64,000 nucleotides of DNA, from positions 2,909,001 through 2,973,000 of the forward strand of contig NZ_CP006587.1 in NCBI RefSeq assembly GCF_000737515.1, in the 5' to 3' direction. Below the pieces are notes generated by a model. It saw only the letters and a list, made by a program, of their open reading frames with translations, was not told the origin of the DNA and did no database searches. Each line of letters begins with the position of its first letter. Within the stretch, counting starts at the first letter, position 1. The DNA is from Hymenobacter sp. APR13. Lineage in GTDB: Bacteria; Bacteroidota; Bacteroidia; Cytophagales; Hymenobacteraceae. Position numbers and translations under genes: made by a program. Below, piece by piece: positions 1-64,000 of this stretch.

Positions 1-755
1 AACAGCGTGGCCAGCTGGGCATCGGTGAGGCAGGCGGCGTGCTGCTGGCCGGCCGGCACGGCGGTTTGCCGGAGCCCATCGGCGCCGGCAGCGGGCTGAA
101 ACTGGGTTTCCTTGGCGGCCAGCTGGGTGTGGCGGAGCGCGCCGGTAAGCTTGTTGAGGTAAAACTCGTCGGGCTGTAGCTGCCCGCCTACCAGACCCTC
201 GCCGAAGCCCCAAACGGCGTGCACGGCCATTTCCTGCGGATACTCCGGAAACGTGGAAAACACTACGCCGCTGGTTTCGGCGGCCAGCTGCCGCTGAATG
301 ATGACGGCCGGCCGCGCCGCCAGCGGCAGCTGTTTCTGGCGGCGGTAAGCCAGGGCCCGCTCGGAATAGGCGCTGGCCGCGCACTGGCCCACCGCCGCCC
401 ACACCGCCGCCTCCGACGTCAGGTTCAGAAACGAATCCATAAGCCCCGCAAACGAGGCGCCTGCGCCGTCCTCATCAGCCACCGATGAGCGCACCACCAC
501 CGGTTGCGCCGGAAACCCCCAGCCGGCCAGCACCTGCCGGATGGCCTGCTGGTCGGCGGCGGGCAGCTGGAACGCCTGCAGCAACTGCCGCTGCTGCGCC
601 GCATTCGGTGCGGCCAGCAGCAGCGCATCGAAGGTTTCGGCGGGCAGCACCAGAAAATCCGGCACGCGCATGCCCGCTGCCTGTAGCCGGAACAGCCCGA
701 GCGCCTTGTGGCCGATGGTGTACTGAGCAGACGGCGTGGAACCGTGAAGTATCAT
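1..755 (-). CDS. PEP/pyruvate-binding (PEP synthase-type) protein, partial
   Basis: The reading frame starts at ATG 753-755 and stays open to the left edge of the window, so only the N-terminal 251 residues are visible. The protein begins MILHGSTPSAQYTIGHKAL and carries VVVRSSVADEDGAGASFAG followed by DSFLNL. That is the signature of the ATP-grasp PEP/pyruvate-binding domain (PPDK_N) of PEP synthase and pyruvate phosphate dikinase, where the Arg-Ser-Ser segment lies in the nucleotide site. A second typical segment is VHAVWGFGEGLVGG. Family members transfer phosphate from ATP through a swivelling His domain to pyruvate or other acceptors; that domain would lie outside the window. It follows the UbiA gene in the same direction. 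The PEP synthase fold is well supported, but the substrate is not, because PEP-synthase-like proteins also include antibiotic phosphotransferases. Confidence 0.8.
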   Translation of the reverse strand, partial: MILHGSTPSAQYTIGHKALGLFRLQAAGMRVPDFLVLPAETFDALLLAAPNAAQQRQLLQAFQLPAADQQAIRQVLAGWGFPAQPVVVRSSVADEDGAGASFAGLMDSFLNLTSEAAVWAAVGQCAASAYSERALAYRRQKQLPLAARPAVIIQRQLAAETSGVVFSTFPEYPQEMAVHAVWGFGEGLVGGQLQPDEFYLNKLTGALRHTQLAAKETQFQPAAGADGLRQTAVPAGQQHAACLTDAQLATL

Positions 756-802
756 GTGGGTAGTGAAATGGAACTGTGCTTTGGTACTCGTGCTGCCGGG
801 CG

Positions 803-838
803 CCTCACCCCCCGGCCCTCTCCAAAGAGAGGGGAGCC
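803..838. repeat. Dispersed intergenic repeat CCCCCCGGCCCTCTCC...GAGAGGGGAG
   Basis: A short dyad, CCCTCTCC-AAA-GAGAGGGG, sits in the gap between the PEP synthase-type gene and the UbiA gene. The CACCCCCCGGCCC wording is common in repeats scattered through Bacteroidota and cyanobacterial genomes. Only one copy is seen in this window. Confidence 0.4.
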
Positions 839-930
839 GAACGATTGTTGAGCAAGCCATGGTCATCAATCGGACTCTGTTGGAATCCTGCAACGGCTAA
901 AAGATTCTGGTTTTGGCAGGCGGCGCGGAC

Positions 931-956
931 GACGAGACGCGAATACGCGTCTCTAC
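931..956. repeat. Palindromic repeat, GACGAGACGC...GCGTCTCTAC family, copy 1
   Basis: A near-perfect palindrome with arms GAGACGC and GCGTCTC around GAATAC. It is the same family as the two copies at 1936-1966 and 2003-2033. Its right end, read on the minus strand, supplies the TAG stop codon of the UbiA gene, so the element abuts or replaces the original 3' end of that gene. Confidence 0.7.
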
Positions 957-1855
957 AGCAGAATAAGGCCGATGAGGGCCAGGTAGCTGGTCAGCATGAA
1001 CACCGATACCAGCAACTCGGCGGTGCGCAGCAGCTTTTCCTGGGGCTTGGCCGCCGCCCGGCCGTACACCAGCAGCGCCAGCCCAAACAGCCCCACCAGC
1101 AGCCCAAACGCCCACGCGCCGGCCTGCAGCTGCCGCAGCAGCACACCCTGCACCGCCATGCCGCCCAGCAGCACCAGCAGCACCGCCACAATGGCCCCGC
1201 GGTAGCTCAGCGTGCGGGAGTAGGAGTCGATGCCGGGGCGCTCGGCGGCGGGGGCGTGGGTTTTGCGGGCCAGCTCGAACGCAAAGCCGCCCAGCAAGCT
1301 CAGGGCCGCCAGCAGCCAGAACCGCGGCGGCATGGCGCCATCGGGCTGAAACAGCTGGTACGCCTGCCACAGCCAATACACGACGAGCGGCATAATCAGC
1401 ATGTGGCTGAAGGCGTACAGCACCAGCCGGCGCTTCAGAAACGCACTCACGCCGAACTCGTAGCGCATCAGCACACTGTAGCCCAGCGCCAGCACCCAGC
1501 CGCCCAGCGCCGCCCGCCCCATCTGCGCCGACCACGCCAGCTCGCCCGCCGCGCCCAGCCACGCCAGTTGCTGCAGCTGCGGCAGCGTCACGAGGCCGCG
1601 CTGCAGCACGCGGTGGGGGTGGTTGATGGCGTCGGCGGCGTAGTCCTTTAGCTCATCGAACACCCGCAGGCGAAAGAAGAAAGAGATGGTAGCCAGCCCG
1701 CCGCCCACCTCCAGCCACCGGAACCGGCCCGGTCCCTGGCCTCCCGCATCCAGCGTCGCCACGGCCCATACCGTCAGGAACAGAATGGCGAACAGGCCCA
1801 TGTTGACGGGTGGAAACCGCTGATTTAGGTACGCGGTCAGGTGGCGAATATTCAT
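953..1855 (-). CDS. UbiA-family prenyltransferase
   Basis: This 300-residue integral membrane protein has about eight hydrophobic segments. The Asp-rich motif after the second segment, FDELKDYAADAINHP (D67 and D71), is where UbiA-superfamily enzymes bind the Mg-diphosphate of a prenyl donor; an LQRG segment follows, also typical. The second Asp motif is weak (GIDSYSRTLS near residue 230). Members attach prenyl chains to quinone, haem, (bacterio)chlorophyll or lipid acceptors; the acceptor here is not evident. I chose ATG 1853-1855 (MNIRHL) over the upstream ATG because the upstream part lacks hydrophobic or conserved character. The gene lies 216 bp downstream of the kinase gene on the same strand, with two palindromic repeats between them. 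Its stop codon lies within a dispersed palindrome. Confidence 0.8.
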   Translation of the reverse strand: MNIRHLTAYLNQRFPPVNMGLFAILFLTVWAVATLDAGGQGPGRFRWLEVGGGLATISFFFRLRVFDELKDYAADAINHPHRVLQRGLVTLPQLQQLAWLGAAGELAWSAQMGRAALGGWVLALGYSVLMRYEFGVSAFLKRRLVLYAFSHMLIMPLVVYWLWQAYQLFQPDGAMPPRFWLLAALSLLGGFAFELARKTHAPAAERPGIDSYSRTLSYRGAIVAVLLVLLGGMAVQGVLLRQLQAGAWAFGLLVGLFGLALLVYGRAAAKPQEKLLRTAELLVSVFMLTSYLALIGLILL

Positions 1856-1935
1856 CGGGAGAGTTGAGCGGCAGGAAGGAGTGGGCGGCTGTTTTTGCGG
1901 CACCTGTTAAGCTATTTGAGTTATCATCGAACGCT

Positions 1936-2033
1936 GTAGAGACGCAATATTTTGCGTCTCGTCGTTGGGCGACCGGAACCGTGCTGCCCAAACAACATCA
2001 GCAACGACGAGACGCAATATTTTGCGTCTCTAC
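1936..2033. repeat. Two palindromic repeats in inverted orientation
   Basis: Copies at 1936-1966 and 2003-2033 share GAGACGCAATATTTTGCGTCTC. One is flanked by GTAG...GTCGTT and the other by AACGAC...CTAC, so each is a palindrome and together they form a 98-bp inverted repeat with a 36-bp spacer. They lie between the kinase (ends 2072) and UbiA (starts 1855) genes and could act as a transcription attenuator or a mobilised REP-like unit. Confidence 0.75.
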
Positions 2034-2071
2034 ATCGCACTGACAGCTTCCGCAGCTCACGCAAACAGGTT

Positions 2072-3280
2072 TTAAGCAATGTGTGAGGCAATAGCGGCAG
2101 GTGCGGTGTTTTCAGTGGGCACCGTCTGGGTTAACGTATCGAAGAAGCTCTCAACCACACGGGGCAGGAAAGGGTAGGGTCCCACGGAATGCGCCATCAG
2201 GTACATGCCCAGGCGGTGCAAACCGAAATCGAGGGTGGCGTAGTGGGTTTCCCGGCGGAAGGCAACTGGGTCGGGGTAGCGGCCGGTGAGAGCGTGCAGG
2301 GTGTGGCGGTAGTGCTCCAGATAAGCGGGGCGCAGGTGGTAGCGGTCGGCATCGAGCACGAAGCAGAGCAGCTCCACGGCATCATACACCGGCACGTGGT
2401 AGGTGGCCAGCTCCCAGTCGTAGGCGCAGAGCTGCAGGCTGGCCCCGGCGCCCCGGAAACAGGTATTGCGCGGGTTCAGGTCGTTGTGGATGAGCGTGCG
2501 CGGCCGGGTGTCCAGCCAGGCCTTGCGCTGCGGAATCTGTTGGATGGCGGCTTGTAGCTGTGCCGTACGCTGGGCCCCGAACAACTCCGGGAAGCGCGGC
2601 GCGGCGTTGTGGAGCAGCGCCGTCCAGAGCGGGGCCAGCTCCTGCATGTAGGCGCCGGTGGGCAGGTCGGGCCAGGCGGGCGCGGCAAAGCCGGGCGGCA
2701 GCAGGTGGCGGGCGTGCCAGGCGGCCAGCTGCGTTAGCGCCGTGCGGATGTGGTGGTCGGTCCAAACGGCGGGCGTCTGCACCGAGTTGAGCAGCGTCAC
2801 GTCCTGCAGATATTCCATCAGCACGCAGTAGAGGCCGGTTTGCTCGTCGGTGTGCGTGCCCCAGATGCGCGGCATCAGGCCGGGCGCGGCGTGCTCGTAC
2901 ACGGCCAGTTCGCGCTGGTGGGTGTGCTGGAAGCCGGTGCGCTCGGCAAAGGCCGGGTACACCGCGGCCAGCTCGCCGCCGCACAAGCCAGCCAGCCCGG
3001 CCAGCATGCTGGATATTTCGCTGCCGTGGGGCTTCACCTTGAGCACCAGATGATGGGTCGTGGGCGGCCGGCCGGCTTCTTCCAACGTCACGGCTAGCCC
3101 GAAGTGCCCGATGGGGCGGGCGCTCTGGCCCGCCGTGAGCGTCACCAGAATACTGGCGGAGTTGTCGAGCGGCAGGGGCTCTACGGCCAGCACTTTATAG
3201 GCGGAATTGGGGGCGTGGGCGCGCAGCATTTCTTCCAGAAAAGCCGGGCTCACCAGGTCGAGGATGGCGGTATCAGGCAC
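2072..3280 (-). CDS. APH-fold small-molecule kinase (phosphotransferase family)
   Basis: This is a 402-residue aminoglycoside-phosphotransferase/choline-kinase-fold protein. The Brenner motif HNDLNPRN (265-272) gives the catalytic Asp and Mg-binding Asn, and YDWE (287-290) supplies the second metal Asp. LVLKVK (78-83) probably carries the ATP-binding Lys. Such kinases phosphorylate hydroxyl groups of choline, ethanolamine, homoserine, sugars or antibiotics. The frame opens further upstream, but that part overlaps the DUF3419 gene and is low-complexity, so I place the start at GTG 3278-3280, overlapping the upstream stop by 8 bp and implying translational coupling. It is the third gene of a ligase-DUF3419-kinase set, which points to phosphorylation of a head group or precursor made there. 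The substrate is unknown. Confidence 0.8.
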   Translation of the reverse strand: MPDTAILDLVSPAFLEEMLRAHAPNSAYKVLAVEPLPLDNSASILVTLTAGQSARPIGHFGLAVTLEEAGRPPTTHHLVLKVKPHGSEISSMLAGLAGLCGGELAAVYPAFAERTGFQHTHQRELAVYEHAAPGLMPRIWGTHTDEQTGLYCVLMEYLQDVTLLNSVQTPAVWTDHHIRTALTQLAAWHARHLLPPGFAAPAWPDLPTGAYMQELAPLWTALLHNAAPRFPELFGAQRTAQLQAAIQQIPQRKAWLDTRPRTLIHNDLNPRNTCFRGAGASLQLCAYDWELATYHVPVYDAVELLCFVLDADRYHLRPAYLEHYRHTLHALTGRYPDPVAFRRETHYATLDFGLHRLGMYLMAHSVGPYPFLPRVVESFFDTLTQTVPTENTAPAAIASHIA

Positions 3281-4421
3281 AGTCAGCGAGGAAAGAAGGT
3301 GTGGCAGAAGAAGCGGCGGCGCAAATCTGGCGCGAGTCGAGCACGCGCACGTTGCGGAAGTAGAAGCAGGCCTCCTGCTGCGACAACCGCTCGGAAACGG
3401 CCGTGGCAAGGGGCAGTGGCGCGGCGCCCGAATCGGTGTCGGCGCCTTGGTCGAGCAGCAGGTTCCAGTACACCACCCGCAGTGGCCGGTTGCCCGCAAA
3501 CAGCGCCTGCATAGTCCGCTGGAACTCGGCCGGACTGGTGTACTCAAAGATGTTGGACAGGCTGGCTTTGCTGATAGACTGGCCCGCCGCGCTGCGCAGA
3601 TAGTCCACGGCCTCGCCTTCTACCAGCGTGAGCTTGGGCAGCTGCTGGCGCAATAGCGCGTGGTGGCGGCGCTGGTAGCAAGGCGGCAGAATGGCACAGG
3701 GCAGGTTTTCGGGTCCGAAGAAGAAGAACCGCAGAAAGAAATTGTCGCGCATCAGCTCGGTGTGCAGCGTGTCGCGCAGGCGGCTGTAAAAGGCCTCCCC
3801 GCCCGACTCGGCGGCGTAGCGGAACAGGCGCGGGTCGCGGCCCTTGCTCAGGTTTGCCTCGTCGAAGTAGGCCACAAACAGAGCCGGAAACGCCGAGCTG
3901 GCCAGAGTAGCCTCAAAGTAGGCGGCCTGCTCAGCCACCGTATCAAATCCCAGCAACTGCCGCAGGTGGGCCTGCAGTGCAGGAGTCAGCGTCGGCAGAA
4001 AGCCCGTGACGTAGCTTTCCAGCCGCCCCGCCGTGAGAATCCCGGCCGGATGGCTCTCGAAAAACGAGGCCCAGTAGCCGTGCTCGGCGGCCGGCAGCGT
4101 GGGCGCCACCGTTTGCCAGGCCGCCGCCACGGCCGCCGGCCCGGCCAGCCCCAGCAGGCCGCGCAGCACCGCGTGCTCGTGGTGCCGGATGACATGCAGC
4201 TTCAGGCGCAACAGCTGCAATTGCACCGGATTCAGGTCGATGGCCGTGACGTGGCGCGGGTTCTTGAGCAGCGCATTGAGCACGTTGCAGCCCGCCGAGG
4301 CTATTACCAGCACGTGGTCGGTGGGCTGAATAGTGAGGGCGCCGTAGAGCGTGCGGCTGTCTTCCCACACCAGCGAATAGCGCAGGCGGTCCAGCGCCAC
4401 ATTGTAGAACTCGGATTCCAT
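3273..4421 (-). CDS. DUF3419 family, BtaA-like SAM:3-amino-3-carboxypropyl transferase
   Basis: A 382-residue protein starting MESEFYNVALDRLRYS. It has the DUF3419/BtaA hallmarks LVWEDSRTL (17-25), a Rossmann SAM motif VLVIASAGCN (38-47) and IDLNPVQL (61-68). In betaine-lipid synthesis BtaA moves the 3-amino-3-carboxypropyl group of S-adenosylmethionine onto diacylglycerol, making diacylglyceryl-homoserine. I picked ATG 4419-4421 because homology begins there and it lies 2 bp after the stop of the adenylating enzyme; the longer open frame is a shadow of that gene. No BtaB N-methyltransferase is adjacent, so the product may not be DGTS. Family assignment is firm, while the actual acceptor is inference. 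Confidence 0.82.
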   Translation of the reverse strand: MESEFYNVALDRLRYSLVWEDSRTLYGALTIQPTDHVLVIASAGCNVLNALLKNPRHVTAIDLNPVQLQLLRLKLHVIRHHEHAVLRGLLGLAGPAAVAAAWQTVAPTLPAAEHGYWASFFESHPAGILTAGRLESYVTGFLPTLTPALQAHLRQLLGFDTVAEQAAYFEATLASSAFPALFVAYFDEANLSKGRDPRLFRYAAESGGEAFYSRLRDTLHTELMRDNFFLRFFFFGPENLPCAILPPCYQRRHHALLRQQLPKLTLVEGEAVDYLRSAAGQSISKASLSNIFEYTSPAEFQRTMQALFAGNRPLRVVYWNLLLDQGADTDSGAAPLPLATAVSERLSQQEACFYFRNVRVLDSRQICAAASSATPSFLADCA

Positions 4422-4423
4422 AG

Positions 4424-5959
4424 CTAGCGCAATTGAGAGTAAAGGATTTTGGAATGATGCCGCGCGTCCACGGGCAGCGTGGTCCGCATATGGATGGCCA
4501 GCACCGGTACTTGCGGCAGGTTTTGGGCCAGTAGTTGGGCTACGCTTGCGGGCTTTACGGTGCCCTGTACGAACACCGTAAAGCCGGCGGCATCGGCGCG
4601 GGCGGCGGCGCGCTCCACACCGGGCAGGTGATAGAGCAGGTGCTCCAGCTGATAGTGCTGCACGCCGTGGTGCAGCCGCTCGTTGCCCTGGCGGCCCGTG
4701 AGGTAGAGCTGACCATCGGCCACGTAGCCGTAGTCGCCGGTGCGCAGCCACTCGCCGGACGGGGCGGCTACGTGCGCGCCCCGCACCCACAGCTCGCCCA
4801 CTGGTTGGCCCGGCGTGGCGCGGCCCTGCAGCACGCCCAGCACCTCAAACCGCCATTCCAGCCCATCTTGGATAGGGCCCACGCAGTAGCCGGCCCGCGG
4901 GTCGGGCACTTCGTCGGTCACCTGCCGCACGGCAATGGGCTCGGCCTCCGATGAGCCGTAGATGATGTGCACCGCCGCCTGCCCGAACGCCTGCCGCAGC
5001 TGCTGCGCCAGCGGCTCCGGCACCGACGAGCCGCCCACGCCCACGGCCACCACGTAAGGCAGCGCAACCGGCTGCTGCTGCAGGTGCGCCAGCAAAGCGG
5101 CGAAGTAGGCCACGTTGCCGGTCAGGGTCTGGACCTGCTCTGTTTGCAGCTGCGCTACAATCCGGGCCGGGTTGAGCTGCCGCAGGTTGTGCCAGGGCAC
5201 GGCCGGCAGCGCGCTCACCACGCCCGCCGCCAGGTTGTGCAGCAGCACATTCGGAAACAGCGGGAAGTCGCGCTGCCCCTGCCACGGCGGAAACGCGGCC
5301 TTGATGGCCGCGTGCTGGGCCTGCAGCACCGCGTGGCTGCGCCGGATGGCCTTGGGTTGCCCCGTAGAGCCGGAGCTGTGCGACACCAGCGCCGGCTGCT
5401 GCGCCGGAACCGGCCAGGCTTCCCAGCCCTCAACAGCCGCGGCCAGCGGCCCACCTACTGCCGCCAGCAGCTGCACACCGCACAGCATGGCCGCCAGCCG
5501 GACCAGAGGCGAAGCAGCGGGGCCGGTCAGTATCGTCCGGATGCCCAGGCGGCGCGTCAACTGCAGCAGCTGCCACGCCGAAGCCCCGGCCGGCGGCAGC
5601 ACCGGCACGGCTCCCAGCGCCTGCACGGCCAGCAAACCCGCAATCAGCTCCACACTTACGGGCACGGCCAGCAGCACGGAGTGGCCGGGCTGCACGCCCG
5701 CGGCGAGCAGCTGTTGCCGGTGGGTCGCAATGCGCTGCAGCAGGTCGTAGGCGGTATGCCGGCGGGTGGTGCCATCGGGGGCGGGCCACACCAGGCACGG
5801 CTGGGCCGGATGGCGCCGGAGCTGCGCCAGAATAAGGCGGGCGTAGTTGGTTTCGGGGCTTACCGGGGCCGGCGCTGCCGGGCGACGGTGGGCACCGGTG
5901 CCCGGTCGGGCTAGGAGACCGGGTACGGCAGAAGCGGAAATCTGGGTGAGTGGCTGCAT
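4424..5959 (-). CDS. AMP-forming acyl/aryl-acid ligase (ANL superfamily)
   Basis: The 511-residue protein has ordered ANL motifs: SSGSTGQPKAI (195-205, P-loop A3), YGSSEAEP (334-341, A5), GELWVRG...TGD (388-409, A7) and a C-terminal ARHHSKILYSQLR whose Lys (about 505) matches the catalytic A10 lysine. These enzymes activate a carboxylic acid as an acyl-adenylate and pass it to CoA, a carrier protein or an amine. There is no carrier domain and no carrier gene nearby. It heads the three-gene unit, with the DUF3419 gene starting 2 bp after its stop. The substrate cannot be read from sequence. The start MQPLTQIS follows a 270-bp AT-rich gap likely to contain the promoter. Confidence 0.85.
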   Translation of the reverse strand: MQPLTQISASAVPGLLARPGTGAHRRPAAPAPVSPETNYARLILAQLRRHPAQPCLVWPAPDGTTRRHTAYDLLQRIATHRQQLLAAGVQPGHSVLLAVPVSVELIAGLLAVQALGAVPVLPPAGASAWQLLQLTRRLGIRTILTGPAASPLVRLAAMLCGVQLLAAVGGPLAAAVEGWEAWPVPAQQPALVSHSSGSTGQPKAIRRSHAVLQAQHAAIKAAFPPWQGQRDFPLFPNVLLHNLAAGVVSALPAVPWHNLRQLNPARIVAQLQTEQVQTLTGNVAYFAALLAHLQQQPVALPYVVAVGVGGSSVPEPLAQQLRQAFGQAAVHIIYGSSEAEPIAVRQVTDEVPDPRAGYCVGPIQDGLEWRFEVLGVLQGRATPGQPVGELWVRGAHVAAPSGEWLRTGDYGYVADGQLYLTGRQGNERLHHGVQHYQLEHLLYHLPGVERAAARADAAGFTVFVQGTVKPASVAQLLAQNLPQVPVLAIHMRTTLPVDARHHSKILYSQLR

Positions 5960-6167
5960 GACGTTGGAAAGGTGCCGTGCTGCTCACATATAGCCTAACC
6001 ATCCTTTGTGTAATTCAGACTTTGTAATGGGTGTTATTTTTAGGTGTAAAATATTGTATAACAATTTATTATAAATGTTATTTACTGACTTTAAAGCATG
6101 CGCTTATGGCGATAAAGAACAGGGTTTTACTGCTGAATACACCGGGTTTTCAGCCTCTGCCAGCAAC

Positions 6168-6198
6168 AAAAAGGCAGCCCATGTGCAGGGCTGCCTTT
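6168..6198 (-). terminator. Rho-independent terminator of the gliding-type protein gene
   Basis: The stem GGCAGCCC/GGGCTGCC has a 7-nt loop and is followed on the minus strand by a T-run. It lies 30 bp past the stop codon at 6228. Confidence 0.8.
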
Positions 6199-6227
6199 CT
6201 GGGTAAGATGTATGTACTGGCCACTTG

Positions 6228-7769
6228 CTACTCCCGCAGCAGCCGGAATACTGCTTCGCCCGAAACCGGCCGGGCAAAATAGGCGCCCGGAGCTACGCTG
6301 GCCGCCGGCGCCCAGGCCACGGTGCCATCGGGGCGGCTTTGCAGAGTGGCCACCAGCCGGCCCAGCCCATCGGTAACGTACACCGGCTGCACGCCGGGCG
6401 TGGGGAGCTGAAACTGCACCTGGCTGCGGAACGGCATCGGGTAGGCCGCCAGCACCCGGGTCCGGGCGCCCGCGGTACCCAAAGTTGGCGCCGAAACCCG
6501 GAAATTGATAGTCCGCACTTCCGAACCATTGGTCGGGCAGTTGTTGTCGGCCACCGTAACGGTGAAGGAGTAGCGGCCTGCCGGCAGCGTGGCCGGTACT
6601 TGCCAGCTCAGCACGGCCTGGCTGGTGCCCTGCAGCTGGAAAGAAGCCCCGGGAATAACGGCGGCCACGTCGCTGCTGATCTGCACGGCCTGGCCCGCGT
6701 CGGGGTCGGCGGCCGTGAGCGTCAGCGCAATCTGCTGGCCGCGCTGCACCACGATGGTCTGGTCGAGGGGCTGGCTGGTGCCGCCAATCTGCAGGCCCGT
6801 GAAGCCGGGGTTGCGGTTGCCGCCCGCATCAAACACGGAGTACACTACGTCGCGCATTACGCTGCCGATGCGCCCCCAGGTGCCATTCACGCGGCGGTAC
6901 TCGTCTACCTGCACGGCCACGGTATTGAAGCCACGTACCGTTACGGGGGTGGTTTGCAGGTCGCCGTTGGCTGCGTTCAGCTCGAACTGCGGCACGGCCA
7001 CCCCATTGACTGCCCGAAACGACAGCAGCGGAAACCCCACCGTGAACTGCCCGGCCGGGTACGTCGCCGTCTGCCCGCTGACAGGGTCCTGAAACTGCCC
7101 GGCGCTGTAGCTGGTGTAAGGAATGGTATTGCCGCAGCCCTGTTCTATTAGGGTGCTGGACAGCGGCTGTACGGAGCGGTACACCAGCGAGTCGCCGTCG
7201 GGCTCGAAGGTGCTGAAACTGTAGCGGTTGGGCTGGCTGCCGCACACGTAGGGCATCGTAAAGGAGGTGAAGCGCGGCGAGTTGTTGGTCAGGCCGCTGG
7301 AGTTGTCGAGGTAGGCCGTTATGTAAAAGCCCTGGGTGCCGCTATCAAGCAGGTTCAGCATGCCACCTGAGCGTAGCTCCTCGATGGCCTTGAGCGTCCA
7401 TTGGCCCGGCGGCAGCGTCACGGTGGCCTCATACTGGCTGATGTTGTAGCTGCGCCCGTTCACGGCACACCCCAGTGCCCGGCGCGTGAGCTGCATGCGT
7501 GGCACCTGAAACTGGAAGTTGCCAGCCGACGTGCTGGCACACCCATTTTGCGAACCGAACAAAGACAAGTTCCTGGGGTCAGGAAACGTAGCGCCACCAT
7601 CGGCTGGGTTGCTGTACAGCCGGGCCGTAATGCGGTACTGCGAAGCCGAGCCAGGAATGTAGCTGTAGTCAAGGTCGCCGCCCAGCACGTGGCTCGCGTG
7701 GGCGCCCGGCGTACTGGCCAGCAGGAAGATGCTCAGCAGGATAAAGCAAATGCGGAAACGTGTGCGCAT
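6228..7769 (-). CDS. Secreted gliding-motility/T9SS-type protein
   Basis: A 513-residue exported protein with a Sec signal (RFRICFILLSIFLLASTPGAHA) followed directly by SHVLGGDLDYSYI, the N-terminal wording typical of large gliding-motility-associated or PKD-type surface proteins of Bacteroidota. The middle contains cysteine pairs and immunoglobulin-like beta segments (ITLTAADPD, YSFTVTVADNNCPTNGSE). The C-terminal 80 residues (YPMPFRSQVQFQLP...APGAYFARP) resemble a type A type IX secretion sorting domain, so the protein is probably secreted or surface-anchored through T9SS. It is about half the length of many relatives. The specific role is unknown. Confidence 0.75.
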   Translation of the reverse strand: MRTRFRICFILLSIFLLASTPGAHASHVLGGDLDYSYIPGSASQYRITARLYSNPADGGATFPDPRNLSLFGSQNGCASTSAGNFQFQVPRMQLTRRALGCAVNGRSYNISQYEATVTLPPGQWTLKAIEELRSGGMLNLLDSGTQGFYITAYLDNSSGLTNNSPRFTSFTMPYVCGSQPNRYSFSTFEPDGDSLVYRSVQPLSSTLIEQGCGNTIPYTSYSAGQFQDPVSGQTATYPAGQFTVGFPLLSFRAVNGVAVPQFELNAANGDLQTTPVTVRGFNTVAVQVDEYRRVNGTWGRIGSVMRDVVYSVFDAGGNRNPGFTGLQIGGTSQPLDQTIVVQRGQQIALTLTAADPDAGQAVQISSDVAAVIPGASFQLQGTSQAVLSWQVPATLPAGRYSFTVTVADNNCPTNGSEVRTINFRVSAPTLGTAGARTRVLAAYPMPFRSQVQFQLPTPGVQPVYVTDGLGRLVATLQSRPDGTVAWAPAASVAPGAYFARPVSGEAVFRLLRE

Positions 7770-7799
7770 AACGAAGAGGGGATAAGGATGAAAAACAAT

Positions 7800-7828
7800 A
7801 AAGGGCAGCCGCTGACGGCTGCCCTTTG
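7800..7828 (-). terminator. Terminator after the OmpA lipoprotein gene
   Basis: The hairpin AGGGCAGCC/GGCTGCCCT is flanked by A/T runs in the 104-bp gap between two minus-strand genes. It isolates the OmpA lipoprotein gene (ends 7874) from the gliding-type gene. Confidence 0.75.
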
Positions 7829-7873
7829 AAAGTAGTTGATAGAGTGCGGAATAGAAAACAACCCCGCCGGTAT

Positions 7874-8884
7874 TTATTTGCCGCCCGTCGTCGAGTTCGA
7901 GTCCAGAATCTTCAGCAGCTCGTTGAGCTTGGGCGTCAGGATGATTTCGGTGCGGCGGTTGAGGGCCTTGTTCTGGGGCGAGTCGTTGGCGGCGACGGGC
8001 ACATACTGGCTGCGGCCCGAGGCCGTAACGCGCTGCGGCGGCACGCCGCCCGCGGCCAGTAGCCGCGCAATTTCGGTGGCCCGCAACACGCTCAAATCCC
8101 AGTTGTCTTGCATGGCGCCGGCTGGGCGGCTGAACGGCACGTTGTCGGTGTGGCCTTCCACCACCACGTTCACGTCGGGTTGCTGCTGCAGCACGGTGGC
8201 CAGCTGCTTGAGCGCCTCCTGGCCCTTGGGGTCCACCTTCGTCGAGCCTGACTTGAACAGCAGCTGTTCCGACAGCGACACGTACACCTTGCCGTCCTTC
8301 ATCTGCACCTGCAAATCGGTGCCCTGAAAGCCCCGCAGCGCATTCGTGACGCTGGCGCGCAGGTCGTTCACGGCTTTGTCTTTTTCGGCTAGGGCTTTCT
8401 GCAGCTCCGCCAATCGGGCTTCGCGGGTTTTCAGGTCGGCGTTGAGTTTGTCGATGTCAGCGCGGCTGCGGCGCAGGCCGGCGTCCAGTTCGCCTAGCTC
8501 GGCCTCGCGGCGCGCCAGGTCCTGGGCCACCTTGTTGTAGTCCGACGACTTGTTGGCCAGCTCCCGATCGGAGTTTTTCAGTAGCTTGTCGTAGCTGTCG
8601 GTGAGCTGGGTGTAGAGCTGGCGGGTGCGGCGCAGGGCGTTGCCGGTCTGGGTGGAGTCGTCGGTGAGGCGTTTGGTTTGCAGGCGCATTTCGGCCAGCT
8701 CGTCGGTGGCTTTGCGCAGCTCGGCTACGGCCGTGCGCTGCTGGCGCTCGGCTTCGGCCTTGCCCTGCTCCGTGGAAGCCTGGCGGGCCTTCAGATCGTC
8801 ATATTTTTTGGAGGCCACGCAGCCGGGCAGTGCCAGGGCCGCCACTAGGGCCAACGCAGGAAGCAGAGAAACAGAGTTGTTCAC
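7874..8884 (-). CDS. OmpA-family lipoprotein with coiled coil
   Basis: A 336-residue peptidoglycan-associated lipoprotein. The N-terminus is a hydrophobic signal ending in the lipobox LPGC (about residues 19-22). A long Lys/Glu/Ala-rich coiled coil (about 30-200) with repeated LxxREAxL patterns follows, then a C-terminal OmpA domain with VVVEGHTDNVPF and LNRRTEII, the peptidoglycan-binding positions. I place the start at GTG 8882-8884 (VNNSVSLLPALAL) because this puts the lipobox at normal distance; the upstream ATG would give an implausible 50-residue leader. It likely tethers the outer membrane to the cell wall. It is divergent from fbaB. Confidence 0.78.
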   Translation of the reverse strand: MNNSVSLLPALALVAALALPGCVASKKYDDLKARQASTEQGKAEAERQQRTAVAELRKATDELAEMRLQTKRLTDDSTQTGNALRRTRQLYTQLTDSYDKLLKNSDRELANKSSDYNKVAQDLARREAELGELDAGLRRSRADIDKLNADLKTREARLAELQKALAEKDKAVNDLRASVTNALRGFQGTDLQVQMKDGKVYVSLSEQLLFKSGSTKVDPKGQEALKQLATVLQQQPDVNVVVEGHTDNVPFSRPAGAMQDNWDLSVLRATEIARLLAAGGVPPQRVTASGRSQYVPVAANDSPQNKALNRRTEIILTPKLNELLKILDSNSTTGGK

Positions 8885-9054
8885 GAAACACACAGGTTGA
8901 AAAGCCAGAATTGGGCGGCCGGGCTCCTGGCCCGCACCATCCCGCGGCAAGGTACTCAGGGGCTGCTGCATGTTGCAATGCCGCCCCGCAATCAACCGAT
9001 TTTCAACCTATATTTGGCGGCTGATTTCAGCGGCTCCTTCCTTCTCCTTCTGCC

Positions 9055-10107
<1,053 letters not shown>

Positions 10108-10115
10108 ATTTTTTG

Positions 10116-10224
10116 AATTAGTAATGAGTAATTAGTAATGAGCAACTACCTGAAATTTTTGCTCGAGCTGATTCCTTTTTTTGAAGCAGATAACTTGCTC
10201 ATTACTAATTATTCATTACTAATT
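10116..10224. repeat. Inverted-repeat element AATTAGTAATGAG...CTCATTACTAATT
   Basis: A 30-bp left arm (10116-10145) and right arm (10195-10224) are nearly complementary and surround a 49-bp spacer. The whole element fills the fbaB-accD gap. The same wording recurs at 63911-63942. Confidence 0.8.
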
Positions 10225-10235
10225 AACCTGAAAGA

Positions 10236-11129
10236 ATGTCTTGGTTTAAGCGCGTAGAAAAGGGCATCGTCACGCCAACGGAGCAAAAGAAGGAGACGCC
10301 GGACGGGCTGTGGTATAAGTGCCCCGAGTGCAAAACCGTGGCCACCATGGCCGAGCACAAGCGCCTGCTCTCCACCTGCGGCAACTGCAACCACCACGAC
10401 CGGATTGACGCGGCCGAATACTTCGAGTTCCTCTTCGACGACGGGCAGTTTACGGAGCTGGATGCCGATATGCACTCCGGCGACCCGCTGCACTTCGTAG
10501 ACACCAAAGCCTATCCGCAGCGCCTGGTAGCTACTGAAAAGACGACCGGCCTGCGCGACGCCGTCCGGACGGCGCACGGCCTCTCCAACGGCCAGGGCTT
10601 GGTGGTTGCCGCCATGGACTTCCGCTTCATCGGCGGCTCCATGGGTTCGGTGGTGGGCGAGAAGATTGCCCGCGCCATCGATTACGCCCGCCAGCAGCGC
10701 CTGCCCTTCCTGATGATTTCGCGCTCCGGCGGCGCCCGCATGATGGAAGCCGGTTTCTCGCTGATGCAGATGGCCAAAACCTCGGCCAAGCTGGCGCTGC
10801 TTTCCGAAGCCGGCGTGCCTTACATATCGCTGCTCACCGACCCTACCACCGGTGGCGTAACGGCCTCGTTCGCCATGCTCGGCGACTTCAATATTGCCGA
10901 GCCAGGTGCCCTCATCGGGTTTGCCGGGCCGCGTGTTATCAAGGAAACCATCGGCAAGGATTTGCCGAAGGGCTTCCAGAGCGCCGAGTTTGTGCTGGAG
11001 CACGGCTTCCTCGATTTTATTGTCGACCGCAAGCAGCTCAAGCAGCAACTGTCTGATTTGCTGGGCATGCTGCGCCCTACCGAGGCGGCTGAGCCGGTTG
11101 GAGCCAAGCTAGGCCAGCGCACCCGCTAA
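10236..11129 (+). CDS. accD: Acetyl-CoA carboxylase carboxyltransferase subunit beta
   Basis: A 297-residue AccD. The N-terminal zinc ribbon has C29, C32, C48 and C51 (CPEC...CGNC), and the crotonase-fold carboxyltransferase domain contains [12 protein letters not shown] and [16 protein letters not shown]. With AccA it moves carboxyl from carboxybiotin to acetyl-CoA, giving malonyl-CoA for fatty acid synthesis. accA is not adjacent, as is usual outside a few phyla. The length is normal and the start [10 protein letters not shown] is typical. The gene stands alone between a repeat element and the OmpA pair. Confidence 0.96.
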
Positions 11130-11220
11130 CTTTCGGCACACTTGTTGAAAATGCCCGGTCTGTGCGGATTTGCTGCATGGGTCGGGCATTTTGCCACATG
11201 GTTTTTTTCTGCCTGAGCCA

Positions 11221-11250
11221 TTGGTTGATATAGATGCAAGTCTATATTCG
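11221..11250 (+). promoter_or_regulatory. Candidate Bacteroidota-type promoter for the glycine-zipper OmpA gene
   Basis: TTGG (11221-11224) and TATATTCG (11243-11250) are 18 bp apart. They resemble the Bacteroidota -33 TTTG and -7 TAnnTTTG elements with one mismatch in each. The start codon is 76 bp further on. Confidence 0.4.
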
Positions 11251-11325
11251 GCCAACTTTTTAGCGGTAATTCCAGTAAAGCACGACCAACCTCACTTGAT
11301 TTTTCTCACTCCCTAGTTCACTTCA

Positions 11326-12072
11326 ATGAAAGCTCCTAATTCGCTGCTCTCGTTCTTTATGGCCCTCACGCTGCTGCTGGGCTCATGCGCTACTTCTCAG
11401 CCTCGCAACCCCAACATTCCGGATGCTCCCGACACCAATGGCACCGGCCCCCGCAAGACGGGCATGAGCAAAACGGCTAAAGGCGGCCTCATCGGCGCTG
11501 GCGGCGGTGCTGCAGCCGGCGCTATTTTGGGCCGTGTGATTGGCGGCAAAAACGGCACAGCTGCCGGCGCCATCATTGGTGCAGCAGTAGGCGGCACCGG
11601 TGGGGCCCTGATCGGCCGCAAAATGGACAAGCAGGCTGAAGACCTGCAGCGCGACATGCAGAACGCCAAAGTAGAGCGTGTAGGCGAAGGCATCAAAATC
11701 ACCTTCGACTCGGGCATCCTCTTCGACACCAACAAGAGCGACCTGCGCGCTGCCTCGATGACCGAAATCCAAAAGATGGCCGCCATCCTGCAGAAATACC
11801 CCGACACCAACGTACTGGTAGAAGGCCACACCGATGCCTCGGGCTCGGACGCCATCAACCAGCCGCTGTCGGAGCGCCGGGCGCAGGCTGTAGCCAACTA
11901 CACGGTTTCGCAGGGTGTTGACGCGGCCCGCGTAACCACCAAAGGCCTCGGCTCCTCGGACCCAATTGCCGACAACACTACCGAAGCCGGCAAACAAGCT
12001 AACCGCCGTGTGGAAATTGCCATCTTCGCCAACGAAAAGATGAAGAAGGCAGCCGAAAACGGCACGCTCTAA
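11326..12072 (+). CDS. Glycine-zipper OmpA-family lipoprotein, copy 1
   Basis: A 248-residue protein with a lipobox signal (LLLGSCAT, Cys near residue 21). A glycine-zipper segment with GxxxG spacing (about 50-100; GGLIGAGGGAAAGAILG, GAIIGAAVGGTGGALIG) resembles the membrane-inserting domains of Rickettsia 17-kDa-type proteins. A C-terminal OmpA domain follows, with VEGHTDASGSDAINQPLSE and ANRRVEIAIF. It probably sits in the outer membrane and binds peptidoglycan. The next gene (12425-13138) is a close paralogue, so this is a tandem duplication. It has its own terminator. Confidence 0.85.
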   Translation: MKAPNSLLSFFMALTLLLGSCATSQPRNPNIPDAPDTNGTGPRKTGMSKTAKGGLIGAGGGAAAGAILGRVIGGKNGTAAGAIIGAAVGGTGGALIGRKMDKQAEDLQRDMQNAKVERVGEGIKITFDSGILFDTNKSDLRAASMTEIQKMAAILQKYPDTNVLVEGHTDASGSDAINQPLSERRAQAVANYTVSQGVDAARVTTKGLGSSDPIADNTTEAGKQANRRVEIAIFANEKMKKAAENGTL

Positions 12073-12424
12073 GTAGCCGGGTATCCGCTGATCAAAAAAG
12101 GCCGCACGCGATGTGCGGCCTTTTTTTTGTGTAGGTTGAGGCCTCTTGCAGTGTGTTGTGCAGTTTTAATACCGATGAAGGCGGCGACAATACCGCAGGA
12201 ACTATTGCGGGCTAAAAGGCAAGTGCTCAGCCTTATTTGCAAATAAATTCGGCTGATAAAAACAGCTTGCGTTAGCTGAAAACTAACTTTTCAGCAATTT
12301 TAGTCACCTAAGCACGTTTTTGGCAAGGTGGTTGCAAATTGCCTGACCACAACGCCACTCAGTGGCTACACTTTTCTGTTCTTTTCTTCACCAACTCCGA
12401 AACCCCTTAACCTCTTTTTTACTC
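12073..12424. other. 352-bp gap between the paired OmpA genes
   Basis: The gap contains the terminator of copy 1 (12094-12128) and then AT-rich sequence, including AACTTTTCAGC and TTTTTGGCAAGG, that should hold the copy 2 promoter. I could not fix a convincing -33/-7 pair, and I see no coding potential. Confidence 0.5.
12094..12128 (+). terminator. Terminator of glycine-zipper OmpA copy 1
   Basis: The stem GGCCGCAC/GTGCGGCC is followed by eight Ts, 20 bp after the stop codon. Confidence 0.9.
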
Positions 12425-13138
12425 ATGAAAAATCTTCGTTCGCTTTTCGCTTTGATGATGGCCGTGCTGCTGTTTGGCACCAGCACGGTGCAGGCCCAGG
12501 ACGCCGGCACAACTACCACCAAGAAGCCGTGGAGCAAAACCGCTAAAGGTGCCGTAATCGGTGGCCTGGGTGGCGCGGCCGGTGGTGCCGTACTGGGCCG
12601 CGTAATTGGCGGTAAGTCGGGCACGGCTAAAGGTGCCATTATTGGAGCTGCTGTGGGCGGTGCCGGTGGTGCTCTGATTGGCCGCCGCATGGACAAGCAG
12701 GCGGCTGAGCTGAAAAAGGAAATGGCCGGCGCCAAAGTGGAGCGCGTAGGGGAAGGCATCAAAATCACCTTCGACTCGGGCTTGCTGTTCGCTAAGAACT
12801 CGTCGGCTCTGACCTCGGCTGCTCAGGCCAACATCCAAGACCTGGCTAAAACCCTCATCAAGTACGGCGACACCAACGTCATCGTGGAAGGCCACACCGA
12901 CACCAGCGGCTCGGACGCCATCAACGACCCATTGTCGCAGCGCCGGGCTCAGGCCGTGGCCAACTACACGCAGCAGCAGGGTGTAGACGCTTCGCGCTTC
13001 ACCGTGACGGGCTATGGCTCCAAGCAGCCTGTGGCTGACAACTCCACTGAGGCCGGCCGCATTGCCAACCGCCGCGTGGAAATTGCCATCTTCGCCAACG
13101 AGAAGCTGAAGAAGGCTGCCGAAAAAGGCACCATCTAA
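12425..13138 (+). CDS. Glycine-zipper OmpA-family protein, copy 2
   Basis: A 237-residue paralogue of the preceding gene, nearly collinear from the SKTAKG segment to the C-terminus. It has a Sec signal (MKNLRSLFALMMAVLLFG...VQAQ) with no lipobox cysteine, so unlike copy 1 it should not be lipidated. The glycine zipper (GAVIGGLGGAAGGAVLG, GAIIGAAVGGAGGALIG) and OmpA motif (VEGHTDTSGSDAINDPLSQ, ANRRVEIAIF) are intact. I chose ATG 12425 because the signal peptide begins there; an upstream in-frame ATG at 12362 adds only 21 unlikely residues. The pair may provide anchored and free forms of one envelope protein. Confidence 0.85.
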   Translation: MKNLRSLFALMMAVLLFGTSTVQAQDAGTTTTKKPWSKTAKGAVIGGLGGAAGGAVLGRVIGGKSGTAKGAIIGAAVGGAGGALIGRRMDKQAAELKKEMAGAKVERVGEGIKITFDSGLLFAKNSSALTSAAQANIQDLAKTLIKYGDTNVIVEGHTDTSGSDAINDPLSQRRAQAVANYTQQQGVDASRFTVTGYGSKQPVADNSTEAGRIANRRVEIAIFANEKLKKAAEKGTI

Positions 13139-13171
13139 GCTGGCTGGATAGTCCGCTAAAGCACTAGTCTG

Positions 13172-13208
13172 AAAAACGGCAGCTTCCGTACGGAGCTGCC
13201 GTTTTTTT
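13172..13208 (+). terminator. Terminator of glycine-zipper OmpA copy 2
   Basis: The stem ACGGCAGCT/AGCTGCCGT is followed by seven Ts. Confidence 0.9.
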
Positions 13209-13296
13209 ATGTCCGGCTGCCTGCGCCATCGTCTGTGAGGCAGGGGAGTTGGGCGCCGGGCGCAACCCCGGGCCCGGCCGGCCGGTACAAGCAGAC

Positions 13297-14064
13297 ATGC
13301 CCACTCCCGCCACCTACGCCTCGCCGGCTGCCGACAAGACCCGCGAAAACCACCGGCTGCTGAACGAGTTTTACCCTCCGCTCTCGCTGGATACGCCGCG
13401 CCGCTCGCCTATGCGGGAGCTGATTTCCACAGTCCTTTCCCACCGCACCACCCACGCCGACGAGGAACTGGCCTACGACCGAATGCTGGAAGCCTTGGGC
13501 GACTGGGCCGGGGTGCTGGCGGCGCCCACCGCCGAGCTGGCCCATGCCATCCGTACCACCCGCTGGCCCGACACGCAGGCGCCCCGCATCCAAGAGATTC
13601 TGCGCCGGATCTGGGCCGAGCGCGGGGCGTTTGAGCTGGATTTTCTGGCCGACTGGCCCACAGAAAAGGGCATGGGGTGGCTGAACGACATGCCCGGCAT
13701 CGGCCTGAAAACGGCCTCGCTGGTGCTGCTGTTCAACTTCGGCAAGCCCGTGCTGCCCGTCGATACGCACGTGCACCGCATCGCGCAGCGCGTGGGCATG
13801 ATCGGGCCCAAAGCCTCCGCCGACAAGGCCCACCAGGTGTTACTGGAGCAGCTGCCAAAGGATGCGCTGGCGCTGCTCAATTTCCACAAGCACAACTACT
13901 GGCACGGCCAGAAGGTGTGTTTCTTCACCAGGCCCGATTGCGCCCGGTGCCCACTCAAGGGCTTCTGCAACTACTACCTGGAGCACCACGGCCCCGCCAC
14001 CCCCGAGGCCCTGGCCGCCACGCCCACCCACTGGAACACCGCCTGGGGCGCGCTGGCGCATTAG
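13297..14064 (+). CDS. nth: Endonuclease III-like DNA glycosylase/AP lyase
   Basis: A 255-residue HhH-GPD protein. The helix-hairpin-helix DMPGIGLKTAS carries the catalytic Lys (K138), and PVDTHVHR carries the catalytic Asp (D156). The C-terminal iron-sulfur loop has C208, C215, C218 and C224 in the canonical C-X6-C-X2-C-X5-C spacing. These enzymes remove oxidised pyrimidines and nick the abasic site. It is longer than E. coli Nth at the N-terminus and the HhH reads MPGIG rather than LPGVG, so it could be a second Nth-like paralogue rather than the main enzyme. The start MPTPATY was chosen because the upstream in-frame part is Gly/Pro-rich and not conserved. Confidence 0.82.
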   Translation: MPTPATYASPAADKTRENHRLLNEFYPPLSLDTPRRSPMRELISTVLSHRTTHADEELAYDRMLEALGDWAGVLAAPTAELAHAIRTTRWPDTQAPRIQEILRRIWAERGAFELDFLADWPTEKGMGWLNDMPGIGLKTASLVLLFNFGKPVLPVDTHVHRIAQRVGMIGPKASADKAHQVLLEQLPKDALALLNFHKHNYWHGQKVCFFTRPDCARCPLKGFCNYYLEHHGPATPEALAATPTHWNTAWGALAH

Positions 14065-14066
14065 CC

Positions 14067-14160
14067 GTTGTTCGTTTTTCGGAGTTCGTTGTTCGTTCTT
14101 TGCGGATAGTTTGTCGAGCAGCCTGAAACGAACGACGAACAACACCTCACGAAAAACGAC
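14067..14160. repeat. Inverted repeat of the GTTGTTCGTT / AACGAACAAC family
   Basis: The left arm (14067-14100) contains GTTGTTCGTTTTTCG and TTCGTTGTTCGTTC. The right arm (14125-14160) contains AACGAACGACGAACAAC and CGAAAAACGAC. It fills the nth-radical SAM gap up to the start codon of the next gene. Related wording occurs inside the GT9 gene at 54906-54942. Confidence 0.7.
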
Positions 14161-14163
14161 ATC

Positions 14164-15147
14164 ATGCGCTTAGTTCGTCATCCGGTTTTGTGCAATTACT
14201 ACGTCACGTACCGGTGCAATGCCAAGTGCTCGTTTTGCGACATCTGGGAGAAACCCTCGCCCTACATCACGCTGGAGGATGTGGAGCGCAACCTGCGCGA
14301 CCTGAAGCGCCTGGGCGTGTCGGTGGTGGACTTCACGGGCGGCGAGCCGCTGCTGCACCGCCAAATTCATGAGTTTGTGGGTCTGGCGCATGATATGGGC
14401 TTCATCACCACGCTCACCACCAACTGCCTGCTTTACCCCAAATACGCCGAGAAGCTGCGCGGCAAAGTGGACATGCTGCACTTCTCCCTCGACTCGTCGG
14501 AGAAGGAAGTGCACGACAAAGGCCGGGGCGTGGCCTGCTACGATTTCGTGCTGGAAAGCATCCGCGTAGCCCGGGAGCTGGGCGAGCGGCCCGATATCCT
14601 GTTCACGGTGTTCCGCGAAAACCTGCACGAGCTGGAAGCCGTGTACCGCGACATCACCCAGCCCAACGGCCTGGTGCTGATTCTGAACCCGGCCTTCGAG
14701 TATAACACCGTGGAAACCGGCGGGCTGCTGACGCCGGCCGAGCTGGACTACCTGTCGGCCTTTGGCAAGCGCAAGGGCGTGTACCTCAACGAGGCCTTCA
14801 TTGAGCTCCGGCGCGACGGTGGCAACCACGTGGCGGCGCCCGTGTGCCGGGCGGCCAGCACCACACTGGTTATTTCGCCCTCCAACGAGCTGGTGCTGCC
14901 CTGCTACCACCTCGGCGAGCAGAAATTTCCCATCAACGGCCAGCTCTACGACCTCTACCACGCGCCCGAAGTGGGCCGCCTGGTGGCGCTGGAAGGCCGC
15001 CTGCCGCAGTGCGAGGGCTGCACCATCAATTGCTACATGCAGCCCAGCTTTGCCGTCGAAACCAGCAAGTATTTCTGGCAGGCCCTGCCCAGCACTATCA
15101 AATACAACTGGACCAAAGGCACCTGGAAACGCATGCTGGCGCGGTAG
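14164..15147 (+). CDS. Radical SAM protein with C-terminal cysteine cluster
   Basis: A 327-residue radical SAM enzyme. C18, C22 and C25 (CNAKCSFC) bind the 4Fe-4S cluster that cleaves SAM, and DFTGGEPLL (about 56-64) is the SAM-binding GGE motif. A C-terminal set of cysteines (LPCYHLG, PQCEGCTINCYM) suggests an auxiliary cluster of SPASM/twitch type. Such proteins modify peptides or act on lipids (HpnH type), but the substrate here is not evident. It shares its strand with nth and the gamma-carbonic anhydrase; the gaps argue against a tight operon. Confidence 0.82.
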   Translation: MRLVRHPVLCNYYVTYRCNAKCSFCDIWEKPSPYITLEDVERNLRDLKRLGVSVVDFTGGEPLLHRQIHEFVGLAHDMGFITTLTTNCLLYPKYAEKLRGKVDMLHFSLDSSEKEVHDKGRGVACYDFVLESIRVARELGERPDILFTVFRENLHELEAVYRDITQPNGLVLILNPAFEYNTVETGGLLTPAELDYLSAFGKRKGVYLNEAFIELRRDGGNHVAAPVCRAASTTLVISPSNELVLPCYHLGEQKFPINGQLYDLYHAPEVGRLVALEGRLPQCEGCTINCYMQPSFAVETSKYFWQALPSTIKYNWTKGTWKRMLAR

Positions 15148-15225
15148 GCCCAGGCAAGCAGAAAGTAGCCACAGCCCGGCCGCCAGCGAGTAGCTTTGCG
15201 CATCACTCACTAGCTGCCCACTTCT

Positions 15226-15750
15226 ATGCCTGCCCTCATTCTGCCCGTCCAGAGCAAACACCCGCAAATCCCCGCCGACTGCTACGTAGCCGATAACGCC
15301 ACCATCGTCGGCGACGTGACGTTCGGCGCGCAGTGCACCGTGTGGTTCAACGCCGTCATCCGCGGCGACGTCAACGCCATCCGCATCGGCGACAAAACCA
15401 ACGTGCAGGACGGCGCCGTGCTGCACTGCACCTACCAGAAGGCCGCTACCACCATCGGAGCACGTGTGAGCATCGGGCACAAGGCCATTGTGCACGGCTG
15501 CACTGTGGAGGACGACGTGCTGATTGGGATGGGCGCCATTGTGATGGACCACGCCGTGGTGGGGGCGGGCTGCATTGTGGCAGCCGGGGCCGTGGTGCTG
15601 GAAAACACGCAGTGCGAGCCAGGCTACCTCTACGCCGGCGTGCCCGCCCGCCGCATCAAGCCCGTGACCGAGGAGCAGCGCGCCAATATGCTCCGCACCG
15701 CCGACAACTACGTGCTGTATGCCAGCTGGTTTCAGCAGCAAAACGCCTGA
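15226..15750 (+). CDS. Gamma-carbonic anhydrase family protein
   Basis: A 174-residue left-handed beta-helix protein with repeated hexapeptides. The three zinc-ligand histidines of the family are present: H67 (VLHCTY), H85 (SIGHKA) and H90 (IVHGC). Members hydrate CO2 or, when degenerate, act as acyltransferase-like trimers. All zinc ligands being present favours real carbonic anhydrase activity. The length is standard for the YrdA/PaaY type. It ends at a bidirectional terminator shared with the convergent CorC-type gene. Confidence 0.9.
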   Translation: MPALILPVQSKHPQIPADCYVADNATIVGDVTFGAQCTVWFNAVIRGDVNAIRIGDKTNVQDGAVLHCTYQKAATTIGARVSIGHKAIVHGCTVEDDVLIGMGAIVMDHAVVGAGCIVAAGAVVLENTQCEPGYLYAGVPARRIKPVTEEQRANMLRTADNYVLYASWFQQQNA

Positions 15751-15781
15751 ACCACCTGCTAAGTAAGCTGTTGCTGAACGT

Positions 15782-15818
15782 GAAAAGGGCCTTCCGCTAC
15801 CAGCGGAAGGCCCTTTTC
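15782..15818. terminator. Bidirectional terminator
   Basis: The stem AAAAGGGCCTTCCGCT/AGCGGAAGGCCCTTTT has A and T runs on both sides. It lies between the convergent carbonic anhydrase and CorC-type genes and can serve both. Confidence 0.9.
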
Positions 15819-15849
15819 GATATTGCTTCAGGCAAACGCCGGACGCCGC

Positions 15850-17184
15850 TTACAGCGCCTGCAGGCCTTCGTCTTCCTGCTCTTCGCGCTCAGCTTCGGT
15901 CGTGACGCGCAGCTGCACCAGCTCCACCGAGCGGCGGGAGCGTTTCAGCACCCGGAACTCGTAGTTGTCGAGTACGGCCACGTCGCCGACCTCCGGAATG
16001 TTGCCGTAGATGACGTTCAGTAGGCCGCCGACCGTTTCGTAGTCTTCGCCTTCGGGCAGCGGGAAGGGCAGGTACTCGTTGGCGTCGGAGATGGAGGTGG
16101 AGGTGTTCACGCGGAACTCCACGGCCGATACCCGCTCCACTACCGGCACCTCGTTGTCGTACTCGTCTTGGATTTCGCCTACCAGCTCCTCCATGATGTC
16201 CTCAATCGTTACGATGCCCGACACGCCGCCGAACTCGTCGGACACAATCGCCATGTGCATGTGCTTGCGCTGGAACTGGCGCAGCAGGCGGTTGATTTTC
16301 TTGGTTTCGGGCACGAAGTAGGCCGGCCGCATGATCTTGGGCAGCTCGATGGGCTCGTTGCGGCGGATGATCTGCAGCAGGTCCTTCACGTAAAGCACAC
16401 CTACGATGTTATCTATATTGCCTTCGAACACCGGAATGCGCGAGTAGCCCTCGTTGTAAACCATTTCCAGGATGCCATCCTGGGGCGTGTTCACGTCGAT
16501 GGCGGCCAGCTTGGTTCGGGGCACCATAATCTGCTTCACCATCCGGTCGTTGAACTCAAACACGTTTTCCAGCAGCTCATGCTCCGATTCCTGGATTTCG
16601 CCGCTTTGCTTGCTCTGGTCGAGCAGCAGGCGCAGCTCTTCCGAGGTGTGTACTTCCGAGCCGTGGCTGGCGTTGCCGCCAAACAGGCCGGCCACCAGGT
16701 TCGACAGCCGGTCGAGCACCCAGATGAGCGGGAAGGTGATGAAGGCAAACGCCCGCAGCGGAATGGCTACGGCCATGGAGGTAGTTTCGGGCTTCTGAAT
16801 GGCCAGCACCTTCGGGGCCTGCTCACCCAGCACAATGTGCATCACGGTGATGAGCGTGAAGGAGGTAGCAATGGCAATCTGGTGAACCAGCGTAGGGCTG
16901 AGCGTGATGTCCAGCTGGTCGATGATGGCCATTACCACGGCCGCCACTACACTTTCGCCTACCCAACCCAGGGCCAGCGAGGCTACCGTAATACCCAGCT
17001 GCGTAGCCGACAGGTAATAGTTTAGGTCCTGCATCATGCCCTGCACGAGCTTGGCCAGCCGGTTGCCGCTCTGGGCCTTGATGTCGATCTGCGACGGACG
17101 AACTTTGACGAAGGCAAACTCAGCTGCCACAAAAAATCCGTTCAGCAATACCAGCAGAACGGTGAGAACGATATTTAGGATCAT
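15850..17184 (-). CDS. CorC/HlyC (UPF0053) family membrane protein with CBS domains
   Basis: A 444-residue protein with an N-terminal DUF21/CNNM membrane domain of about four helices (MILNIVLTVLLVLLNGFF...), two CBS domains in the middle (MVPRTKLAAIDVNTPQDGI and the following repeat) and a C-terminal CorC/HlyC transporter-associated domain (VGGLLNVIYGNIPEVGDV). Family members are linked to Mg2+/Co2+ efflux and are often annotated as hemolysin family. In Bacteroidota the gliding protein GldE is a homologue, but nothing here singles this gene out as gldE. The length is normal and the frame intact. Confidence 0.9.
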   Translation of the reverse strand: MILNIVLTVLLVLLNGFFVAAEFAFVKVRPSQIDIKAQSGNRLAKLVQGMMQDLNYYLSATQLGITVASLALGWVGESVVAAVVMAIIDQLDITLSPTLVHQIAIATSFTLITVMHIVLGEQAPKVLAIQKPETTSMAVAIPLRAFAFITFPLIWVLDRLSNLVAGLFGGNASHGSEVHTSEELRLLLDQSKQSGEIQESEHELLENVFEFNDRMVKQIMVPRTKLAAIDVNTPQDGILEMVYNEGYSRIPVFEGNIDNIVGVLYVKDLLQIIRRNEPIELPKIMRPAYFVPETKKINRLLRQFQRKHMHMAIVSDEFGGVSGIVTIEDIMEELVGEIQDEYDNEVPVVERVSAVEFRVNTSTSISDANEYLPFPLPEGEDYETVGGLLNVIYGNIPEVGDVAVLDNYEFRVLKRSRRSVELVQLRVTTEAEREEQEDEGLQAL

Positions 17185-17385
17185 AGGTGCGGCAACTCGG
17201 GCTCACGCGGCTCAGTTGCCTTTATGAAACAAAAGTACGTGATTCCGGCCAAGCAGTTGGCTTACCGTCGGGGTTTGCTACTATTCCCTAGCAACCTCCC
17301 GCTAAAAAACCGGTAAACCCGCCTGCCTGTTAGGGTTTCTGCCGACCTTTGTCGGCCTGCATTTTCGCTGTTTTCCATTTCGCTG

Positions 17386-19590
17386 ATGTTCTTCCGAAAG
17401 TATTTTCTGCTGCCGTTGCTGCTTGTGCTCTGCCTGGCCGGCGCAGCCACCGCCCAAATTCTGAAGCCTACCAAGCTAAGCGTGGCCCTGAGCCAGCCCA
17501 CGGCCAAGGTGGGAGAGGAGGTGGACCTCATCGTCAATGCCCGCATCGACGACAAGTGGCACCTCTACGCCACCGACTTCGACCCCGACCTCGGCCCCAC
17601 GGTGTTCACGTTCAGCTTCACCAAAAGCCCCGCCTACGAGCTGGTAGGCAAGCCCAAATCCATCAGCTCTAAAAAGAAGTACGACGACGTTTTCAAGGGC
17701 GACATTACGTACTTCGAAAAAACCGGCCAGATGCGCCAGCGCATCCGGCTGCTGCAGCCCGGCGCCCTCACGGTGCAGGCCGACGTGGAGTACCAGACCT
17801 GCACCGACATTGATGGCCGCTGCATTCCGGGCGAGGAAACCCTGAGCTTCGGCCCGCTGCCCGTCACGGGCACGGCCATTGCCGCCACACCCGCTACGCC
17901 TGCGGCGGCTACTATAGCTGCTGCCACTGCTACGGCAGCAACCACGCCGGCCGCCGGCGAGGCCGCCGCTGCCGCAGCTCCTGTGGCTTCTGCCGATACC
18001 GCGGCTGCAGTAACAGCTGCTGCCGCCACGCCTGCCACCTCCGACACTGCCACGGCCGCCGCCAGCGCGCCGCCGGTAGCGGCCGCCGCCGCTGCGCCCG
18101 TAGCCAATGGCGCCGTTTCGGCCGATTCAGGGCTGCTGTCCTTGGCTATTGTGGCGTTTCTGTCGGGGCTGAGCGGGCTGCTTACGCCGTGCGTGTTCCC
18201 GCTGATTCCCATGACGGTGTCTATCTTCACCAAGGGCTCGGCCAACCGCCGCCAGGGCATCCTGAAGGCCTTGTTCTACGGTTTCAGCATCATCTTCATC
18301 TACGTGGTGCTGGGGCTGCTGACTACCGTGCTGCTCGGGGCCGATGGCTTGAACCTGATCAGCACGCACTGGCTGCCCAACCTGATTTTCTTTGCCGTGT
18401 TCGTGGTATTCGGCCTGTCCTTCCTGGGTTTGTTTGAAATCACGCTGCCCAACGGCATGGTCAACAAGATTGACGAGCAGGCCGATAAAGGCGGCTGGGC
18501 CGGGGTGTTCTTCATGGCCCTCACGCTGGTGGTGGTGTCGTTTAGCTGCACCGGGCCCATCGTGGGTACCATCCTGGCCATGGCGGCCCACGGCGGCGGC
18601 ATTCAGCCGGTAGTGGGCATGTTTGGCTTCTCGCTGGCGTTTGCGCTGCCGTTTATGTTGTTTGCCTTGTTCCCGGCGTGGCTGAAAAGCCTGCCCAGCT
18701 CCGGTGGCTGGCTGAACACCGTGAAGGTGGTGCTGGGCTTCGTGGAACTGATGCTGGCCCTCAAGTTCCTGAGCATGGCCGATCTGGCCTACCACTGGAA
18801 CCTGCTCCCCCGTGACCTGTACCTGGTGCTCTGGATTACGCTCTCGGGCCTGCTGGGCCTGTACCTGCTGGGCCGCTTCAAACTCTCCCACGACTCCGAC
18901 CTCGCGCACCTGAGCGTAGGGCGCCTGCTGATGGCGGTGCTGGCCTTTGGCTTCATGACTTACCTGATACCGGGCCTGTTTGGGGCGCCGCTGCCTCTGC
19001 TGGCCGGCTACCTGCCCCCGCAGAGTCGCAATGACTTCTCCATAGCCACTGGCGGCACTGCCGCTGCCACCTCGGCCACGCCCCTCAACGCCGCCTGCGA
19101 AGCCCCGCGCTACGACGACTTCCTGGAGCTGCCCCACGGCCTGCGCGGCTACTTCGACCTGGCCCAGGCCCAGCGCTGCGCCAAGGCCCTGAACAAGCCG
19201 CTGTTCATTGACTTCACCGGCCACGCCTGCGTGAACTGCCGCAAGATGGAGGCCTCCGTCTGGAGCGACCCGCGGGTGCTCCAGCGCCTGCGCGAAGATT
19301 TTGTGGTGGTGGCGCTCTACGTGGACGACAAGGCCGAGCTGCCCCAGAACGAGTGGTACACCTCCACCTACGACAACAAGCAGAAAACCACGCTGGGCAA
19401 GAAAAACGCCGACCTGCAGCTTTCGGGCTTCAACGTAAACGCCCAGCCCTTCTACGTGCTCCTCGACCCCACCGCGCCCGCCGACCTGGCCCACACCCTG
19501 GCGACGCCCGTAGCTTACGAGCCCAGCGCCGAGGCTTTCGTGAAGTTTCTGGATGCCGGCCTGGCCCGTTACCGCCAGCAGAATCCGTAG
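17386..19590 (+). CDS. dsbD: Thiol:disulfide interchange protein DsbD-like
   Basis: A 734-residue three-part protein. A signal peptide and periplasmic DsbC/DsbD-alpha domain (about 1-165; includes CTDIDGRC) come first, then an unusually long Ala/Thr/Val-rich linker (about 165-245), then an eight-helix transmembrane electron-transfer domain with LLTPCVFPLIPM and SFSCTGP, and a C-terminal thioredoxin domain with HACVNC (cysteines near 614 and 617). It carries reducing power from cytosolic thioredoxin to periplasmic proteins, including cytochrome c maturation. All four cysteine sets are present, so it should be active. The linker is probably disordered. Confidence 0.9.
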   Translation: MFFRKYFLLPLLLVLCLAGAATAQILKPTKLSVALSQPTAKVGEEVDLIVNARIDDKWHLYATDFDPDLGPTVFTFSFTKSPAYELVGKPKSISSKKKYDDVFKGDITYFEKTGQMRQRIRLLQPGALTVQADVEYQTCTDIDGRCIPGEETLSFGPLPVTGTAIAATPATPAAATIAAATATAATTPAAGEAAAAAAPVASADTAAAVTAAAATPATSDTATAAASAPPVAAAAAAPVANGAVSADSGLLSLAIVAFLSGLSGLLTPCVFPLIPMTVSIFTKGSANRRQGILKALFYGFSIIFIYVVLGLLTTVLLGADGLNLISTHWLPNLIFFAVFVVFGLSFLGLFEITLPNGMVNKIDEQADKGGWAGVFFMALTLVVVSFSCTGPIVGTILAMAAHGGGIQPVVGMFGFSLAFALPFMLFALFPAWLKSLPSSGGWLNTVKVVLGFVELMLALKFLSMADLAYHWNLLPRDLYLVLWITLSGLLGLYLLGRFKLSHDSDLAHLSVGRLLMAVLAFGFMTYLIPGLFGAPLPLLAGYLPPQSRNDFSIATGGTAAATSATPLNAACEAPRYDDFLELPHGLRGYFDLAQAQRCAKALNKPLFIDFTGHACVNCRKMEASVWSDPRVLQRLREDFVVVALYVDDKAELPQNEWYTSTYDNKQKTTLGKKNADLQLSGFNVNAQPFYVLLDPTAPADLAHTLATPVAYEPSAEAFVKFLDAGLARYRQQNP

Positions 19591-19626
19591 CGGCCTGCCC
19601 GGTTTCGGCCGGTAGAAAACCACCGA

Positions 19627-19665
19627 TAAGCCCCGCCCCGACGAGAGTCCGGGGCGGGGCTTTAT
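19627..19665 (+). terminator. Terminator of dsbD
   Basis: The stem AAGCCCCGCCCC/GGGGCGGGGCTT is followed by a short T-run 37 bp after the stop codon. Confidence 0.85.
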
Positions 19666-19714
19666 CTTACTGCCGCTTTCCGGTTTCATCGTCCATCCCA
19701 ACTACTCTGCTGCT

Positions 19715-20869
19715 ATGTCGCTTCGTACTCACCTGCTGGCCCTGCTGCTGGCCGCGCCCCTGACCCTGCCCTTGGCGGCGCAGGCGCAATCTGCTGCCCC
19801 GGTAGCGGCCCTCGCGCCCGATCCTTCGCGCATCACGCTCGTCATTCATGGCGGCGCCGGCACCATCACCCGCGCCAACATGACGCCCGAGAAGGAGCAG
19901 GCCTACAACGCCGCCCTCGACCAGGCCCTGCAGGCCGGCTACGCCGTGCTCAAGCGTGGCGGCACCTCAATGGACGCCGTGGAGGCCTCCGTGCGCGTGA
20001 TGGAAGACTCGCCGCTGTTCAATGCCGGTAAAGGCGCTGTTTTCACCCACGAAGGCCGCAATGAGATGGACGCCGCCATCATGAACGGCCAGAACCTGGC
20101 CGCCGGTGCCGTGGCGGGCGTCACGGTGGTGCGCAACCCCATTGCGGCCGCCCGCGCCGTGATGGAGAAGTCGGAGCACGTGATGATGACCGGCCCGGGC
20201 GCCGAGCAGTTTGCCCGCGAAAAGGGCCTGACCATCGTCGAGCCGGCCTATTTCTTCACCCAGGCCCGCTACGACCAACTGCAGAAGGCGCTGGCCGAAG
20301 ACCGCGCCGCCGGTACCCCCGACCAGCTGAATGCGCCCACCAAAGCCACCCCAGCCGCGGCGCCGACTAAAGTGAAGATGAAAACCAAAGCCGGCAAGCC
20401 CACCAGCGTCGTCACCGACCCGGCCCAGGATGCGCGCCTGATTTTCACGGAAGGCAAGAAATACGGCACCGTCGGCGCCGTGGCCCTCGACCAGTACGGC
20501 AACCTGGCCGCCGCCACCAGCACCGGCGGCATGACCAACAAGCGCTACGGCCGCGTCGGCGATGCACCCATCATCGGCTGCGGCACCTACGCCGACAACC
20601 AGTCGTGCGCTGTGTCGTGCACGGGTTGGGGCGAATACTTTATCCGGGCCACAGTGGCCCGCGACGTGGCCGCGCGCGTGGAGTTCCAGCAGCAGCCCGT
20701 GGCCCAGGCTGCTCAGGCCACCATCGATAAAGTAGCCAAGCTGGGCGGCGACGGCGGCCTGATTGCGCTGGACCGCCAGGGCAACCTGGCTATGCCTTTC
20801 AACTCGGAAGGCATGTACCGCGGCTTTATTAAAGCCGATGGCAAAAGCCAGATTCAGATTTACAAGTAG
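19715..20869 (+). CDS. Exported isoaspartyl peptidase/L-asparaginase (Ntn hydrolase)
   Basis: A 384-residue precursor with a signal peptide (MSLRTHLLALLLAAPLTLPL...AQAQ), so periplasmic. The type 2 asparaginase fold is shown by VIHGGAGTI, NAGKGAVFT and the autocleavage site GTVGAVALD, where T252 becomes the N-terminal nucleophile of the beta subunit. An extra Lys/Pro/Ala-rich segment (about 205-240) before the cleavage site will be the flexible end of the alpha subunit. It hydrolyses isoaspartyl dipeptides and asparagine. It stands next to an Lrp/AsnC-type regulator gene at 21416, a suggestive but unproven link. Confidence 0.92.
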   Translation: MSLRTHLLALLLAAPLTLPLAAQAQSAAPVAALAPDPSRITLVIHGGAGTITRANMTPEKEQAYNAALDQALQAGYAVLKRGGTSMDAVEASVRVMEDSPLFNAGKGAVFTHEGRNEMDAAIMNGQNLAAGAVAGVTVVRNPIAAARAVMEKSEHVMMTGPGAEQFAREKGLTIVEPAYFFTQARYDQLQKALAEDRAAGTPDQLNAPTKATPAAAPTKVKMKTKAGKPTSVVTDPAQDARLIFTEGKKYGTVGAVALDQYGNLAAATSTGGMTNKRYGRVGDAPIIGCGTYADNQSCAVSCTGWGEYFIRATVARDVAARVEFQQQPVAQAAQATIDKVAKLGGDGGLIALDRQGNLAMPFNSEGMYRGFIKADGKSQIQIYK

Positions 20870-20895
20870 CCGGCTACCAGCCGCCCAGGCTCAAA

Positions 20896-20939
20896 TAAAA
20901 AGCCCGATTTGTGAGTTATACCACAAATCGGGCTTTTGT
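20896..20939 (+). terminator. Terminator of the asparaginase gene
   Basis: The long stem AAAAGCCCGATTTGTG/CACAAATCGGGCTTTT with a short loop lies 27 bp after the stop codon. Confidence 0.9.
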
Positions 20940-20998
20940 TTGGGACGGTGGTACTATGGCCTCTCTTATTTTACGTTCTTTGCACCCGATTTGAAATA

Positions 20999-21123
20999 GT
21001 GTGGGTGAAACGCTTCCTAGAATGGAATGTAAAGCGACAGGACAGGACAAAAAGAAGGCGGCACCCACCCAGATGCCGCCTCTTGGAAAGGAACGCACCC
21101 ACCCAGATACGTTCCATTTTTTT
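20999..21123 (+). ncRNA. Putative small RNA: two hairpins with the same C-rich loop
   Basis: The hairpin at 21057-21080 has stem GGCGGC/GCCGCC and loop ACCCACCCAGAT. The hairpin at 21090-21115 has a different stem, GGAACG/CGTTCC, but displays the same 12-nt loop and is followed by seven Ts (21117-21123), a proper intrinsic terminator. Loop conservation with stem change argues for function in RNA. C-rich loops are typical antisense seeds of bacterial small RNAs. A weaker stem, TTCC/GGAA, lies at 21012-21025. The 5' end is not defined. A minus-strand reading (loop ATCTGGGTGGGT, T-rich run after 21057) is also possible, as an extension of the tRNA-like gene. Confidence 0.4.
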
Positions 21124-21149
21124 CCTCCTCACATTATCCACCCAGTCAG

Positions 21150-21264
21150 CTGTAGAAGAAGGAGTCGAACCTCCACGGTGTGGTTAGCCGGCCGCCGGAC
21201 CAGTTTTTCCCGAATCACCACCCCCGAGAGAGGAGGGCATGTCTGCCAGTTTCATCATTCTACA
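21150..21264 (-). tRNA. Unusual class II tRNA-like gene (loop triplet CTC)
   Basis: The minus strand folds as a full cloverleaf: 7-bp acceptor TGTAGAA/TTCTACA; positions 8-9 TG; D arm ATG-AAACTGGCAGA-CAT with the conserved GG; anticodon arm CCCTC-CTCTCTC-GGGGG; 46-nt variable region 21220-21175; T arm GGAGG-TTCGACT-CCTTC; then G as discriminator. No CCA is encoded. The D arm resembles tRNA-Leu, but the anticodon-position triplet CTC (21230-21228) would read Glu, which fits no class II tRNA. The variable region is two to three times the normal length and can itself fold (GGTG/CACC, CCGG/CCGG). It may be a specialised tRNA-like RNA or a decayed tRNA. Confidence 0.5.
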
Positions 21265-21321
21265 AGGACAATCCCTCGCCGTTTGCGTAGGATTACAACA
21301 AATGTAGATGTTTGCCTTGAA

Positions 21322-21360
21322 TTGTAAAATTTTGACAGTGCATTGTCTGAAAATTTACAA
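21322..21360 (+). promoter_or_regulatory. Dyad, probable Lrp/AsnC autoregulatory operator
   Basis: The arms TTGTAAAATTTTGACA and TGTCTGAAAATTTACAA face each other across GTGCAT in an AT-rich stretch 55 bp before the regulator start. Position and symmetry fit autoregulation by an Lrp-type protein, which is inference. Confidence 0.5.
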
Positions 21361-21415
21361 TATTTCTGAAAAATGCCGTTCCTAATTTGAATATATATAA
21401 TCACACACCTTCAAA

Positions 21416-21880
21416 ATGGCTAAGAATTACGAACTTGACGACACCGACCGCAAGATTCTGGATCTGCTGATCCACGATGCGAAGATGCCCTACACCGAAA
21501 TTGCCCGTAAAGTGCATGTTTCCGGCGGCACGGTGCACGTGCGGATGGCCCGTCTGGAGGAACTGGGCATCGTGAAAGGCGCTACCCTGGAGATTGACTA
21601 CCAGAAGTTGGGCTACGGCGTAGATGCTTTTCTGGGGATTTATCTGCTGAAAAGCTCGGTGTATGCCAGTGTAGCTGCCCAGCTGCGCGAAATCCCGGAG
21701 GTGGTTAGCATCCATTTCACTACGGGCGCCTACGGCATTTTTGCCCGCATCCGGTGCCGCGACACGCAGCATCTGCGCGAGGTGCTGCACGGGCAGATGC
21801 AGCTCATCGAAGGCATCGAGCGTACCGAAACCCTGATTTCGCTGGAAGAGTCGCTCAACCGCCCCATCCAGCTGCTGTAA
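21416..21880 (+). CDS. Lrp/AsnC family transcriptional regulator
   Basis: A 154-residue protein with an N-terminal winged helix-turn-helix (LDDTDRKILDLLIHDAK, then IARKVHVSGGTVHVRMARL) and a C-terminal RAM/AsnC ligand-binding domain (about 70-150; SIHFTTGAYGIFARIRC). Lrp-type proteins form octamers and respond to amino acids. A strong dyad lies immediately upstream, and an asparaginase gene lies on the other side of the tRNA-like locus. Effector and regulon are unknown. The length is typical. Confidence 0.92.
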   Translation: MAKNYELDDTDRKILDLLIHDAKMPYTEIARKVHVSGGTVHVRMARLEELGIVKGATLEIDYQKLGYGVDAFLGIYLLKSSVYASVAAQLREIPEVVSIHFTTGAYGIFARIRCRDTQHLREVLHGQMQLIEGIERTETLISLEESLNRPIQLL

Positions 21881-21899
21881 AATCCTACCTCAATACAAT

Positions 21900-21932
21900 A
21901 AGGCCGTACCCTGCATCAGGTACGGCCTTTTT
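21900..21932. terminator. Terminator after the Lrp gene, possibly bidirectional
   Basis: The stem AAGGCCGTACC/GGTACGGCCTT is followed by Ts. It is shared with the convergent small gene ending at 21957. Confidence 0.85.
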
Positions 21933-21956
21933 GCGTTGGAAACCCATGCCTCGGCT

Positions 21957-22283
21957 TTAGGGCCGCCCAGTGGTTTTGGTGGTAGTGGTGCGGGTAGTTT
22001 TGTTGGCCTTGTAGCGCATATCGGCCGAGCCGTCCTTGCGGACAGGACCAGTTACGGTAGTGGTTTTGGCCACCTTGTTTTCCTTGTAGCGCATGTCTGG
22101 CGAGCCGTCGGCCTTGGTGCGGGCCGTAGTGGTCGTGCTGGTTTGCATGGTAGCCGTGCTGCGGGTAGCCGGGCGGGCGGGGGTGGCCGGGGTGGCCTTC
22201 TGCACGCGGGCGTCGGGCGTCTGCGCAAACCCTGCCGTAGTCAGCAAACCCAGCAGAAACAGGTAGGAGAGGAAGCGGAACAT
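21957..22283 (-). CDS. Small secreted Thr-rich protein with DMRYK repeats
   Basis: A 108-residue protein of unknown function. It has a signal peptide (MFRFLSYLFLLGLLTTAGFAQ), a Thr/Ala-rich middle and two copies of a DGS(P/A)DMRYK(E/A)NK motif followed by Thr-rich tails. The motif repeat suggests a short binding or structural unit exported to the periplasm or surface. The start is the ATG at 22281-22283, where the signal peptide begins; the longer open frame adds 13 residues without support. No neighbour suggests a role. Confidence 0.7.
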   Translation of the reverse strand: MFRFLSYLFLLGLLTTAGFAQTPDARVQKATPATPARPATRSTATMQTSTTTTARTKADGSPDMRYKENKVAKTTTVTGPVRKDGSADMRYKANKTTRTTTTKTTGRP

Positions 22284-22435
22284 AGGAAGAAAATAAGATG
22301 AAAAAGTAACACCCCGGACCATCCGCGGCAGCTAATAGGAATGTATAAATATTTTTGTGAACAATTCAGGAAGTGCTTGGCTAGCAGCTTGGTAGATGGT
22401 ATATTTCCTGAACTCACCTCTGCAGTTTCCATTTC

Positions 22436-23401
22436 ATGAAAGCACTTTTAGCCGCGTTGAGTATCTGCCTGCTGGCCTGTGCAGAACCCGCCCGGGCGCA
22501 GAGTATGCCGGCCGTGTATCTCAATAGCCGTGATGAGGCTACAGTGCCAGATAGCGCCACCCACTACCGGGTGATTGACCGCAAAAATGAACTGCTGGGC
22601 ACGTATGCCATGCGCGAGTTCTCGCTGACTGGCACGCTGCTGCTGCGCGGCACGCTCAGCTCCATCGACCCCATCGTGCGCACCGGCCTGCTGACCTGGT
22701 ATCACCCCAACGGTGCAAAGGCCGCCCAGGTGCACTACCGCACCGATGAGGCTGAGGGCGTGTATGTGGCTTGGGACGAAGACGGCCACGTGCGCCAGCG
22801 CGGCGAGTACCTCAACGGCCAGCGCACCGGCACCTGGATCAGCGTGCACCGCAATGGCCAGAAACGCTCTAAGGGCACCTACGCCGCCGGCCGGGCCGTG
22901 GGCGAGTGGCGCTACTACTACGATACGGGGCAGCTGAGCGCGCTGGAACTGCTCGGCCGCGATAAAGGCCCGGCGCTGGCGTTTTTCAACGAGGATGGCT
23001 CGCCGTACGTGGGCAAGCTGCAGAAGCGGGAGCTGCCGCAGTTTCCGGGCGGCGAAGGGGCGCTGCTCAGCTATGTGGCCCGCAACACCGATTACCCGCG
23101 CAACTCACGCCGCAAGGGCATCACGGGCAAGGTCTACGTGCGTTATACTGTAGACGAGCAGGGCCGCGTGGGGCAGGTGCAGGTGGTTCAGGGCCTGTCG
23201 CCGGAAACCGACCAAGAGGCGCGGCGCGTGGTGGCCAGCCTGCCCGCGTTCCGGCCCGGCCGCGAATACAACGTGCCCACCGCCATGACCTTCACGGTGC
23301 CCATTCATTTCTCCCCCAGCTTCTCATTATTCAATGGTACCCGGCCGCCGCAGGTGCCGCCCACGGAGGCCCGGGCCGCCCGCCCCGAAGAAATGTATTG
23401 A
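22436..23401 (+). CDS. TonB-type C-terminal domain protein with MORN-like repeats
   Basis: A 321-residue exported protein. The N-terminus is a signal with a lipobox-like LLAC (Cys near 15) or a Sec cleavage after ARAQ. The middle has MORN/YwqK-like repeats (WYHPNGAKAAQVHYR, GEYLNGQRTGTWIS, GEWRYYYDTGQLS). The C-terminal 90 residues form a TonB domain (GITGKVYVRYTVDEQGRVG...AFRPGREYNVPTAMTFTVPI). In Bacteroidota such proteins are called energy transducer TonB, yet this one lacks an N-terminal membrane anchor plus Pro-rich spanner, so direct coupling to ExbBD is unlikely. Confidence 0.78.
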   Translation: MKALLAALSICLLACAEPARAQSMPAVYLNSRDEATVPDSATHYRVIDRKNELLGTYAMREFSLTGTLLLRGTLSSIDPIVRTGLLTWYHPNGAKAAQVHYRTDEAEGVYVAWDEDGHVRQRGEYLNGQRTGTWISVHRNGQKRSKGTYAAGRAVGEWRYYYDTGQLSALELLGRDKGPALAFFNEDGSPYVGKLQKRELPQFPGGEGALLSYVARNTDYPRNSRRKGITGKVYVRYTVDEQGRVGQVQVVQGLSPETDQEARRVVASLPAFRPGREYNVPTAMTFTVPIHFSPSFSLFNGTRPPQVPPTEARAARPEEMY

Positions 23402-23475
23402 GCCGGCATTAAACCTGTCGCTGCTTCGGCTTTCCAAGAGCCGTACAACATTTCACCCCCTCACTTTCCCCGATC

Positions 23476-23790
23476 ATGAAAATCACTGCTATCTTCTGCG
23501 GCGCGGCCCTGAGTGTGCTGGCCACCACCGCTTCCTTCGCCCAGACCGTCCGCCCCCGCGCCAACGACCAGGCCCGCATCCGGCAGGGCGTGCAGTCGGG
23601 GCAGCTGACGCGCGCCGAAGCCGCCCGCGCCCAGGCCCAGCAGGCCGACGCCCGCCAGGCCCGCCAGGGCGCCCGCGCCGATGGCGTGGTAACCACCGAA
23701 GAACGCCAGGGCATCCGCAAGGAAGAGCGCCAGGCCGACCGGGTGCTCTACCGCCAGAAGCGCGACGCCCAGACCCGGCCCCGCCGCTAA
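23476..23790 (+). CDS. Small secreted Arg/Gln/Ala-rich protein
   Basis: A 104-residue protein with a clear signal peptide (MKITAIFCGAALSVLATTASFAQ). The mature part is highly charged and predicted helical, rich in Arg, Gln and Ala, with RIRQGVQSGQLTRAEAARA and TTEERQGIRKEERQA. This pattern, two short helical repeats each preceded by a turn, recurs in small hypothetical proteins of Cytophagales and vaguely recalls EF-hand-like or Spy/CpxP-like periplasmic proteins, but no motif is decisive. It ends at a strong terminator shared with trxA. Function is unknown. Confidence 0.7.
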   Translation: MKITAIFCGAALSVLATTASFAQTVRPRANDQARIRQGVQSGQLTRAEAARAQAQQADARQARQGARADGVVTTEERQGIRKEERQADRVLYRQKRDAQTRPRR

Positions 23791-23818
23791 GGCGCCTCAC
23801 GTTGGGCGTCTGAAACGC

Positions 23819-23857
23819 AAAAAGCCCGGACCTGCTCAGCAGGTCCGGCTTTTTTGC
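23819..23857. terminator. Bidirectional terminator
   Basis: The stem AAGCCGGACCTGCT (minus) pairs with AGCAGGTCCGGCTT and is flanked by A and T runs. It separates the small secreted protein gene from convergent trxA. Confidence 0.9.
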
Positions 23858-23883
23858 GTTTGCCAAAAGACAAACAGGAACGC

Positions 23884-24213
23884 TTAGGCAGTTACCTGGG
23901 CGTCGAGTTTCTGAGCCAGTACGTGCTTCGGAACGGCACCTACCTGCTTGTCAACTACCTGGCCGTTCTTGAACACGAGCAGCGTAGGAATGCTGCGGAT
24001 GCCAAACTTGGCCGACGTCTGCGGGTTGGCGTCTACGTCGACTTTACCGATAATGACTTTGCCTTCATATTCGCCGGCCAGCTCTTCCACTACCGGACCC
24101 ACCATGCGGCAGGGGCCGCACCATTCGGCCCAGAAGTCCACCAGCACGGGCTTATCGGAGTTGATGATCTGATCGAAGTTAGCATCGGTAATTTCGATGG
24201 CTTTATGTCCCAT
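23884..24213 (-). CDS. trxA: Thioredoxin
   Basis: A 109-residue single-domain thioredoxin with the active site WCGPC (C32, C35), the buried Asp in VDFWAEW, and the cis-proline loop [10 protein letters not shown]. It is a cytosolic dithiol reductant for ribonucleotide reductase and others, and the electron donor to DsbD-type proteins such as the one at 17386. I selected ATG 24211-24213 ([10 protein letters not shown]), which gives the family length; the longer open frame upstream is an out-of-gene extension. Confidence 0.95.
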
Positions 24214-24407
24214 GACAGAAGGGGGTTTGTGTGACGTTGAAAATTGCTTCTTACGATTCTTGGGGGCGCAAGGTAGCAGATTGCGTTTCAACAAGGCTGC
24301 GTCGGGAAAGTTCACTTCGACCAATACCGGGCATCGGCCGCCAAACCAGGCAAAGTGCCGGATAGCCTTCTGCCGGCCGGCAAAGTGCCGTCTGGCTTGG
24401 CCTGGGG

Positions 24408-24797
24408 CTATTTCTCGGGCTTGTTCACCACAAAGTTCAGGGCGTTGGTATAGTCCTGAGCGCGGCTGCGGAGCTTGTAGAATACATACAGATTGAAGAA
24501 GTGCATGCCGCCCAGAATCAGGATAATCGTTCCGATTTTGATGCTGAGCTCTTCCACGCTCTGCTGGTAGCTCCCGATTTCGTCGGTGCTGCGCAGCATC
24601 AGGGTGGCGTAGCCGATGTTGATGAGGTAGAAGCCGGTGATGAGCAGCTTGTTCACGGAATCGGCCAGGGGCTCGTTGCCGTGGAAGATGTCGACCAGGA
24701 AGGTGCGGCCGTTGGTGAAGAGCGTGCGGGCTACCCATACGGTGAGCAGCACCGTGACAGGCAGATAAATTCCGTAAACCAGCAGATAGTAATTCAT
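24408..24797 (-). CDS. Small integral membrane protein, unknown function
   Basis: A 129-residue protein with three or four predicted membrane helices ([58 protein letters not shown]). It is conserved-looking: [16 protein letters not shown] and a short charged tail FVVNKPEK. It matches the pattern of uncharacterised Bacteroidota membrane proteins. It lies 80 bp downstream of the TIGR01777 epimerase gene with a GATGAGGTGA repeat in the gap, so it may belong to the GbsR-controlled unit. The start is ATG 24795-24797, and no transport motif is visible. Confidence 0.72.
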
Positions 24798-24811
24798 GGC
24801 GTTTGAGGGTT

Positions 24812-24855
24812 GAAAGGTGATGAAGTGATGAGGTGAAATGTGATGAGGTGAATGG
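24812..24855. repeat. GGTGATGAGGTGA-type direct repeats
   Basis: Several imperfect units of (A/G)TGATGAGGTGAA occur between the epimerase and membrane protein genes. The same family occurs as CCTCATCACC at 41635-41660 and as an inverted pair at 54102-54190. Confidence 0.6.
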
Positions 24856-24877
24856 GTGAGCGGGGCCGGCTGAGTGG

Positions 24878-25798
24878 CTAGGGCAGCTGGGGCAGCAGGT
24901 CGGCCAGGGCTGGCGCGCAGGTGGGGTAGCGGAACCGGAAACCGGCTTCCAGCAGCCGCTGCGGCACCACTTTGCGGCTTTTCAGGAGTAGCTCGGTTTC
25001 GGTGCGGAGCATGAAGGCCCCGATTTCGAGCAGCCAGCGGGGCTGCGGCAGGTGCCAGCGGGGGCGGTAGTGGGCATCCAGCAGCGCCATCAGGGCGGCG
25101 TTGGGCAGGGGCTCGGGGGCGCACAGGTTGAAGGCACCCGCCAGCGCTGGATGCGCCACCAGAAACTCCACGGCCCGGCAGAAATCCTCGATGTGCAGCC
25201 AGCTGACCCACTGCTGCCCGCTGCCGTGCGGGGTGCTGAGGCCCCGGCGCGCCAGCCGGGCCAGGGTGGGCAGTGCGCCGCCATCGGCTCCCAGCACAAT
25301 GGCCGTGCGCAGGGCCACGCGGCGGGTACGCGGCAGAACGCCCAGGTTGAACTCAGCTTCCCACTGTTGCGCCACCATCTCCGAAAACCCGCGCCCGATC
25401 CGGCCGGTAGCCTCCGCATTGGCCGGCGCCGCGCCGGTGGTGTCCTCATAGATGGTAGCCGTAGAGGAGTTCAGCCACAAAGCCGGCGGGTTGCGGCAGG
25501 CCGCTATGGCCTCGCCCAGCACCCGGGTGCTGTCGGTGCGGCTGCGCACGATGGCGTAGCGGTTGACGGCGTGGTAGCGGCAGTCGACGGAGCGGCCGGC
25601 CAGGTTGAGCACTACCGCGGCGCCTTCCAGGGCCGCGGCCCAGGGCCCGAGGGTGCGGCCGTCCCAGGCGAGGTCGTCGGGGTGGCGGGGGCGGCGGCTA
25701 AGCGTCCGGACCTGGTAACCGGCCCGGGTGAAGTAGCGCCGCAGGTGCTGGCCCAGAAAGCCCGTGCCGCCGGCCAGAATAAGAAGTGGAGGTTCCAT
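24878..25798 (-). CDS. TIGR01777-family NAD(P)-dependent epimerase
   Basis: A 306-residue extended SDR protein of the YfcH/TIGR01777 type. [14 protein letters not shown] (6-19) is the Rossmann nucleotide motif, [12 protein letters not shown] is typical of this subfamily, and the C-terminal 50 residues ([22 protein letters not shown]) form the DUF1731 tail. The usual SDR Tyr-x-x-x-Lys is absent or displaced, as in many TIGR01777 members, so catalysis is uncertain. A palindrome matching the operator of the adjacent GbsR/MarR gene lies 63 bp upstream, suggesting control by that regulator. Confidence 0.88.
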
Positions 25799-25860
25799 AC
25801 AACACGCTGAAAAGGGAAGAAGAGAGAAACTTCGCCGGCGAATAAGGAATCGTGTATATC

Positions 25861-25886
25861 AAACTTTTAATAATTATTGAAATATA
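25861..25886 (-). promoter_or_regulatory. Probable GbsR/MarR operator upstream of the epimerase
   Basis: AAACTTTTAAT-N4-ATTGAAATATA matches the regulator's own perfect site at 26460-26485 in 10 of 11 left-arm and 7 of 11 right-arm positions, with the same 4-bp spacer. Confidence 0.6.
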
Positions 25887-25913
25887 GAAGGCAAAAAAAG
25901 GCCTGCCGAGGCG

Positions 25914-26435
25914 CTACGGCCCCGGCCGCATCAGCTTCATAAACGTGCTCAGAAACCAGTTTTCATCGGCTTTGATAAGGGTGGAGGCGGCGCGGTCGGC
26001 GAAGTTGGCGAAGCTCTGGATGCTGCCAATCATCTGGGTGAAGGCGGCGGTTTCCTCGGGCGTGGCGGTGGAGGAAGGCTCTACCTCGCTGATTTCGCCC
26101 AGCACGCGCATGATGGGCTGCAGCTCGCGCTTGCGGCGCTCCTGCAGAATGAGCGTGGCTACCCGGTGGATGTCTTTTTCGCCCGAGAAGAACTCGCGCC
26201 GCTCGCCGGGGCGCAGCTCCTTGCGCACGATGCCCCAGTCCATGAGGGCGCGCACGTTCAGGTTCACGTTGCCCCGCGAAATCTGCAGCTGCTCCATGAT
26301 GTCCTCGGTGCTCAGCGCGCCCGGCGACACCAGCAGCAGCGCGTGTACCTGCGCCATTGTGCGGCTCACGCCCCAGGCCGAGCCCAGGGTGCCCCAGCCT
26401 TCAATGAATTTGCGCTTGGCTTCGTCGAGTTGCAT
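25914..26435 (-). CDS. GbsR/MarR family transcriptional regulator
   Basis: A 173-residue winged-helix regulator. The N-terminal segment FIEGWGTLGSAWGVSRTMAQVHALLLVSP is the GbsR-type opening, and the recognition helix region is EDIMEQLQISRGNVNLNVRAL. The C-terminal helical half would dimerise or bind ligand. GbsR proteins of other phyla control choline and glycine betaine genes, but in Bacteroidota the effector is mostly unknown. A perfect 11-bp inverted repeat 24 bp before the start codon, with a related one ahead of the downstream epimerase gene, indicates autoregulation and control of that gene. Confidence 0.88.
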   Translation of the reverse strand: MQLDEAKRKFIEGWGTLGSAWGVSRTMAQVHALLLVSPGALSTEDIMEQLQISRGNVNLNVRALMDWGIVRKELRPGERREFFSGEKDIHRVATLILQERRKRELQPIMRVLGEISEVEPSSTATPEETAAFTQMIGSIQSFANFADRAASTLIKADENWFLSTFMKLMRPGP

Positions 26436-26459
26436 GGTTCAAATGTAGTGGAGTATTTC

Positions 26460-26485
26460 AAACTTTCAATAAAAATTGAAAGTTT
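26460..26485 (-). promoter_or_regulatory. Perfect palindrome, autoregulatory operator
   Basis: AAACTTTCAAT-AAAA-ATTGAAAGTTT is an 11-bp perfect inverted repeat in AT-rich DNA, 24 bp upstream of the GbsR/MarR start codon. Confidence 0.65.
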
Positions 26486-26518
26486 ATTTTCATGGTACTG
26501 ATTAGACCTAAAAAGAAC

Positions 26519-27001
26519 GTCATGCTGAGCTTGCCGAAGCATCTCTACCGCAGTGCTAACTTCAGTGATTAGCTCCACTAGAGCTGCTTCGGCAAGATTT
26601 CATTTCTGCTTCTTCAGTCTATTCTCCCGGAAACGCGCTAATTGTTTAGGGGTCGGTGCCTTACGATAAGTTAGGTCTACCAACAGTTTTTCAAGTTCAT
26701 CCAAATCCTCTCCGTCAGCCAGTTCTCCGTTGTATTTGCTGAACAGCATGCTGCGTACCTGGGCGGCTTCGTCCACCAACTTGGGCGTAAACATATACAG
26801 TAATGCCCAAGCCAATTCTTCATCATTATCATGATAACGTCTCCCAAGGCTTCCCAAGCCTACAACGAGCTTTTCCATGAAAGCAACTGTCTGATACGCT
26901 TCCTCTTCGGATAGTTCTCTCATGAAAAATTCGTTTTAAGGAGTGTTAGTGAACAAATTCCAGCGAAGCGGTAGAGATACTTCGGCAAGCTCAACATGAC
27001 G
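26519..27001. repeat. Pair of 33-bp inverted repeats around a small low-GC gene
   Basis: The left arm, 26519-26551 (GTCATGCTGAGCTTGCCG...), and the right arm, 26969-27001 (...CGGCAAGCTCAACATGAC), are complementary with two mismatches in 33. They belong to the dispersed CGTCAT(G/T)C family. They enclose the hypothetical gene 26600-26923, whose base composition is clearly lower in GC than its surroundings, so the whole resembles a small inserted cassette. No transposase is present. Confidence 0.6.
26600..26923 (-). CDS. Hypothetical helical protein in an inverted-repeat cassette
   Basis: A 107-residue acidic, largely helical protein (MRELSEEEAYQTVAFMEKL, then DNDEELAWALLYMFTPK, ending in a basic tail RFRENRLKKQK). 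No known family is recognised, and there is no signal peptide or membrane segment. Its GC content looks near 47 percent by eye against more than 60 percent in neighbouring genes, and codon choice is correspondingly different (many A/T third positions), which suggests transfer. It lies between 33-bp inverted repeats. The composition recalls small immunity or antitoxin-like proteins, but no partner gene is present. Confidence 0.6.
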   Translation of the reverse strand: MRELSEEEAYQTVAFMEKLVVGLGSLGRRYHDNDEELAWALLYMFTPKLVDEAAQVRSMLFSKYNGELADGEDLDELEKLLVDLTYRKAPTPKQLARFRENRLKKQK

Positions 27002-27015
27002 GTTACTTTGGCAAC

Positions 27016-27062
27016 GTCAGCACGCGAGATTCCTCGCGCTGCTCGGAATGACGTGCTGATGG
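27016..27062. repeat. Dispersed repeat GTCAGCACG...CGTGCTGATGG
   Basis: The arms TCAGCACG and CGTGCTGA surround GCGAGATTCCTCGCGCTGC and a GGAATGACG tail of the CGTCATTCC family. It lies just after the dnaE stop codon on the minus strand and may serve as its terminator. Confidence 0.55.
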
Positions 27063-27072
27063 CTTGGGCCAA

Positions 27073-30000
27073 TTAAATCAGCTGGCAGGCGTCGATTTCC
27101 ATTTCGCGCATTTTGCGGATGAACTCTTTGGGCTCGATGCGGTAGCGGCGGGAGTAGGTGTCCACGGCCAGGTGCTCGTGGGGCTCGGCAAACTTGATTT
27201 CTAGCTTCTTGGAGCCCGAGCAGCCTTCCACGGCTTCCATGAAGCGGTCCATGAAGGGTTCTGTGATGGTGCGTAGGTCCAGCTGCACGCGCACGCCGTT
27301 GGCCAGCTTTTCGGCCACGTTGAACAGCGGCTCCATGGTCATGATCTTGAACTCGAACTGGTCGGAGTCGCGGAAGCGCTGGGCGTATTTGCCGCGGATG
27401 AACATGGGCGGCACCTGCTCCTTATCGTAGTTGCGGGGGTTGATGAGGGCCGAGAATTTGGAGTAGTCGTCGCGGAACAAAGCCAGGTTGAGGCTGCTTT
27501 CGTAGTCTTCCACGTTGAAGCTCACGAAGGGCTGGCCGGTTTTGGTGGTCTTGAACTGCACGTTGGAAATCAGGCCGGCTACCGTCACGTCGCGGTTTTT
27601 GTAGCTCTCAATCTTATCCAGCCCGCAGGTGCAGTAGGAATCGATTTCCAGCTTGAAGTCATCGAGCGGGTGGCCCGAGAGGTAGAAACCCACGATTTCC
27701 TTTTCGCGGCGCAGCTTCTCGGTGGGGCTCCAGGGCTCCAGGTCCTGGATTTTGGGCATCGGGATGGCCATTTCGCCGCCCCCGCCGCCAAACAGGCTCT
27801 GCTGGGCCGATTCTTTGGCGGCCTGGTGCTGCTGGCCCACCTTCATGGCCTTCTCGATGAGATTCTGGTCGTTGCCGGGAGCCTCCAGGAACTGGCGGCG
27901 GTGGTAGCGCTCAAACGAGTCGAAGGCGCCGGCCTGGGCCATGCTCTCGAAGGTTTTCTTGTTCACGGCTCGCAGGTTCACGCGGCGCGCAAAGTCGAAA
28001 ATGTCCTGGTAGGGGCCGTTTTTGTCGCGCTCCTGCACAATGTCCTCCACGGCGGCCTCGCCCGAGCCCTTCATGGCGGCCATGCCGAAGCGGATCTGGC
28101 CCTGGGCGTTGACGTTGAACTTCAGGATGGATTCGTTCACGTCGGGGCCGAGCACGGCCACGCCCTGCTTGCGGGCTTCCTCGATGAAGAACGTCACCTT
28201 CTTAATGTCGCCCATGTTGTTGGTGAGCACGGCGGCCATGTACTCGGCCGGGTAGTGGGCCTTGAGGTAGCCGGTCTGGTAGGCCACCACCGAGTAGGCG
28301 GCGGAGTGGGAGCGGTTGAAGCCGTAGGCCGCAAACTTCTCCATCACGTCGAATACCTCGTTGGCCTTTTTGGCCTTGATGCCGTGCAGCTTCTCGGCGC
28401 CCTCGCAGAACTTCTCCCGCTCCAGGGCCATCTTCTTCATGTCCTTTTTCCCCATGGCCCGGCGCAGCAAATCGGCGCCGCCGAGGGAGTAGCCGGCCAG
28501 AATCTGGGCCGTCTGCATGATCTGCTCCTGGTACACCATGATGCCCTGGGAGTAGTTCAGGATGGGTTCCAGCAGCTCGTGTGGGTAGTCCACCTCCTCG
28601 CGGCCGTGCTTGCGGTTGATGAAGTTCGGGATGAACTGCATCGGGCCCGGCCGGTACAGGGCGTTCATGGCAATCAGGTCCTCGATGTTGGTGGGCTTGA
28701 GGTCCTTGAGGTACATGCGCATGCCCTCGCTCTCGAACTGGAACGTGCCGATGGTGTCGCCGCGCTGGTAGAGCTCGTAGGTTTTCTGGTCGTCAATCGG
28801 GATTTCGTCGATGTCGATTTTGACGCCGTGGTTTTTCTCGATCAGGTTGATGGCATCGACGATGATGGTCAGGGTTTTGAGGCCCAGAAAGTCCATCTTC
28901 AGCATGCCGGCACTCTCAATCACCTTGCCATCGAACTGCGTGATCAGCAGGTCCGAGTCCTTAGAGGTGGAAACGGGAATGTACTTGGTGATGTCGTCGG
29001 GGGCGATGATGACGCCGGCGGCGTGGATGCCGGTGTTGCGCACCGAGCCTTCCAGCTTGTGGGCTAGGCGCAGAATCTGGCCGCGCAGGTTGTCGGGGGC
29101 GTCGTCGCGTAGGATGTAGTCCAGCTCGGGGTTTTCGGCGAAGGCCTTGGCCAGGGTGGTGCCCACTTGGTCGGGCACCATCTTCACCAGGTCGTTGGCC
29201 ACCGGCAGCGGCAGCTCCATGGCCCGCGACACGTCCTTGATGCTGGATTTGGCGGCCATCGTACCGAAGGTGATAATCTGGGCCACCTGAGTTTTGCCGT
29301 ACTTGTCCACCACGTAGTCGATGACGCGCTGGCGGTTCACGTCGTCGAAGTCGATGTCAATATCAGGCATCGACACGCGCTCCGGGTTCAGGAAACGCTC
29401 GAACAGCAACGAGTACTTAATCGGGTCGATGTTGGTGATGCCGATGCAGTAGGCCACGGCCGAGCCCGCCGCCGAGCCCCGGCCCGGCCCCACGGCCACC
29501 CCAATGCTGCGGCCGTGGTTGATGAAGTCCTGGGTGATGAGGAAGTAGCCGGCAAAGCCCATCGTCTCAATCACGCGCAGCTCGTAGTCGAGGCGCTCCT
29601 CAATTTCGGGCAGGCGCTCCGAGTAGCGGGCTTTCGGACCCTCGAAAGCGCCCTTGAAGGTGAGGTGGCGCAGGAAGGCGTCGGCAGTGGGGTGCTCGGG
29701 GGGCAGGGGGAAATTGGGGAGCAGAATGTCGCGCTGCAGCTTAGGCGGCGTGATTTTGTCCACGATTTCGTTGGTGTTGTCCACGCTTTCGGGCACGTCG
29801 GCGAACAGCGCGTTCATCTCGGCCTGGTTCTTAAAGTAGAACTGGTCGTTGGCGAAGCCGAAGCGGGCCCGGGGCCGGGGGCTCTGCGCTTCCTCATCGA
29901 TGCGCTGGAGCTGGCGGCGGATGTGGGCATCCTGGCCGGAAAGATGCCGCAGGTTGTCGAGGTGGTCGTAATGAACCTTGTTGTCCTGGGAAATCAGGCG

Positions 30001-30756
30001 GAAATACTGGGTCTGGAAGTCGCCGACCGGGATGCTGTGCTCCTCGCCGGTGTTCACGCACAGCAGAATATCGTGGGGGGCGAAGTCGGTCTGCTCCACG
30101 TAGTGCGAGTCGTTGGTGCAGATGACCTTCACGTTGTACTTCTTGGCCAGGCCCAGCAGCACTTGGTTCACGTCTTCCTGGCTTTTGCCGGTGCCGTCGA
30201 AGTTCATCAGCCCGTGGCGCTGAATCTCGATGTAGTAGTCGTCCTCGAACACGTCGAGCCACCACTTGAGCAGCTCCTCGGCCTTGGCCTCGCTCTGGAA
30301 CAGGATGGCCTGCGGAATCTCGGCCCCGATGCAGCAGCTGGTGGCAATCAGGCCCTTGTGGTACTTGAGTAGCAGCTCCTTATCAATACGCGGGAACTTG
30401 CTGTACACGCCCTCGATGAAGCTCATGGAGCAGAGCTTGCTCAGGTTGTGGTAGCCGTCCTGGTCCTTGGCCAGCAGCAACTGGTGGTAGCGCTTGTCCC
30501 GCTCGCCCTTCTCGCGGCTGAAGGTTTTCTTGTGGCGGTCCTCCACCATGTAGAACTCGCAGCCCACAATCGGCTTCACGTTGTACTTGTTGGCCTCGGC
30601 CACGAAGTTGAACGCCCCGAACATATTGCCGTGGTCGGTGAGGGCCACGGCCGGCATGCCGTCGGCCTGGGCCTTCTTCATCAGGGCCGAAATGCTGGCC
30701 TGACCGTCGAGCAGGGAATATTGGGTGTGCGAGTGGAGGTGCGAGAAAACGGGCAT
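27073..30756 (-). CDS. dnaE: DNA polymerase III subunit alpha
   Basis: The 1227-residue replicative polymerase. The N-terminal PHP domain starts HLHSHTQYSLLDG and keeps the metal-binding HxH, unlike E. coli DnaE, so metal-dependent proofreading or pyrophosphatase activity is possible. The palm carries VSMPDIDIDFDD (about 460-470) and KMDFLGLKTL (about 625) with the catalytic aspartates. Tandem HhH and an OB domain (VTVAGLISNVQFKTT, about 1055-1100) follow. The length and C-terminus fit the DnaE1 class. It is monocistronic between repeat elements. Confidence 0.97.
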   Translation of the reverse strand: MPVFSHLHSHTQYSLLDGQASISALMKKAQADGMPAVALTDHGNMFGAFNFVAEANKYNVKPIVGCEFYMVEDRHKKTFSREKGERDKRYHQLLLAKDQDGYHNLSKLCSMSFIEGVYSKFPRIDKELLLKYHKGLIATSCCIGAEIPQAILFQSEAKAEELLKWWLDVFEDDYYIEIQRHGLMNFDGTGKSQEDVNQVLLGLAKKYNVKVICTNDSHYVEQTDFAPHDILLCVNTGEEHSIPVGDFQTQYFRLISQDNKVHYDHLDNLRHLSGQDAHIRRQLQRIDEEAQSPRPRARFGFANDQFYFKNQAEMNALFADVPESVDNTNEIVDKITPPKLQRDILLPNFPLPPEHPTADAFLRHLTFKGAFEGPKARYSERLPEIEERLDYELRVIETMGFAGYFLITQDFINHGRSIGVAVGPGRGSAAGSAVAYCIGITNIDPIKYSLLFERFLNPERVSMPDIDIDFDDVNRQRVIDYVVDKYGKTQVAQIITFGTMAAKSSIKDVSRAMELPLPVANDLVKMVPDQVGTTLAKAFAENPELDYILRDDAPDNLRGQILRLAHKLEGSVRNTGIHAAGVIIAPDDITKYIPVSTSKDSDLLITQFDGKVIESAGMLKMDFLGLKTLTIIVDAINLIEKNHGVKIDIDEIPIDDQKTYELYQRGDTIGTFQFESEGMRMYLKDLKPTNIEDLIAMNALYRPGPMQFIPNFINRKHGREEVDYPHELLEPILNYSQGIMVYQEQIMQTAQILAGYSLGGADLLRRAMGKKDMKKMALEREKFCEGAEKLHGIKAKKANEVFDVMEKFAAYGFNRSHSAAYSVVAYQTGYLKAHYPAEYMAAVLTNNMGDIKKVTFFIEEARKQGVAVLGPDVNESILKFNVNAQGQIRFGMAAMKGSGEAAVEDIVQERDKNGPYQDIFDFARRVNLRAVNKKTFESMAQAGAFDSFERYHRRQFLEAPGNDQNLIEKAMKVGQQHQAAKESAQQSLFGGGGGEMAIPMPKIQDLEPWSPTEKLRREKEIVGFYLSGHPLDDFKLEIDSYCTCGLDKIESYKNRDVTVAGLISNVQFKTTKTGQPFVSFNVEDYESSLNLALFRDDYSKFSALINPRNYDKEQVPPMFIRGKYAQRFRDSDQFEFKIMTMEPLFNVAEKLANGVRVQLDLRTITEPFMDRFMEAVEGCSGSKKLEIKFAEPHEHLAVDTYSRRYRIEPKEFIRKMREMEIDACQLI

Positions 30757-31178
30757 GCTGCTGAATTAAGAATTAAAAATTAAGAATTAAGAATGCGTGG
30801 AGAAGCTGCATTCCGACTTCTTAATCCGGCCGTTGAGTACAGTAAAGTTACCCACGAATCAGCGGCCGGGAAAGATTGCGCGGCAACGGATTTTGGCGTA
30901 TCACCAGAGAGCGTGCATTCATCCGGTCGGCTCCGGTGGCTGCCCGCCCGGGTTGGCCGGCCGGCACGAAAGCCCGTATCTTCCCGCAGCGTCCGCAATT
31001 ATTCTGCCGCGGACGGAGTTAGGGTAGAGCAGCCGGCGCATGGCTGGGCTGCGTTTAGTGGGGCTTCGCCTTCGATATACAGTTAGCGGCACGGCTGGCC
31101 CGTTGCCGGAATTATTGAGAGTGCCAACTATCTACATTGTCTGTCTTCTGTGGCCGTGCATCCCGGCCAATATCACGC
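30757..31178. other. 422-bp gap between dnaE and the desaturase gene
   Basis: It starts with AT-rich direct repeats (GAATTAAGAATTAAAAATTAAGAATTAAG, here split as units of GAATTAA, 30763-30795). The rest is GC-rich with no convincing open frame, and it must hold the divergent promoters for dnaE and the desaturase. Confidence 0.5.
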
Positions 31179-32255
31179 ATGAAATATCTGGCTACCTCCA
31201 CCGACCCGGTTTATGACCCGGCCGCTCCTGTTTCGCGCGTTGGCGCGTTTCTGCAGCAGTTCATTCAGGACAAGCGCGACCTGCCGTTTGTGTACCTGAT
31301 CCTGGAAATCTCGCTCACCATTCTGCCCCTGGTGGCGCTGCTCTACGTGCCGGGCCTCGACCGGGGCCTGTGGTGGGCGGTGTTTGGGGTGTTTCTGGGG
31401 CTGACCACGTTTTTCTTCAAGGGGCCGTTCGGGCTGATGCTGCACTGCACCAGCCACCGCATCCTGTTCAAAAAGAAGTACGGCTACCTCAACCACTACA
31501 TTCCGTGGGTGATTGGGCCGTTTTTCGGGCAGACGCCGGAGACGTACTTCACCCACCACATGGGCATGCACCACCCCGAAAACAACCTGCCCGACGACGG
31601 CAGCTCCACCATGTACTACCAGCGCGACTCGCTGGCCAGCTTCGGCCGCTACCTCGCCGATTTTTTCGTGCTGGGCATTCCGAAGTTGGTGCAGTACCTG
31701 GGCCGCACCAACAAGCGCACCTTCCGGGCGCGGCTGCTGCGCGGCGAAGTGGTGTATCTGGTGGCCTGCGTGGTACTGGGCTTCGTGAATTTGCCCGCCA
31801 CGCTGGCCGTGCTGGTGATGCCCGTGCTGGTCACGCGCACCATCATGATGCTGGGCAACTGGAGCCAGCACGCCTTCATTGATGCCGCCGACCCCGCTAA
31901 CTGCTACACCAACAGCGTGACCTGCATCAATACCCGCTACAACCACAAGTGCTGGAACGACGGCTACCACATCAGCCACCACCTCAAGCCGGCCCTGCAC
32001 TGGAGCGAACATCCGGCCCACTTCCGCAAAAACGTGGCCCACTACGCGCAGAACAAGGCCATCGTGTTCGACGGCATCCACTTCCTGCACATCTTCGCCT
32101 ACCTGATGACGCGCCGCTACGATTTGCTGGCCCGCAACTTCGTGAACCTGGAAGGCCAGTTTCGCTCCGAAGCCGAGGTGGTGGCGCTGCTCCGCCACCG
32201 CACCCGCCTTATTGCGCGCGTGCCCCAGGCAGTGCCGGAGCTGGCGCTGGCCTAA
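31179..32255 (+). CDS. Membrane fatty acid desaturase family protein
   Basis: A 358-residue membrane protein with several hydrophobic segments and the three His clusters of the di-iron desaturase superfamily: HCTSHR, HHMGMHH (preceded by ETYFTHH) and DGYHISHH. These enzymes insert double bonds or hydroxyls into acyl chains, with electrons from ferredoxin or cytochrome b5-like donors. The spacing of the boxes is not the classical HxxxxH order, so the regiochemistry and even the substrate (fatty acid, carotenoid or other lipid) remain open. The start is ATG 31179 (MKYLATS), chosen over an upstream in-frame ATG at 31137 in the leader. Confidence 0.82.
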   Translation: MKYLATSTDPVYDPAAPVSRVGAFLQQFIQDKRDLPFVYLILEISLTILPLVALLYVPGLDRGLWWAVFGVFLGLTTFFFKGPFGLMLHCTSHRILFKKKYGYLNHYIPWVIGPFFGQTPETYFTHHMGMHHPENNLPDDGSSTMYYQRDSLASFGRYLADFFVLGIPKLVQYLGRTNKRTFRARLLRGEVVYLVACVVLGFVNLPATLAVLVMPVLVTRTIMMLGNWSQHAFIDAADPANCYTNSVTCINTRYNHKCWNDGYHISHHLKPALHWSEHPAHFRKNVAHYAQNKAIVFDGIHFLHIFAYLMTRRYDLLARNFVNLEGQFRSEAEVVALLRHRTRLIARVPQAVPELALA

Positions 32256-32279
32256 TCACGCCTCCGCCTCCCACAAAAC

Positions 32280-32308
32280 AAAAGGCCGCCTGATAAGGCG
32301 GCCTTTTG
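32280..32308. terminator. Bidirectional terminator
   Basis: The stem AAAAGGCCGCCT/AGGCGGCCTTTT lies between the convergent desaturase and LysM protein genes. Confidence 0.9.
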
Positions 32309-32343
32309 CGTGGTAAGTGGTGTTGCGTGTGGTTTACGGCCGG

Positions 32344-33189
32344 CTATTCGGGCGTCTGGATGGTAAGGACTTCGCCGATTTTCACGCTGTTGTCGGGTTT
32401 GGCGTTCCAGCTCTGGAGCTGGTCGGGCTTCACGCCGTATTGGCGGGCAATGGCAAACAGGGTTTCGCCTTTGACTACCGTGTGGTGCCGCACGGCTTTG
32501 GGAGTTGCCGCTTTGGCCGGGGCCGCCAGCGTGAGGGCCGGCGCCAAAGGCTTGGCCTTGGCTGCTACCAGGGCGTTGCCGGGCAGGGCGGCAGGCGCGG
32601 AGCTTGGGGCTGCTTTGGCTGGAACGGTCAGGGGCTTGGTGGCGGGAGTGGCGGCTACGGCCTTGTCGGGAATGGGGGCGGCGGGGGCCTTGGCGGTGCT
32701 GGTGGCCGCTGGTTTGGCTGCTTGCGTCCTGGTGCCCAGGAAGCCCGTGGCGGCCAGGCGGTCGGAGGCGGCTTTGAGGCTGGGGCTGCGGGCCGTGCGG
32801 GTGTTGAAGTCTTTGTACTGGGGGCTGCGCAGCAGGGTCTGGAGCTCAATCTGCCAGGGCTGCTGGCGCAGGCGCTGGGCCAACAGCTGCTGCTGCTCGC
32901 GTGGCAAGCTGGCGGTGTAGGTGCTCAGGCGTTGGTTGTAGGCTGGAATCTGGAGCAGCGCGGTTTCCACGAGCTGGGTGGCGCGGGCATCGTCTGGCTC
33001 GTAGTAGATGGCACGCAGCTGCCGTACGCTGGCCTGCACCAGCCCCGACATCACCCGCACCGAGTCTTCGGACAGCGCCACGGCGGGCGCCGGGGCAGCC
33101 GGAGCGGCCGGAACCGTCTGCTGGGCCTGCGCGGCCAACGAAAACAGCAGCAGGCTGCTGAAAGGTAAAATCCGGGAAAGAAAATGCAT
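32344..33189 (-). CDS. Exported LysM-domain protein
   Basis: A 281-residue protein with a signal peptide (MHFLSRILPFSSLLLFSLAAQAQ), a helical region (about 45-130), an Ala/Pro/Lys-rich linker (about 130-230) and a C-terminal LysM domain (HHTVVKGETLFAIARQYGV, ending VKIGEVLTIQTPE). LysM binds peptidoglycan or chitin-like glycans, so this should be a periplasmic or outer-membrane wall-associated protein. No hydrolase domain is visible. It lies just downstream of the MltD-like gene on the same strand and may act with it. Confidence 0.8.
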   Translation of the reverse strand: MHFLSRILPFSSLLLFSLAAQAQQTVPAAPAAPAPAVALSEDSVRVMSGLVQASVRQLRAIYYEPDDARATQLVETALLQIPAYNQRLSTYTASLPREQQQLLAQRLRQQPWQIELQTLLRSPQYKDFNTRTARSPSLKAASDRLAATGFLGTRTQAAKPAATSTAKAPAAPIPDKAVAATPATKPLTVPAKAAPSSAPAALPGNALVAAKAKPLAPALTLAAPAKAATPKAVRHHTVVKGETLFAIARQYGVKPDQLQSWNAKPDNSVKIGEVLTIQTPE

Positions 33190-33311
33190 TGCGGTAAAGA
33201 GAATAAAGAAATTCGGAAAGAGCCGCCGCTGCCCGCAGCCGAGTATCCGGCCGGGCAGCGCGGAATGGGCTGCCGCCACCGCACTACGGATGCGCGCTCA
33301 GCGGCAGGAGC

Positions 33312-35598
33312 TTACTTGGCTGGCTGCACCAGCAGCACTTCGCCGGGCTTCACATTGAAGTCGGCCTTGTTGTTCCACTCCATGATTTGCTTGATGGTGA
33401 CGCCGTATTTGCGCGAAATGGCATACATCGACTCGCCGCCGGCTACCGTGTGGCGCACCATAGCCGCCGCCGGAGCGGCCGTCGGGTTTGACGCTGCTGG
33501 CGCCACCAAGGGTGCCGGCGTGCCGCCAGCCGGCGCCGCTACCCGCAGCACCTGGCCCAGCCGCAACGACGGATTCTGCGGCAGGTTGTTCCAGACAATC
33601 AGGTCGGCGGGGCGCAGGTTGTAGCGGCGGGCCACTGCGTAGAGCGTTTCCTTGGGCTGCACCGTGTGCAGGCCGTTGGCCGGCACCGGCTCCACCGGGC
33701 TACTCGCGGCCGGCAGGGTAGGGGGCAGGGGCCGGGGCGCGGCTACTGGCGTGGCAACAGGCGCCACCGCCGGTTTGGCAGCTGGCGCCGCCGCTGGCGC
33801 GGCGGCCGCTACGGGTTTGGGGGCTGGCCGGGGCGCGGCTACCGGCGCGGCCGGCTCGTCGTCGGTGGTGGGCTCGTCGCCGACGGGCGTGGAGGCGGGC
33901 AGGGGCTTGCGGGCCGGCGGCGTGGCAGCTGTCGGGCGCGGCGTAGCCGGAGCAGTTGGTGCAACTACCGGCGCCGGGGGTAGCGGCTGGCTTGGGGGCC
34001 GGGGCCACGGCGGGAGCAGCCGGCTTCGGGGCGGGCGCCGCTACGGGTGGGGCGGCGGGCTCGGCGCCCAGCTCGTTCAGGTTTTCGGTGGTGGCGTCGG
34101 TGGCGGAATCGGGCTGGGTGACCGTGCCGGAAGGGGCGGGGGCGTCGTCGGCTTCAACGGCGTCTTCCAGCTCCCGGATGGCGCTGGCCGTGTTGCCGCG
34201 GTACGGCTCAGTTTCATCGATGCGGCGCTTCTTCGCGGCTGGGTCGGCCGAGGCCGGCGTCGCGGCTGGGGCTGCTGGGGCGGCTTTGGGTGCCGAGGCC
34301 GCCGAAGGCCGCTCGAAAGCCGCCAGCGCCTTTTCGTTTTTGCTGTCGGCGTACTCGATGGCGACGTCTTTGGGGCGAGTGTGCTTCAGCCACAGAATGC
34401 GGCCGGGGCGCAGCTCCTCATTGCGCGGCATGCGGTTCTTGGCCCAGATGGCCTTGGCCCGGATGCCGTACTTCTGCGACACCGTTGCCACGCTCTCGCC
34501 GGGCTGGGCCACGTGGTATTCCACCTCGCTCTTGTCGCGCTTTTTCTGCACGAAGTAAGGCTGGCCCACCACAATGTTATCGAAGGCAAACAGGTCGTTG
34601 TACTGCATGAACTTGCGCACCTTCAGGTTGGCGCGCTTGGCCATGCTTTCCTTGGTTTCGCCGGGCAGCGCCACCAGCGCCCGGATGCCGTTCACGCGCA
34701 CGTAGTCGGCGTTTTGCGGGTCGGGTTTGGGCTGGTTGAGCAGCTGGCCGGCGGTGGCGCTTTTCTGCTGCGCCGCCAGGGCCGTCTGCTGAATCGGGTC
34801 GGTGATGGGCACCAGCATCGTGTAGATGCGGTCGGTGGGCACGGTGGGCGTGAGCAGCCAGCGGTTGTGGCGGGCGGTTTCGGCGGGGTCGGTTTGCAGG
34901 CTCTGGGCAATGCCGGCCATGGAGAGGCCGGGCGGCGCCGGAAACTCCTGCAGCTGCAGCAGCGGCTTGGGGTTGTGGCCGACTGCGGGCTCATAGGCCA
35001 GCTTGTGGGCCAGCATCGTGAGGATGTACGCGTGGGTTTGCTCGGAAATCGGCATTTCCGTGGCGTTGTAGTCGGTGGGCAGGGTGTAGGGCTTCACGCC
35101 GCCCGAGCCCAGGTTGTAGCTGAGCAGCGTGTTCAGCCAGTTGTGCAAAGCCTGGTTGTTGCGCTTGAGGTACTTGGCAGCGGCCCGGCTGGAGGCCACA
35201 ATGTGCTTGCGCTCATCCACCACGTCGTTCATCACCACGCCAAAGTCGGCGGCGGTTTCGCGCTTGAACTGCCAGTAGCCCACGGCATCGTGGATGCTTT
35301 GCGCATCGCCCTGCAGGCCGCTTTCCTGAATCACCAGAAAGCGGAAGTCGAGCGGCAGCGCTTCTTCCTGAAACACCCGCTCGATAAGGGGGAAGTAGGC
35401 GTCGGCCAGGTTCACGCGGGCCTGAAACGAGGCCGGGTGGCTGCGCAGCGCGTCTACTTTCTGCTGCACGGCGCGGCGGCCGCCTTCGGTGAGGCGCAGG
35501 TGCAGGCCGGCAAAATCGAAGGTGGCCGGAACGGATACGCTCTGGGCGGCGGCCAGCAGCGGTAGCCAGCAAAGCAGTACGAGTACAATTCTTTTCAT
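33312..35598 (-). pseudogene. MltD-like lytic transglycosylase with LysM domains, frameshifted
   Basis: The 5' part (33700-35598) encodes a signal peptide, an SLT transglycosylase domain with the catalytic Glu in VIQESGLQGDAQS, and two LysM-like segments (VALPGETKESMAKRANL; YHVAQPGESVATVSQKYGI). After a Pro/Ala-rich linker the frame turns into Cys/Arg-rich nonsense at residue 545 or so. The neighbouring frame continues the same linker and two more LysM domains (HTVQPKETLYAVARRYNL; HTVAGGESMYAISRKYGV) to the stop at 33312. Removing one base from the five-G run 33976-33980 joins the two. The break could be a real mutation, slippage or a sequence error. The intact protein would cleave peptidoglycan glycan strands. 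Confidence 0.8.
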
Positions 35599-35852
35599 GA
35601 CAGGCAACAAGCGCAGCTCTGGCTTCGCGACTTGTGCTCACCAGACTCCGACGCTTACAAAGTAGAGGAAAAAAACGCGGGAATTGACATAATTAGCCCG
35701 GTCATGTGGCATCAGCCCCGACAATACCCGCAAACCTGCAGGCGCTTTTACCTCTGAAAAGATTGGGTTGCACACTGCCCGGAATTCAATTCCGACCCAG
35801 CCTCGATTCAGCCAAGCCGCGGCCGGCCTATCTGCTGACCTCCCGGAAATGC

Positions 35853-35880
35853 AAAAAGCGCCGGCCCGGCCGACGCTTTT
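35853..35880 (-). terminator. Terminator of the outer membrane receptor gene
   Basis: The stem AAGCGtCGGC/GCCGgCGCTT, with a mismatch, is followed on the minus strand by Ts, 15 bp past the stop codon at 35895. Confidence 0.7.
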
Positions 35881-35894
35881 GCTCTTGAATCAGA

Positions 35895-38837
35895 CTACAT
35901 ACCGCCACCGGGCGGCGGGCCATCGGGGCGCCCAAAGCCGCCCGGGCCGCGCCGGCCGCCGGGGGCGCCGGAGCCGGGCAGGGCATCGGCGGGGCCGGCG
36001 CCGGCAAAGCTGCGGATGTTGTAGGTGAACATCAGCATGAAGTAGCGCTGGAGGATGTTGGTTTGCACGTCCTCGGTGTAGGCGGCCGTGTTGTTGACCT
36101 GAATGCTGTTGTTCTGGCCCAGCAAATCGAAGGCGTAGAGCTTGATTTCGGCCTGCTGCTTGGCGCCCAGCTTCTTGCCCACCGAGCCGTTCCAGAGCAC
36201 AAAGTTCTGGTTGAAGCCCGCCGACAAACCCTGGTTGAGCTGGTGCGTCACATCAGACTGCACCGTCACGCCCTTCGCGATAATCCAGGAAAAGCGCAGG
36301 CTGGTGTTCTGGCGGAAGTACTGCCGGTCTACCTGGCCGGGCAACGAGTTGCGCACGTAGCTCTGGCTGGAATTCGAGGACAGCGTGAAATCCAGCTCGG
36401 GGCTGATGTTGCTGCTCAGCACCGCGCCCAGCCCAAACGACGGCGTGCGGCTGTAGTTCAGCTCGCTGAACACCAGGCCCGGCGTTTGGGAGTAGGTGGC
36501 GTTGGCGTTCAGGTTGAGGTTGGACTTCACTAAGCTAAGTGGCAAGCTGTAGTTCAGGAAGGAGCGGAGCGTGTATTGCTGATCGACGTTGACGGGCCGC
36601 GTGAGCTGGCCGCCCACCGGAATGACGATGCCGCCTTCCGTCACGGGTGAGGTGCCGGCGTAGATGGTGTTGTTGGTGATGTAGTTGTTGGTGTAGGAGC
36701 CGCCGATCAGAGCAAAAAACGAGGTGGACTTCTCCGGTACCGCCGACGAATACCGCAGAAACAGGTTGTGGCGGTATTCCTGGCGCAGATTGGGGTTGCC
36801 GGTGGTGAGCTGCAGCGGGTTGGCGTTGTTCACCACTTCCTGCAGCTGGCTGATGCTGGGGGCGTTGGTGTTGGTGCGGTAGTTGAGCCGCAGGTTCTGC
36901 TGCTTCGAGAAGTTGTAGCGCACCGTGGCGTTGGGCAGCACGTTCAGGAAGCTGCGCTCGGTGAGGGCTGCGCGCGGAAACTCCTGGTCGGAGCGCAGCT
37001 GGGCGTTCTGCACGGCCGTGCCCACGGTCCACTGGAAGTCCTTGTTTTGGTAGCGGTAGGTCAGCTCGCCCGAGTTGGTGAGGTAGCGGCTCTGAAATAC
37101 GCTGCTGAGCGTGTCATTGAGCAACGAAAACGCCTGCTCGCCCGGCGAGAAGTCAAAGGTGCGCTTATCGGACTCGTTGGGCGTGTACGACACGCGGTAC
37201 TCGGCCTGCAGCTGGCTGAACTGGCTGATGGGCTCAGTGTAGTTGACGTTGCCGGTCCAGGCCCAGCCCTGCTGCGTGAGTTCCGAAAACTGGTTGAGCA
37301 GCGTGGTGCGCCCGCCCACCGCCGAGGTCGACGAGAGCAGGTTGTTGTCGCCTTCTTTGTCGTTATACGTCGTGTTCAGCCCCACCGAAACCGTGCGGCC
37401 GCGCTTGGCAAAACGGTGCCGGTACTGCAGCTGGTTGGCCGCCGTGATGCCCGTCAGAGCCGAGCGGTAGGTGCTGGTGTTGGCGCCCTGCGTTTCGCCG
37501 GCTACGTCGCCGGTGCTCAGGAACGTGCGCCCGTCGAGGCCGCTGTTGCCGGTGTTGCGCTGCACCGAGAGGCTGGGCCGCCAAATCAGCGAGTTCACCG
37601 AATCGAACTTGTGCTCCAGCCGCAGATTGAAGCGGTTGTTGATGTTGCGGCTCGCGTTCTGCGACAGTACATTGTAGCGCAGATCATCGGTGGAGCCCTG
37701 CGGCGCCACGTAGCGGCGTAGCAGGTTGGTGCGGGCCGTGTTGTCGGAGAGGTTGAAGAAGTAGCTGCCCTGCACGTCGGTTTTGGTGCCCCAGGTGTCG
37801 GAGTAGTTGAGGCCCAGCGCGTGGGTCTTGCTGATACCGCCCTGCTGGTTCACCAGAAAGTCGCCGGAGTTGTTGCCGCCGCCACCCTGGCCGCCACCGC
37901 CGGGCCGCCCGCCCTGGCCACCCCCGCGCCCACCCCGCGCCCCGCCGCCCCCGCCCGACGAGGTACCCACCACGCCGAGCAAGTCTTCGGTGCCGAAGTT
38001 TTGCTCGTTCACGTTGTTGCTCTGGGCCACCACGCTCAGGCGCTGCTTGCCTTTGAACTGGTTGAGGTTGCCGCTCAGTCGGTACCGGTCGTCCTGGGGG
38101 CCGTAGCCGGCCAGCACCCGCCCAAACTTGCCGTTGCGGAACTGCGGCTTGGTTACGATGTTAATGGTTTTCTGCTGGTTGCCGTCGTCGAAGCCCGTAA
38201 ACTGGCTTTGGTCGGAGGCGCGGTCATACACCTGAATCTTGTCGATGACCTCGGCCGGAATGTTCTTGAGCACCGCGTCGGGGTCGTTGCCGAAAAACTC
38301 CTTGCCATCCACCAGCACCCGCTGCACTTGCTCGCCCTGGGCCTGCACTTTGCCGTTGGTCGGGTCCACGGTCACGCCGGGCATCTTGGTGATGAGGTCC
38401 TGGGCGCTGGCGTCGGGGTTGGTCTTGAACGAGCCGGCGTTGAACTGGGCCGTGTCGCCTTTTTGGATGGCGGCGGCCGCTTTGCCCACTACTTCCACGC
38501 CTTTCAAGGCCACGCCGCCGGTGGCCAGCGTGAGGTTGCCCAGGGCCAGCGGCTGCCCGCTCAGCGTCAGCTGCCGCTGCAGCGTCTGGTAGCCCAGAAA
38601 CGAAATCGTGAGCTGGTAGCGGCCGTTGGGCAGGTTGGTTATCGTGAAGTTGCCGTCGGCGTCGGCCGCCGCGCCGTTCTTCACCGAGTCGGCCGACAGG
38701 CCCCGCACCAGCACGTTGGCCCCAATCAGCGGCGACTGGTCGGTGCCGTCCACAATGCGGCCACTGAGCGAGGATTGGGCGTGGGCCGCCAGCGTGGTAG
38801 CCAGTAGTAGGATAACCGTAAGGAAGTGTCTGAGCAT
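35895..38837 (-). CDS. TonB-dependent receptor-like outer membrane beta-barrel protein
   Basis: A 980-residue protein. A signal peptide (MLRHFLTVILLLATTLAAHAQ) is followed by a CarboxypepD_reg-like domain (SLSGRIVDGTDQSPLIGANV, about 22-105), a plug-like region (LITKMPGVTVDPTNGKVQ; VLVDGKEFFGNDPDAVLKNIP) and a long barrel (OMP_b-brl_3 type). A poly-Gly/Arg insertion lies near residues 285-320, and the C-terminus is Gly/Pro-rich (GGFGRPDGPPPGGGM) rather than ending in an aromatic residue. Proteins of this type import or export large ligands or act as adhesins. No SusD partner is adjacent, so it is not a classic SusC. Confidence 0.85.
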   Translation of the reverse strand: MLRHFLTVILLLATTLAAHAQSSLSGRIVDGTDQSPLIGANVLVRGLSADSVKNGAAADADGNFTITNLPNGRYQLTISFLGYQTLQRQLTLSGQPLALGNLTLATGGVALKGVEVVGKAAAAIQKGDTAQFNAGSFKTNPDASAQDLITKMPGVTVDPTNGKVQAQGEQVQRVLVDGKEFFGNDPDAVLKNIPAEVIDKIQVYDRASDQSQFTGFDDGNQQKTINIVTKPQFRNGKFGRVLAGYGPQDDRYRLSGNLNQFKGKQRLSVVAQSNNVNEQNFGTEDLLGVVGTSSGGGGGARGGRGGGQGGRPGGGGQGGGGNNSGDFLVNQQGGISKTHALGLNYSDTWGTKTDVQGSYFFNLSDNTARTNLLRRYVAPQGSTDDLRYNVLSQNASRNINNRFNLRLEHKFDSVNSLIWRPSLSVQRNTGNSGLDGRTFLSTGDVAGETQGANTSTYRSALTGITAANQLQYRHRFAKRGRTVSVGLNTTYNDKEGDNNLLSSTSAVGGRTTLLNQFSELTQQGWAWTGNVNYTEPISQFSQLQAEYRVSYTPNESDKRTFDFSPGEQAFSLLNDTLSSVFQSRYLTNSGELTYRYQNKDFQWTVGTAVQNAQLRSDQEFPRAALTERSFLNVLPNATVRYNFSKQQNLRLNYRTNTNAPSISQLQEVVNNANPLQLTTGNPNLRQEYRHNLFLRYSSAVPEKSTSFFALIGGSYTNNYITNNTIYAGTSPVTEGGIVIPVGGQLTRPVNVDQQYTLRSFLNYSLPLSLVKSNLNLNANATYSQTPGLVFSELNYSRTPSFGLGAVLSSNISPELDFTLSSNSSQSYVRNSLPGQVDRQYFRQNTSLRFSWIIAKGVTVQSDVTHQLNQGLSAGFNQNFVLWNGSVGKKLGAKQQAEIKLYAFDLLGQNNSIQVNNTAAYTEDVQTNILQRYFMLMFTYNIRSFAGAGPADALPGSGAPGGRRGPGGFGRPDGPPPGGGM

Positions 38838-38931
38838 TAGCGAAAAGTCGGCGGATAGATACGTCACCAGGAGCAATAGACGCAATTGCGGCCCCCGCGT
38901 TTACTCTTCGCCGAAAAAAGCCCGCCCGCCG

Positions 38932-39573
38932 CTACCGTTTCCGCACCAGCAGCAGGCCGTCGCGCAGGGGCAGAAACACGTTTTCCACCCGCTCATCGGC
39001 CTGCACCTTGTCGTTGAAAGCCCGCACGGCGTGGGTGTCCTTGTCGGAGGGCTTCACCACGTAGGAATCCACCACCTTGCCGCCCCACAGCACGTTGTCG
39101 ATGAGCAGGAAACCGCCGGGGCGCACCTGCGGCAGCACCAGCTCGTAGTAGGCGTCGTTGTTGATTTTGTCGGCGTCGATGAACACCAAATCCCAGGTTT
39201 CGGTTAGCGTCGGCACCACGTCGGCCGCCCGCCCGATGTGCAGGTGCAGCCGCTCAGTGAGGCCGGCCTCGGCCACGTAGCGCCGGATGCGGCTTTCCAG
39301 CTCGGGGTTGAATTCCACGGTGTGCAGCTCGCCATCGGGGGCCAGCCCCTCCGCCAGGCACAGGGCCGCGTAGCCCGTGAAGGTGCCCAGCTCCAGCACC
39401 CGCCGGGGCTGCACCATGTGGCTGATCATGCTCAACAGCCGGCCCTGGGCGTGCCCGCTCAGCATACGCGGCATCAGCGTCTGGACGTGGGTTTCGCGGT
39501 TAAGGCGCGCCAGCAACGGCGGCTCGGGTGTGGTGTGGTGGTCGGCGTAGCGGAAAAAGTCTTCGGAATTCAT
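38932..39573 (-). CDS. O-methyltransferase (class I SAM-dependent)
   Basis: A 213-residue methyltransferase of the cation-dependent catechol/caffeoyl-CoA type. VLELGTFTGYAALCLAEGL is SAM motif I, HTVEFNPE is the ribose-binding acidic end of strand 2, and DLVFIDADKINNDAYYEL with LIDNVLWGGKV carry the metal-binding Asp residues. Members methylate hydroxyls of catechols or similar small molecules. The substrate is not predictable. It is followed 29 bp upstream by the solo SRA-YDG gene in the same direction. Confidence 0.9.
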   Translation of the reverse strand: MNSEDFFRYADHHTTPEPPLLARLNRETHVQTLMPRMLSGHAQGRLLSMISHMVQPRRVLELGTFTGYAALCLAEGLAPDGELHTVEFNPELESRIRRYVAEAGLTERLHLHIGRAADVVPTLTETWDLVFIDADKINNDAYYELVLPQVRPGGFLLIDNVLWGGKVVDSYVVKPSDKDTHAVRAFNDKVQADERVENVFLPLRDGLLLVRKR

Positions 39574-39602
39574 GCGGCAAAGGTAGAGCCGCCGGCGTTG
39601 GG

Positions 39603-40043
39603 CTACGGTGCCAGCGGTACCAACCTGAACAGCAACACTTGAAATCCGGCCGCGCCACGCGCAAACTCGTGGCTGATGAGGCGGTACAGGCCTTCGTAGC
39701 GGATTGCCTCCCGGCCTTCATGCGTCACGCGCTGGAATACCCGCACCGGCAGGCCGGTTTCCTGGCTGCGGCGCAGGGCCAGATTGCGGCCGGTCATTTC
39801 CTGATTGGTGGTCTGGCGTCCTGACTTCATGTCGCGGCCGCCGCTGCCGGAATAGATGATTTCGTCTTCCCCGAACAGGTCGTCTTCGTAAGCTCCGGCT
39901 AGCACAATAGAATCGGCGCCTTCCGCTTGGCTGCCACTTACGCCCGCCCGGCGCGGCCGGTGCAGCCCGCGCAAGCTCAACTCCAGCCGATTATCGAACA
40001 GGTCGCCGGGCCGGTACGTGCCGATGTGGCCGAATATGCGCAT
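39603..40043 (-). CDS. Stand-alone SRA-YDG domain protein
   Basis: A 146-residue protein that is essentially only an SRA-YDG fold: FGHIGTYRPGDLF, GVSGS...SIVLAGAYEDD, EIIYSGSGGRD, NQEMTGRNLALRRS, PVRVFQRV and YEGLYRLISHEF follow the order of the family. SRA domains flip and read modified cytosine in DNA. In bacteria they are normally joined to an HNH or other nuclease in modification-dependent restriction; here no nuclease domain is attached and none is adjacent. Possible roles are a DNA-modification reader, or a half of a split system whose nuclease lies elsewhere. Domain assignment is confident, the role is unknown. Confidence 0.82.
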   Translation of the reverse strand: MRIFGHIGTYRPGDLFDNRLELSLRGLHRPRRAGVSGSQAEGADSIVLAGAYEDDLFGEDEIIYSGSGGRDMKSGRQTTNQEMTGRNLALRRSQETGLPVRVFQRVTHEGREAIRYEGLYRLISHEFARGAAGFQVLLFRLVPLAP

Positions 40044-40080
40044 AGTGTGAGGGGAGGATGAGTGAGTGAAGGAGTGAACC

Positions 40081-40168
40081 CGTCATGCAGAGGCGCAGCC
40101 GAAGCATCTCGCCAAGATGGTGACTTTACCACACTGGCGAGATGCTTCGGCTGCGCCTATGCATGACG
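40081..40168. repeat. 88-bp inverted repeat of the CGTCATGC...GCATGACG family
   Basis: The arms 40081-40114 and 40135-40168 pair with one mismatch in 34 (CGTCATGCAGAGGCGCAGCC... against its complement). It sits right after the M16 peptidase stop codon on the minus strand and probably acts as terminator. Relatives lie at 26519, 26969, 41590 and 61430. Confidence 0.85.
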
Positions 40169-40175
40169 GGTTTAT

Positions 40176-41408
40176 TTACTCCGGCACGTACTGCAGCACG
40201 CTCAGATTATCATCCGTGAGCACCTCGTTGGCCATTTCCAGCAGCTCGGAGGACGTAATGGCGCGTATCCGGTCGAAGATTTCGTTGATGGACTCCACGC
40301 GGCCCAGGTCGAGGGTGCTTTTGGCCAGCAGCTGCATCATGCCGCCGTTGCTTTCCTCGGCCATGGCCATCTGGCCCATCAGCTGCTCTTTGGTGGTGTG
40401 CAGCTGCGCCGTGCCCAGCGCCTGCTCGCGCAGCCGCTTCAGCTCCTTCTGCACCAGCGAAACGGTACGGTTCACCTGCTTCTTCTCGGTGCCGAAGTAG
40501 ATGCCGAACAGGCCCGTGTCGGTGTAAGGCGAGTAGGTGGAGTCGATGGTGTAGACCAGGCCGTACTTCTCGCGCACCGCCAGATTGAGGCGGGAGTTCA
40601 TGCCGGGGCCGCCCAGCAGGTTATTGAGCAGGAAAAACGGAATCCGGCGCGGGTCTTCGATGGCGTAGGCGGGCCCGCCAATAAGGCAGTGGGCCTGCGT
40701 GATGGGCTTGCGCTCCAGCTGGTTTACGCGCTGGTAGCCGCTGAACGGCGTGCGGGGCCGGGCGCCCAGCTGCGCCGGCAGCGGCGCCAGGTACTTGTCG
40801 GCCAGGCGCTTCACTTCCGAAAACGGCAGGTTGCTGACGGTGCTGAACACCAGCCGGTCGGTGCGCACGTTCTCTTTCAGAAACTGCTGGAAATCGGCCT
40901 GCTGGAAGCTGCTGACACTCTCGCGGGTGCCCAGGATGTTGTGGCCCAGCGCGTGCTTGGCGAATACCACGTCGTCGAAGTCGTCGATGATGGCGTCTTC
41001 GGGGGCGTCCTGGTACATGCTCATTTCCTCCAGAATCACGCCGCGCTCCTTCTCAATCTCCTTTTCCGGAAACACCGAGTTGAACGTCAGGTCGGTCAGC
41101 AACTCGAAGGCCCGCTCGAAGTGGGTGCTGAGCAGGGAGGCGTAGAAGCAGATTTTCTCCTTGGTGGTGTAGGCGTTCAGCTCGCCGCCCACGGTTTCGA
41201 GGCGGTTGAGGATGTGGAAGCTTTTGCGCTTCTCGGTGCCTTTGAAGGCCATATGCTCCCAGAAGTGCGCCAGGCCCTGCTGGGCCGGCTTCTCGTCGCG
41301 GGAGCCAATGTCGAGCAGAAAGCCCAGGTGCGCTATTTTGGTGTGTACTACTTGTTTATGCAAAACCCGGATGCCGTTCGGCAACTCGTACAGGTCGTAA
41401 TCAGACAT
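40176..41408 (-). CDS. M16 family (insulinase-like) metallopeptidase
   Basis: A 410-residue protein with the inverted zinc motif HFWEH (H48, E51, H52) and a downstream Glu in KERGVILEEMSMY, the active half of the M16B (PqqL/YmxG) type. The second domain contains GPGMNSRLNLAVREKYGLVYTID, the R/Y substrate-carboxylate pair of the family. Such enzymes degrade small peptides or process precursors. There is no signal peptide, so it is probably cytosolic. The start is ATG 41406-41408 (MSDYDLYELP); the upstream open extension is not conserved-looking. Confidence 0.92.
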   Translation of the reverse strand: MSDYDLYELPNGIRVLHKQVVHTKIAHLGFLLDIGSRDEKPAQQGLAHFWEHMAFKGTEKRKSFHILNRLETVGGELNAYTTKEKICFYASLLSTHFERAFELLTDLTFNSVFPEKEIEKERGVILEEMSMYQDAPEDAIIDDFDDVVFAKHALGHNILGTRESVSSFQQADFQQFLKENVRTDRLVFSTVSNLPFSEVKRLADKYLAPLPAQLGARPRTPFSGYQRVNQLERKPITQAHCLIGGPAYAIEDPRRIPFFLLNNLLGGPGMNSRLNLAVREKYGLVYTIDSTYSPYTDTGLFGIYFGTEKKQVNRTVSLVQKELKRLREQALGTAQLHTTKEQLMGQMAMAEESNGGMMQLLAKSTLDLGRVESINEIFDRIRAITSSELLEMANEVLTDDNLSVLQYVPE

Positions 41409-41589
41409 TGCGTAGGGGCTTGGGGTAGGGGGCGCCGGAACTGAAATAGTGTGCCCCGGCCCTGTATAACCACGCCAGAGCGTAGCTGGTTGCAAAGGTA
41501 CGACAGGCAACAGGCAGGACCGCCATGCCAAGGGGACGCTGATGCATTTGGCGGGCTGACGTTCAGAATACCAGTACCACTCCAGCATC

Positions 41590-41660
41590 AGCACGCGAGA
41601 TGCTTAGGCTGCGCCTCTGCATGACGTCCTTTTACCTCATCACCTCATCACCTCATCACC
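41590..41660. repeat. Mixed dispersed repeats
   Basis: A single arm of the GCGAGATGCT...CTGCATGACG family (41590-41628) is followed by three CCTCATCAC units (41635-41660). They lie between the M16 gene and the GT9 gene. Confidence 0.6.
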
Positions 41661-41665
41661 AGGAA

Positions 41666-42712
41666 TCACCCTTTCCCCACCTGCTCCGCCTCAGCCAGGG
41701 CCCCTAACAGCTGCCGCGTCTCGATGCCGTAGGCACATTGGAAGTGGCCCAGCGGGCACTTGGCGTAGCCGTGCAGGCCACAGGGGCGGCAGTCCAGGTC
41801 GCCCTCAATTTCCACCACCCGCGAAAATGGGCTGAGCGGCCCGAACCCGAAAAACGGCACCGTGGAGCAATACACGGCGCAGGTAGGCGCGCCCACCGCC
41901 GAGCACAGATGCATGGGCGCCGAGTCGTTGACGTAGTTGAGCACGGCCCCACGCATGAGGGCCGCCGAGGCCAGCAAGCTCAGCTTTCCGGCCAGGTTCA
42001 GCGTTTTTTCGCGGCCGCTGGCGGCCAGCAGGGCCTCGCAGGCGGCCACGTCGGGCGGGCCGCCGAGCAGGTACACCGTGTAGTGCGCCGGCAGGGCCGC
42101 CAGCAGCTTCAGCCACTGCTCCTGCGGAAACTGCTTGGTAAACCACACCGACGTAGGCGCAATGCACAGATAAGGACCCACGGCCGCAAATGGGGCGGCG
42201 GCGGCTTCAGCGGCGGCGGTAGGGTAGAGGCGTGGGGCCGGAACGGGGCCATCATAGGCGGGGTCGAGCAGGTGCAGGTTGCGCGACACCTCGTGCACCC
42301 CGGCCCCGATGATGTGCGGCACGGCCCGCGTGAAGCCCCGGGCCAGCGGGTTCTTGTCGAAGCCGATGCGTTCCGGCGCGCCGGAGAAGGCCGTCAGGAA
42401 ACCGGTGGAGGCAAAGCGCTGCAGCGTGATGACGCGGCCGTAGTTGCCTGCCCGAATCTGCTGCAGCAGGCGCCATAGGCCGCGGTACTTGTCCTGCTTC
42501 TTGTCCCAGACCAGCACCTGCCGCACGTGCGGATGGTGCTGCACCAGGCCCTCGTTGCCCTTGCGCACCAGAAAGTCTACGGGCGTGCCGGGCTCCGTGC
42601 GGTGCAGGTGCTCCAGCAGCGCCGTGGCCAGAATTACGTCGCCGATGAAGGCGGTTTGGATGAGCAGCAGGGGCCGGGGCAGGGCTTCGGGCATCAGGGC
42701 AGCAGGAGGCAT
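41666..42712 (-). CDS. Glycosyltransferase family 9 (heptosyltransferase-like)
   Basis: A 348-residue GT-B protein. The opening LLLIQTAFIGDVILATALLEHL is the acceptor-side loop of ADP-heptose:LPS heptosyltransferases, and NDSAPMHLCSAVGAPTCAVY is the nucleotide-sugar region. The C-terminus has DCRPCGLHGYAKCPLGHFQC, four cysteines in the CX2CX7CX6C pattern also seen in the second GT9 here. It likely adds a heptose or related sugar to lipopolysaccharide core at the inner membrane. There are two candidate ATGs (42712 and 42694); I used the outer one. It is divergent from the aminopeptidase gene. Confidence 0.88.
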   Translation of the reverse strand: MPPAALMPEALPRPLLLIQTAFIGDVILATALLEHLHRTEPGTPVDFLVRKGNEGLVQHHPHVRQVLVWDKKQDKYRGLWRLLQQIRAGNYGRVITLQRFASTGFLTAFSGAPERIGFDKNPLARGFTRAVPHIIGAGVHEVSRNLHLLDPAYDGPVPAPRLYPTAAAEAAAAPFAAVGPYLCIAPTSVWFTKQFPQEQWLKLLAALPAHYTVYLLGGPPDVAACEALLAASGREKTLNLAGKLSLLASAALMRGAVLNYVNDSAPMHLCSAVGAPTCAVYCSTVPFFGFGPLSPFSRVVEIEGDLDCRPCGLHGYAKCPLGHFQCAYGIETRQLLGALAEAEQVGKG

Positions 42713-42868
42713 GCGAGGAAAGTGGGTTGCAATGATACGCAACTGCCCGGTGGTCTGGATCTGAAAAGTCCTGGCCCGATGGCCCGAGCCAGCTCCCGGC
42801 ATTCTCCTAACTTGCAGCCGGCGCGCCCCGGCCGCGTCCTTCTGTCTTTACCACCCAAGCCCCGCCCC

Positions 42869-44164
42869 ATGCGCTACGGTTCCATTGCCCCCGAGCTGTT
42901 CATCGAAAACCGCCGCCGTTTCCGCGAGCTGCTGCCGCCGGCCTCGCTGGCCATCTTCCACTCCAACGACGTGATGCCGACCAACGCCGACGGCACCATG
43001 GCTTTCCGCCAGAACAACGACCTGTTCTACTTGGCCGGCGTCGATCAGGAGGAAAGCATCCTCGTTATTTTCCCCGATGCGGTGCTGCCGCAGTACCGCG
43101 AAATCCTGTTTCTGAAGGAAACCTCCGAGCACATTCTGGTGTGGGAAGGCTACAAGCTGACCAAGGAGCAGGCCCGCGAACAAACCGGCGTGCGCACCAT
43201 CATGTGGCTCGACTCCTTTAAGAGTGTGCTACCGGCCCTCATGAACGAGGCCGAAAACGTGTACCTCAACTCCAACGAGCACATCCGGGCCACGGTGGAG
43301 GTGCAAACCCGCGACGCCCGCTTCATTAAGGAGTTGCGCGAGGCCTACCCGCTGCACCAGTACCGCCGCGCCGCCCGCCTGCTGCACCAGCTGCGCGCCA
43401 TTAAGAGCCCCGAGGAAATCCGGCTGATGCAAAAGGCCGCCGACATCACCGGCGACGCCTTCCGCCGCCTGCTCGGCTTCGTGAAGCCCGGCGTGATGGA
43501 ATATGAGATTGAAGCTGAAATCTTCCACGAATTTCTACGCCAGGGCTCGCGCGGGCCGGCTTACGGCAGCATCATCGCCTCGGGCGCCAACGCCTGCATC
43601 CTGCATTACGTCTCGAACGACCGGGAATGCAAGGATGGCGACGTCATGCTGCTCGACTTCGGGGCCGAGTACGCCAACTACGCCGCCGACCTCTCGCGCA
43701 GCATCCCCATCAACGGCACCTTCACCAAGCGCCAGCGCGACGTGTACGAAGCCGTGCTGCGGGTAATGAAGTTTGCCACCAGCCGTCTGGTGCCGGGCGG
43801 CAACATTGAAGAGTACCACGCCGCCGTGGGCCAGTTTATGGAGGAGCAGTTGATCGGGCTAGACCTGCTGAACGCCTCCGACGTGAAGAACCAGGACCCC
43901 GGCGCACCGCTCTACAAAAAGTACTTTATGCACGGCACCAGCCACTATCTCGGCCTTGACGTGCACGACGTGGGCTTCAAGTACCGCACCTTCGAGCCGG
44001 GCATGGTCTACACCTGCGAGCCGGGCATCTACATCCGCGAGGAAGGCCTCGGTATCCGCCTCGAAAACGACATTCTCATCACCAAAACCGGCAACGACGA
44101 CCTGATGAAGAATATTCCGCTGGAGTTAGCCGATATCGAGCGCCTGATGGCCGCCGCCCGGTAG
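42869..44164 (+). CDS. pepP: Xaa-Pro aminopeptidase (M24B)
   Basis: A 431-residue protein with an N-terminal creatinase/AMP_N domain (MRYGSIAPELFIENRRRF) and a pita-bread metallopeptidase domain. All five metal ligands are visible: Asp in LLDFGAEY, Asp in AADLSRSIP, His in HGTSHYLGLDVHD, Glu in CEPGIYI and Glu in IRLENDI. It removes N-terminal residues preceding proline with two Mn2+ or similar ions. The start is ATG 42869 because homology begins there; the earlier in-frame start lies inside the divergent GT9 gene. It ends at a strong terminator. Confidence 0.95.
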   Translation: MRYGSIAPELFIENRRRFRELLPPASLAIFHSNDVMPTNADGTMAFRQNNDLFYLAGVDQEESILVIFPDAVLPQYREILFLKETSEHILVWEGYKLTKEQAREQTGVRTIMWLDSFKSVLPALMNEAENVYLNSNEHIRATVEVQTRDARFIKELREAYPLHQYRRAARLLHQLRAIKSPEEIRLMQKAADITGDAFRRLLGFVKPGVMEYEIEAEIFHEFLRQGSRGPAYGSIIASGANACILHYVSNDRECKDGDVMLLDFGAEYANYAADLSRSIPINGTFTKRQRDVYEAVLRVMKFATSRLVPGGNIEEYHAAVGQFMEEQLIGLDLLNASDVKNQDPGAPLYKKYFMHGTSHYLGLDVHDVGFKYRTFEPGMVYTCEPGIYIREEGLGIRLENDILITKTGNDDLMKNIPLELADIERLMAAAR

Positions 44165-44191
44165 AAATCCTGGTGAACTCACTGCTTGCTG

Positions 44192-44226
44192 AAAAGCCGC
44201 CTGCTGAAATCAGGCGGCTTTTTTTT
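44192..44226 (+). terminator. Terminator of pepP
   Basis: The stem AAGCCGCCTG/CAGGCGGCTT with a short loop is followed by eight Ts. Confidence 0.92.
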
Positions 44227-44488
44227 GCACTCAGGCAGGAAGTTGCACTGGCGGGCCGGTAGCCAAGCAGCAGCCGGTGGCCAAAACGGGGAGCGGTGGA
44301 AATCAGGCGGTAACCCGGCCGGGAGGCGTTCTGCTAACCCGGTATTGTGCAGTGCGCGGTACCAGCCAGGGCCGCGCATACAGCAACTTTCCGAGGCGGC
44401 TGTATGTATAGAACTCTATTCCTGAAGGGTGCCGGGCTATATAGCCGGGGCTTTTTCGGGGCGATTCTGTTCACCAAATGCTTTGGCT

Positions 44489-45970
44489 ATGAGAAACTTC
44501 TTAACCCCCTCCCTGGCGTTGGGACTCACGCTGCTGGCAGCGGCTCCCCGGACGCAGGCCCAAACAGCCGACCGCAAAACGGCCATCAGCCTATATGGCA
44601 GCGCCTACCAGTATAAGGGCAATTTCGGCTCTAACTTCTGGAAGTGGTCTGACAACAATTACGGCCCCGGCATCACCTTCAGCCGCTACCTCACCCCCGG
44701 CCTCGACCTGGGCCTGAGCGGTGCCTATGTGGAGCTGAAGAGCACGCCTGAACAAAGCGCCGCCCGCTTCGGCTCCAATTTCAACACCAACGTGGTGAAC
44801 GTGAATCTGGCCTTGAAGCTGAAGTTGAACAACGGCTGGGCGCTGAAAGAGGACGCCGTAATTCAGCCCTACCTGTTGGTGGCACCGGGCTGGGTTTTCA
44901 CCAGCCGCGAAGGAACCTTCAATGGCAATGGTACCAGCACCAATTTGGCCGAAGACAAGAGCTATTTCGACGCCTTTGGGGCAGCCGGTATTAACTTCCG
45001 TCTTTCTGACGCCGTGGGCCTGTTCATCCAGACCGGCCAGCACATTCCGCTGAAGGCCAACATCGATGGTGACCCTATCCGCGACGACAACAGCATTGAT
45101 GACCGCTACCTGCAGCATACCGCGGGCCTGACGGTGGCGCTGGGCAAAGCCAAGGATGAGGACATGGACGGCGTACCCGACCGCAAAGACAAATGCCCCG
45201 CTACCCCGTCGGGCGTAGCGGTGGACGCCAACGGCTGCCCGCTTGATGGCGACGGCGACGGCGTTCCGGATTATCAGGATAAGTGCCCCACCGAGAAAGG
45301 CACCGCCGCCCTTGAAGGCTGCCCCGACCGTGACAACGACGGCGTGCGCGACTCCGAAGACGACTGCCCCGACGAGGCCGGCACGGCCGCGCTGCGTGGT
45401 TGCCCCGATGCTGACGGCGACGGTGTAGCCGACAAAAATGACAAGTGCCCCGGCACGCCCGCCGGCACCCAGGTAGATGCCAACGGCTGCCCACTCGTAC
45501 TTGATTCCGACAACGACGGGGTGAAGGACGATATGGATAAGTGCCCCAACACGCCTGCCGGTGCGCGGGTAGATGCCAATGGCTGCCCCATGACCATTGA
45601 CCCAGCCGTGAAGGCCCTGGAGAAACCCGTCCGCTTCAATACTAATAGCACGGTTATCACCACGTCGTCGTACCCCACGCTGAACAAGATGGTGCAGGCC
45701 CTCAAAGACCACCCCGAGTACAGCCTGCGCGTTATCGGCCACGCCGATAGCCGTGGTACCGACGAGTACAACCAGGGCCTGTCGGAGCGTCGTGCCAACT
45801 CGGTGAAGCGCTACTTCACCGGCAAGCAGCTCGATCCGGCCCGCATCGTGACGGAAGGCCGCGGCGAAAGCCAGCCAGCCGCGCCAAACACGTCGTCGAA
45901 AAATATGAGCCAGAACCGTCGCGTAGAATTCAATTTTGAGTTCTTCGTGCCCGGCGCACCGCAGCCATAA
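44489..45970 (+). CDS. OmpA-family outer membrane protein with TSP3 repeats, copy 1
   Basis: A 493-residue protein. A signal peptide (MRNFLTPSLALGLTLLAAAP...QAQ) is followed by an eight-strand-type beta-barrel (about 25-225), then five thrombospondin type 3 calcium-binding repeats (DxDxDGVxD...CP; about 225-370) and a C-terminal OmpA peptidoglycan-binding domain (VIGHADSRGTDEYNQGLSE, QNRRVEFNFEF). It resembles OprF-like major outer membrane proteins. The start is ATG 44489 at the signal peptide; an in-frame ATG at 44429 lies in the leader. The next gene is a close paralogue in tandem. Confidence 0.9.
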   Translation: MRNFLTPSLALGLTLLAAAPRTQAQTADRKTAISLYGSAYQYKGNFGSNFWKWSDNNYGPGITFSRYLTPGLDLGLSGAYVELKSTPEQSAARFGSNFNTNVVNVNLALKLKLNNGWALKEDAVIQPYLLVAPGWVFTSREGTFNGNGTSTNLAEDKSYFDAFGAAGINFRLSDAVGLFIQTGQHIPLKANIDGDPIRDDNSIDDRYLQHTAGLTVALGKAKDEDMDGVPDRKDKCPATPSGVAVDANGCPLDGDGDGVPDYQDKCPTEKGTAALEGCPDRDNDGVRDSEDDCPDEAGTAALRGCPDADGDGVADKNDKCPGTPAGTQVDANGCPLVLDSDNDGVKDDMDKCPNTPAGARVDANGCPMTIDPAVKALEKPVRFNTNSTVITTSSYPTLNKMVQALKDHPEYSLRVIGHADSRGTDEYNQGLSERRANSVKRYFTGKQLDPARIVTEGRGESQPAAPNTSSKNMSQNRRVEFNFEFFVPGAPQP

Positions 45971-45993
45971 GCGTTGCGTGCTACAGCCAGCCA

Positions 45994-46024
45994 AAGCGGC
46001 GGACCCTCTGGGTTCGCCGCTTTT
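45994..46024 (+). terminator. Terminator of TSP3-OmpA copy 1
   Basis: The stem AGCGGCG-AaCCC (minus) against GGGTtCGCCGCT is followed by a T-rich run, 23 bp after the stop codon. Confidence 0.7.
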
Positions 46025-46243
46025 CTGTTTTTGCGGCCTGCTATCAAGTCATGCAGCAATGCATAATAGACAAAGTATATATCAATAAAAGTCTGTCTAA
46101 CAGCGGGTAAAATGGTTGGCTGCGAAATAGAATCTTGATTAAGCACAACCTTGGGGCAATGGTGAAAGTATAGGACGGTAAATTGCGGGCAACTAATAGG
46201 GCAATGCTCTATTGTCCTGTATTTCCACCACATTTTTCTCACC

Positions 46244-47830
46244 ATGAAAAAACTCCTTACCACCAGCGCCGCGCTGGGTTTGTCGCTGTTGGCGGCGGCA
46301 CCTAGCGTGTTTGCTCAAACCGCAGACCAGCGAACGGCTATCAGTCTGTCGGCCAACACGCTTCAGTATAAAGGCAACTTTGGCTCGCAGTACTGGAACA
46401 ATGAAGACAACTGGAAGCTGGGCGGCGGCATTTCTTTCAGCCGCTACCTCACTTCCGGCGTCGACCTGGGCCTGCACCTTAACTATGGTAAGGTAAACTA
46501 CGATGCCGTACAGGGCGCGCCGCAGTTCGGCAGCTTCTTCGAGGCCAACATCGTGAATGCCAACCTGGGCCTCAAGCTGAAGCTCAACAACGGCTGGGCG
46601 CTGAAGGAAACGGCGTTCATCCAGCCCTACCTGCTGATTGCTCCTGGTGCAGCGTTCATTAGCTCCGACGGCGTTATCAACCGCAACGGCACCACCCGCG
46701 CCTTCGACGGCAGCGACACGTATTTTGACGTGCACGGCGCCGCCGGTATCACGTTCCGCGTGAGCGAGTCGGTGGGCCTGTTTGTGCAGACCGGCCAGCA
46801 TTTTCCGCTGAGCGCCAACATCGACATGGACCCAGTCCGCGACGATAACAGCTTCGACGACCGGTATCTGCAGCACTCCGCCGGCCTCACCATTGCCCTC
46901 GGCAAAAAGGCTGACGAAGACAACGATGGCGTTTCCGACCGCAAAGACAAGTGCCCCGGCACGCCAGCCGGCGTGGCAGTAGACGTCAACGGTTGCCCGC
47001 TTGACGGCGACGGCGACGGCGTTCCGGATTACCAGGACAAGTGCCCCACCGAAAAAGGCCTGGCGGCCCTCGAAGGCTGCCCCGACCGTGACGGTGACGG
47101 CGTGCGCGACTCGGAAGACAAGTGCCCCGATACCCCCGGCAAAGCCGAGCTGCAGGGCTGCCCCGACGCTGACGGCGACGGTGTAACTGATGCCAGCGAT
47201 AAGTGCCCCAACACGCCAGCCGGCGTAGCAGTAGATGCTACCGGTTGCCCACTCGATAAAGACGGCGACGGTGTTCCAGATTACCAGGACCGCTGCCCGA
47301 ACCGCCCCGGTCCGGCCTCCAACAAAGGCTGCCCAGAAATGAAGGTAGAAGAGAAGAAGAAGCTGCAGGAAGCCACGAAGTTCATCCAGTTTGACTTCGA
47401 TAAGGCTACGCTGAAGCCTATTTCTTTCCCAACGCTCAACGGTCTGGTGCAGATCCTCAACGACTACCCAGACTATAGCCTCGGTATCTCGGCCCACGCC
47501 GACAACAAAGGCGACGACGCTTACAACCTGCGTCTGTCGGATGAGCGTGCTGCTTCGGCCCGCACGTACATGCTGAGCAAAGGCATTGCTGCTGACCGTA
47601 TCGTGTCGCATGGCTACGGCGAAACCAAGCCGATTGCCGACAACGCTACCGAAGCCGGCCGTGCCATCAACCGCCGCGTAGAGTTCGACGTGTACCTGCC
47701 CGGTGACCCGAACCCAGCTGAAACCAAGTACGGTGTAGCTCCGGAAATTCCGGCCGCCGCTCCGAAAGCAGCTCCCAAGGCTCCGGTGAAAAAGGCTCCG
47801 GCCCGTAAGCCAGCGCCGCGCCGCAAGTAA
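46244..47830 (+). CDS. OmpA-family outer membrane protein with TSP3 repeats, copy 2
   Basis: A 528-residue paralogue of the preceding protein with the same order: signal peptide (MKKLLTTSAALGLSLLAAAPSVFAQ), beta-barrel, five TSP3 repeats, and an OmpA domain (GISAHADNKGDDAYNLRLSD, INRRVEFDVYL). It differs by a Lys/Pro/Ala-rich basic tail (about 500-528; KKAPARKPAPRRK) that may contact nucleic acid, LPS or wall polymers. Both copies have their own terminator and separate leader, so they can be expressed independently. It is likely an abundant structural outer membrane protein. Confidence 0.92.
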   Translation: MKKLLTTSAALGLSLLAAAPSVFAQTADQRTAISLSANTLQYKGNFGSQYWNNEDNWKLGGGISFSRYLTSGVDLGLHLNYGKVNYDAVQGAPQFGSFFEANIVNANLGLKLKLNNGWALKETAFIQPYLLIAPGAAFISSDGVINRNGTTRAFDGSDTYFDVHGAAGITFRVSESVGLFVQTGQHFPLSANIDMDPVRDDNSFDDRYLQHSAGLTIALGKKADEDNDGVSDRKDKCPGTPAGVAVDVNGCPLDGDGDGVPDYQDKCPTEKGLAALEGCPDRDGDGVRDSEDKCPDTPGKAELQGCPDADGDGVTDASDKCPNTPAGVAVDATGCPLDKDGDGVPDYQDRCPNRPGPASNKGCPEMKVEEKKKLQEATKFIQFDFDKATLKPISFPTLNGLVQILNDYPDYSLGISAHADNKGDDAYNLRLSDERAASARTYMLSKGIAADRIVSHGYGETKPIADNATEAGRAINRRVEFDVYLPGDPNPAETKYGVAPEIPAAAPKAAPKAPVKKAPARKPAPRRK

Positions 47831-47859
47831 TCGGCCGGCTCATACCCCAACCAACTGCC

Positions 47860-47896
47860 AAAAGCGGCCAGCTCCCTGAGCTGGCCGCTTTTTTTG
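47860..47896 (+). terminator. Terminator of TSP3-OmpA copy 2
   Basis: The stem AAAGCGGCCAGCT/AGCTGGCCGCTTT is followed by a T-run. Confidence 0.92.
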
Positions 47897-48294
47897 TGCG
47901 TATCCGTAACCAACCTCCGGCCGCAGGCAGGGCGAGTTGATTGCCAATGGAGCTGATTTGCGTTGGCACTATCTGGTGCACCAATCTGAAAGACGCTGTA
48001 AATAGTAAATAACCTCAGCTGCGGAGAGGCCGCGTATCGGCGGCAGGTGTCACTGCCTGCCGAAGACCTGCAAGCCACGCAGCGGCGACACATTCGCCTA
48101 CAAACCTGGCGCCGCTACGCGGCTTGTTTTGGGTGTTATCCAAGCTGCTCCATGCCTAAGCCGTTACGCGGCTCCTCTGCGGCTTCGGTTAGCCAGGAGA
48201 TTCCCTTGCTGGCGGGAGTCGGTATAGTGACTCGGGAACCTGCACCGCCGCAAATGCCGCAGACTGAAGAGGCGGTTGGCGCCTGCGCAAAGCC

Positions 48295-48328
48295 AAAAAA
48301 AAGGCTGCCTCGTGAGAAGCAGCCTTTT
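48295..48328 (-). terminator. Terminator of the DUF4252 gene
   Basis: The stem AAGGCTGCTTCTC/GAGGCAGCCTT is followed on the minus strand by eight Ts, 23 bp past the stop codon. Confidence 0.88.
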
Positions 48329-48350
48329 CAGGAATACGGGCAGTCAGATC

Positions 48351-48896
48351 TTACTTGCTCATGTCGGCCACGTTAGGCAGAATCTTGAGCAGCTGGTCGA
48401 GTTGCTCACGTGTGAAGTTGCCGCCGATGGACATCAGCAGAAACGAGTCGGGCGCGCCTGAAACGCTGCTGGTGGTAACCAGTTCCGTCACCCGGTCGCC
48501 TTGCATGCGGGTGGCGTAGCGCATGTTGCCGCCAGTGGTGGTGAGGGGCGTATACCGCTCGTTGGCCAGCAGGCCGTTCACTTCCTGCACCAGCCCATCG
48601 GCTACCAGTTTCTGTGCGCTGTTGCTGGTGGGGGCGAAGGTGAGCACCTTAAAGCTGCGTACCGACGAAAGCGCCTGCGTCAGGTCGGAGCCGCCGCCAA
48701 GGCTGCCCAAGCGGCCCAGCAGCAGCCGAGTAGTGAGGCCCGCCGACCAGTCGGTGGCCTTGAAGCCGGAGCGGTTTTCGTACTTGTTGAAGAATTCGGC
48801 TACCGTGCGGGCCGGACGCTCGGGCCCGGCGGCGCGGCAGCCTGCCAGCATCAGTAAGGCCACCAGCGGCAGCCACAGAAATGCGCGTTTGTTCAT
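48351..48896 (-). CDS. DUF4252 domain lipoprotein
   Basis: A 181-residue lipoprotein: signal MNKRAFLWLPLVALLMLAGC with the lipobox Cys at residue 20, then the DUF4252 pattern (TVAEFFNKYENRSGFKATDW; SSVRSFKVLTFAP; FLLMSIGGNFTREQLDQLLK). DUF4252 proteins are found in Bacteroidota, often beside ECF sigma/anti-sigma genes; none is present here. Their function is unknown. The start is ATG 48894-48896 where the signal begins. The monocistronic layout has a clear terminator. Confidence 0.87.
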   Translation of the reverse strand: MNKRAFLWLPLVALLMLAGCRAAGPERPARTVAEFFNKYENRSGFKATDWSAGLTTRLLLGRLGSLGGGSDLTQALSSVRSFKVLTFAPTSNSAQKLVADGLVQEVNGLLANERYTPLTTTGGNMRYATRMQGDRVTELVTTSSVSGAPDSFLLMSIGGNFTREQLDQLLKILPNVADMSK

Positions 48897-49136
48897 AAAA
48901 AAGGAGAGAAAGTGAGAGAAAGATGAACGCAAGATGCAGGTTTCAACTGAGCCGCTGCCAACCGATTCGCCAGCGGAAAGCAAGCATTTTCACAATCAGT
49001 AGCTTACGGGTCAACTACCCTGCCAGCGTACCTGCTGCGTCTTAAACGACGATTCCAGCCCTACGGCTGGACCTTTCTCCACTATTATCTTCTATCGCCG
49101 ATGCAATATGGCTATCCGGCATTCTTGGCCCAGCGC

Positions 49137-50708
49137 TTACTCGAAGCTGATGGTATTCAGAAAGAATACGTCCCGGTCGGGGCCGCGCTCGGCGCGTACG
49201 TGCTGGAAGCCGTAGGCCAGCAGCCGGTTGCCGTACCAGGTTACTAGGCCTTCCTGTGTGGTATTGGTGGCCTTTTCGCGGGCAGAAGGCAGGGCCGAGG
49301 TAGTCAGGTTGACGCTCAGGTCGTTGGGGGAAGGCGAGGCCCGGTCAATCACCTTATAGTACAGCTTGTCGTTCTGCAGGTAGGAGGCGGCCAGGCGGCC
49401 ATCGGGGAGCTGACGCAGGCGTACGGTTTCGGTGAGCGTGCGCAGCTCCACATTTTTCATCACCAGCGTATTATCCCAGAGCAAATTGCCGCGCTTATCA
49501 AAGCCGCAAATCAGGGCGTGCGTGATGCGGTAGCCGTCGAAGTTGCGGTTGCCGTTGGCCCAACTGGCCCGGTCGTAGGCCGAGTAGTAGGGGTTGTACA
49601 CCAGGCTCGGGCCGTAGGAGTTGTAGCGGTAATGCGGGAAATACACTTCGGCCACCATCACGTAGCCATCCTCGAATGGCACCAGGTCGTGCATGAGGGT
49701 GCGGTATCGCAGGCGCAGCACCCGGTCGGCGGCGCGCATTTTTTCGCTTTTCTGCCGCAGCCGGCTGGCCCGGTTGGGGCTCATGAAGTCGAAGAAGTGC
49801 TTGAGGTTGGCAAAGTCATAGAACCGCAGTGAGCGGCGCGAGCCCGACGGCGTGACGCCTGCCGTAAGGTCGGCCGCGAACAGGCCCTGCGAGTAGCGCG
49901 GGTCGCGCAGGGTGTAGGTGCCGGCTAGCAGGCGGCCCTCAGCCGAGTCGGTGGCCGGGCTGATTTGGGCCGAAATCAGGCCCCGCTCGCTCTCGGCCTG
50001 CACAAACTCCGAGGTAAGTAGCGTGCCGCCCGCCGACAGGTGCTTGAGCTGCAGCCGGTTTTTGAAGCCGTTACTCTGGCTAAGCACAAACTCGGCCCGC
50101 TGCGCCGCCGAATCAGCCAGAAACGACAGCTGGGCCGGCAGCGGCTCGTACACCGAGGGCAGAAACTGGTGCTTGCCCGTGGCCAGGTCCAGCAGCAGAA
50201 TGGTGAGGTGATTATCCACCAGTACCGTCACGAAGAGGTTGCCGGCCAATGCTTTCAGGTCGTAGACGTCGCGCGTGAGCTTGGTGTCGAACTGCACGGT
50301 GCGCACTTGGCCGGTGCTGCCATCCACGGCCGCCACCATCAGGCGGTGCTCCACATAACCCGACTGAAACAGCGCGTAGGCCATAGCGCCTTCGGCACAG
50401 AACCGCTGAAACTGAAACTCGCCTGCCAGATCCACCTTGCTGTTCCAGCCGGGCTGCAGGCGGTGGTCGTACTTCTGGAGCGTGTAGGTGTCGTTGCGGA
50501 TGCCGGGCTCGTCCTGCTTTACCAGCAGCAGCACACTGCTGTCCTGCAGCATGGGCTGCACTTCCACCTCGGCAGAATATTCCTGCAAATCCAGCTCCAG
50601 GCGGCCGTTTTGGGCGGGTGTGTAGGGCGCCGGCGGAGCCGGCTGCGCCCCGGCGGAGCCGGCCGCAACCAACCAGATACTGAGCAGAAACGGGAAGAGG
50701 TGCTTCAT
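49137..50708 (-). CDS. Large secreted protein of unknown function
   Basis: A 523-residue exported protein with a signal peptide (MKHLFPFLLSIWLVAAGSAGAQ). The mature part is beta-rich with repeated WD/beta-propeller-like strands (SSVLLLVKQDE, LFVTVLVDNHLTILLLDLATGK, FDKRGNLLWDNTLVMKN, GLVTWYGNRLLAYGFQHV). It recalls uncharacterised Bacteroidota proteins that may form propellers. No catalytic motif, lipobox or T9SS tail is visible. It lies alone between the DUF4252 and EVE genes on the same strand. Function is unknown. Confidence 0.75.
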   Translation of the reverse strand: MKHLFPFLLSIWLVAAGSAGAQPAPPAPYTPAQNGRLELDLQEYSAEVEVQPMLQDSSVLLLVKQDEPGIRNDTYTLQKYDHRLQPGWNSKVDLAGEFQFQRFCAEGAMAYALFQSGYVEHRLMVAAVDGSTGQVRTVQFDTKLTRDVYDLKALAGNLFVTVLVDNHLTILLLDLATGKHQFLPSVYEPLPAQLSFLADSAAQRAEFVLSQSNGFKNRLQLKHLSAGGTLLTSEFVQAESERGLISAQISPATDSAEGRLLAGTYTLRDPRYSQGLFAADLTAGVTPSGSRRSLRFYDFANLKHFFDFMSPNRASRLRQKSEKMRAADRVLRLRYRTLMHDLVPFEDGYVMVAEVYFPHYRYNSYGPSLVYNPYYSAYDRASWANGNRNFDGYRITHALICGFDKRGNLLWDNTLVMKNVELRTLTETVRLRQLPDGRLAASYLQNDKLYYKVIDRASPSPNDLSVNLTTSALPSAREKATNTTQEGLVTWYGNRLLAYGFQHVRAERGPDRDVFFLNTISFE

Positions 50709-50811
50709 GGCCGGGGCTGGCTGCCTGAGCGGAGCCGGAGAGTAGGGAAGATACGCGACAGACGCCGCAAAGTCATGCCCGACCCCGCAAAAATGCGGCC
50801 GGACCCCGGTA

Positions 50812-51219
50812 TCAGGCCCCCAGCTCCAGAATCGTGTCGAATTCGGCGGCCTTGAGCGGCATCACCGACAGGCGCGACTGGCGCAGCAGCCCGATCTGGC
50901 TGAGGCGCTCCTCCTGCTTGATGCGGGCCAACGACACCGGGCGGGCCAGCGGCTGCTGCGGCTGCAGGTGCACGGCCACCCAGGGGCTGCCGGCTTCGGC
51001 GGTGGCGTCGGGGGCGGCGGCGGCGGTTACCTGGGCTACGCCTACCACCTGCTTGTCGCTCACGCTGTGGTAGTAGAGCACCAGGTCGCCGGGCTGCATC
51101 TGCTGCAGGAAGTTGCGGGCCTGGTAGTTGCGCACGCCGGTCCAGTCGGTGCCGCCGTCGCGCACAAACGTGTCCCAGGAGTAGGCTTCGGGTTCCGATT
51201 TTACGAGCCAGTAGTTCAA
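50812..51219 (-). CDS. EVE domain protein (TTG start)
   Basis: A 135-residue EVE (PUA-like) protein: NYWLVKSEPEAYSWD at the N-terminus, TDWTGVRNYQARNFLQQM, GDLVLYYHS and the C-terminal LKAAEFDTILELG. EVE domains bind modified bases in RNA or DNA, and in bacteria stand-alone forms are suspected to act in modified-base restriction or RNA metabolism. The start is most likely TTG at 51217-51219, giving the family length; the upstream ATG at 51291 would translate the terminator hairpin of the preceding gene. A second modified-base reader candidate, the SRA protein at 39603, is in this window. Confidence 0.82.
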   Translation of the reverse strand: MNYWLVKSEPEAYSWDTFVRDGGTDWTGVRNYQARNFLQQMQPGDLVLYYHSVSDKQVVGVAQVTAAAAPDATAEAGSPWVAVHLQPQQPLARPVSLARIKQEERLSQIGLLRQSRLSVMPLKAAEFDTILELGA

Positions 51220-51232
51220 ATTGCAGGAAAAG

Positions 51233-51299
51233 AAAAAAGGTGAGGTTGCTGTTTCGGGCCGCAAGTTGGGCAGCCGCAACAGGAATCTCACCTTTTTTT
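51233..51299 (-). terminator. Long terminator hairpin before the EVE gene
   Basis: The arms AAAAAAAGGTGAG (51287-51299, read on the minus strand) and CTCACCTTTTTT pair across a further partly paired GTTGCTG/CAACAGG segment. It ends the upstream lipoprotein gene (stop at 51336) and lies directly ahead of the EVE start. Confidence 0.8.
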
Positions 51300-51335
51300 A
51301 TCCGGTTGTTTTGCCGGGTCCGGTAGCCAGCGCAG

Positions 51336-51728
51336 CTAGTTTTCCCGGGCGCGCAGCGTTTCGGCGTCCAGCAGCTCCAGCGTGAGCAGGAAGGCCGGCT
51401 GGCCGTTGCGGAGGCTGATGCGGTACTTGCCCGGGCCTTCGGATTTCCAGGTGCCGGGCACGTCCAGCGCGGCATCGTCGGGGCCCTGGGTGTGGCGCAC
51501 AAACGAGCCGTCGGTTTCCAGGCGGAAGCCGTCGATGCCCATGCCGCCCTTCGGCTCGAAGGTGCCCGCAAGCTTGTAGGTCAGCAAACCTTTTTCTTCG
51601 GGCAGGTGGGCATAAAACCAGTCTTTGCCGGCAATACCGGCCGGCACCCCGGCATCGGCGCGGTCCTGGCAGCCGCCCAGAACCAGCAGCAGCAGCAAAA
51701 CGAGTGGGGCAAACAACAAACGGCGCAT
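51336..51728 (-). CDS. Lipocalin-like small lipoprotein, copy 1
   Basis: A 130-residue lipoprotein: signal MRRLLFAPLVLLLLLVLGGC with the lipobox Cys at residue 20, then a compact beta-rich domain (GLLTYKLAGTFEPKGGMGIDGFRLETDGSFVRH split by a turn, VPGTWKSEGPGKYRISL, LTLELLDAETLRARE). The ending LELLDAETLRAR is like the lipocalin-like/DUF5004-type strand set: a GTWK motif and a final logic strand. Binding partner is unknown. Copy 2 (51801-52196) shares this layout. Confidence 0.75.
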   Translation of the reverse strand: MRRLLFAPLVLLLLLVLGGCQDRADAGVPAGIAGKDWFYAHLPEEKGLLTYKLAGTFEPKGGMGIDGFRLETDGSFVRHTQGPDDAALDVPGTWKSEGPGKYRISLRNGQPAFLLTLELLDAETLRAREN

Positions 51729-51800
51729 AGGGAGAGAAAGTAAGTGGAAGGGAGAGATACGGAACGCAGTGGGGCAGGGGGCCAGAATCGTGCCGGAGGG

Positions 51801-52196
51801 CTATTTTTCCAGCCGCCGCACCTTCAGCACGTCGTTTTCCAGCGACACGATTTCCAGCCGGTAGTCGGGGTCTTTCTTGTCGTCGAGGGAGATGAGCAGG
51901 GTCTGGGCGTTTTCGGCTTTCCAGGTGCCTTTGCGGCCTTCCAGCCCGTCGGTGGGGGCAATGTCGAACTGCGTGAACAGGCCGTTTTGCTCGAAGGCAA
52001 AGCCCGTACGGCCGCGCGAGGGCGGAAAGGCGTAGGTGTTGGGCCGGTACACGCGCACGTCGCCCTGGTCTTCTTCGTGGGCGTGCAGCCAGGTGTGCTC
52101 CAGCTTGCGGAGCGGCGACGAGGCCGAGGTGCCGGGCTGGCAGGTGGCGGCCAGCAGCAAAACGCTCAGCGCGGCCAGAACAGTGAACAGACGCAT
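51801..52196 (-). CDS. Lipocalin-like small lipoprotein, copy 2
   Basis: A 131-residue protein: signal MRLFTVLAALSVLLLAATC with Cys near residue 19, then a beta-rich domain with GFAFEQNGLFTQFD, GRKGTWKAENAQTLLISL and a final LEIVSLENDVLKVRRLE. The GTWK and terminal LEIVSL...LKVRRL strands line up with copy 1, so the two arose by tandem duplication and diverged strongly. It is probably an outer-membrane-anchored binding protein. The start is ATG 52194-52196 at the signal peptide, and the longer open frame has no support. Confidence 0.75.
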   Translation of the reverse strand: MRLFTVLAALSVLLLAATCQPGTSASSPLRKLEHTWLHAHEEDQGDVRVYRPNTYAFPPSRGRTGFAFEQNGLFTQFDIAPTDGLEGRKGTWKAENAQTLLISLDDKKDPDYRLEIVSLENDVLKVRRLEK

Positions 52197-52342
52197 AAAA
52201 GGCAGAGGGGTTAGAGGTGATGGAGGCAGGACAGGCGCCGTGGCAGGTGTATACGGCGCCGCCTCACAACGAATGTAAAGAAATCGGGCGGCCACGGGGC
52301 GGCATACCGTAAACTACCCCGCACAAACTACCTTTGTTTGCT

Positions 52343-54097
52343 ATGGATAACCGCGCCCTGATTCGTGCTTTTCGCCTGACCGCCCAGCTCATGGAGCTGC
52401 ACGAGGAAAATCCGTTCAAGATCCGGGCCTACGAAGGCACCGCCAATGCCCTGGAGCAGCTGACGGTGCCCGTGGCCGACCTCGACCGCACGGGCCTGCC
52501 CGACCGCACCGGCCTGAGCAAAACCGCCGCCGCCAAAGTGGCCGAAATGCTCGATACCGGCTCGTTTGAGGAACTGACCCGCCTGCTGGCCGCCACCCCG
52601 CCCGGCGTGGTAGAGCTGCTGAAGATTAAAGGCATCGGGCCCAAGAAAATCCGCAGCCTGTGGAAGGAGCTGGGCATTGAAGGCGCCGAGCAGCTGCGTG
52701 AAGCTGCCCAGAACGACGAGGTGAGCAAGCTCAAGGGCTTCGGCCAGAAAACCCAGCAGGGCATCCTCGAAGCCCTCGACTTCACCGACCAGAGCCGCGG
52801 CAAGCTGCTCTACCCGCAGGCCGAAGAGCTGGCCCACGACCTGCTGACCCGCCTGCAGGCCACCGCCGGCATAGCCGAAGCCGCCGTGGCCGGCGAGGTG
52901 CGCCGCCGCCTCGAAACCGTGGAAACCGTGGGGCTGGTGGCTGCCACCGCTGATCCGGCCGCCGCCCACACCACCCTCAATTCCCTGGACGGCCTCACGC
53001 CAGACCCGCGCCGCAGCGGCCCGTTTGCCTGGCGCGGCACGGCCACGGCCTCGGGCGTGAAGGTGGAAGTGCTGCTGGTGGCGCCGGCTGCCTTCACCAA
53101 CCAGCTGCTGCTGAGCACCGCCGCCGAAAACCATCTGGCCGAAGCGCTGCACGAAACCCCGCAGCCCGGCCAGCCCGCCACGCTGCGCCAGTGGCTGAAG
53201 CGCGAGCAGTTCGCCACCGAACCCGCTCTTTACGAGCGCGCCGGCCTGCAGTACGTGGAGCCCGAGCTGCGCGAAGGCCTCGGCGAGCTGGCCCTGGCCC
53301 GCGAAAACAAGCTGCCCACGCTGCTCGAAGACGCCGACCTGCGCGGCTCGCTGCACAACCACAGCACCTACTCCGACGGCAGCCACAGCCTCCGCGAGAT
53401 GGCCACTTTCCTGCAGGGCCAGGGCTACGAGTACCTCGGCATCTGCGACCATTCGCAGGCGGCGCACTACGCCAACGGCCTGCCGCCGGAGCGCGTGCGC
53501 CAGCAGCACCGCGAAATCGACGAGCTCAACCAGGAGCTGGCGCCGTTCCGCATCTTCAAGGGCATCGAGTCGGATATTCTGTCGGATGGCTCTTTAGACT
53601 ACCCGCCCACGGTGCTGGAAACCTTTGATTTCATCGTGGCTTCGGTGCACTCCAACCTGAAGATGGACGAGCGCAAGGCCACCACGCGGGTGCTGCGGGC
53701 CATCGAAAACCCGTATACCACCATGCTGGGCCACCCCACGGGCCGGCTGCTGCTGCGCCGCGAAGGCTACCCGCTCGACCACAAAGCCGTCATCGACGCC
53801 TGCGCCAAGCACAACGTCATCATCGAAATCAACGCCAACCCCTACCGCCTCGACCTGGACTGGCGCTGGGTGCGCTACGCGCTGGACCAGGGCGTGCAAC
53901 TCAGCATCAACCCCGACGCGCACCATACCAACGGCTACGCCGACATGCGCTACGGCGTGTTCATGGGCCGCAAAGGTGGCCTGACCAAGGACATGACCTT
54001 CAATGCCAAGTCGGCGGCGGAAGTGGCCGAGTACTTCGCCAAGCGCAAAGCCGGCATCAAGCCCCCGCTGGAGTTCAAGGATTCGTTGTTTGGGTGA
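52343..54097 (+). CDS. polX: PolX-like protein with degenerate polymerase site and intact PHP nuclease
   Basis: A 584-residue protein with family X polymerase HhH/8-kDa region (about 1-150; IKGIGPKKIRSL), palm, and C-terminal PHP domain (about 335-575). In PolX the palm carries GS-x-RR-x-x-x-TVGDxD; here it is GEVRRRLETVETVGLVAAT, so both catalytic Asp positions are T195 and G197, and the third is E242 (GVKVEVLLV). Polymerase activity is therefore unlikely. The PHP motifs HNHSTYSDG (338-346), CDHSQ, ESDIL, ASVHSN, GHPTGR and NPDAHH are intact, so metal-dependent 3'-5' exonuclease or AP-endonuclease activity should persist. Confidence 0.9.
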   Translation: MDNRALIRAFRLTAQLMELHEENPFKIRAYEGTANALEQLTVPVADLDRTGLPDRTGLSKTAAAKVAEMLDTGSFEELTRLLAATPPGVVELLKIKGIGPKKIRSLWKELGIEGAEQLREAAQNDEVSKLKGFGQKTQQGILEALDFTDQSRGKLLYPQAEELAHDLLTRLQATAGIAEAAVAGEVRRRLETVETVGLVAATADPAAAHTTLNSLDGLTPDPRRSGPFAWRGTATASGVKVEVLLVAPAAFTNQLLLSTAAENHLAEALHETPQPGQPATLRQWLKREQFATEPALYERAGLQYVEPELREGLGELALARENKLPTLLEDADLRGSLHNHSTYSDGSHSLREMATFLQGQGYEYLGICDHSQAAHYANGLPPERVRQQHREIDELNQELAPFRIFKGIESDILSDGSLDYPPTVLETFDFIVASVHSNLKMDERKATTRVLRAIENPYTTMLGHPTGRLLLRREGYPLDHKAVIDACAKHNVIIEINANPYRLDLDWRWVRYALDQGVQLSINPDAHHTNGYADMRYGVFMGRKGGLTKDMTFNAKSAAEVAEYFAKRKAGIKPPLEFKDSLFG

Positions 54098-54101
54098 GAA
54101 A

Positions 54102-54190
54102 GTGATGAGGGGATGAGGTAAAAGGTGATGAGGTGAAAAAAACGTCATGCCTTATTACCTCATCACCTTTTACTTCATCACCTCATTACT
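54102..54190. repeat. Inverted GTGATGAGG / CCTCATCAC repeat
   Basis: The left arm, about 54102-54138 (GTGATGAGG, AAAGGTGATGAGGTGAAA), pairs with the right arm, 54157-54190 (TTACCTCATCACCTTTTAC, TTCATCACCTCAT). It fills the gap between polX and the GT9 gene and stops 5 bp before the GT9 start codon. Confidence 0.75.
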
Positions 54191-54195
54191 CTCCC

Positions 54196-55263
54196 ATGAA
54201 AATCCTGATTCTGCGCTTTTCTTCCATCGGCGATATTGTGCTGACTACACCCGTTATCCGGGCCGTGAAGCAGCAGGTGCCGGGGGCCGTGGTGCACTTC
54301 TGCACCAAGCCCGGCTACCGCGGCATCGTGGCCAATAACCCCTACGTGGACAAGGTGCACTGCCTCACCGGCTCGCTCGCGGAGCTGGTGGCGGAGCTGA
54401 AAGCCGAACGGTTTGATTTTGTGGTAGACCTGCACCACAACCTGCGCACCACGCTGCTCAAAACCCGGCTGGGCGTGCGCTCGGCCAGCTTCGACAAGCT
54501 GAACTGGCGCAAGTGGCTGCTCGTGAACCTGAAGCTGCACACTATGCCGCGCGTGCACATCGTGGACCGCTACCTAGCCGCCGCGGCCTCGCTCGGCGTG
54601 AAGAACGACGGCCGGGGGCTGGACTATTTCATCCCGGAAGCCGACGAAGTGGACATAGCGCAGGCGCTGCCGCCGGTGTTCGGGCGCGGCTACGTGGCGT
54701 TTGCCATCGGGGCGCAGCACGCCACCAAGCGGCTGCCCGTGGAGCGCATCATCGAACTGTGTGGCCTGCTGCGCCGCCCGGTGGTGCTACTCGGCGGCCC
54801 CGAAGACGAAACCACCGGCCACGTGGTAGAGCTGGCCTTCGACGCGGGCGCCGCCGTTTCGCCCGCGCCCGCGCCGCTCATCCCCGACAGCCCGTACTAC
54901 TTCCCCAAACAACGAAACACAGAGAATCAACAACGAACAACGATTTACAACGCCTGCGGCAAGTTCAGCCTCAACCAGTCGGCCTCGCTGGTGCGGCAGG
55001 CCAGCCTGGTGGTCAGCCACGATACTGGCTTGATGCACATTGCGGCGGCTTTCCGTAAGGAGATTTTTAGCGTGTGGGGCAACACCGTGCCCGAGTTCGG
55101 CATGTATCCCTACCGCACCGAATTCCGGGTGCTGGAAGTGCCCAATCTGAGCTGCCGGCCCTGCTCGAAGATCGGCTACGAAAAGTGCCCCCAAGGCCAC
55201 TTTCGCTGCATGCGCGACATCCAGTTCAACCTGGAGCTGCCACCAACGCAGGATGGGCGCTAA
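54196..55263 (+). CDS. Glycosyltransferase family 9 with repeat-derived insertion
   Basis: A 355-residue GT-B protein: [20 protein letters not shown] is the heptosyltransferase opening, [13 protein letters not shown] the donor-site loop, and [19 protein letters not shown] a CX2CX7CX6C cysteine set as in the other GT9 of this window. It likely acts in LPS core or surface glycan assembly. Residues of about 230-255 ([20 protein letters not shown]) interrupt the usual short loop before YNACGKFSL; their DNA matches a dispersed AACAACGAACAACG repeat, in frame and without stop. The start ATG 54196 directly follows an inverted repeat. Confidence 0.88.
54906..54942. repeat. Repeat fragment inside the GT9 coding sequence
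   Basis: CAAACAACGAAACACAG and AACAACGAACAACG are AT-rich and unlike the surrounding GC-rich codons, but like the intergenic repeat at 14067-14160. It encodes an extra hydrophilic loop. Confidence 0.55.
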
Positions 55264-55316
55264 CGGGAAAGCCGGGCGAAATGCGTACTTTCTGTTTCCG
55301 CTAACCCATTTCGCCC

Positions 55317-55760
55317 ATGTCTGATACGCCCGATAAATCCGTGCTGGTAACCGTGGGCCCTGAGGCGCTGCTGGCCGATGTACAGGCCGGCCGCCACACC
55401 TACTTCGTGGATGAGCCCGCCGAAGCAGGCGGCCAGGACCGCGGCCCCACGCCCTACGATTTGCTGCTGTCGGCGCTGGGCGCCTGCACGGCCATCACGC
55501 TGCGCCTCTACGCCACCCAGAAAAAGTGGCCGCTCGAAGGCATCGAGGTGCGCCTGCGCCACCAGCGCGTGCACGCCGCCGACTGCGAAAAGTGTGAGCA
55601 GCCCGGCGAAATGCTGGATCAGGTGGGAAAGGAGCTGCGCCTGCTGGGCCCGCTCTCCGACGAGCAGCGCCAGCGCCTGCACGTCATCTCGCAAAAGTGC
55701 CCGGTGCAGAAAACCCTGATGCGCGGCCTGCATATCGTGACGGTGCTGGCCGCGGTTTAA
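55317..55760 (+). CDS. OsmC family protein
   Basis: A 147-residue OsmC/Ohr-fold protein. The two redox cysteines are at C57 ([12 protein letters not shown]) and C128 ([10 protein letters not shown]), as in thiol peroxidases that reduce organic hydroperoxides. An additional CxxC (C90, C93; ADCEKCEQ) lies in the middle loop and could bind metal or form a regulatory disulfide. The YhfA-like subtype is suggested by [15 protein letters not shown]. Start ATG 55317. It lies 53 bp after the GT9 gene in the same direction. Confidence 0.92.
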
Positions 55761-55812
55761 GTAGCAAGACGTAAGTATCGAGAAGGCAACTCAAGCGGCG
55801 GAGTCACTGCGT

Positions 55813-55922
55813 AGCCCCAGCGGGGCGTTATGTCGGTAGAAGTATAGCCGTAAAATTGCCGCAAGCCCCGGCGGGGCGACACCTCGACCGCCCGGTTCAG
55901 GTATCGCCCCGCCGGGGTTCTA
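55813..55922. repeat. AGCCCCGGCGGGGCGACA-type repeat cluster
   Basis: Two direct copies and one inverted copy of a GC palindrome with conserved flanks (GACA(C/T)CTCG, GGTAGAAGTA, TTCTATTCTGTTTATCG). Elements of this wording are scattered in many Bacteroidota genomes. Confidence 0.65.
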
Positions 55923-56028
55923 TTCTGTTTATCGACCAAGAGTGCTATCAATATTCTGCCCCTCTGGAGCTACTCAGCAACTTAGGCTACTGCCGCAACG
56001 CAGGGCGTTGGTTGCAGTGGCGTTAGGG

Positions 56029-56112
56029 CAGTAGCGCGAGCTTTGTAGTTCGCCCCCCAGAACGACAATCGCCCGGACGGCGCGGAGACGCGAACTACAA
56101 AGCTCGCGCTGC
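56029..56112. repeat. Inverted repeat GTAGCGCGAGCTTTGTAGTTCG
   Basis: The arms 56029-56052 and 56090-56112 are nearly complementary. The same family recurs at 62250-62339. It lies just after the stop codon of the following minus-strand gene and may terminate it. Confidence 0.75.
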
Positions 56113-56136
56113 TACCGCTCTATAACAGCAGGTGGG

Positions 56137-57222
56137 CTAGTTAGCCTGGTGCAGCGCCCCAACCGGCCGCCGACCTTCGGCAATTGCAGCCAGCTGGGTT
56201 GGCTCATAGGGCATAGAAAAAACCTGCGGCTCGGTGTGGAAAGCCCGGAATAAAGCAAACACGTAGCGCATCCGCTCTTTAATACGGGTCCAGTCGTGGG
56301 CGGTGGTGCTGGCAAATGCAGAACTGCCGGCAGTGGCCGTACCGCTGCCTGTTCGTAGCAGCGCCAGGGCCGCCTGCATGTGGGACGAGGGCGCAACGTC
56401 CAGCTCAGTAGGCAGGGGCGGGGCCGGCACATCCCGGGCTACGGCCAGGCGGAGAGTGCCAATGTCGAACTGCAGCAGCCGCGCCGTTACGCAGCGGCGG
56501 ATGATAAGCGGCATAGCGCCCTGAATGTAGGGCTCAAGCCGTACATGCTCATGCCAGACCGCAAAGCAGTTGCCCAAATAAGCAGCCTGCTGCTTTTCGG
56601 CGGCGTTGTTGGTGGTCCGGGCAATGTAATACTGTGAAAAAGCCTGCCGCAGCAGCTCCTGGTTTTGCTGCCCCACGGGGCCAGGGCGGAGGTTGGCCAG
56701 GAAGTCGGCAATAGCAGCCGGGTGCGTAGGTGCTGCCTGGGCCAGCCAGCGCAGAAACCGAACGGTTTGCAGGCCAATGTCTTCCAATACGGTCCGGTTG
56801 CCCGCCAGAATCAGTCTGGCTGAGTGCCGCCGGCTGTGGCTGATAATCAGCCGCCCCGCCACAATACCGCACCCGGCCCCCAGCAATGCGCCGGCCGGCA
56901 GCCAGGCAGGTGCCCAGCCCAGCAGCCACCCACACCCGATACCTACCAAACCGCCCACTATGCCTCCTACAATGGTGCCATCGCGCCGGGCGTCATCTAA
57001 ATCTTCCTGCCGAATGGTTACTCCAGCCTTGCGCGAGCCCCACACCGCCCAGCTATGAAAGTTGGCCCCGGCACCCGCTCCCAGCGCAACCTGCAGCGCC
57101 TCTGACAAAAGATAATGGCAGCGCGTAATCAGCAGGTTGGCCAGTATCGGGTCGGGCTCCCGCAGCGCCGTCTCGATTTCCTGTTGCAGGTAGGCAGCAT
57201 CCGGAGCGTCGGCAGTAGTCAT
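56137..57222 (-). CDS. Unknown protein with glycine-zipper membrane hairpin
   Basis: A 361-residue protein with no recognised family. The N-terminal part has FHSWAVWGSRKAGVTIRQEDL (about 55-75; shown in part), wording reminiscent of an uncharacterised bacterial/fungal family with an ATWASxxAGxxIR motif. A Gly-rich hydrophobic hairpin follows (about 80-135; GTIVGGIVGGLVGIGCG, GALLGAGCGIVAG), which could insert into membrane. The C-terminal 220 residues are helical and soluble. The start is ATG 57220-57222. It is flanked by repeats and has no functional neighbours. Confidence 0.7.
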   Translation of the reverse strand: MTTADAPDAAYLQQEIETALREPDPILANLLITRCHYLLSEALQVALGAGAGANFHSWAVWGSRKAGVTIRQEDLDDARRDGTIVGGIVGGLVGIGCGWLLGWAPAWLPAGALLGAGCGIVAGRLIISHSRRHSARLILAGNRTVLEDIGLQTVRFLRWLAQAAPTHPAAIADFLANLRPGPVGQQNQELLRQAFSQYYIARTTNNAAEKQQAAYLGNCFAVWHEHVRLEPYIQGAMPLIIRRCVTARLLQFDIGTLRLAVARDVPAPPLPTELDVAPSSHMQAALALLRTGSGTATAGSSAFASTTAHDWTRIKERMRYVFALFRAFHTEPQVFSMPYEPTQLAAIAEGRRPVGALHQAN

Positions 57223-57339
57223 GGCAGGAAACGGATTAGGGTAAAACCGGGAAGTAAGATAAGGCAAAGCCAGTAGGTGAAGCCCAGTGCGGCTAGGAGC
57301 TTCGTTTTGCGGAAAACAACGCGGACACCAACCCTACGC

Positions 57340-57377
57340 AAAACGGCCCGGACAACGCAGGTTGTCCGGGCCGTTTT
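57340..57377 (-). terminator. Terminator of serS
   Basis: The stem AAAACGGCCCGGACAAC/GTTGTCCGGGCCGTTTT is 19 bp past the serS stop codon, with symmetric A/T ends. Confidence 0.92.
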
Positions 57378-57395
57378 CATCTGATCAAGGTTTGA

Positions 57396-58670
57396 TTACC
57401 CGATTTTCTCGAAGCCGCAGTAGCTGTGCAGTACTTTGGGCAGCTGGATGCCGTCGGGCGTCTGGTTGTTTTCGAGCAGGGCGGCCACGATGCGGGGCAG
57501 CGCCAGCGCCGAGCCGTTGAGCGTGTGCAGCAGCTGCGTTTTGTTGCCCTCGCCGCGGTAGCGCAGCTTGAGGCGGTTGGCCTGGTAGGTTTCGAAGTTC
57601 GAAGCCGACGACACTTCCAGCCAACGGCCCTGTGCGGCGCTCCACACCTCCAGGTCGAAAGTGAGGGCCGAGGTGAAGCCCATGTCGCCGCCGCAGAGGC
57701 GCAGGATGCGGTAGGGCAGCTCCAGCTTCTGCAGCAGCCCTTCGATGTGGGCCACCATGCCGTCGAGGGCGGCGTAGCTGTTTTCGGGCTGCGTAATCTG
57801 CACGATTTCCACCTTGTCGAACTGGTGCAGGCGGTTGAGGCCGCGCACGTCGGCGCCCCAACTGCCGGCTTCGCGGCGGAAGCAGGGCGTGTAGCCGGTG
57901 TTGCGGATGGGCAGCTGCTCCACCGGCACAATCTCGTCGCGGTAGAGGTTGGTAATCGGCACCTCCGAGGTCGGAATCAGGTAGAGGTTGTCCTTGGCGT
58001 CGTGGTACATCTGGCCCTCCTTGTCGGGGAGCTGACCGGTGCCGTAGCCGCTGGCCTCGTTCACCAGAATCGGGGGCTGCACCTCGTCGTAGCCGGCGTC
58101 GCGGGCTTCGTCCAGGAAAAAGTTGATGAGGGCCCGCTGGAGGCGAGCTCCCTGTTTTTTATAGACCGGGAAGCCCGCGCCGGAAATCTTGTTGCCCAGC
58201 TCGAAGTCGATGATGTCGTACTTCCTGATAAGGTCCCAGTGGGGGAGGGCGTCGGCGGGCAGCTCGGGCTTCTGGCCGCCTTCGCGCACCACCTCGTTGT
58301 CCTGGGCGGCGCGGCCTTCGGGCACGCTGCTGTGGGGCAGGTTGGGCAGCTTGTAGAGCGTCTGCTGGAGGGCGTCTTCCACCTGCGTCAACTCGTCGTC
58401 GGCCGCTTTGGTGTGCTGCTTGAGCTCGGCGGTGCGGGCTTTCAGGGTTTCGGCCCCGGCTTTGTCGCCGGCTTTCATCAGCCCCCCGATCTGGCGGGCC
58501 AGCTCGTTGGCCTCGGCCTGGGCTGAGTCGCGGGTGGTCTGGAGCTCCTTGCGGCGCTGGTCCAGCGTCAGAATAGCCTGCACGTCGGCCTCAGCCGTTT
58601 TGTAGTGCTTTTTAGTTAGCCCGGCCAGTACGGCCTCGGTGTGCTCTCTCAGGACGGAAACTTGTAGCAT
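57396..58670 (-). CDS. serS: Serine--tRNA ligase
   Basis: A 424-residue class II synthetase. The N-terminal long coiled-coil arm (about 25-105), which grips the variable arm of tRNA-Ser, precedes the catalytic domain with motif 2 (PCFRREAGSWGADVRG) and motif 3 (NGSALALPRIVAALLENNQ). TSEVPITNLYRDE is the serine-binding loop. It charges tRNA-Ser (and tRNA-Sec). Length and start (MLQVSVLREH) are standard. A strong terminator follows. Confidence 0.97.
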   Translation of the reverse strand: MLQVSVLREHTEAVLAGLTKKHYKTAEADVQAILTLDQRRKELQTTRDSAQAEANELARQIGGLMKAGDKAGAETLKARTAELKQHTKAADDELTQVEDALQQTLYKLPNLPHSSVPEGRAAQDNEVVREGGQKPELPADALPHWDLIRKYDIIDFELGNKISGAGFPVYKKQGARLQRALINFFLDEARDAGYDEVQPPILVNEASGYGTGQLPDKEGQMYHDAKDNLYLIPTSEVPITNLYRDEIVPVEQLPIRNTGYTPCFRREAGSWGADVRGLNRLHQFDKVEIVQITQPENSYAALDGMVAHIEGLLQKLELPYRILRLCGGDMGFTSALTFDLEVWSAAQGRWLEVSSASNFETYQANRLKLRYRGEGNKTQLLHTLNGSALALPRIVAALLENNQTPDGIQLPKVLHSYCGFEKIG

Positions 58671-59163
58671 AAGGGCAGAAAACGCGGAAGAGGATGCTGC
58701 AAAAGTAGCCGAATGATTCCGCAGATTCTACGGCCGGCCTATATAAGGCTGGCGCGGGCGGCGGCATCAACCTGAACCTAACCGGGCAAAGTCCCGTTCC
58801 AGAGGCAGCGCCATCCCCGCCATTCGTTGAGCTAACCGCGTAGGCTGCAGCCAAAAGCGCTGCCGAAAGCAGCAGCACGCAGGAATCCCGCAAAATGTAG
58901 CCGGGGGTTTGGCAGTTCGGCGGGTTTGCGCTAACATTGCGTTAACAAGCCGGCTGCTGATGCCGGGCCCGTCGTTGCTTTTACTGACGTCCGGTCCGTG
59001 GATATTTCCAGCGCCACCGCCTACCACCATCCCCCTCTGTTCCTTTTCGAACACCCCCCCCGTGCTGAACGCCGCGCCTGCGGCTCCCGGACATTGCCTG
59101 AGTCTGAGGTAATGTTCCGCTGTTGGATGGGCCCCGCCAGAATTTTCTCCCCTCATTGCCTCT
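58671..59163. other. 493-bp gap between serS and rho
   Basis: It must contain the divergent serS and rho promoters. The rho-proximal 250 bp has no open frame of note and could be a long 5' leader. I found no clear riboswitch or terminator-like hairpin by eye. Confidence 0.5.
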
Positions 59164-61410
59164 ATGTATACTATTGAAGAGTTGAAAGACCGTCTTCTTT
59201 CCGAGTTGAAGGAAATTGCGGAAGAGCTCAACGTCGGCAACTTTAAAAAGCTCAGCAAACAGGATCTGATTTATAAGATTCTCGATCAGCAGGCCATCCT
59301 GCCCGCCGACAAGCTGCCCGTAAAAGTGAAACCAGCCGCCAAATCCCGCGCTACCGCGCCGGAAGCCGCCCCGGCCCCCGCCGCTGTAGCCGAAGCCCCG
59401 GCTGACGCGCCGGCCGCGGCCGCCCCCGCTGCCCGGCCAGCCGCCGCACGCAGCCGCGCTGCCAAAGCACCCGCCGCGCCGGCTGCCCGCCCCGTAGCTG
59501 CCGCCGTGGCCCCGGAGCCAGCCGCTGCCCCGATTGCGGAAGCTCCCGCGCCGGCCGCCATGCCTGCCGATGAGGTAGCTGCCGCGCCAGTTCCGGAAGT
59601 TGGCGCCGAGCGCCCTGTGAAAGTGTACCAGCGGCCTGAGCGCCGCTCCCGCGAGTCTGCCGGCCGCAACGGCCAGGTAGTGGCCGCCGGTCAGTCGGAT
59701 GTAGCACCGGTAGCCGCAGTGGCGCCGGCCGCCACCGGCGTAGCCTTCAGCGAAGTGGCCGCTGCCCCGGCCGTAGCTGCCGCGCCAGCGGTAGCTGATG
59801 TGCCGGCTGCTGTGGCCGAGGGTACCTCAGATGTAGCACCGACCCCGGCGCCGCGCATCTTCCGCCCCGAGCGGGCCGATGGTGTAGCGCGCCCCCTGCG
59901 CGACCAGCCCCGCGAGCGGGAGCAGGTGCGCGACGGCCGCGAGTTGCGCAACGGCAGCAGCGACGTAGCCCGCATTGCCGACGCCCCGCGCGAATTCCGC
60001 AACGACGTAGCCGGCCGCCCCGACCGCGACCAGCGTGACCCGAACCGTGCCCTGCGCGACTCCAGCCGCGCCGACCGCCTCGACCGTGACGTGCAGCGCT
60101 CGGAGCGTGGCGATGCCGCCCGCGCCGACGGCGCCGGCCGCCCCGACCGGGAGCAGCGCCGCGAGGAGCGCTACGCCGCCCGCGAGCTGCAGCGCCAGCA
60201 GCGGCAGGAAGGCCGCCAGGAGGGTCGCCAGGACGGTGGCCGCCAGGAAGGCGCGGCCGGCGCCCAGCAGCAGCAGCGCCAGCGCAACGACTTTGACATT
60301 GTGGTGCCCGGCGAAGGCACGCTGGAAATGATGCCCGACGGCGGCTATGGCTTCCTGCGCAGCCCGTTCTACAACTATTTGTCGTCGCCCGACGACATTT
60401 ACGTGGCCCCGCAGCAGGTGAAGCTGTTCAGCCTGAAAGCCGGCGACACGGTGAAATGCACCATCCGGCCGCCGCGCGAAGGCGAGAAGTACTACGCGCT
60501 GGTTGGGGTGGATACCATCAACGGCCGGGCCGTGGAAGACGCCCGCGACCGGGTGCCGTTCAGCAGCCTCACGCCGCTGTTTGCCGAGGAGCGCCTCAAG
60601 CTCTCCACCAAATCCACGCAGTACAGCACCCGCATTCTGGATCTGTTTGCTCCCATCGGCAAAGGCCAGCGCGGCCTGATTGTGGCCCAGCCCAAAACCG
60701 GTAAAACGGTGCTGCTGCAGGAAATTGCCAACGCCATCAGCGAAAACCACCCCGAGGTGTACCTGATGATTCTGCTCATCGACGAGCGCCCGGAAGAAGT
60801 GACGGACATGGCCCGCTCGGTAAAAGCCGAGGTGCTTAGCTCCACCTTCGACGAAACGGCCGACCGCCATGTGAAAATCGCCAGCATTGCCCTCGACAAG
60901 GCCAAGCGCCTCGTGGAGTGCGGCCACGACGTGGTGATTCTGCTCGACTCGATTACGCGTCTGGCCCGGGCCTACAACACCGTGCAGCCCGCTTCCGGCA
61001 AGATTCTGTCGGGTGGTGTGGATGCCAACGCCCTGCACAAGCCCAAGCGCTTCTTCGGCGCGGCCCGCAACGTGGAAAACGGCGGCTCGCTCACCATCAT
61101 TGCCACGGCCCTTATTGAAACCGGCTCGAAGATGGATGAAGTAATCTTCGAAGAATTCAAAGGTACCGGCAACATGGAATTGCAGCTGGACCGCAAGCTG
61201 GCCAACAAGCGCATCTTCCCGGCCATCGACGTGCCGGCTTCCGGCACCCGCCGCGAAGACCTGCTCATGAGCCGCGAGGAGCTGAGCCGCATCTGGGTGC
61301 TGCGCAAGTTCATGGCCGACATGACGCCCGCCGAGGCCATGGAATTCCTGAAGGACCGCATGAAAGGCACCAAGGACAACAGCGAATTCCTGCTGGCCAT
61401 GAACGGCTAG
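59164..61410 (+). CDS. rho: Transcription termination factor Rho with long disordered insert
   Basis: A 748-residue Rho, against about 420 in E. coli. The N-terminal helix bundle ([33 protein letters not shown]) is followed by an Ala/Pro-rich then Arg/Asp/Gln-rich low-complexity insert (about 50-375), the cold-shock-like primary RNA-binding domain ([19 protein letters not shown]) and the ATPase core with Walker [25 protein letters not shown] and the Q/R loops. It is a hexameric helicase that ends transcription. Bacteroides Rho is known to have a disordered insert that drives condensate formation; this one is comparably long and may behave likewise. Confidence 0.96.
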
Positions 61411-61429
61411 AAGGCGCTTAAAAACGTAG

Positions 61430-61517
61430 AACGTCATTCCGAGCGGAGCGAAGAACATCGCCAGTGTAGTACTTCTACCACACTGGCGATATTCTTCGCT
61501 CCGCTCGGAATGACGTT
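61430..61517. repeat. 88-bp inverted repeat, AACGTCATTCCGAGCGGAGCG family
   Basis: The arms 61430-61467 and 61480-61517 are almost perfectly complementary around a short loop. It begins 19 bp after the rho stop codon and should form a very stable RNA hairpin. Confidence 0.85.
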
Positions 61518-61565
61518 CTGGTTTTACGTGTTTCCAACTCTCTTTACCCTAATCAATTCATCCGC

Positions 61566-62225
61566 ATGCCCCCCATCCAACCAACCCCCGACCTTCCCGA
61601 GTTGCTCTACCTTTTCGACCCGCTGTGCGGCTGGTGCTACGGCATGAGCCCTGTGATTCAGCGGGTGCGGGAGGAGTTTGCGGGCCGCGTGGAGGTGTCG
61701 GTGCTGTGCGGCGGCATGGTGACGGGCGAGCAGGTGGGCCCTATTCGCGACGATTGGGACTACATCAGCGGGGCGCTGGCGCAGGTGGAGCGCGTGACGG
61801 GCGTGCAGTTTGGGGAGGCCTTTCGGGCCGTGGGCGCCGAGGGCAGCCGCGTACAGGACTCGGCGCCGCCGAGCTGGGCCATCAGCGCCTTCCGCCACTT
61901 CAATCAGCCCGACACCGCCCGCTTCGCCCACGACGTGCAGGTGGCCTACTTCCGCGACGGCGCCGACCTCAACGAGCCTAAAACCTACCTACCCCTGGCC
62001 ACCGCCTACGGCCTCGATGGGGCAGAGTTCCTGCGTCGGCTGGCCCTGCCCGAAACGGCGCAGGCCACCCAACAGGAGTTTGCGGCCGTGGCCAAAATCG
62101 GAGTGCAGGGCTTCCCAACCACCATTCTGCGGGTCGGTAGCCAAGGCTACGTACTGGCGCGCGGCTACCAGCCCTACGAGACGTTTGCCGACGGCCTCAC
62201 GCAGGCGCTGGAGCAGGCCGGGTAG
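61566..62225 (+). CDS. DsbA family protein (CGWC)
   Basis: A 219-residue thioredoxin-fold protein with an inserted helical domain, DsbA/FrnE-like. The active site is CGWC (C21, C24), and the cis-Pro loop is VQGFPTTILRV. There is no signal peptide, so it acts in the cytosol, unlike classical DsbA; cytosolic relatives include FrnE-type isomerases and ClpXP adaptor SpxH/YjbH. The frame and length are normal. Inverted repeats flank the gene on both sides. Precise role uncertain. Confidence 0.87.
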   Translation: MPPIQPTPDLPELLYLFDPLCGWCYGMSPVIQRVREEFAGRVEVSVLCGGMVTGEQVGPIRDDWDYISGALAQVERVTGVQFGEAFRAVGAEGSRVQDSAPPSWAISAFRHFNQPDTARFAHDVQVAYFRDGADLNEPKTYLPLATAYGLDGAEFLRRLALPETAQATQQEFAAVAKIGVQGFPTTILRVGSQGYVLARGYQPYETFADGLTQALEQAG

Positions 62226-62249
62226 TCATTCTTGTAAGCTATAAACAAG

Positions 62250-62339
62250 CAGTAGCGCGAACTTTGTAGTTCGCGTCCCCGCACCGTTCGGAATTGTTGA
62301 AACGGCGCGGGGACGCGAACTGCAAAGTTCGCGCTACTG
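62250..62339. repeat. Inverted repeat GTAGCGCGAACTTTGTAGTTCGCG
   Basis: The arms CAGTAGCGCGAACTTTGTAG...GTCCCCGC and GCGGGGAC...AAAGTTCGCGCTACTG pair around a short loop. It is a second copy of the family at 56029-56112, placed between the convergent DsbA-family and lipoprotein genes. Confidence 0.85.
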
Positions 62340-62364
62340 CGTTGATGGCAATCGGAATGGCAGG

Positions 62365-62988
62365 TTAGCTGCCGAGGCCGGGCAGTTGCACTACCTGCTT
62401 GGCGCCGGGCGCATAGGCAATACGGCGGCGGTCTTCCTTGCCCACCAGATACACGAAGCCCACGGCATCGGGGCGCTTCTGCAGCTCGGTCCAGGTGGGG
62501 CGGTCGGCGCCGCCTTCCTGGTAGGCGTCTTTGGCGGTGAGGGCCGGCTGGCGGAAGTTTTTGTCGGCGAAAAACTCGTCCATGCGGCGGCGGATGTAGG
62601 CTTCGCGCTCGGCGGGCGTGGCGGTGGGCGTCTTCATCTCATACACCATGCTGGCTTCCAGGTCGGCGGGCGTGAGCATTTCGCGGAAGATAACCTGGCC
62701 GCTGGCGTCGGTGATGGTGAACGTAATCTGGCCGGTGAGTACGTCCTGGCCGCGTAGCGTCAGCTTGAACTCGTCGGGGGAGGCTGGGGCGGAGAAGACG
62801 TGGCGGCGGCGCACCGTTTTGAGCGTGTCTGCCTGTGGAGTGGCGGTGCTGGCCCGGGCCGTATCCATGGGTTCGAGGCGGGCAGAAGAGTCTGCCGCGG
62901 GAGAAGTGGTTGCGGACGACTGGCTGGCGTCGGGTGTGGAGCAGGCGGCCAGCAAACCAATAGCGGGCAAAAACAGCGCAATTCGCAT
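62365..62988 (-). CDS. Lipoprotein of unknown function
   Basis: A 207-residue lipoprotein: signal MRIALFLPAIGLLAAC with the lipobox Cys at residue 16, a Ser/Thr/Ala-rich linker (about 17-65), then an alpha/beta domain (FKLTLRGQDVLTGQITFTI, GQVIFREMLTPADLEAS, DEFFADKNFRQPALTAKD, VGFVYLVGKEDRRRIAYAP). No family is recognised. It is presumably outer-membrane anchored. It lies 65 bp downstream of the UbiA-type gene on the same strand. Confidence 0.75.
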   Translation of the reverse strand: MRIALFLPAIGLLAACSTPDASQSSATTSPAADSSARLEPMDTARASTATPQADTLKTVRRRHVFSAPASPDEFKLTLRGQDVLTGQITFTITDASGQVIFREMLTPADLEASMVYEMKTPTATPAEREAYIRRRMDEFFADKNFRQPALTAKDAYQEGGADRPTWTELQKRPDAVGFVYLVGKEDRRRIAYAPGAKQVVQLPGLGS

Positions 62989-63053
62989 AGCAGAAAGTCT
63001 GAGGTGAATCAGGGCTGCATACGCGGTTAGGGAGTGCTCCGTTCAGAAAACCG

Positions 63054-63926
63054 CTACCAGAGCAGCATCAGAATAAACGCCGCACTCATGCACAGCGACG
63101 ACACCTGGTTCATGCGCATGGTGTGCTCGAAGTCGGCGGCGGCGGGGTTGCGCCACACGGCCCGGGCCCAGTTGCCAAACAGCAGCACCACCGGGCCGGT
63201 GGCCGCCAGGAACACCAGCAGATGGCGCGTTTCCTGGCGCACCCAGAGGGCATAGGCCAGCACGGCCGCCCCAGCCAGCAGCCCGCCGGCCGCAAACACA
63301 AACGTACCCCGGATGCCCAGCCGCAAGCTGAGCGTCCGGTCGCCGCGGCGGGCGTCTTCCTGGTGCTGGTACACCTGCGTGAGCGGGTAGGAGCCGCACA
63401 GAAACAGGCTGCTCACCAGCGCCAGCAGCAGGTTGGTAGGCTCGGTGAGCTGCGCATAGCCAGCACCGGCGCCCACCTGCGTCATCAGAAAAGTATAGGC
63501 GCCTTGGAACACCACCACCACCGCCGTGCTCAGCAGCGGGTACTTTTTCAGCCGGATGCCTTCGTAGCTGTAGGCCTTCGAAACCAGCAGATACACCACC
63601 ACCAGCACTCCAAACCACACATTCAGCAGCAGGCCGCCCAGCACCGCCAGCGCATCGAAGGCATACACCAGATGTAGCAGCTCTTCCGATACTTTGGGCG
63701 GGCTTTTCAGGCCGCCGATGCTGCCTTCGTCCCGGTCGTAGTAGGAGTTGTAGCCGTTGGAGGCGGGGTAGGCCAGCAGGTGCAGCACCACAAACACGCC
63801 CGCCGCCCGCCACGCGCTGAACGGCTCCCGCAACGCGCTCAGCCCAAACCAGAACACCGGCATCAGGTACACCGAAAACGGAATCCGAAGCAGCGGCAGC
63901 GCCTTTTTGTAATTAGTAATCAGCAA
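63054..63926 (-). CDS. UbiA-family prenyltransferase (TTG start in a repeat)
   Basis: A 290-residue membrane protein with about nine helices. The first Asp motif is SNGYNSYYDRDEGSIGG (D64, D66) and the second YQHQEDARRGDRTLSLRLG, both typical of UbiA enzymes that bind prenyl diphosphate; PLTQVYQ is also characteristic. The acceptor could be a quinone precursor or haem, but MenA/UbiA/CtaB identity is not clear. The only in-frame starts before the conserved region are TTG 63924-63926 or later codons, since a stop immediately precedes it, and this start lies in an AATTAGTAATGAG repeat. The native start may have been replaced. Confidence 0.82.
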   Translation of the reverse strand: MLITNYKKALPLLRIPFSVYLMPVFWFGLSALREPFSAWRAAGVFVVLHLLAYPASNGYNSYYDRDEGSIGGLKSPPKVSEELLHLVYAFDALAVLGGLLLNVWFGVLVVVYLLVSKAYSYEGIRLKKYPLLSTAVVVVFQGAYTFLMTQVGAGAGYAQLTEPTNLLLALVSSLFLCGSYPLTQVYQHQEDARRGDRTLSLRLGIRGTFVFAAGGLLAGAAVLAYALWVRQETRHLLVFLAATGPVVLLFGNWARAVWRNPAAADFEHTMRMNQVSSLCMSAAFILMLLW

Positions 63927-63942
63927 TTAGTAATGAGGAATT
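63911..63942. repeat. AATTAGTAAT dispersed repeat at the UbiA start
   Basis: AATTAGTAATCAGC and AATTAGTAATGAGG units match the element at 10116-10224. It overlaps the first five codons of the UbiA gene. Confidence 0.7.
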
Positions 63943-64000
63943 GGGGGATGAAGCCCGGTTCAGGGACAAAGCAGGCCAAGCAACCGGTTGGAATTTGCTA

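Follow-up and report, generated by a model that had tools for sequence, protein, structure and literature searches.

What kind of RNA is made by a gene that has every arm of a tRNA together with a 46-nt variable region and a CTC triplet in its anticodon-type loop? The gene lies in a 64,000-nucleotide stretch of DNA from Hymenobacter sp. APR13 (contig NZ_CP006587.1, positions 2,909,001 to 2,973,000 of the forward strand), and the whole of this stretch is what we call the window. A sequence-only reading had described there a cloverleaf with a 46-nt variable region, a CTC loop triplet and a G discriminator, all of which can be read directly on the minus strand, where a full tRNA cloverleaf runs from 21264 to 21149. 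We use TRL for the family of tRNA-like RNAs to which this gene belongs. The parts of the window's member are arranged as follows.

21149 to 21264, minus strand: TRL gene, U1 to C74, 116 nt, based on its sequence, on a conserved family with covariation and on covariance model R1 (128.6 bits).
21258 to 21264, minus strand: 5′ strand of the acceptor stem, TGTAGAA, pairing with TTCTACA at 21157–21151 over 7 bp.
21239 to 21255, minus strand: D arm with a 3-bp stem (ATG/CAT) and an 11-nt loop, AAACTGGCAGA, in which GG is conserved, from sequence and alignment.
21221 to 21237, minus strand: anticodon-type arm CCCTC-CTCTCTC-GGGGG with a 5-bp stem and a 7-nt loop at 21232–21226; the CUC triplet is at 21230–21228.
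21175 to 21220, minus strand: variable domain of 46 nt with a covarying 4-bp base stem (21219–21216 with 21180–21177).
21158 to 21174, minus strand: T arm GGAGG-TTCGACT-CCTTC with a 5-bp stem and a standard T loop, from sequence and alignment.
21149 to 21157, minus strand: 3′ strand of the acceptor stem, TTCTACA, followed by discriminator G73 (21150) and encoded C74 (21149); G73-C74 is present in 110/110 distinct cellular members.

The conserved loop positions of the anticodon-type arm are U35, C36 and C38, and the window's variable domain continues from its base stem into an internal-loop motif, GGGAAAAA/CUAAC, and then a variable upper hairpin. ARAGORN called neither a tRNA nor a tmRNA in the window, and Rfam gave no match, tmRNA included, at the gathering score over the same DNA. 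Between 20870 and 21420, a search up to E 10 found no match to tRNA, tRNA-Sec, tmRNA or bacterial Y RNA (YrlA), a family that the Rfam library includes. The Rfam tRNA model RF00005 has the same fold as TRL, but its genome-wide list up to E 1 holds 44 places and TRL is not among them. As a separate observation, the same genome contains outside the window a second odd tRNA-like gene (L081 150–420; C1:4707128–4707239, minus strand) that scores 55 bits with the Rfam tRNA model and is missed by ARAGORN; its anticodon arm carries a long unaligned insert that includes ATTACCTCCTCGGG, and only one of 58 other genomes matches it over most of its length (84%).

Folding the single TRL sequence gave a result no better than that for shuffled sequences (z 0.42) and did not recover the full cloverleaf. 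Single-sequence folding is thus uninformative here, and the proof of the fold is comparative. We aligned 24 of 33 kept sequences, with identical ones merged and two (L018 and L042) left out for want of a recognisable 3′ end. In these 24 copies, 575 of 576 pair cells are intact, and changes on both sides of a pair occur in all five helices, namely the acceptor, D, anticodon, variable-arm base and T helices, as compared with only 51–63% pairing in a control where the partners were slid. Two further alignments, both fitted to R1 and therefore biased towards it, gave 99.8% paired cells for 72 distinct rows (among them one tRNA-Leu, one partial match and several sequences of the first set) and 98.3% for 25 rows, 24 of which come from outside the order. 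Orthologues with compensatory changes, which the sequence-only reading had named as a check, are therefore present for every stem in all three sets, and its view that the arms are intact and the gene is no old wreck holds up well.

Which positions of the RNA are kept can be seen from 110 distinct cellular sequences, a set from which sequences shorter than 100 nt (including a 77-nt form described below and a tRNA-Leu match) or containing N were excluded and in which one member of poor register (L199) was retained. U1-A72, G2-C71, G73-C74 and A14 are found in 110/110 and U8 in 109/110. In the loop, U35 and C36 are each present in 110/110, with a register finder that favoured UC at these two positions, and C38 in 108/110. 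The flanking positions are looser: position 33 is T93 G9 C6 A2, so that U33 is missing in 17, position 34 is G71 C18 A16 T5, leaving 39 members and the window's own copy without G34, and position 37 is T94 C11 G5 and never A. Position 10 is mostly A, with G10 not fixed, and the second D-stem pair is mostly U-A. Because positions 33, 34 and 37 vary while U35, C36 and C38 hold, the pattern is NNUCNC, with the window's CUC as one version, and the CUC triplet itself is not the conserved feature. The glutamate specificity once read from CTC is not supported, since N34 varies and TRL has G73 where the tRNA-Glu of this genome has A73.

The variable domain measures 38–106 nt in the long forms that we read; most carry an internal loop, A-N-AAA opposite CUAAC, and many of the long domains add the motif GGGUUGACCAC. 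When ordinary tRNAs of the genome were scored with R1, in 21 loci that make up part of its tRNA set, five tRNA-Leu came out on top at 47.6–51.5 bits, followed by tRNA-Gln (42.2), tRNA-Ser (40.3) and tRNA-Tyr (37.7), and no tRNA-Asp matched up to E 10.

How widely is such a gene kept? The DNA around TRL matches 48 of 59 genomes searched, with its own genome counted, and seven of the 48 match only at or near the hairpins that lie beside the gene (G016, G019, G022, G024, G025, G027 and G029). For the order Cytophagales we counted by hand a strong R1 member in about 212 of 291 genomes, the other 79 having no match better than 1e-17; all 291 give some match at E 0.01, but the weak ones include ordinary tRNA-Leu. 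In the class, R1 matches pass 1e-13 in 28 of 158 genomes, 22 of them from outside the order. Among 247 genomes of the phylum, a sample in which the share of other classes is not shown, 24 pass 1e-15 and all 24 belong to the window's class. A pattern scan that demands G34, and so has the window's own form outside its reach, found at least 119 stretches; the 80 named contigs among the matches listed are all Bacteroidota by title and include Cytophagales, Chitinophagales and Saprospiraceae. In the NCBI taxonomy, Chitinophaga belongs to Chitinophagales and Saprospiraceae to Saprospirales, and the conservation of TRL extends over no fewer than three Bacteroidota orders. It is often multi-copy: 38 stretches selected for TRL hold 77 copies, many of them in arrays of two to seven.

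Within the window's own genus the picture is more varied. R1 finds the long form at more than 100 bits in 83 of 120 genomes. In 25 there is just a 77-nt form of about 70–72 bits, in 4 there are copies of 64–83 bits, and in 8 neither form appears at E 1e-12. The long and the short form never occur together in these 120 genomes (E 1e-12), so that the 77-nt form seems to replace the long one, although this exclusivity may reflect a single replacement event. A DNA search with the short form agreed with this, yielding 25 strong matches and a diverged one (G481), besides five weak ones that fall on long forms. Reading of 14 short-form genomes showed that the long arm is gone and the anticodon stem is CTAGC/GCTAG, with the loop CTATCTC and G73-C74 kept; the one short locus tested with ARAGORN (L198 2338–2414, minus strand) was called tRNA-Asp(atc). 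An anti-Shine-Dalgarno CCUCC as a general function was rejected because the short form has CTAGC/GCTAG and some other members have CCTCC, CCGCC, CCACC or CCAGC as anticodon stem. At the lrp locus a few members of the genus have a decayed or deleted TRL (L018, L019, L023 and L345). From the 8 genomes with neither form and the 4 with low-scoring copies, TRL appears to be dispensable in some lineages.

TRL is also carried by viruses. The TRL pattern matches 87 IMG/VR stretches, and with a threshold of 65 bits R1 confirms 79 of the 80 fetched; the remaining one is truncated by the contig end. Ten proteins from ten viral contigs were searched; nine match phage families, including terminase, portal, DNA polymerase and RNA ligase/tail attachment, and one is without a match, so that at least the matched contigs are phage. 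Other tRNA or tmRNA genes are present in 47 of the 80 viral stretches, up to 25 tRNA genes in stretches such as L397, L402, L381 and L358, where TRL adjoins a tRNA-Ser, and some with a tmRNA. In 19/80 viral loci TRL has a same-strand tRNA-Ser at a distance of 10 nt or less, with a 4-nt spacer in 16, and some stretches that carry TRL also have a normal tRNA-Asp(gtc) (L365, L381, L388, L397, L398 and L402). The viral search pattern fixed positions 35–38 and the anticodon stem and left 32–34 and 73 free; U33, G34 and G73 are nevertheless found in every one of the 60 distinct phage copies, one of which lacks U1-A72; in assembling these 60, rows shorter than 130 nt were excluded, identical rows were merged and 4 of 64 proved not to be TRL.

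The giant arm of the phage copies has a feature of its own. A palindrome of at least 6 follows GACCAC in 37 of 45 distinct phage segments as compared with 12.9 in shuffles, a number that related phages inflate; in cellular segments the same test gave 4/20 vs 5.4, which is no enrichment. The palindromes include GCGCGC, GCATGC, GTGCAC and GCCGGCCGGC, and it is possible that they form dimerizing loops or tiny hairpins. Weak R1 matches were also seen to phage tRNA-Leu-like sequences with a long insert (L358 7682–7830, L365 4907–5050 and L421 5269–5412). Searches of plasmids and of a phage isolate collection with the window sequence and with one viral copy gave no match; another viral copy together with its tRNA-Ser neighbour gave 732 records, and the 20 matches listed are all at or near the tRNA-Ser part only. 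TRL as a gene of plasmids or of known phage isolates was accordingly set aside.

The surroundings of the window's gene bear on how it may be transcribed, and three features are needed here.

21299 to 21306, minus strand: promoter-like element TACATTTG of the TAnnTTTG type, 35–42 nt upstream of U1.
21057 to 21115, minus strand: twin hairpins (21115–21090 and 21080–21057) with CTGGGTGGG loops and a T-rich run after the second, from sequence and fold.
21416 to 21880, plus strand: Lrp/AsnC-type regulator, the divergent neighbour (Pfam PF01037 4.3e-17, PF13404 4.9e-17).

Of 121 upstream regions, 69 have TAnnTTTG, which we take to be the Bacteroidota promoter type, in the 80 nt before the gene, where shuffling gives an expectation of 5.2, and so do 11 of the 14 short-form genomes read. 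Spacers in the TRL arrays are often shorter than 110 nt and in one case (L139) only 14 nt. At the other end of the gene, the earlier statement that no CCA is encoded stands for the full CCA, but C74 is encoded, and this is the usual state for the tRNAs of this genome: CCA is rarely encoded and C74 is kept in 37 of 38 distinct ARAGORN calls (register assigned by script). The lack of an encoded CCA is therefore not abnormal here.

TRL and the twin hairpins had been proposed to form one RNA with a tRNA-like head and a hairpin tail. The two may share a transcript, which is plausible given TACATTTG upstream and no T-rich terminator visible by eye between them. The joint RNA as a functional unit was rejected, however, because each part occurs without the other: the twin hairpins and the promoter element persist in three loci where TRL has decayed or been deleted (L049, L050 and L345), and TRL is also found without the hairpins. 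This persistence makes the twin hairpins, which together have four GGG tracts, a separate element, and they look like a separate small RNA. A further strong hairpin, at 20893–20945 on the plus strand between the convergent asparaginase gene (Pfam Asparaginase_2) and the hairpin RNA, scores below the cut-off for mir-2831 and is probably a two-way terminator.

A gene for an Lrp/AsnC-type regulator adjoins TRL in 16 of 39 loci (the window counted, and a few loci sharing a genome), in all 16 directed away from it, and this divergent arrangement is seen again in other families. Past the Lrp/AsnC gene, in at least 6 loci, are suf-type genes, presumably suf as judged from their sequence. The block of suf-type genes, lrp/AsnC and TRL occurs in L140, L146, L156, L159, L164 and L165, which represent several families and suggest an old neighbourhood. 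Of the neighbours, which were partly annotated, lrp/AsnC and suf-type genes are the commonest and further recurring clusters are less frequent. Among the annotated neighbours we identified no partner enzyme, and nothing was found for the peptide ligation role that had been suggested.

Which synthetase would read this RNA? PMC9976931 gives G73, G34, U35, C36 and C38 as the strong determinants of aspartate identity and also names G1-C72 and G10, with G2-C71 as a minor element. Of the five strong determinants, four are nearly constant in TRL and the remaining one, G34, is found in 71/110 cellular and 60/60 distinct phage copies; from the other elements, G1-C72 is absent (U1-A72 in 110/110) and G10 is not fixed. 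For serine, PMC9976931 and PMC7609411 list G73, G2-C71, R4-Y69, a large variable region, C72 and C11-G24, and the former describes G73 as an antideterminant against LeuRS. We favour AspRS because four of the five strong aspartate determinants are present, the serine set fits the long form only and G73 speaks against LeuRS. Each of the 10 genomes tested for aspS gave a single gene above the cut-off, and a dedicated AspRS for TRL was rejected on this ground.

Several other explanations have to be weighed against charging by AspRS with a use outside elongation, which we rank above decoy, serine and decoding functions. The RNA might be an uncharged decoy or regulator that titrates a reader of the Asp-type loop, such as AspRS, a modification enzyme or an anticodon nuclease, and that phages carry as a counter-defence. 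We regard this as unlikely while taking it seriously, because the loop and acceptor end are kept while the stem sequence changes, phages carry the gene, often beside tRNA genes, and the non-universal U33 and the lack of A at 37 suggest poor decoding; on the other hand, the invariant C74 and intact fold suggest full maturation, and it is hard to see why hosts in three orders should retain a decoy. A seryl-tRNA of class II, used inside or outside translation, would account for the class II body, the G73 and large variable region that SerRS uses and the same-strand tRNA-Ser next to 19 of the 80 viral copies. It is distinctly unlikely in our view, since the serine set has C72 and C11-G24 where TRL has A72 and mostly U-A, the strict U35-C36-C38 loop is left unexplained and the armless 77-nt form seems to take the place of the long one, while the proximity to tRNA-Ser may stem from shared phage ancestry.

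That TRL decodes as an additional tRNA-Asp isoacceptor, or mistranslates deliberately (e.g., CUC reading GAG as Asp), is quite improbable. The usual purpose of phage tRNA arrays is translation, the short form was taken by ARAGORN for a tRNA-Asp, and U33-G34-U35-C36 with C38 is complete in all 60 distinct phage copies, where positions 35–38 were set by the viral pattern, and in many cellular ones; against this, U, C or G but never A at 37 in all 110 cellular members, the 17 without U33 and the four different bases at 34 do not suit a decoding tRNA, and some viral stretches with TRL also have a normal tRNA-Asp(gtc). That TRL is a decaying pseudo-tRNA, as absence or stem decay in relatives might have indicated, has next to no chance of being right and is refuted for the family as a whole by covariation in five helices, by occurrence in three orders and by the phage copies; the decay or deletion at the lrp locus was seen in a few members of the genus.

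The reading that we prefer makes TRL a tRNA-like RNA that is processed, receives aspartate from the ordinary AspRS and acts outside ordinary elongation, and we hold it tentatively, at somewhat less than an even chance. TRL would be transcribed from its own promoter, as the conserved upstream element suggests, and cut and trimmed like a tRNA, to which the shared C74 and the short array spacers point; a CCA end would probably then be added. Its body is that of a class II, tRNA-Leu-like molecule with a variable arm enlarged into a structured domain. Charging by the ordinary AspRS is proposed because the constant G73, U35, C36 and C38, often with G34, match what AspRS reads, and poor decoding because A is lacking at 37, not all members have U33 and cellular copies vary at N34. 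The charged RNA would deliver aspartate, or report AspRS activity, outside normal elongation, and this function may be needed during infection, since phages carry their own TRL, many beside tRNA genes. Three points weigh against aspartate charging: 39 of the 110 cellular members and the window's copy do without G34, bacterial tRNA-Asp has G1-C72 and G10 in place of TRL's U1-A72 and unfixed position 10, and the body is like tRNA-Leu and not tRNA-Asp, as the R1 scores show.

TRL can be compared with several known tRNAs. In a canonical elongator tRNA, U33 and a purine at 37 flank the anticodon; TRL shares with such tRNAs the 7/5 acceptor-T cloverleaf and the D-T loop contacts (U8, A14, GG, TTC) but has U33 in only 93/110, mostly T at 37 and no fixed anticodon, as N34 varies. 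Like bacterial tRNA-Leu, it has a 3-bp D stem, an 11-nt D loop, a 7/5 domain and a long variable arm, whereas the tRNA-Leu discriminator is A73 and TRL has G73, U1-A72, an Asp/Glu-like loop and a structured domain of 38–106 nt. With bacterial tRNA-Asp it has in common G73, U35, C36, C38, G2-C71 and often G34, and it differs in its class II body, U1-A72, unfixed position 10 and pyrimidine or G at 37. The likeness to tRNA-Ser, in G73 and the large variable region, extends to the long form only and not to the armless 77-nt form, and TRL's A72 and mostly U-A pair differ from the C72 and C11-G24 of tRNA-Ser. The allo-tRNAs and selC* tRNA-Cys, as PMC7609411 describes them, are likewise non-canonical bacterial tRNAs with long variable arms and odd anticodons, some of them polycistronic, but they have 8/4, 9/3 or tRNA-Sec-like acceptor domains and diverse anticodons, whereas TRL is 7/5 with one loop motif; the 8/4, 9/3 or 13-bp domain of allo-tRNA and tRNA-Sec is absent from TRL, which has a 7-bp acceptor and a 5-bp T stem. 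The tRNA-ProX of actinomycetes resembles TRL in being rare, of mixed identity and unusual at position 33, and has a dedicated ProRSx according to PMC11415595, unlike the single aspS seen in each of the 10 genomes tested here.

We found no description of TRL in the open-licence literature on tRNA-like RNAs in these taxa, an absence that is no proof, and we place TRL among the non-canonical tRNAs, with a real chance that its function is new. A more specific form of the aspartate reading is possible though on the unlikely side: a non-decoding second aspartyl-tRNA, widespread in Cytophagales, Chitinophagales and Saprospirales, would act as a carrier or sensor outside elongation, and phages would bring their own copy, perhaps forming dimers via the palindromic loops of the giant arm. 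The family thus represents a conserved, often multi-copy tRNA-class gene that seems to be undescribed across a large part of a major phylum and its phages; its long form escapes ARAGORN in the loci tried, and no Rfam family matches it. If TRL is charged, these bacteria would have one more tRNA species, with a function other than decoding, and if it is uncharged, it would be a new tRNA-mimic regulator at the phage-host interface.
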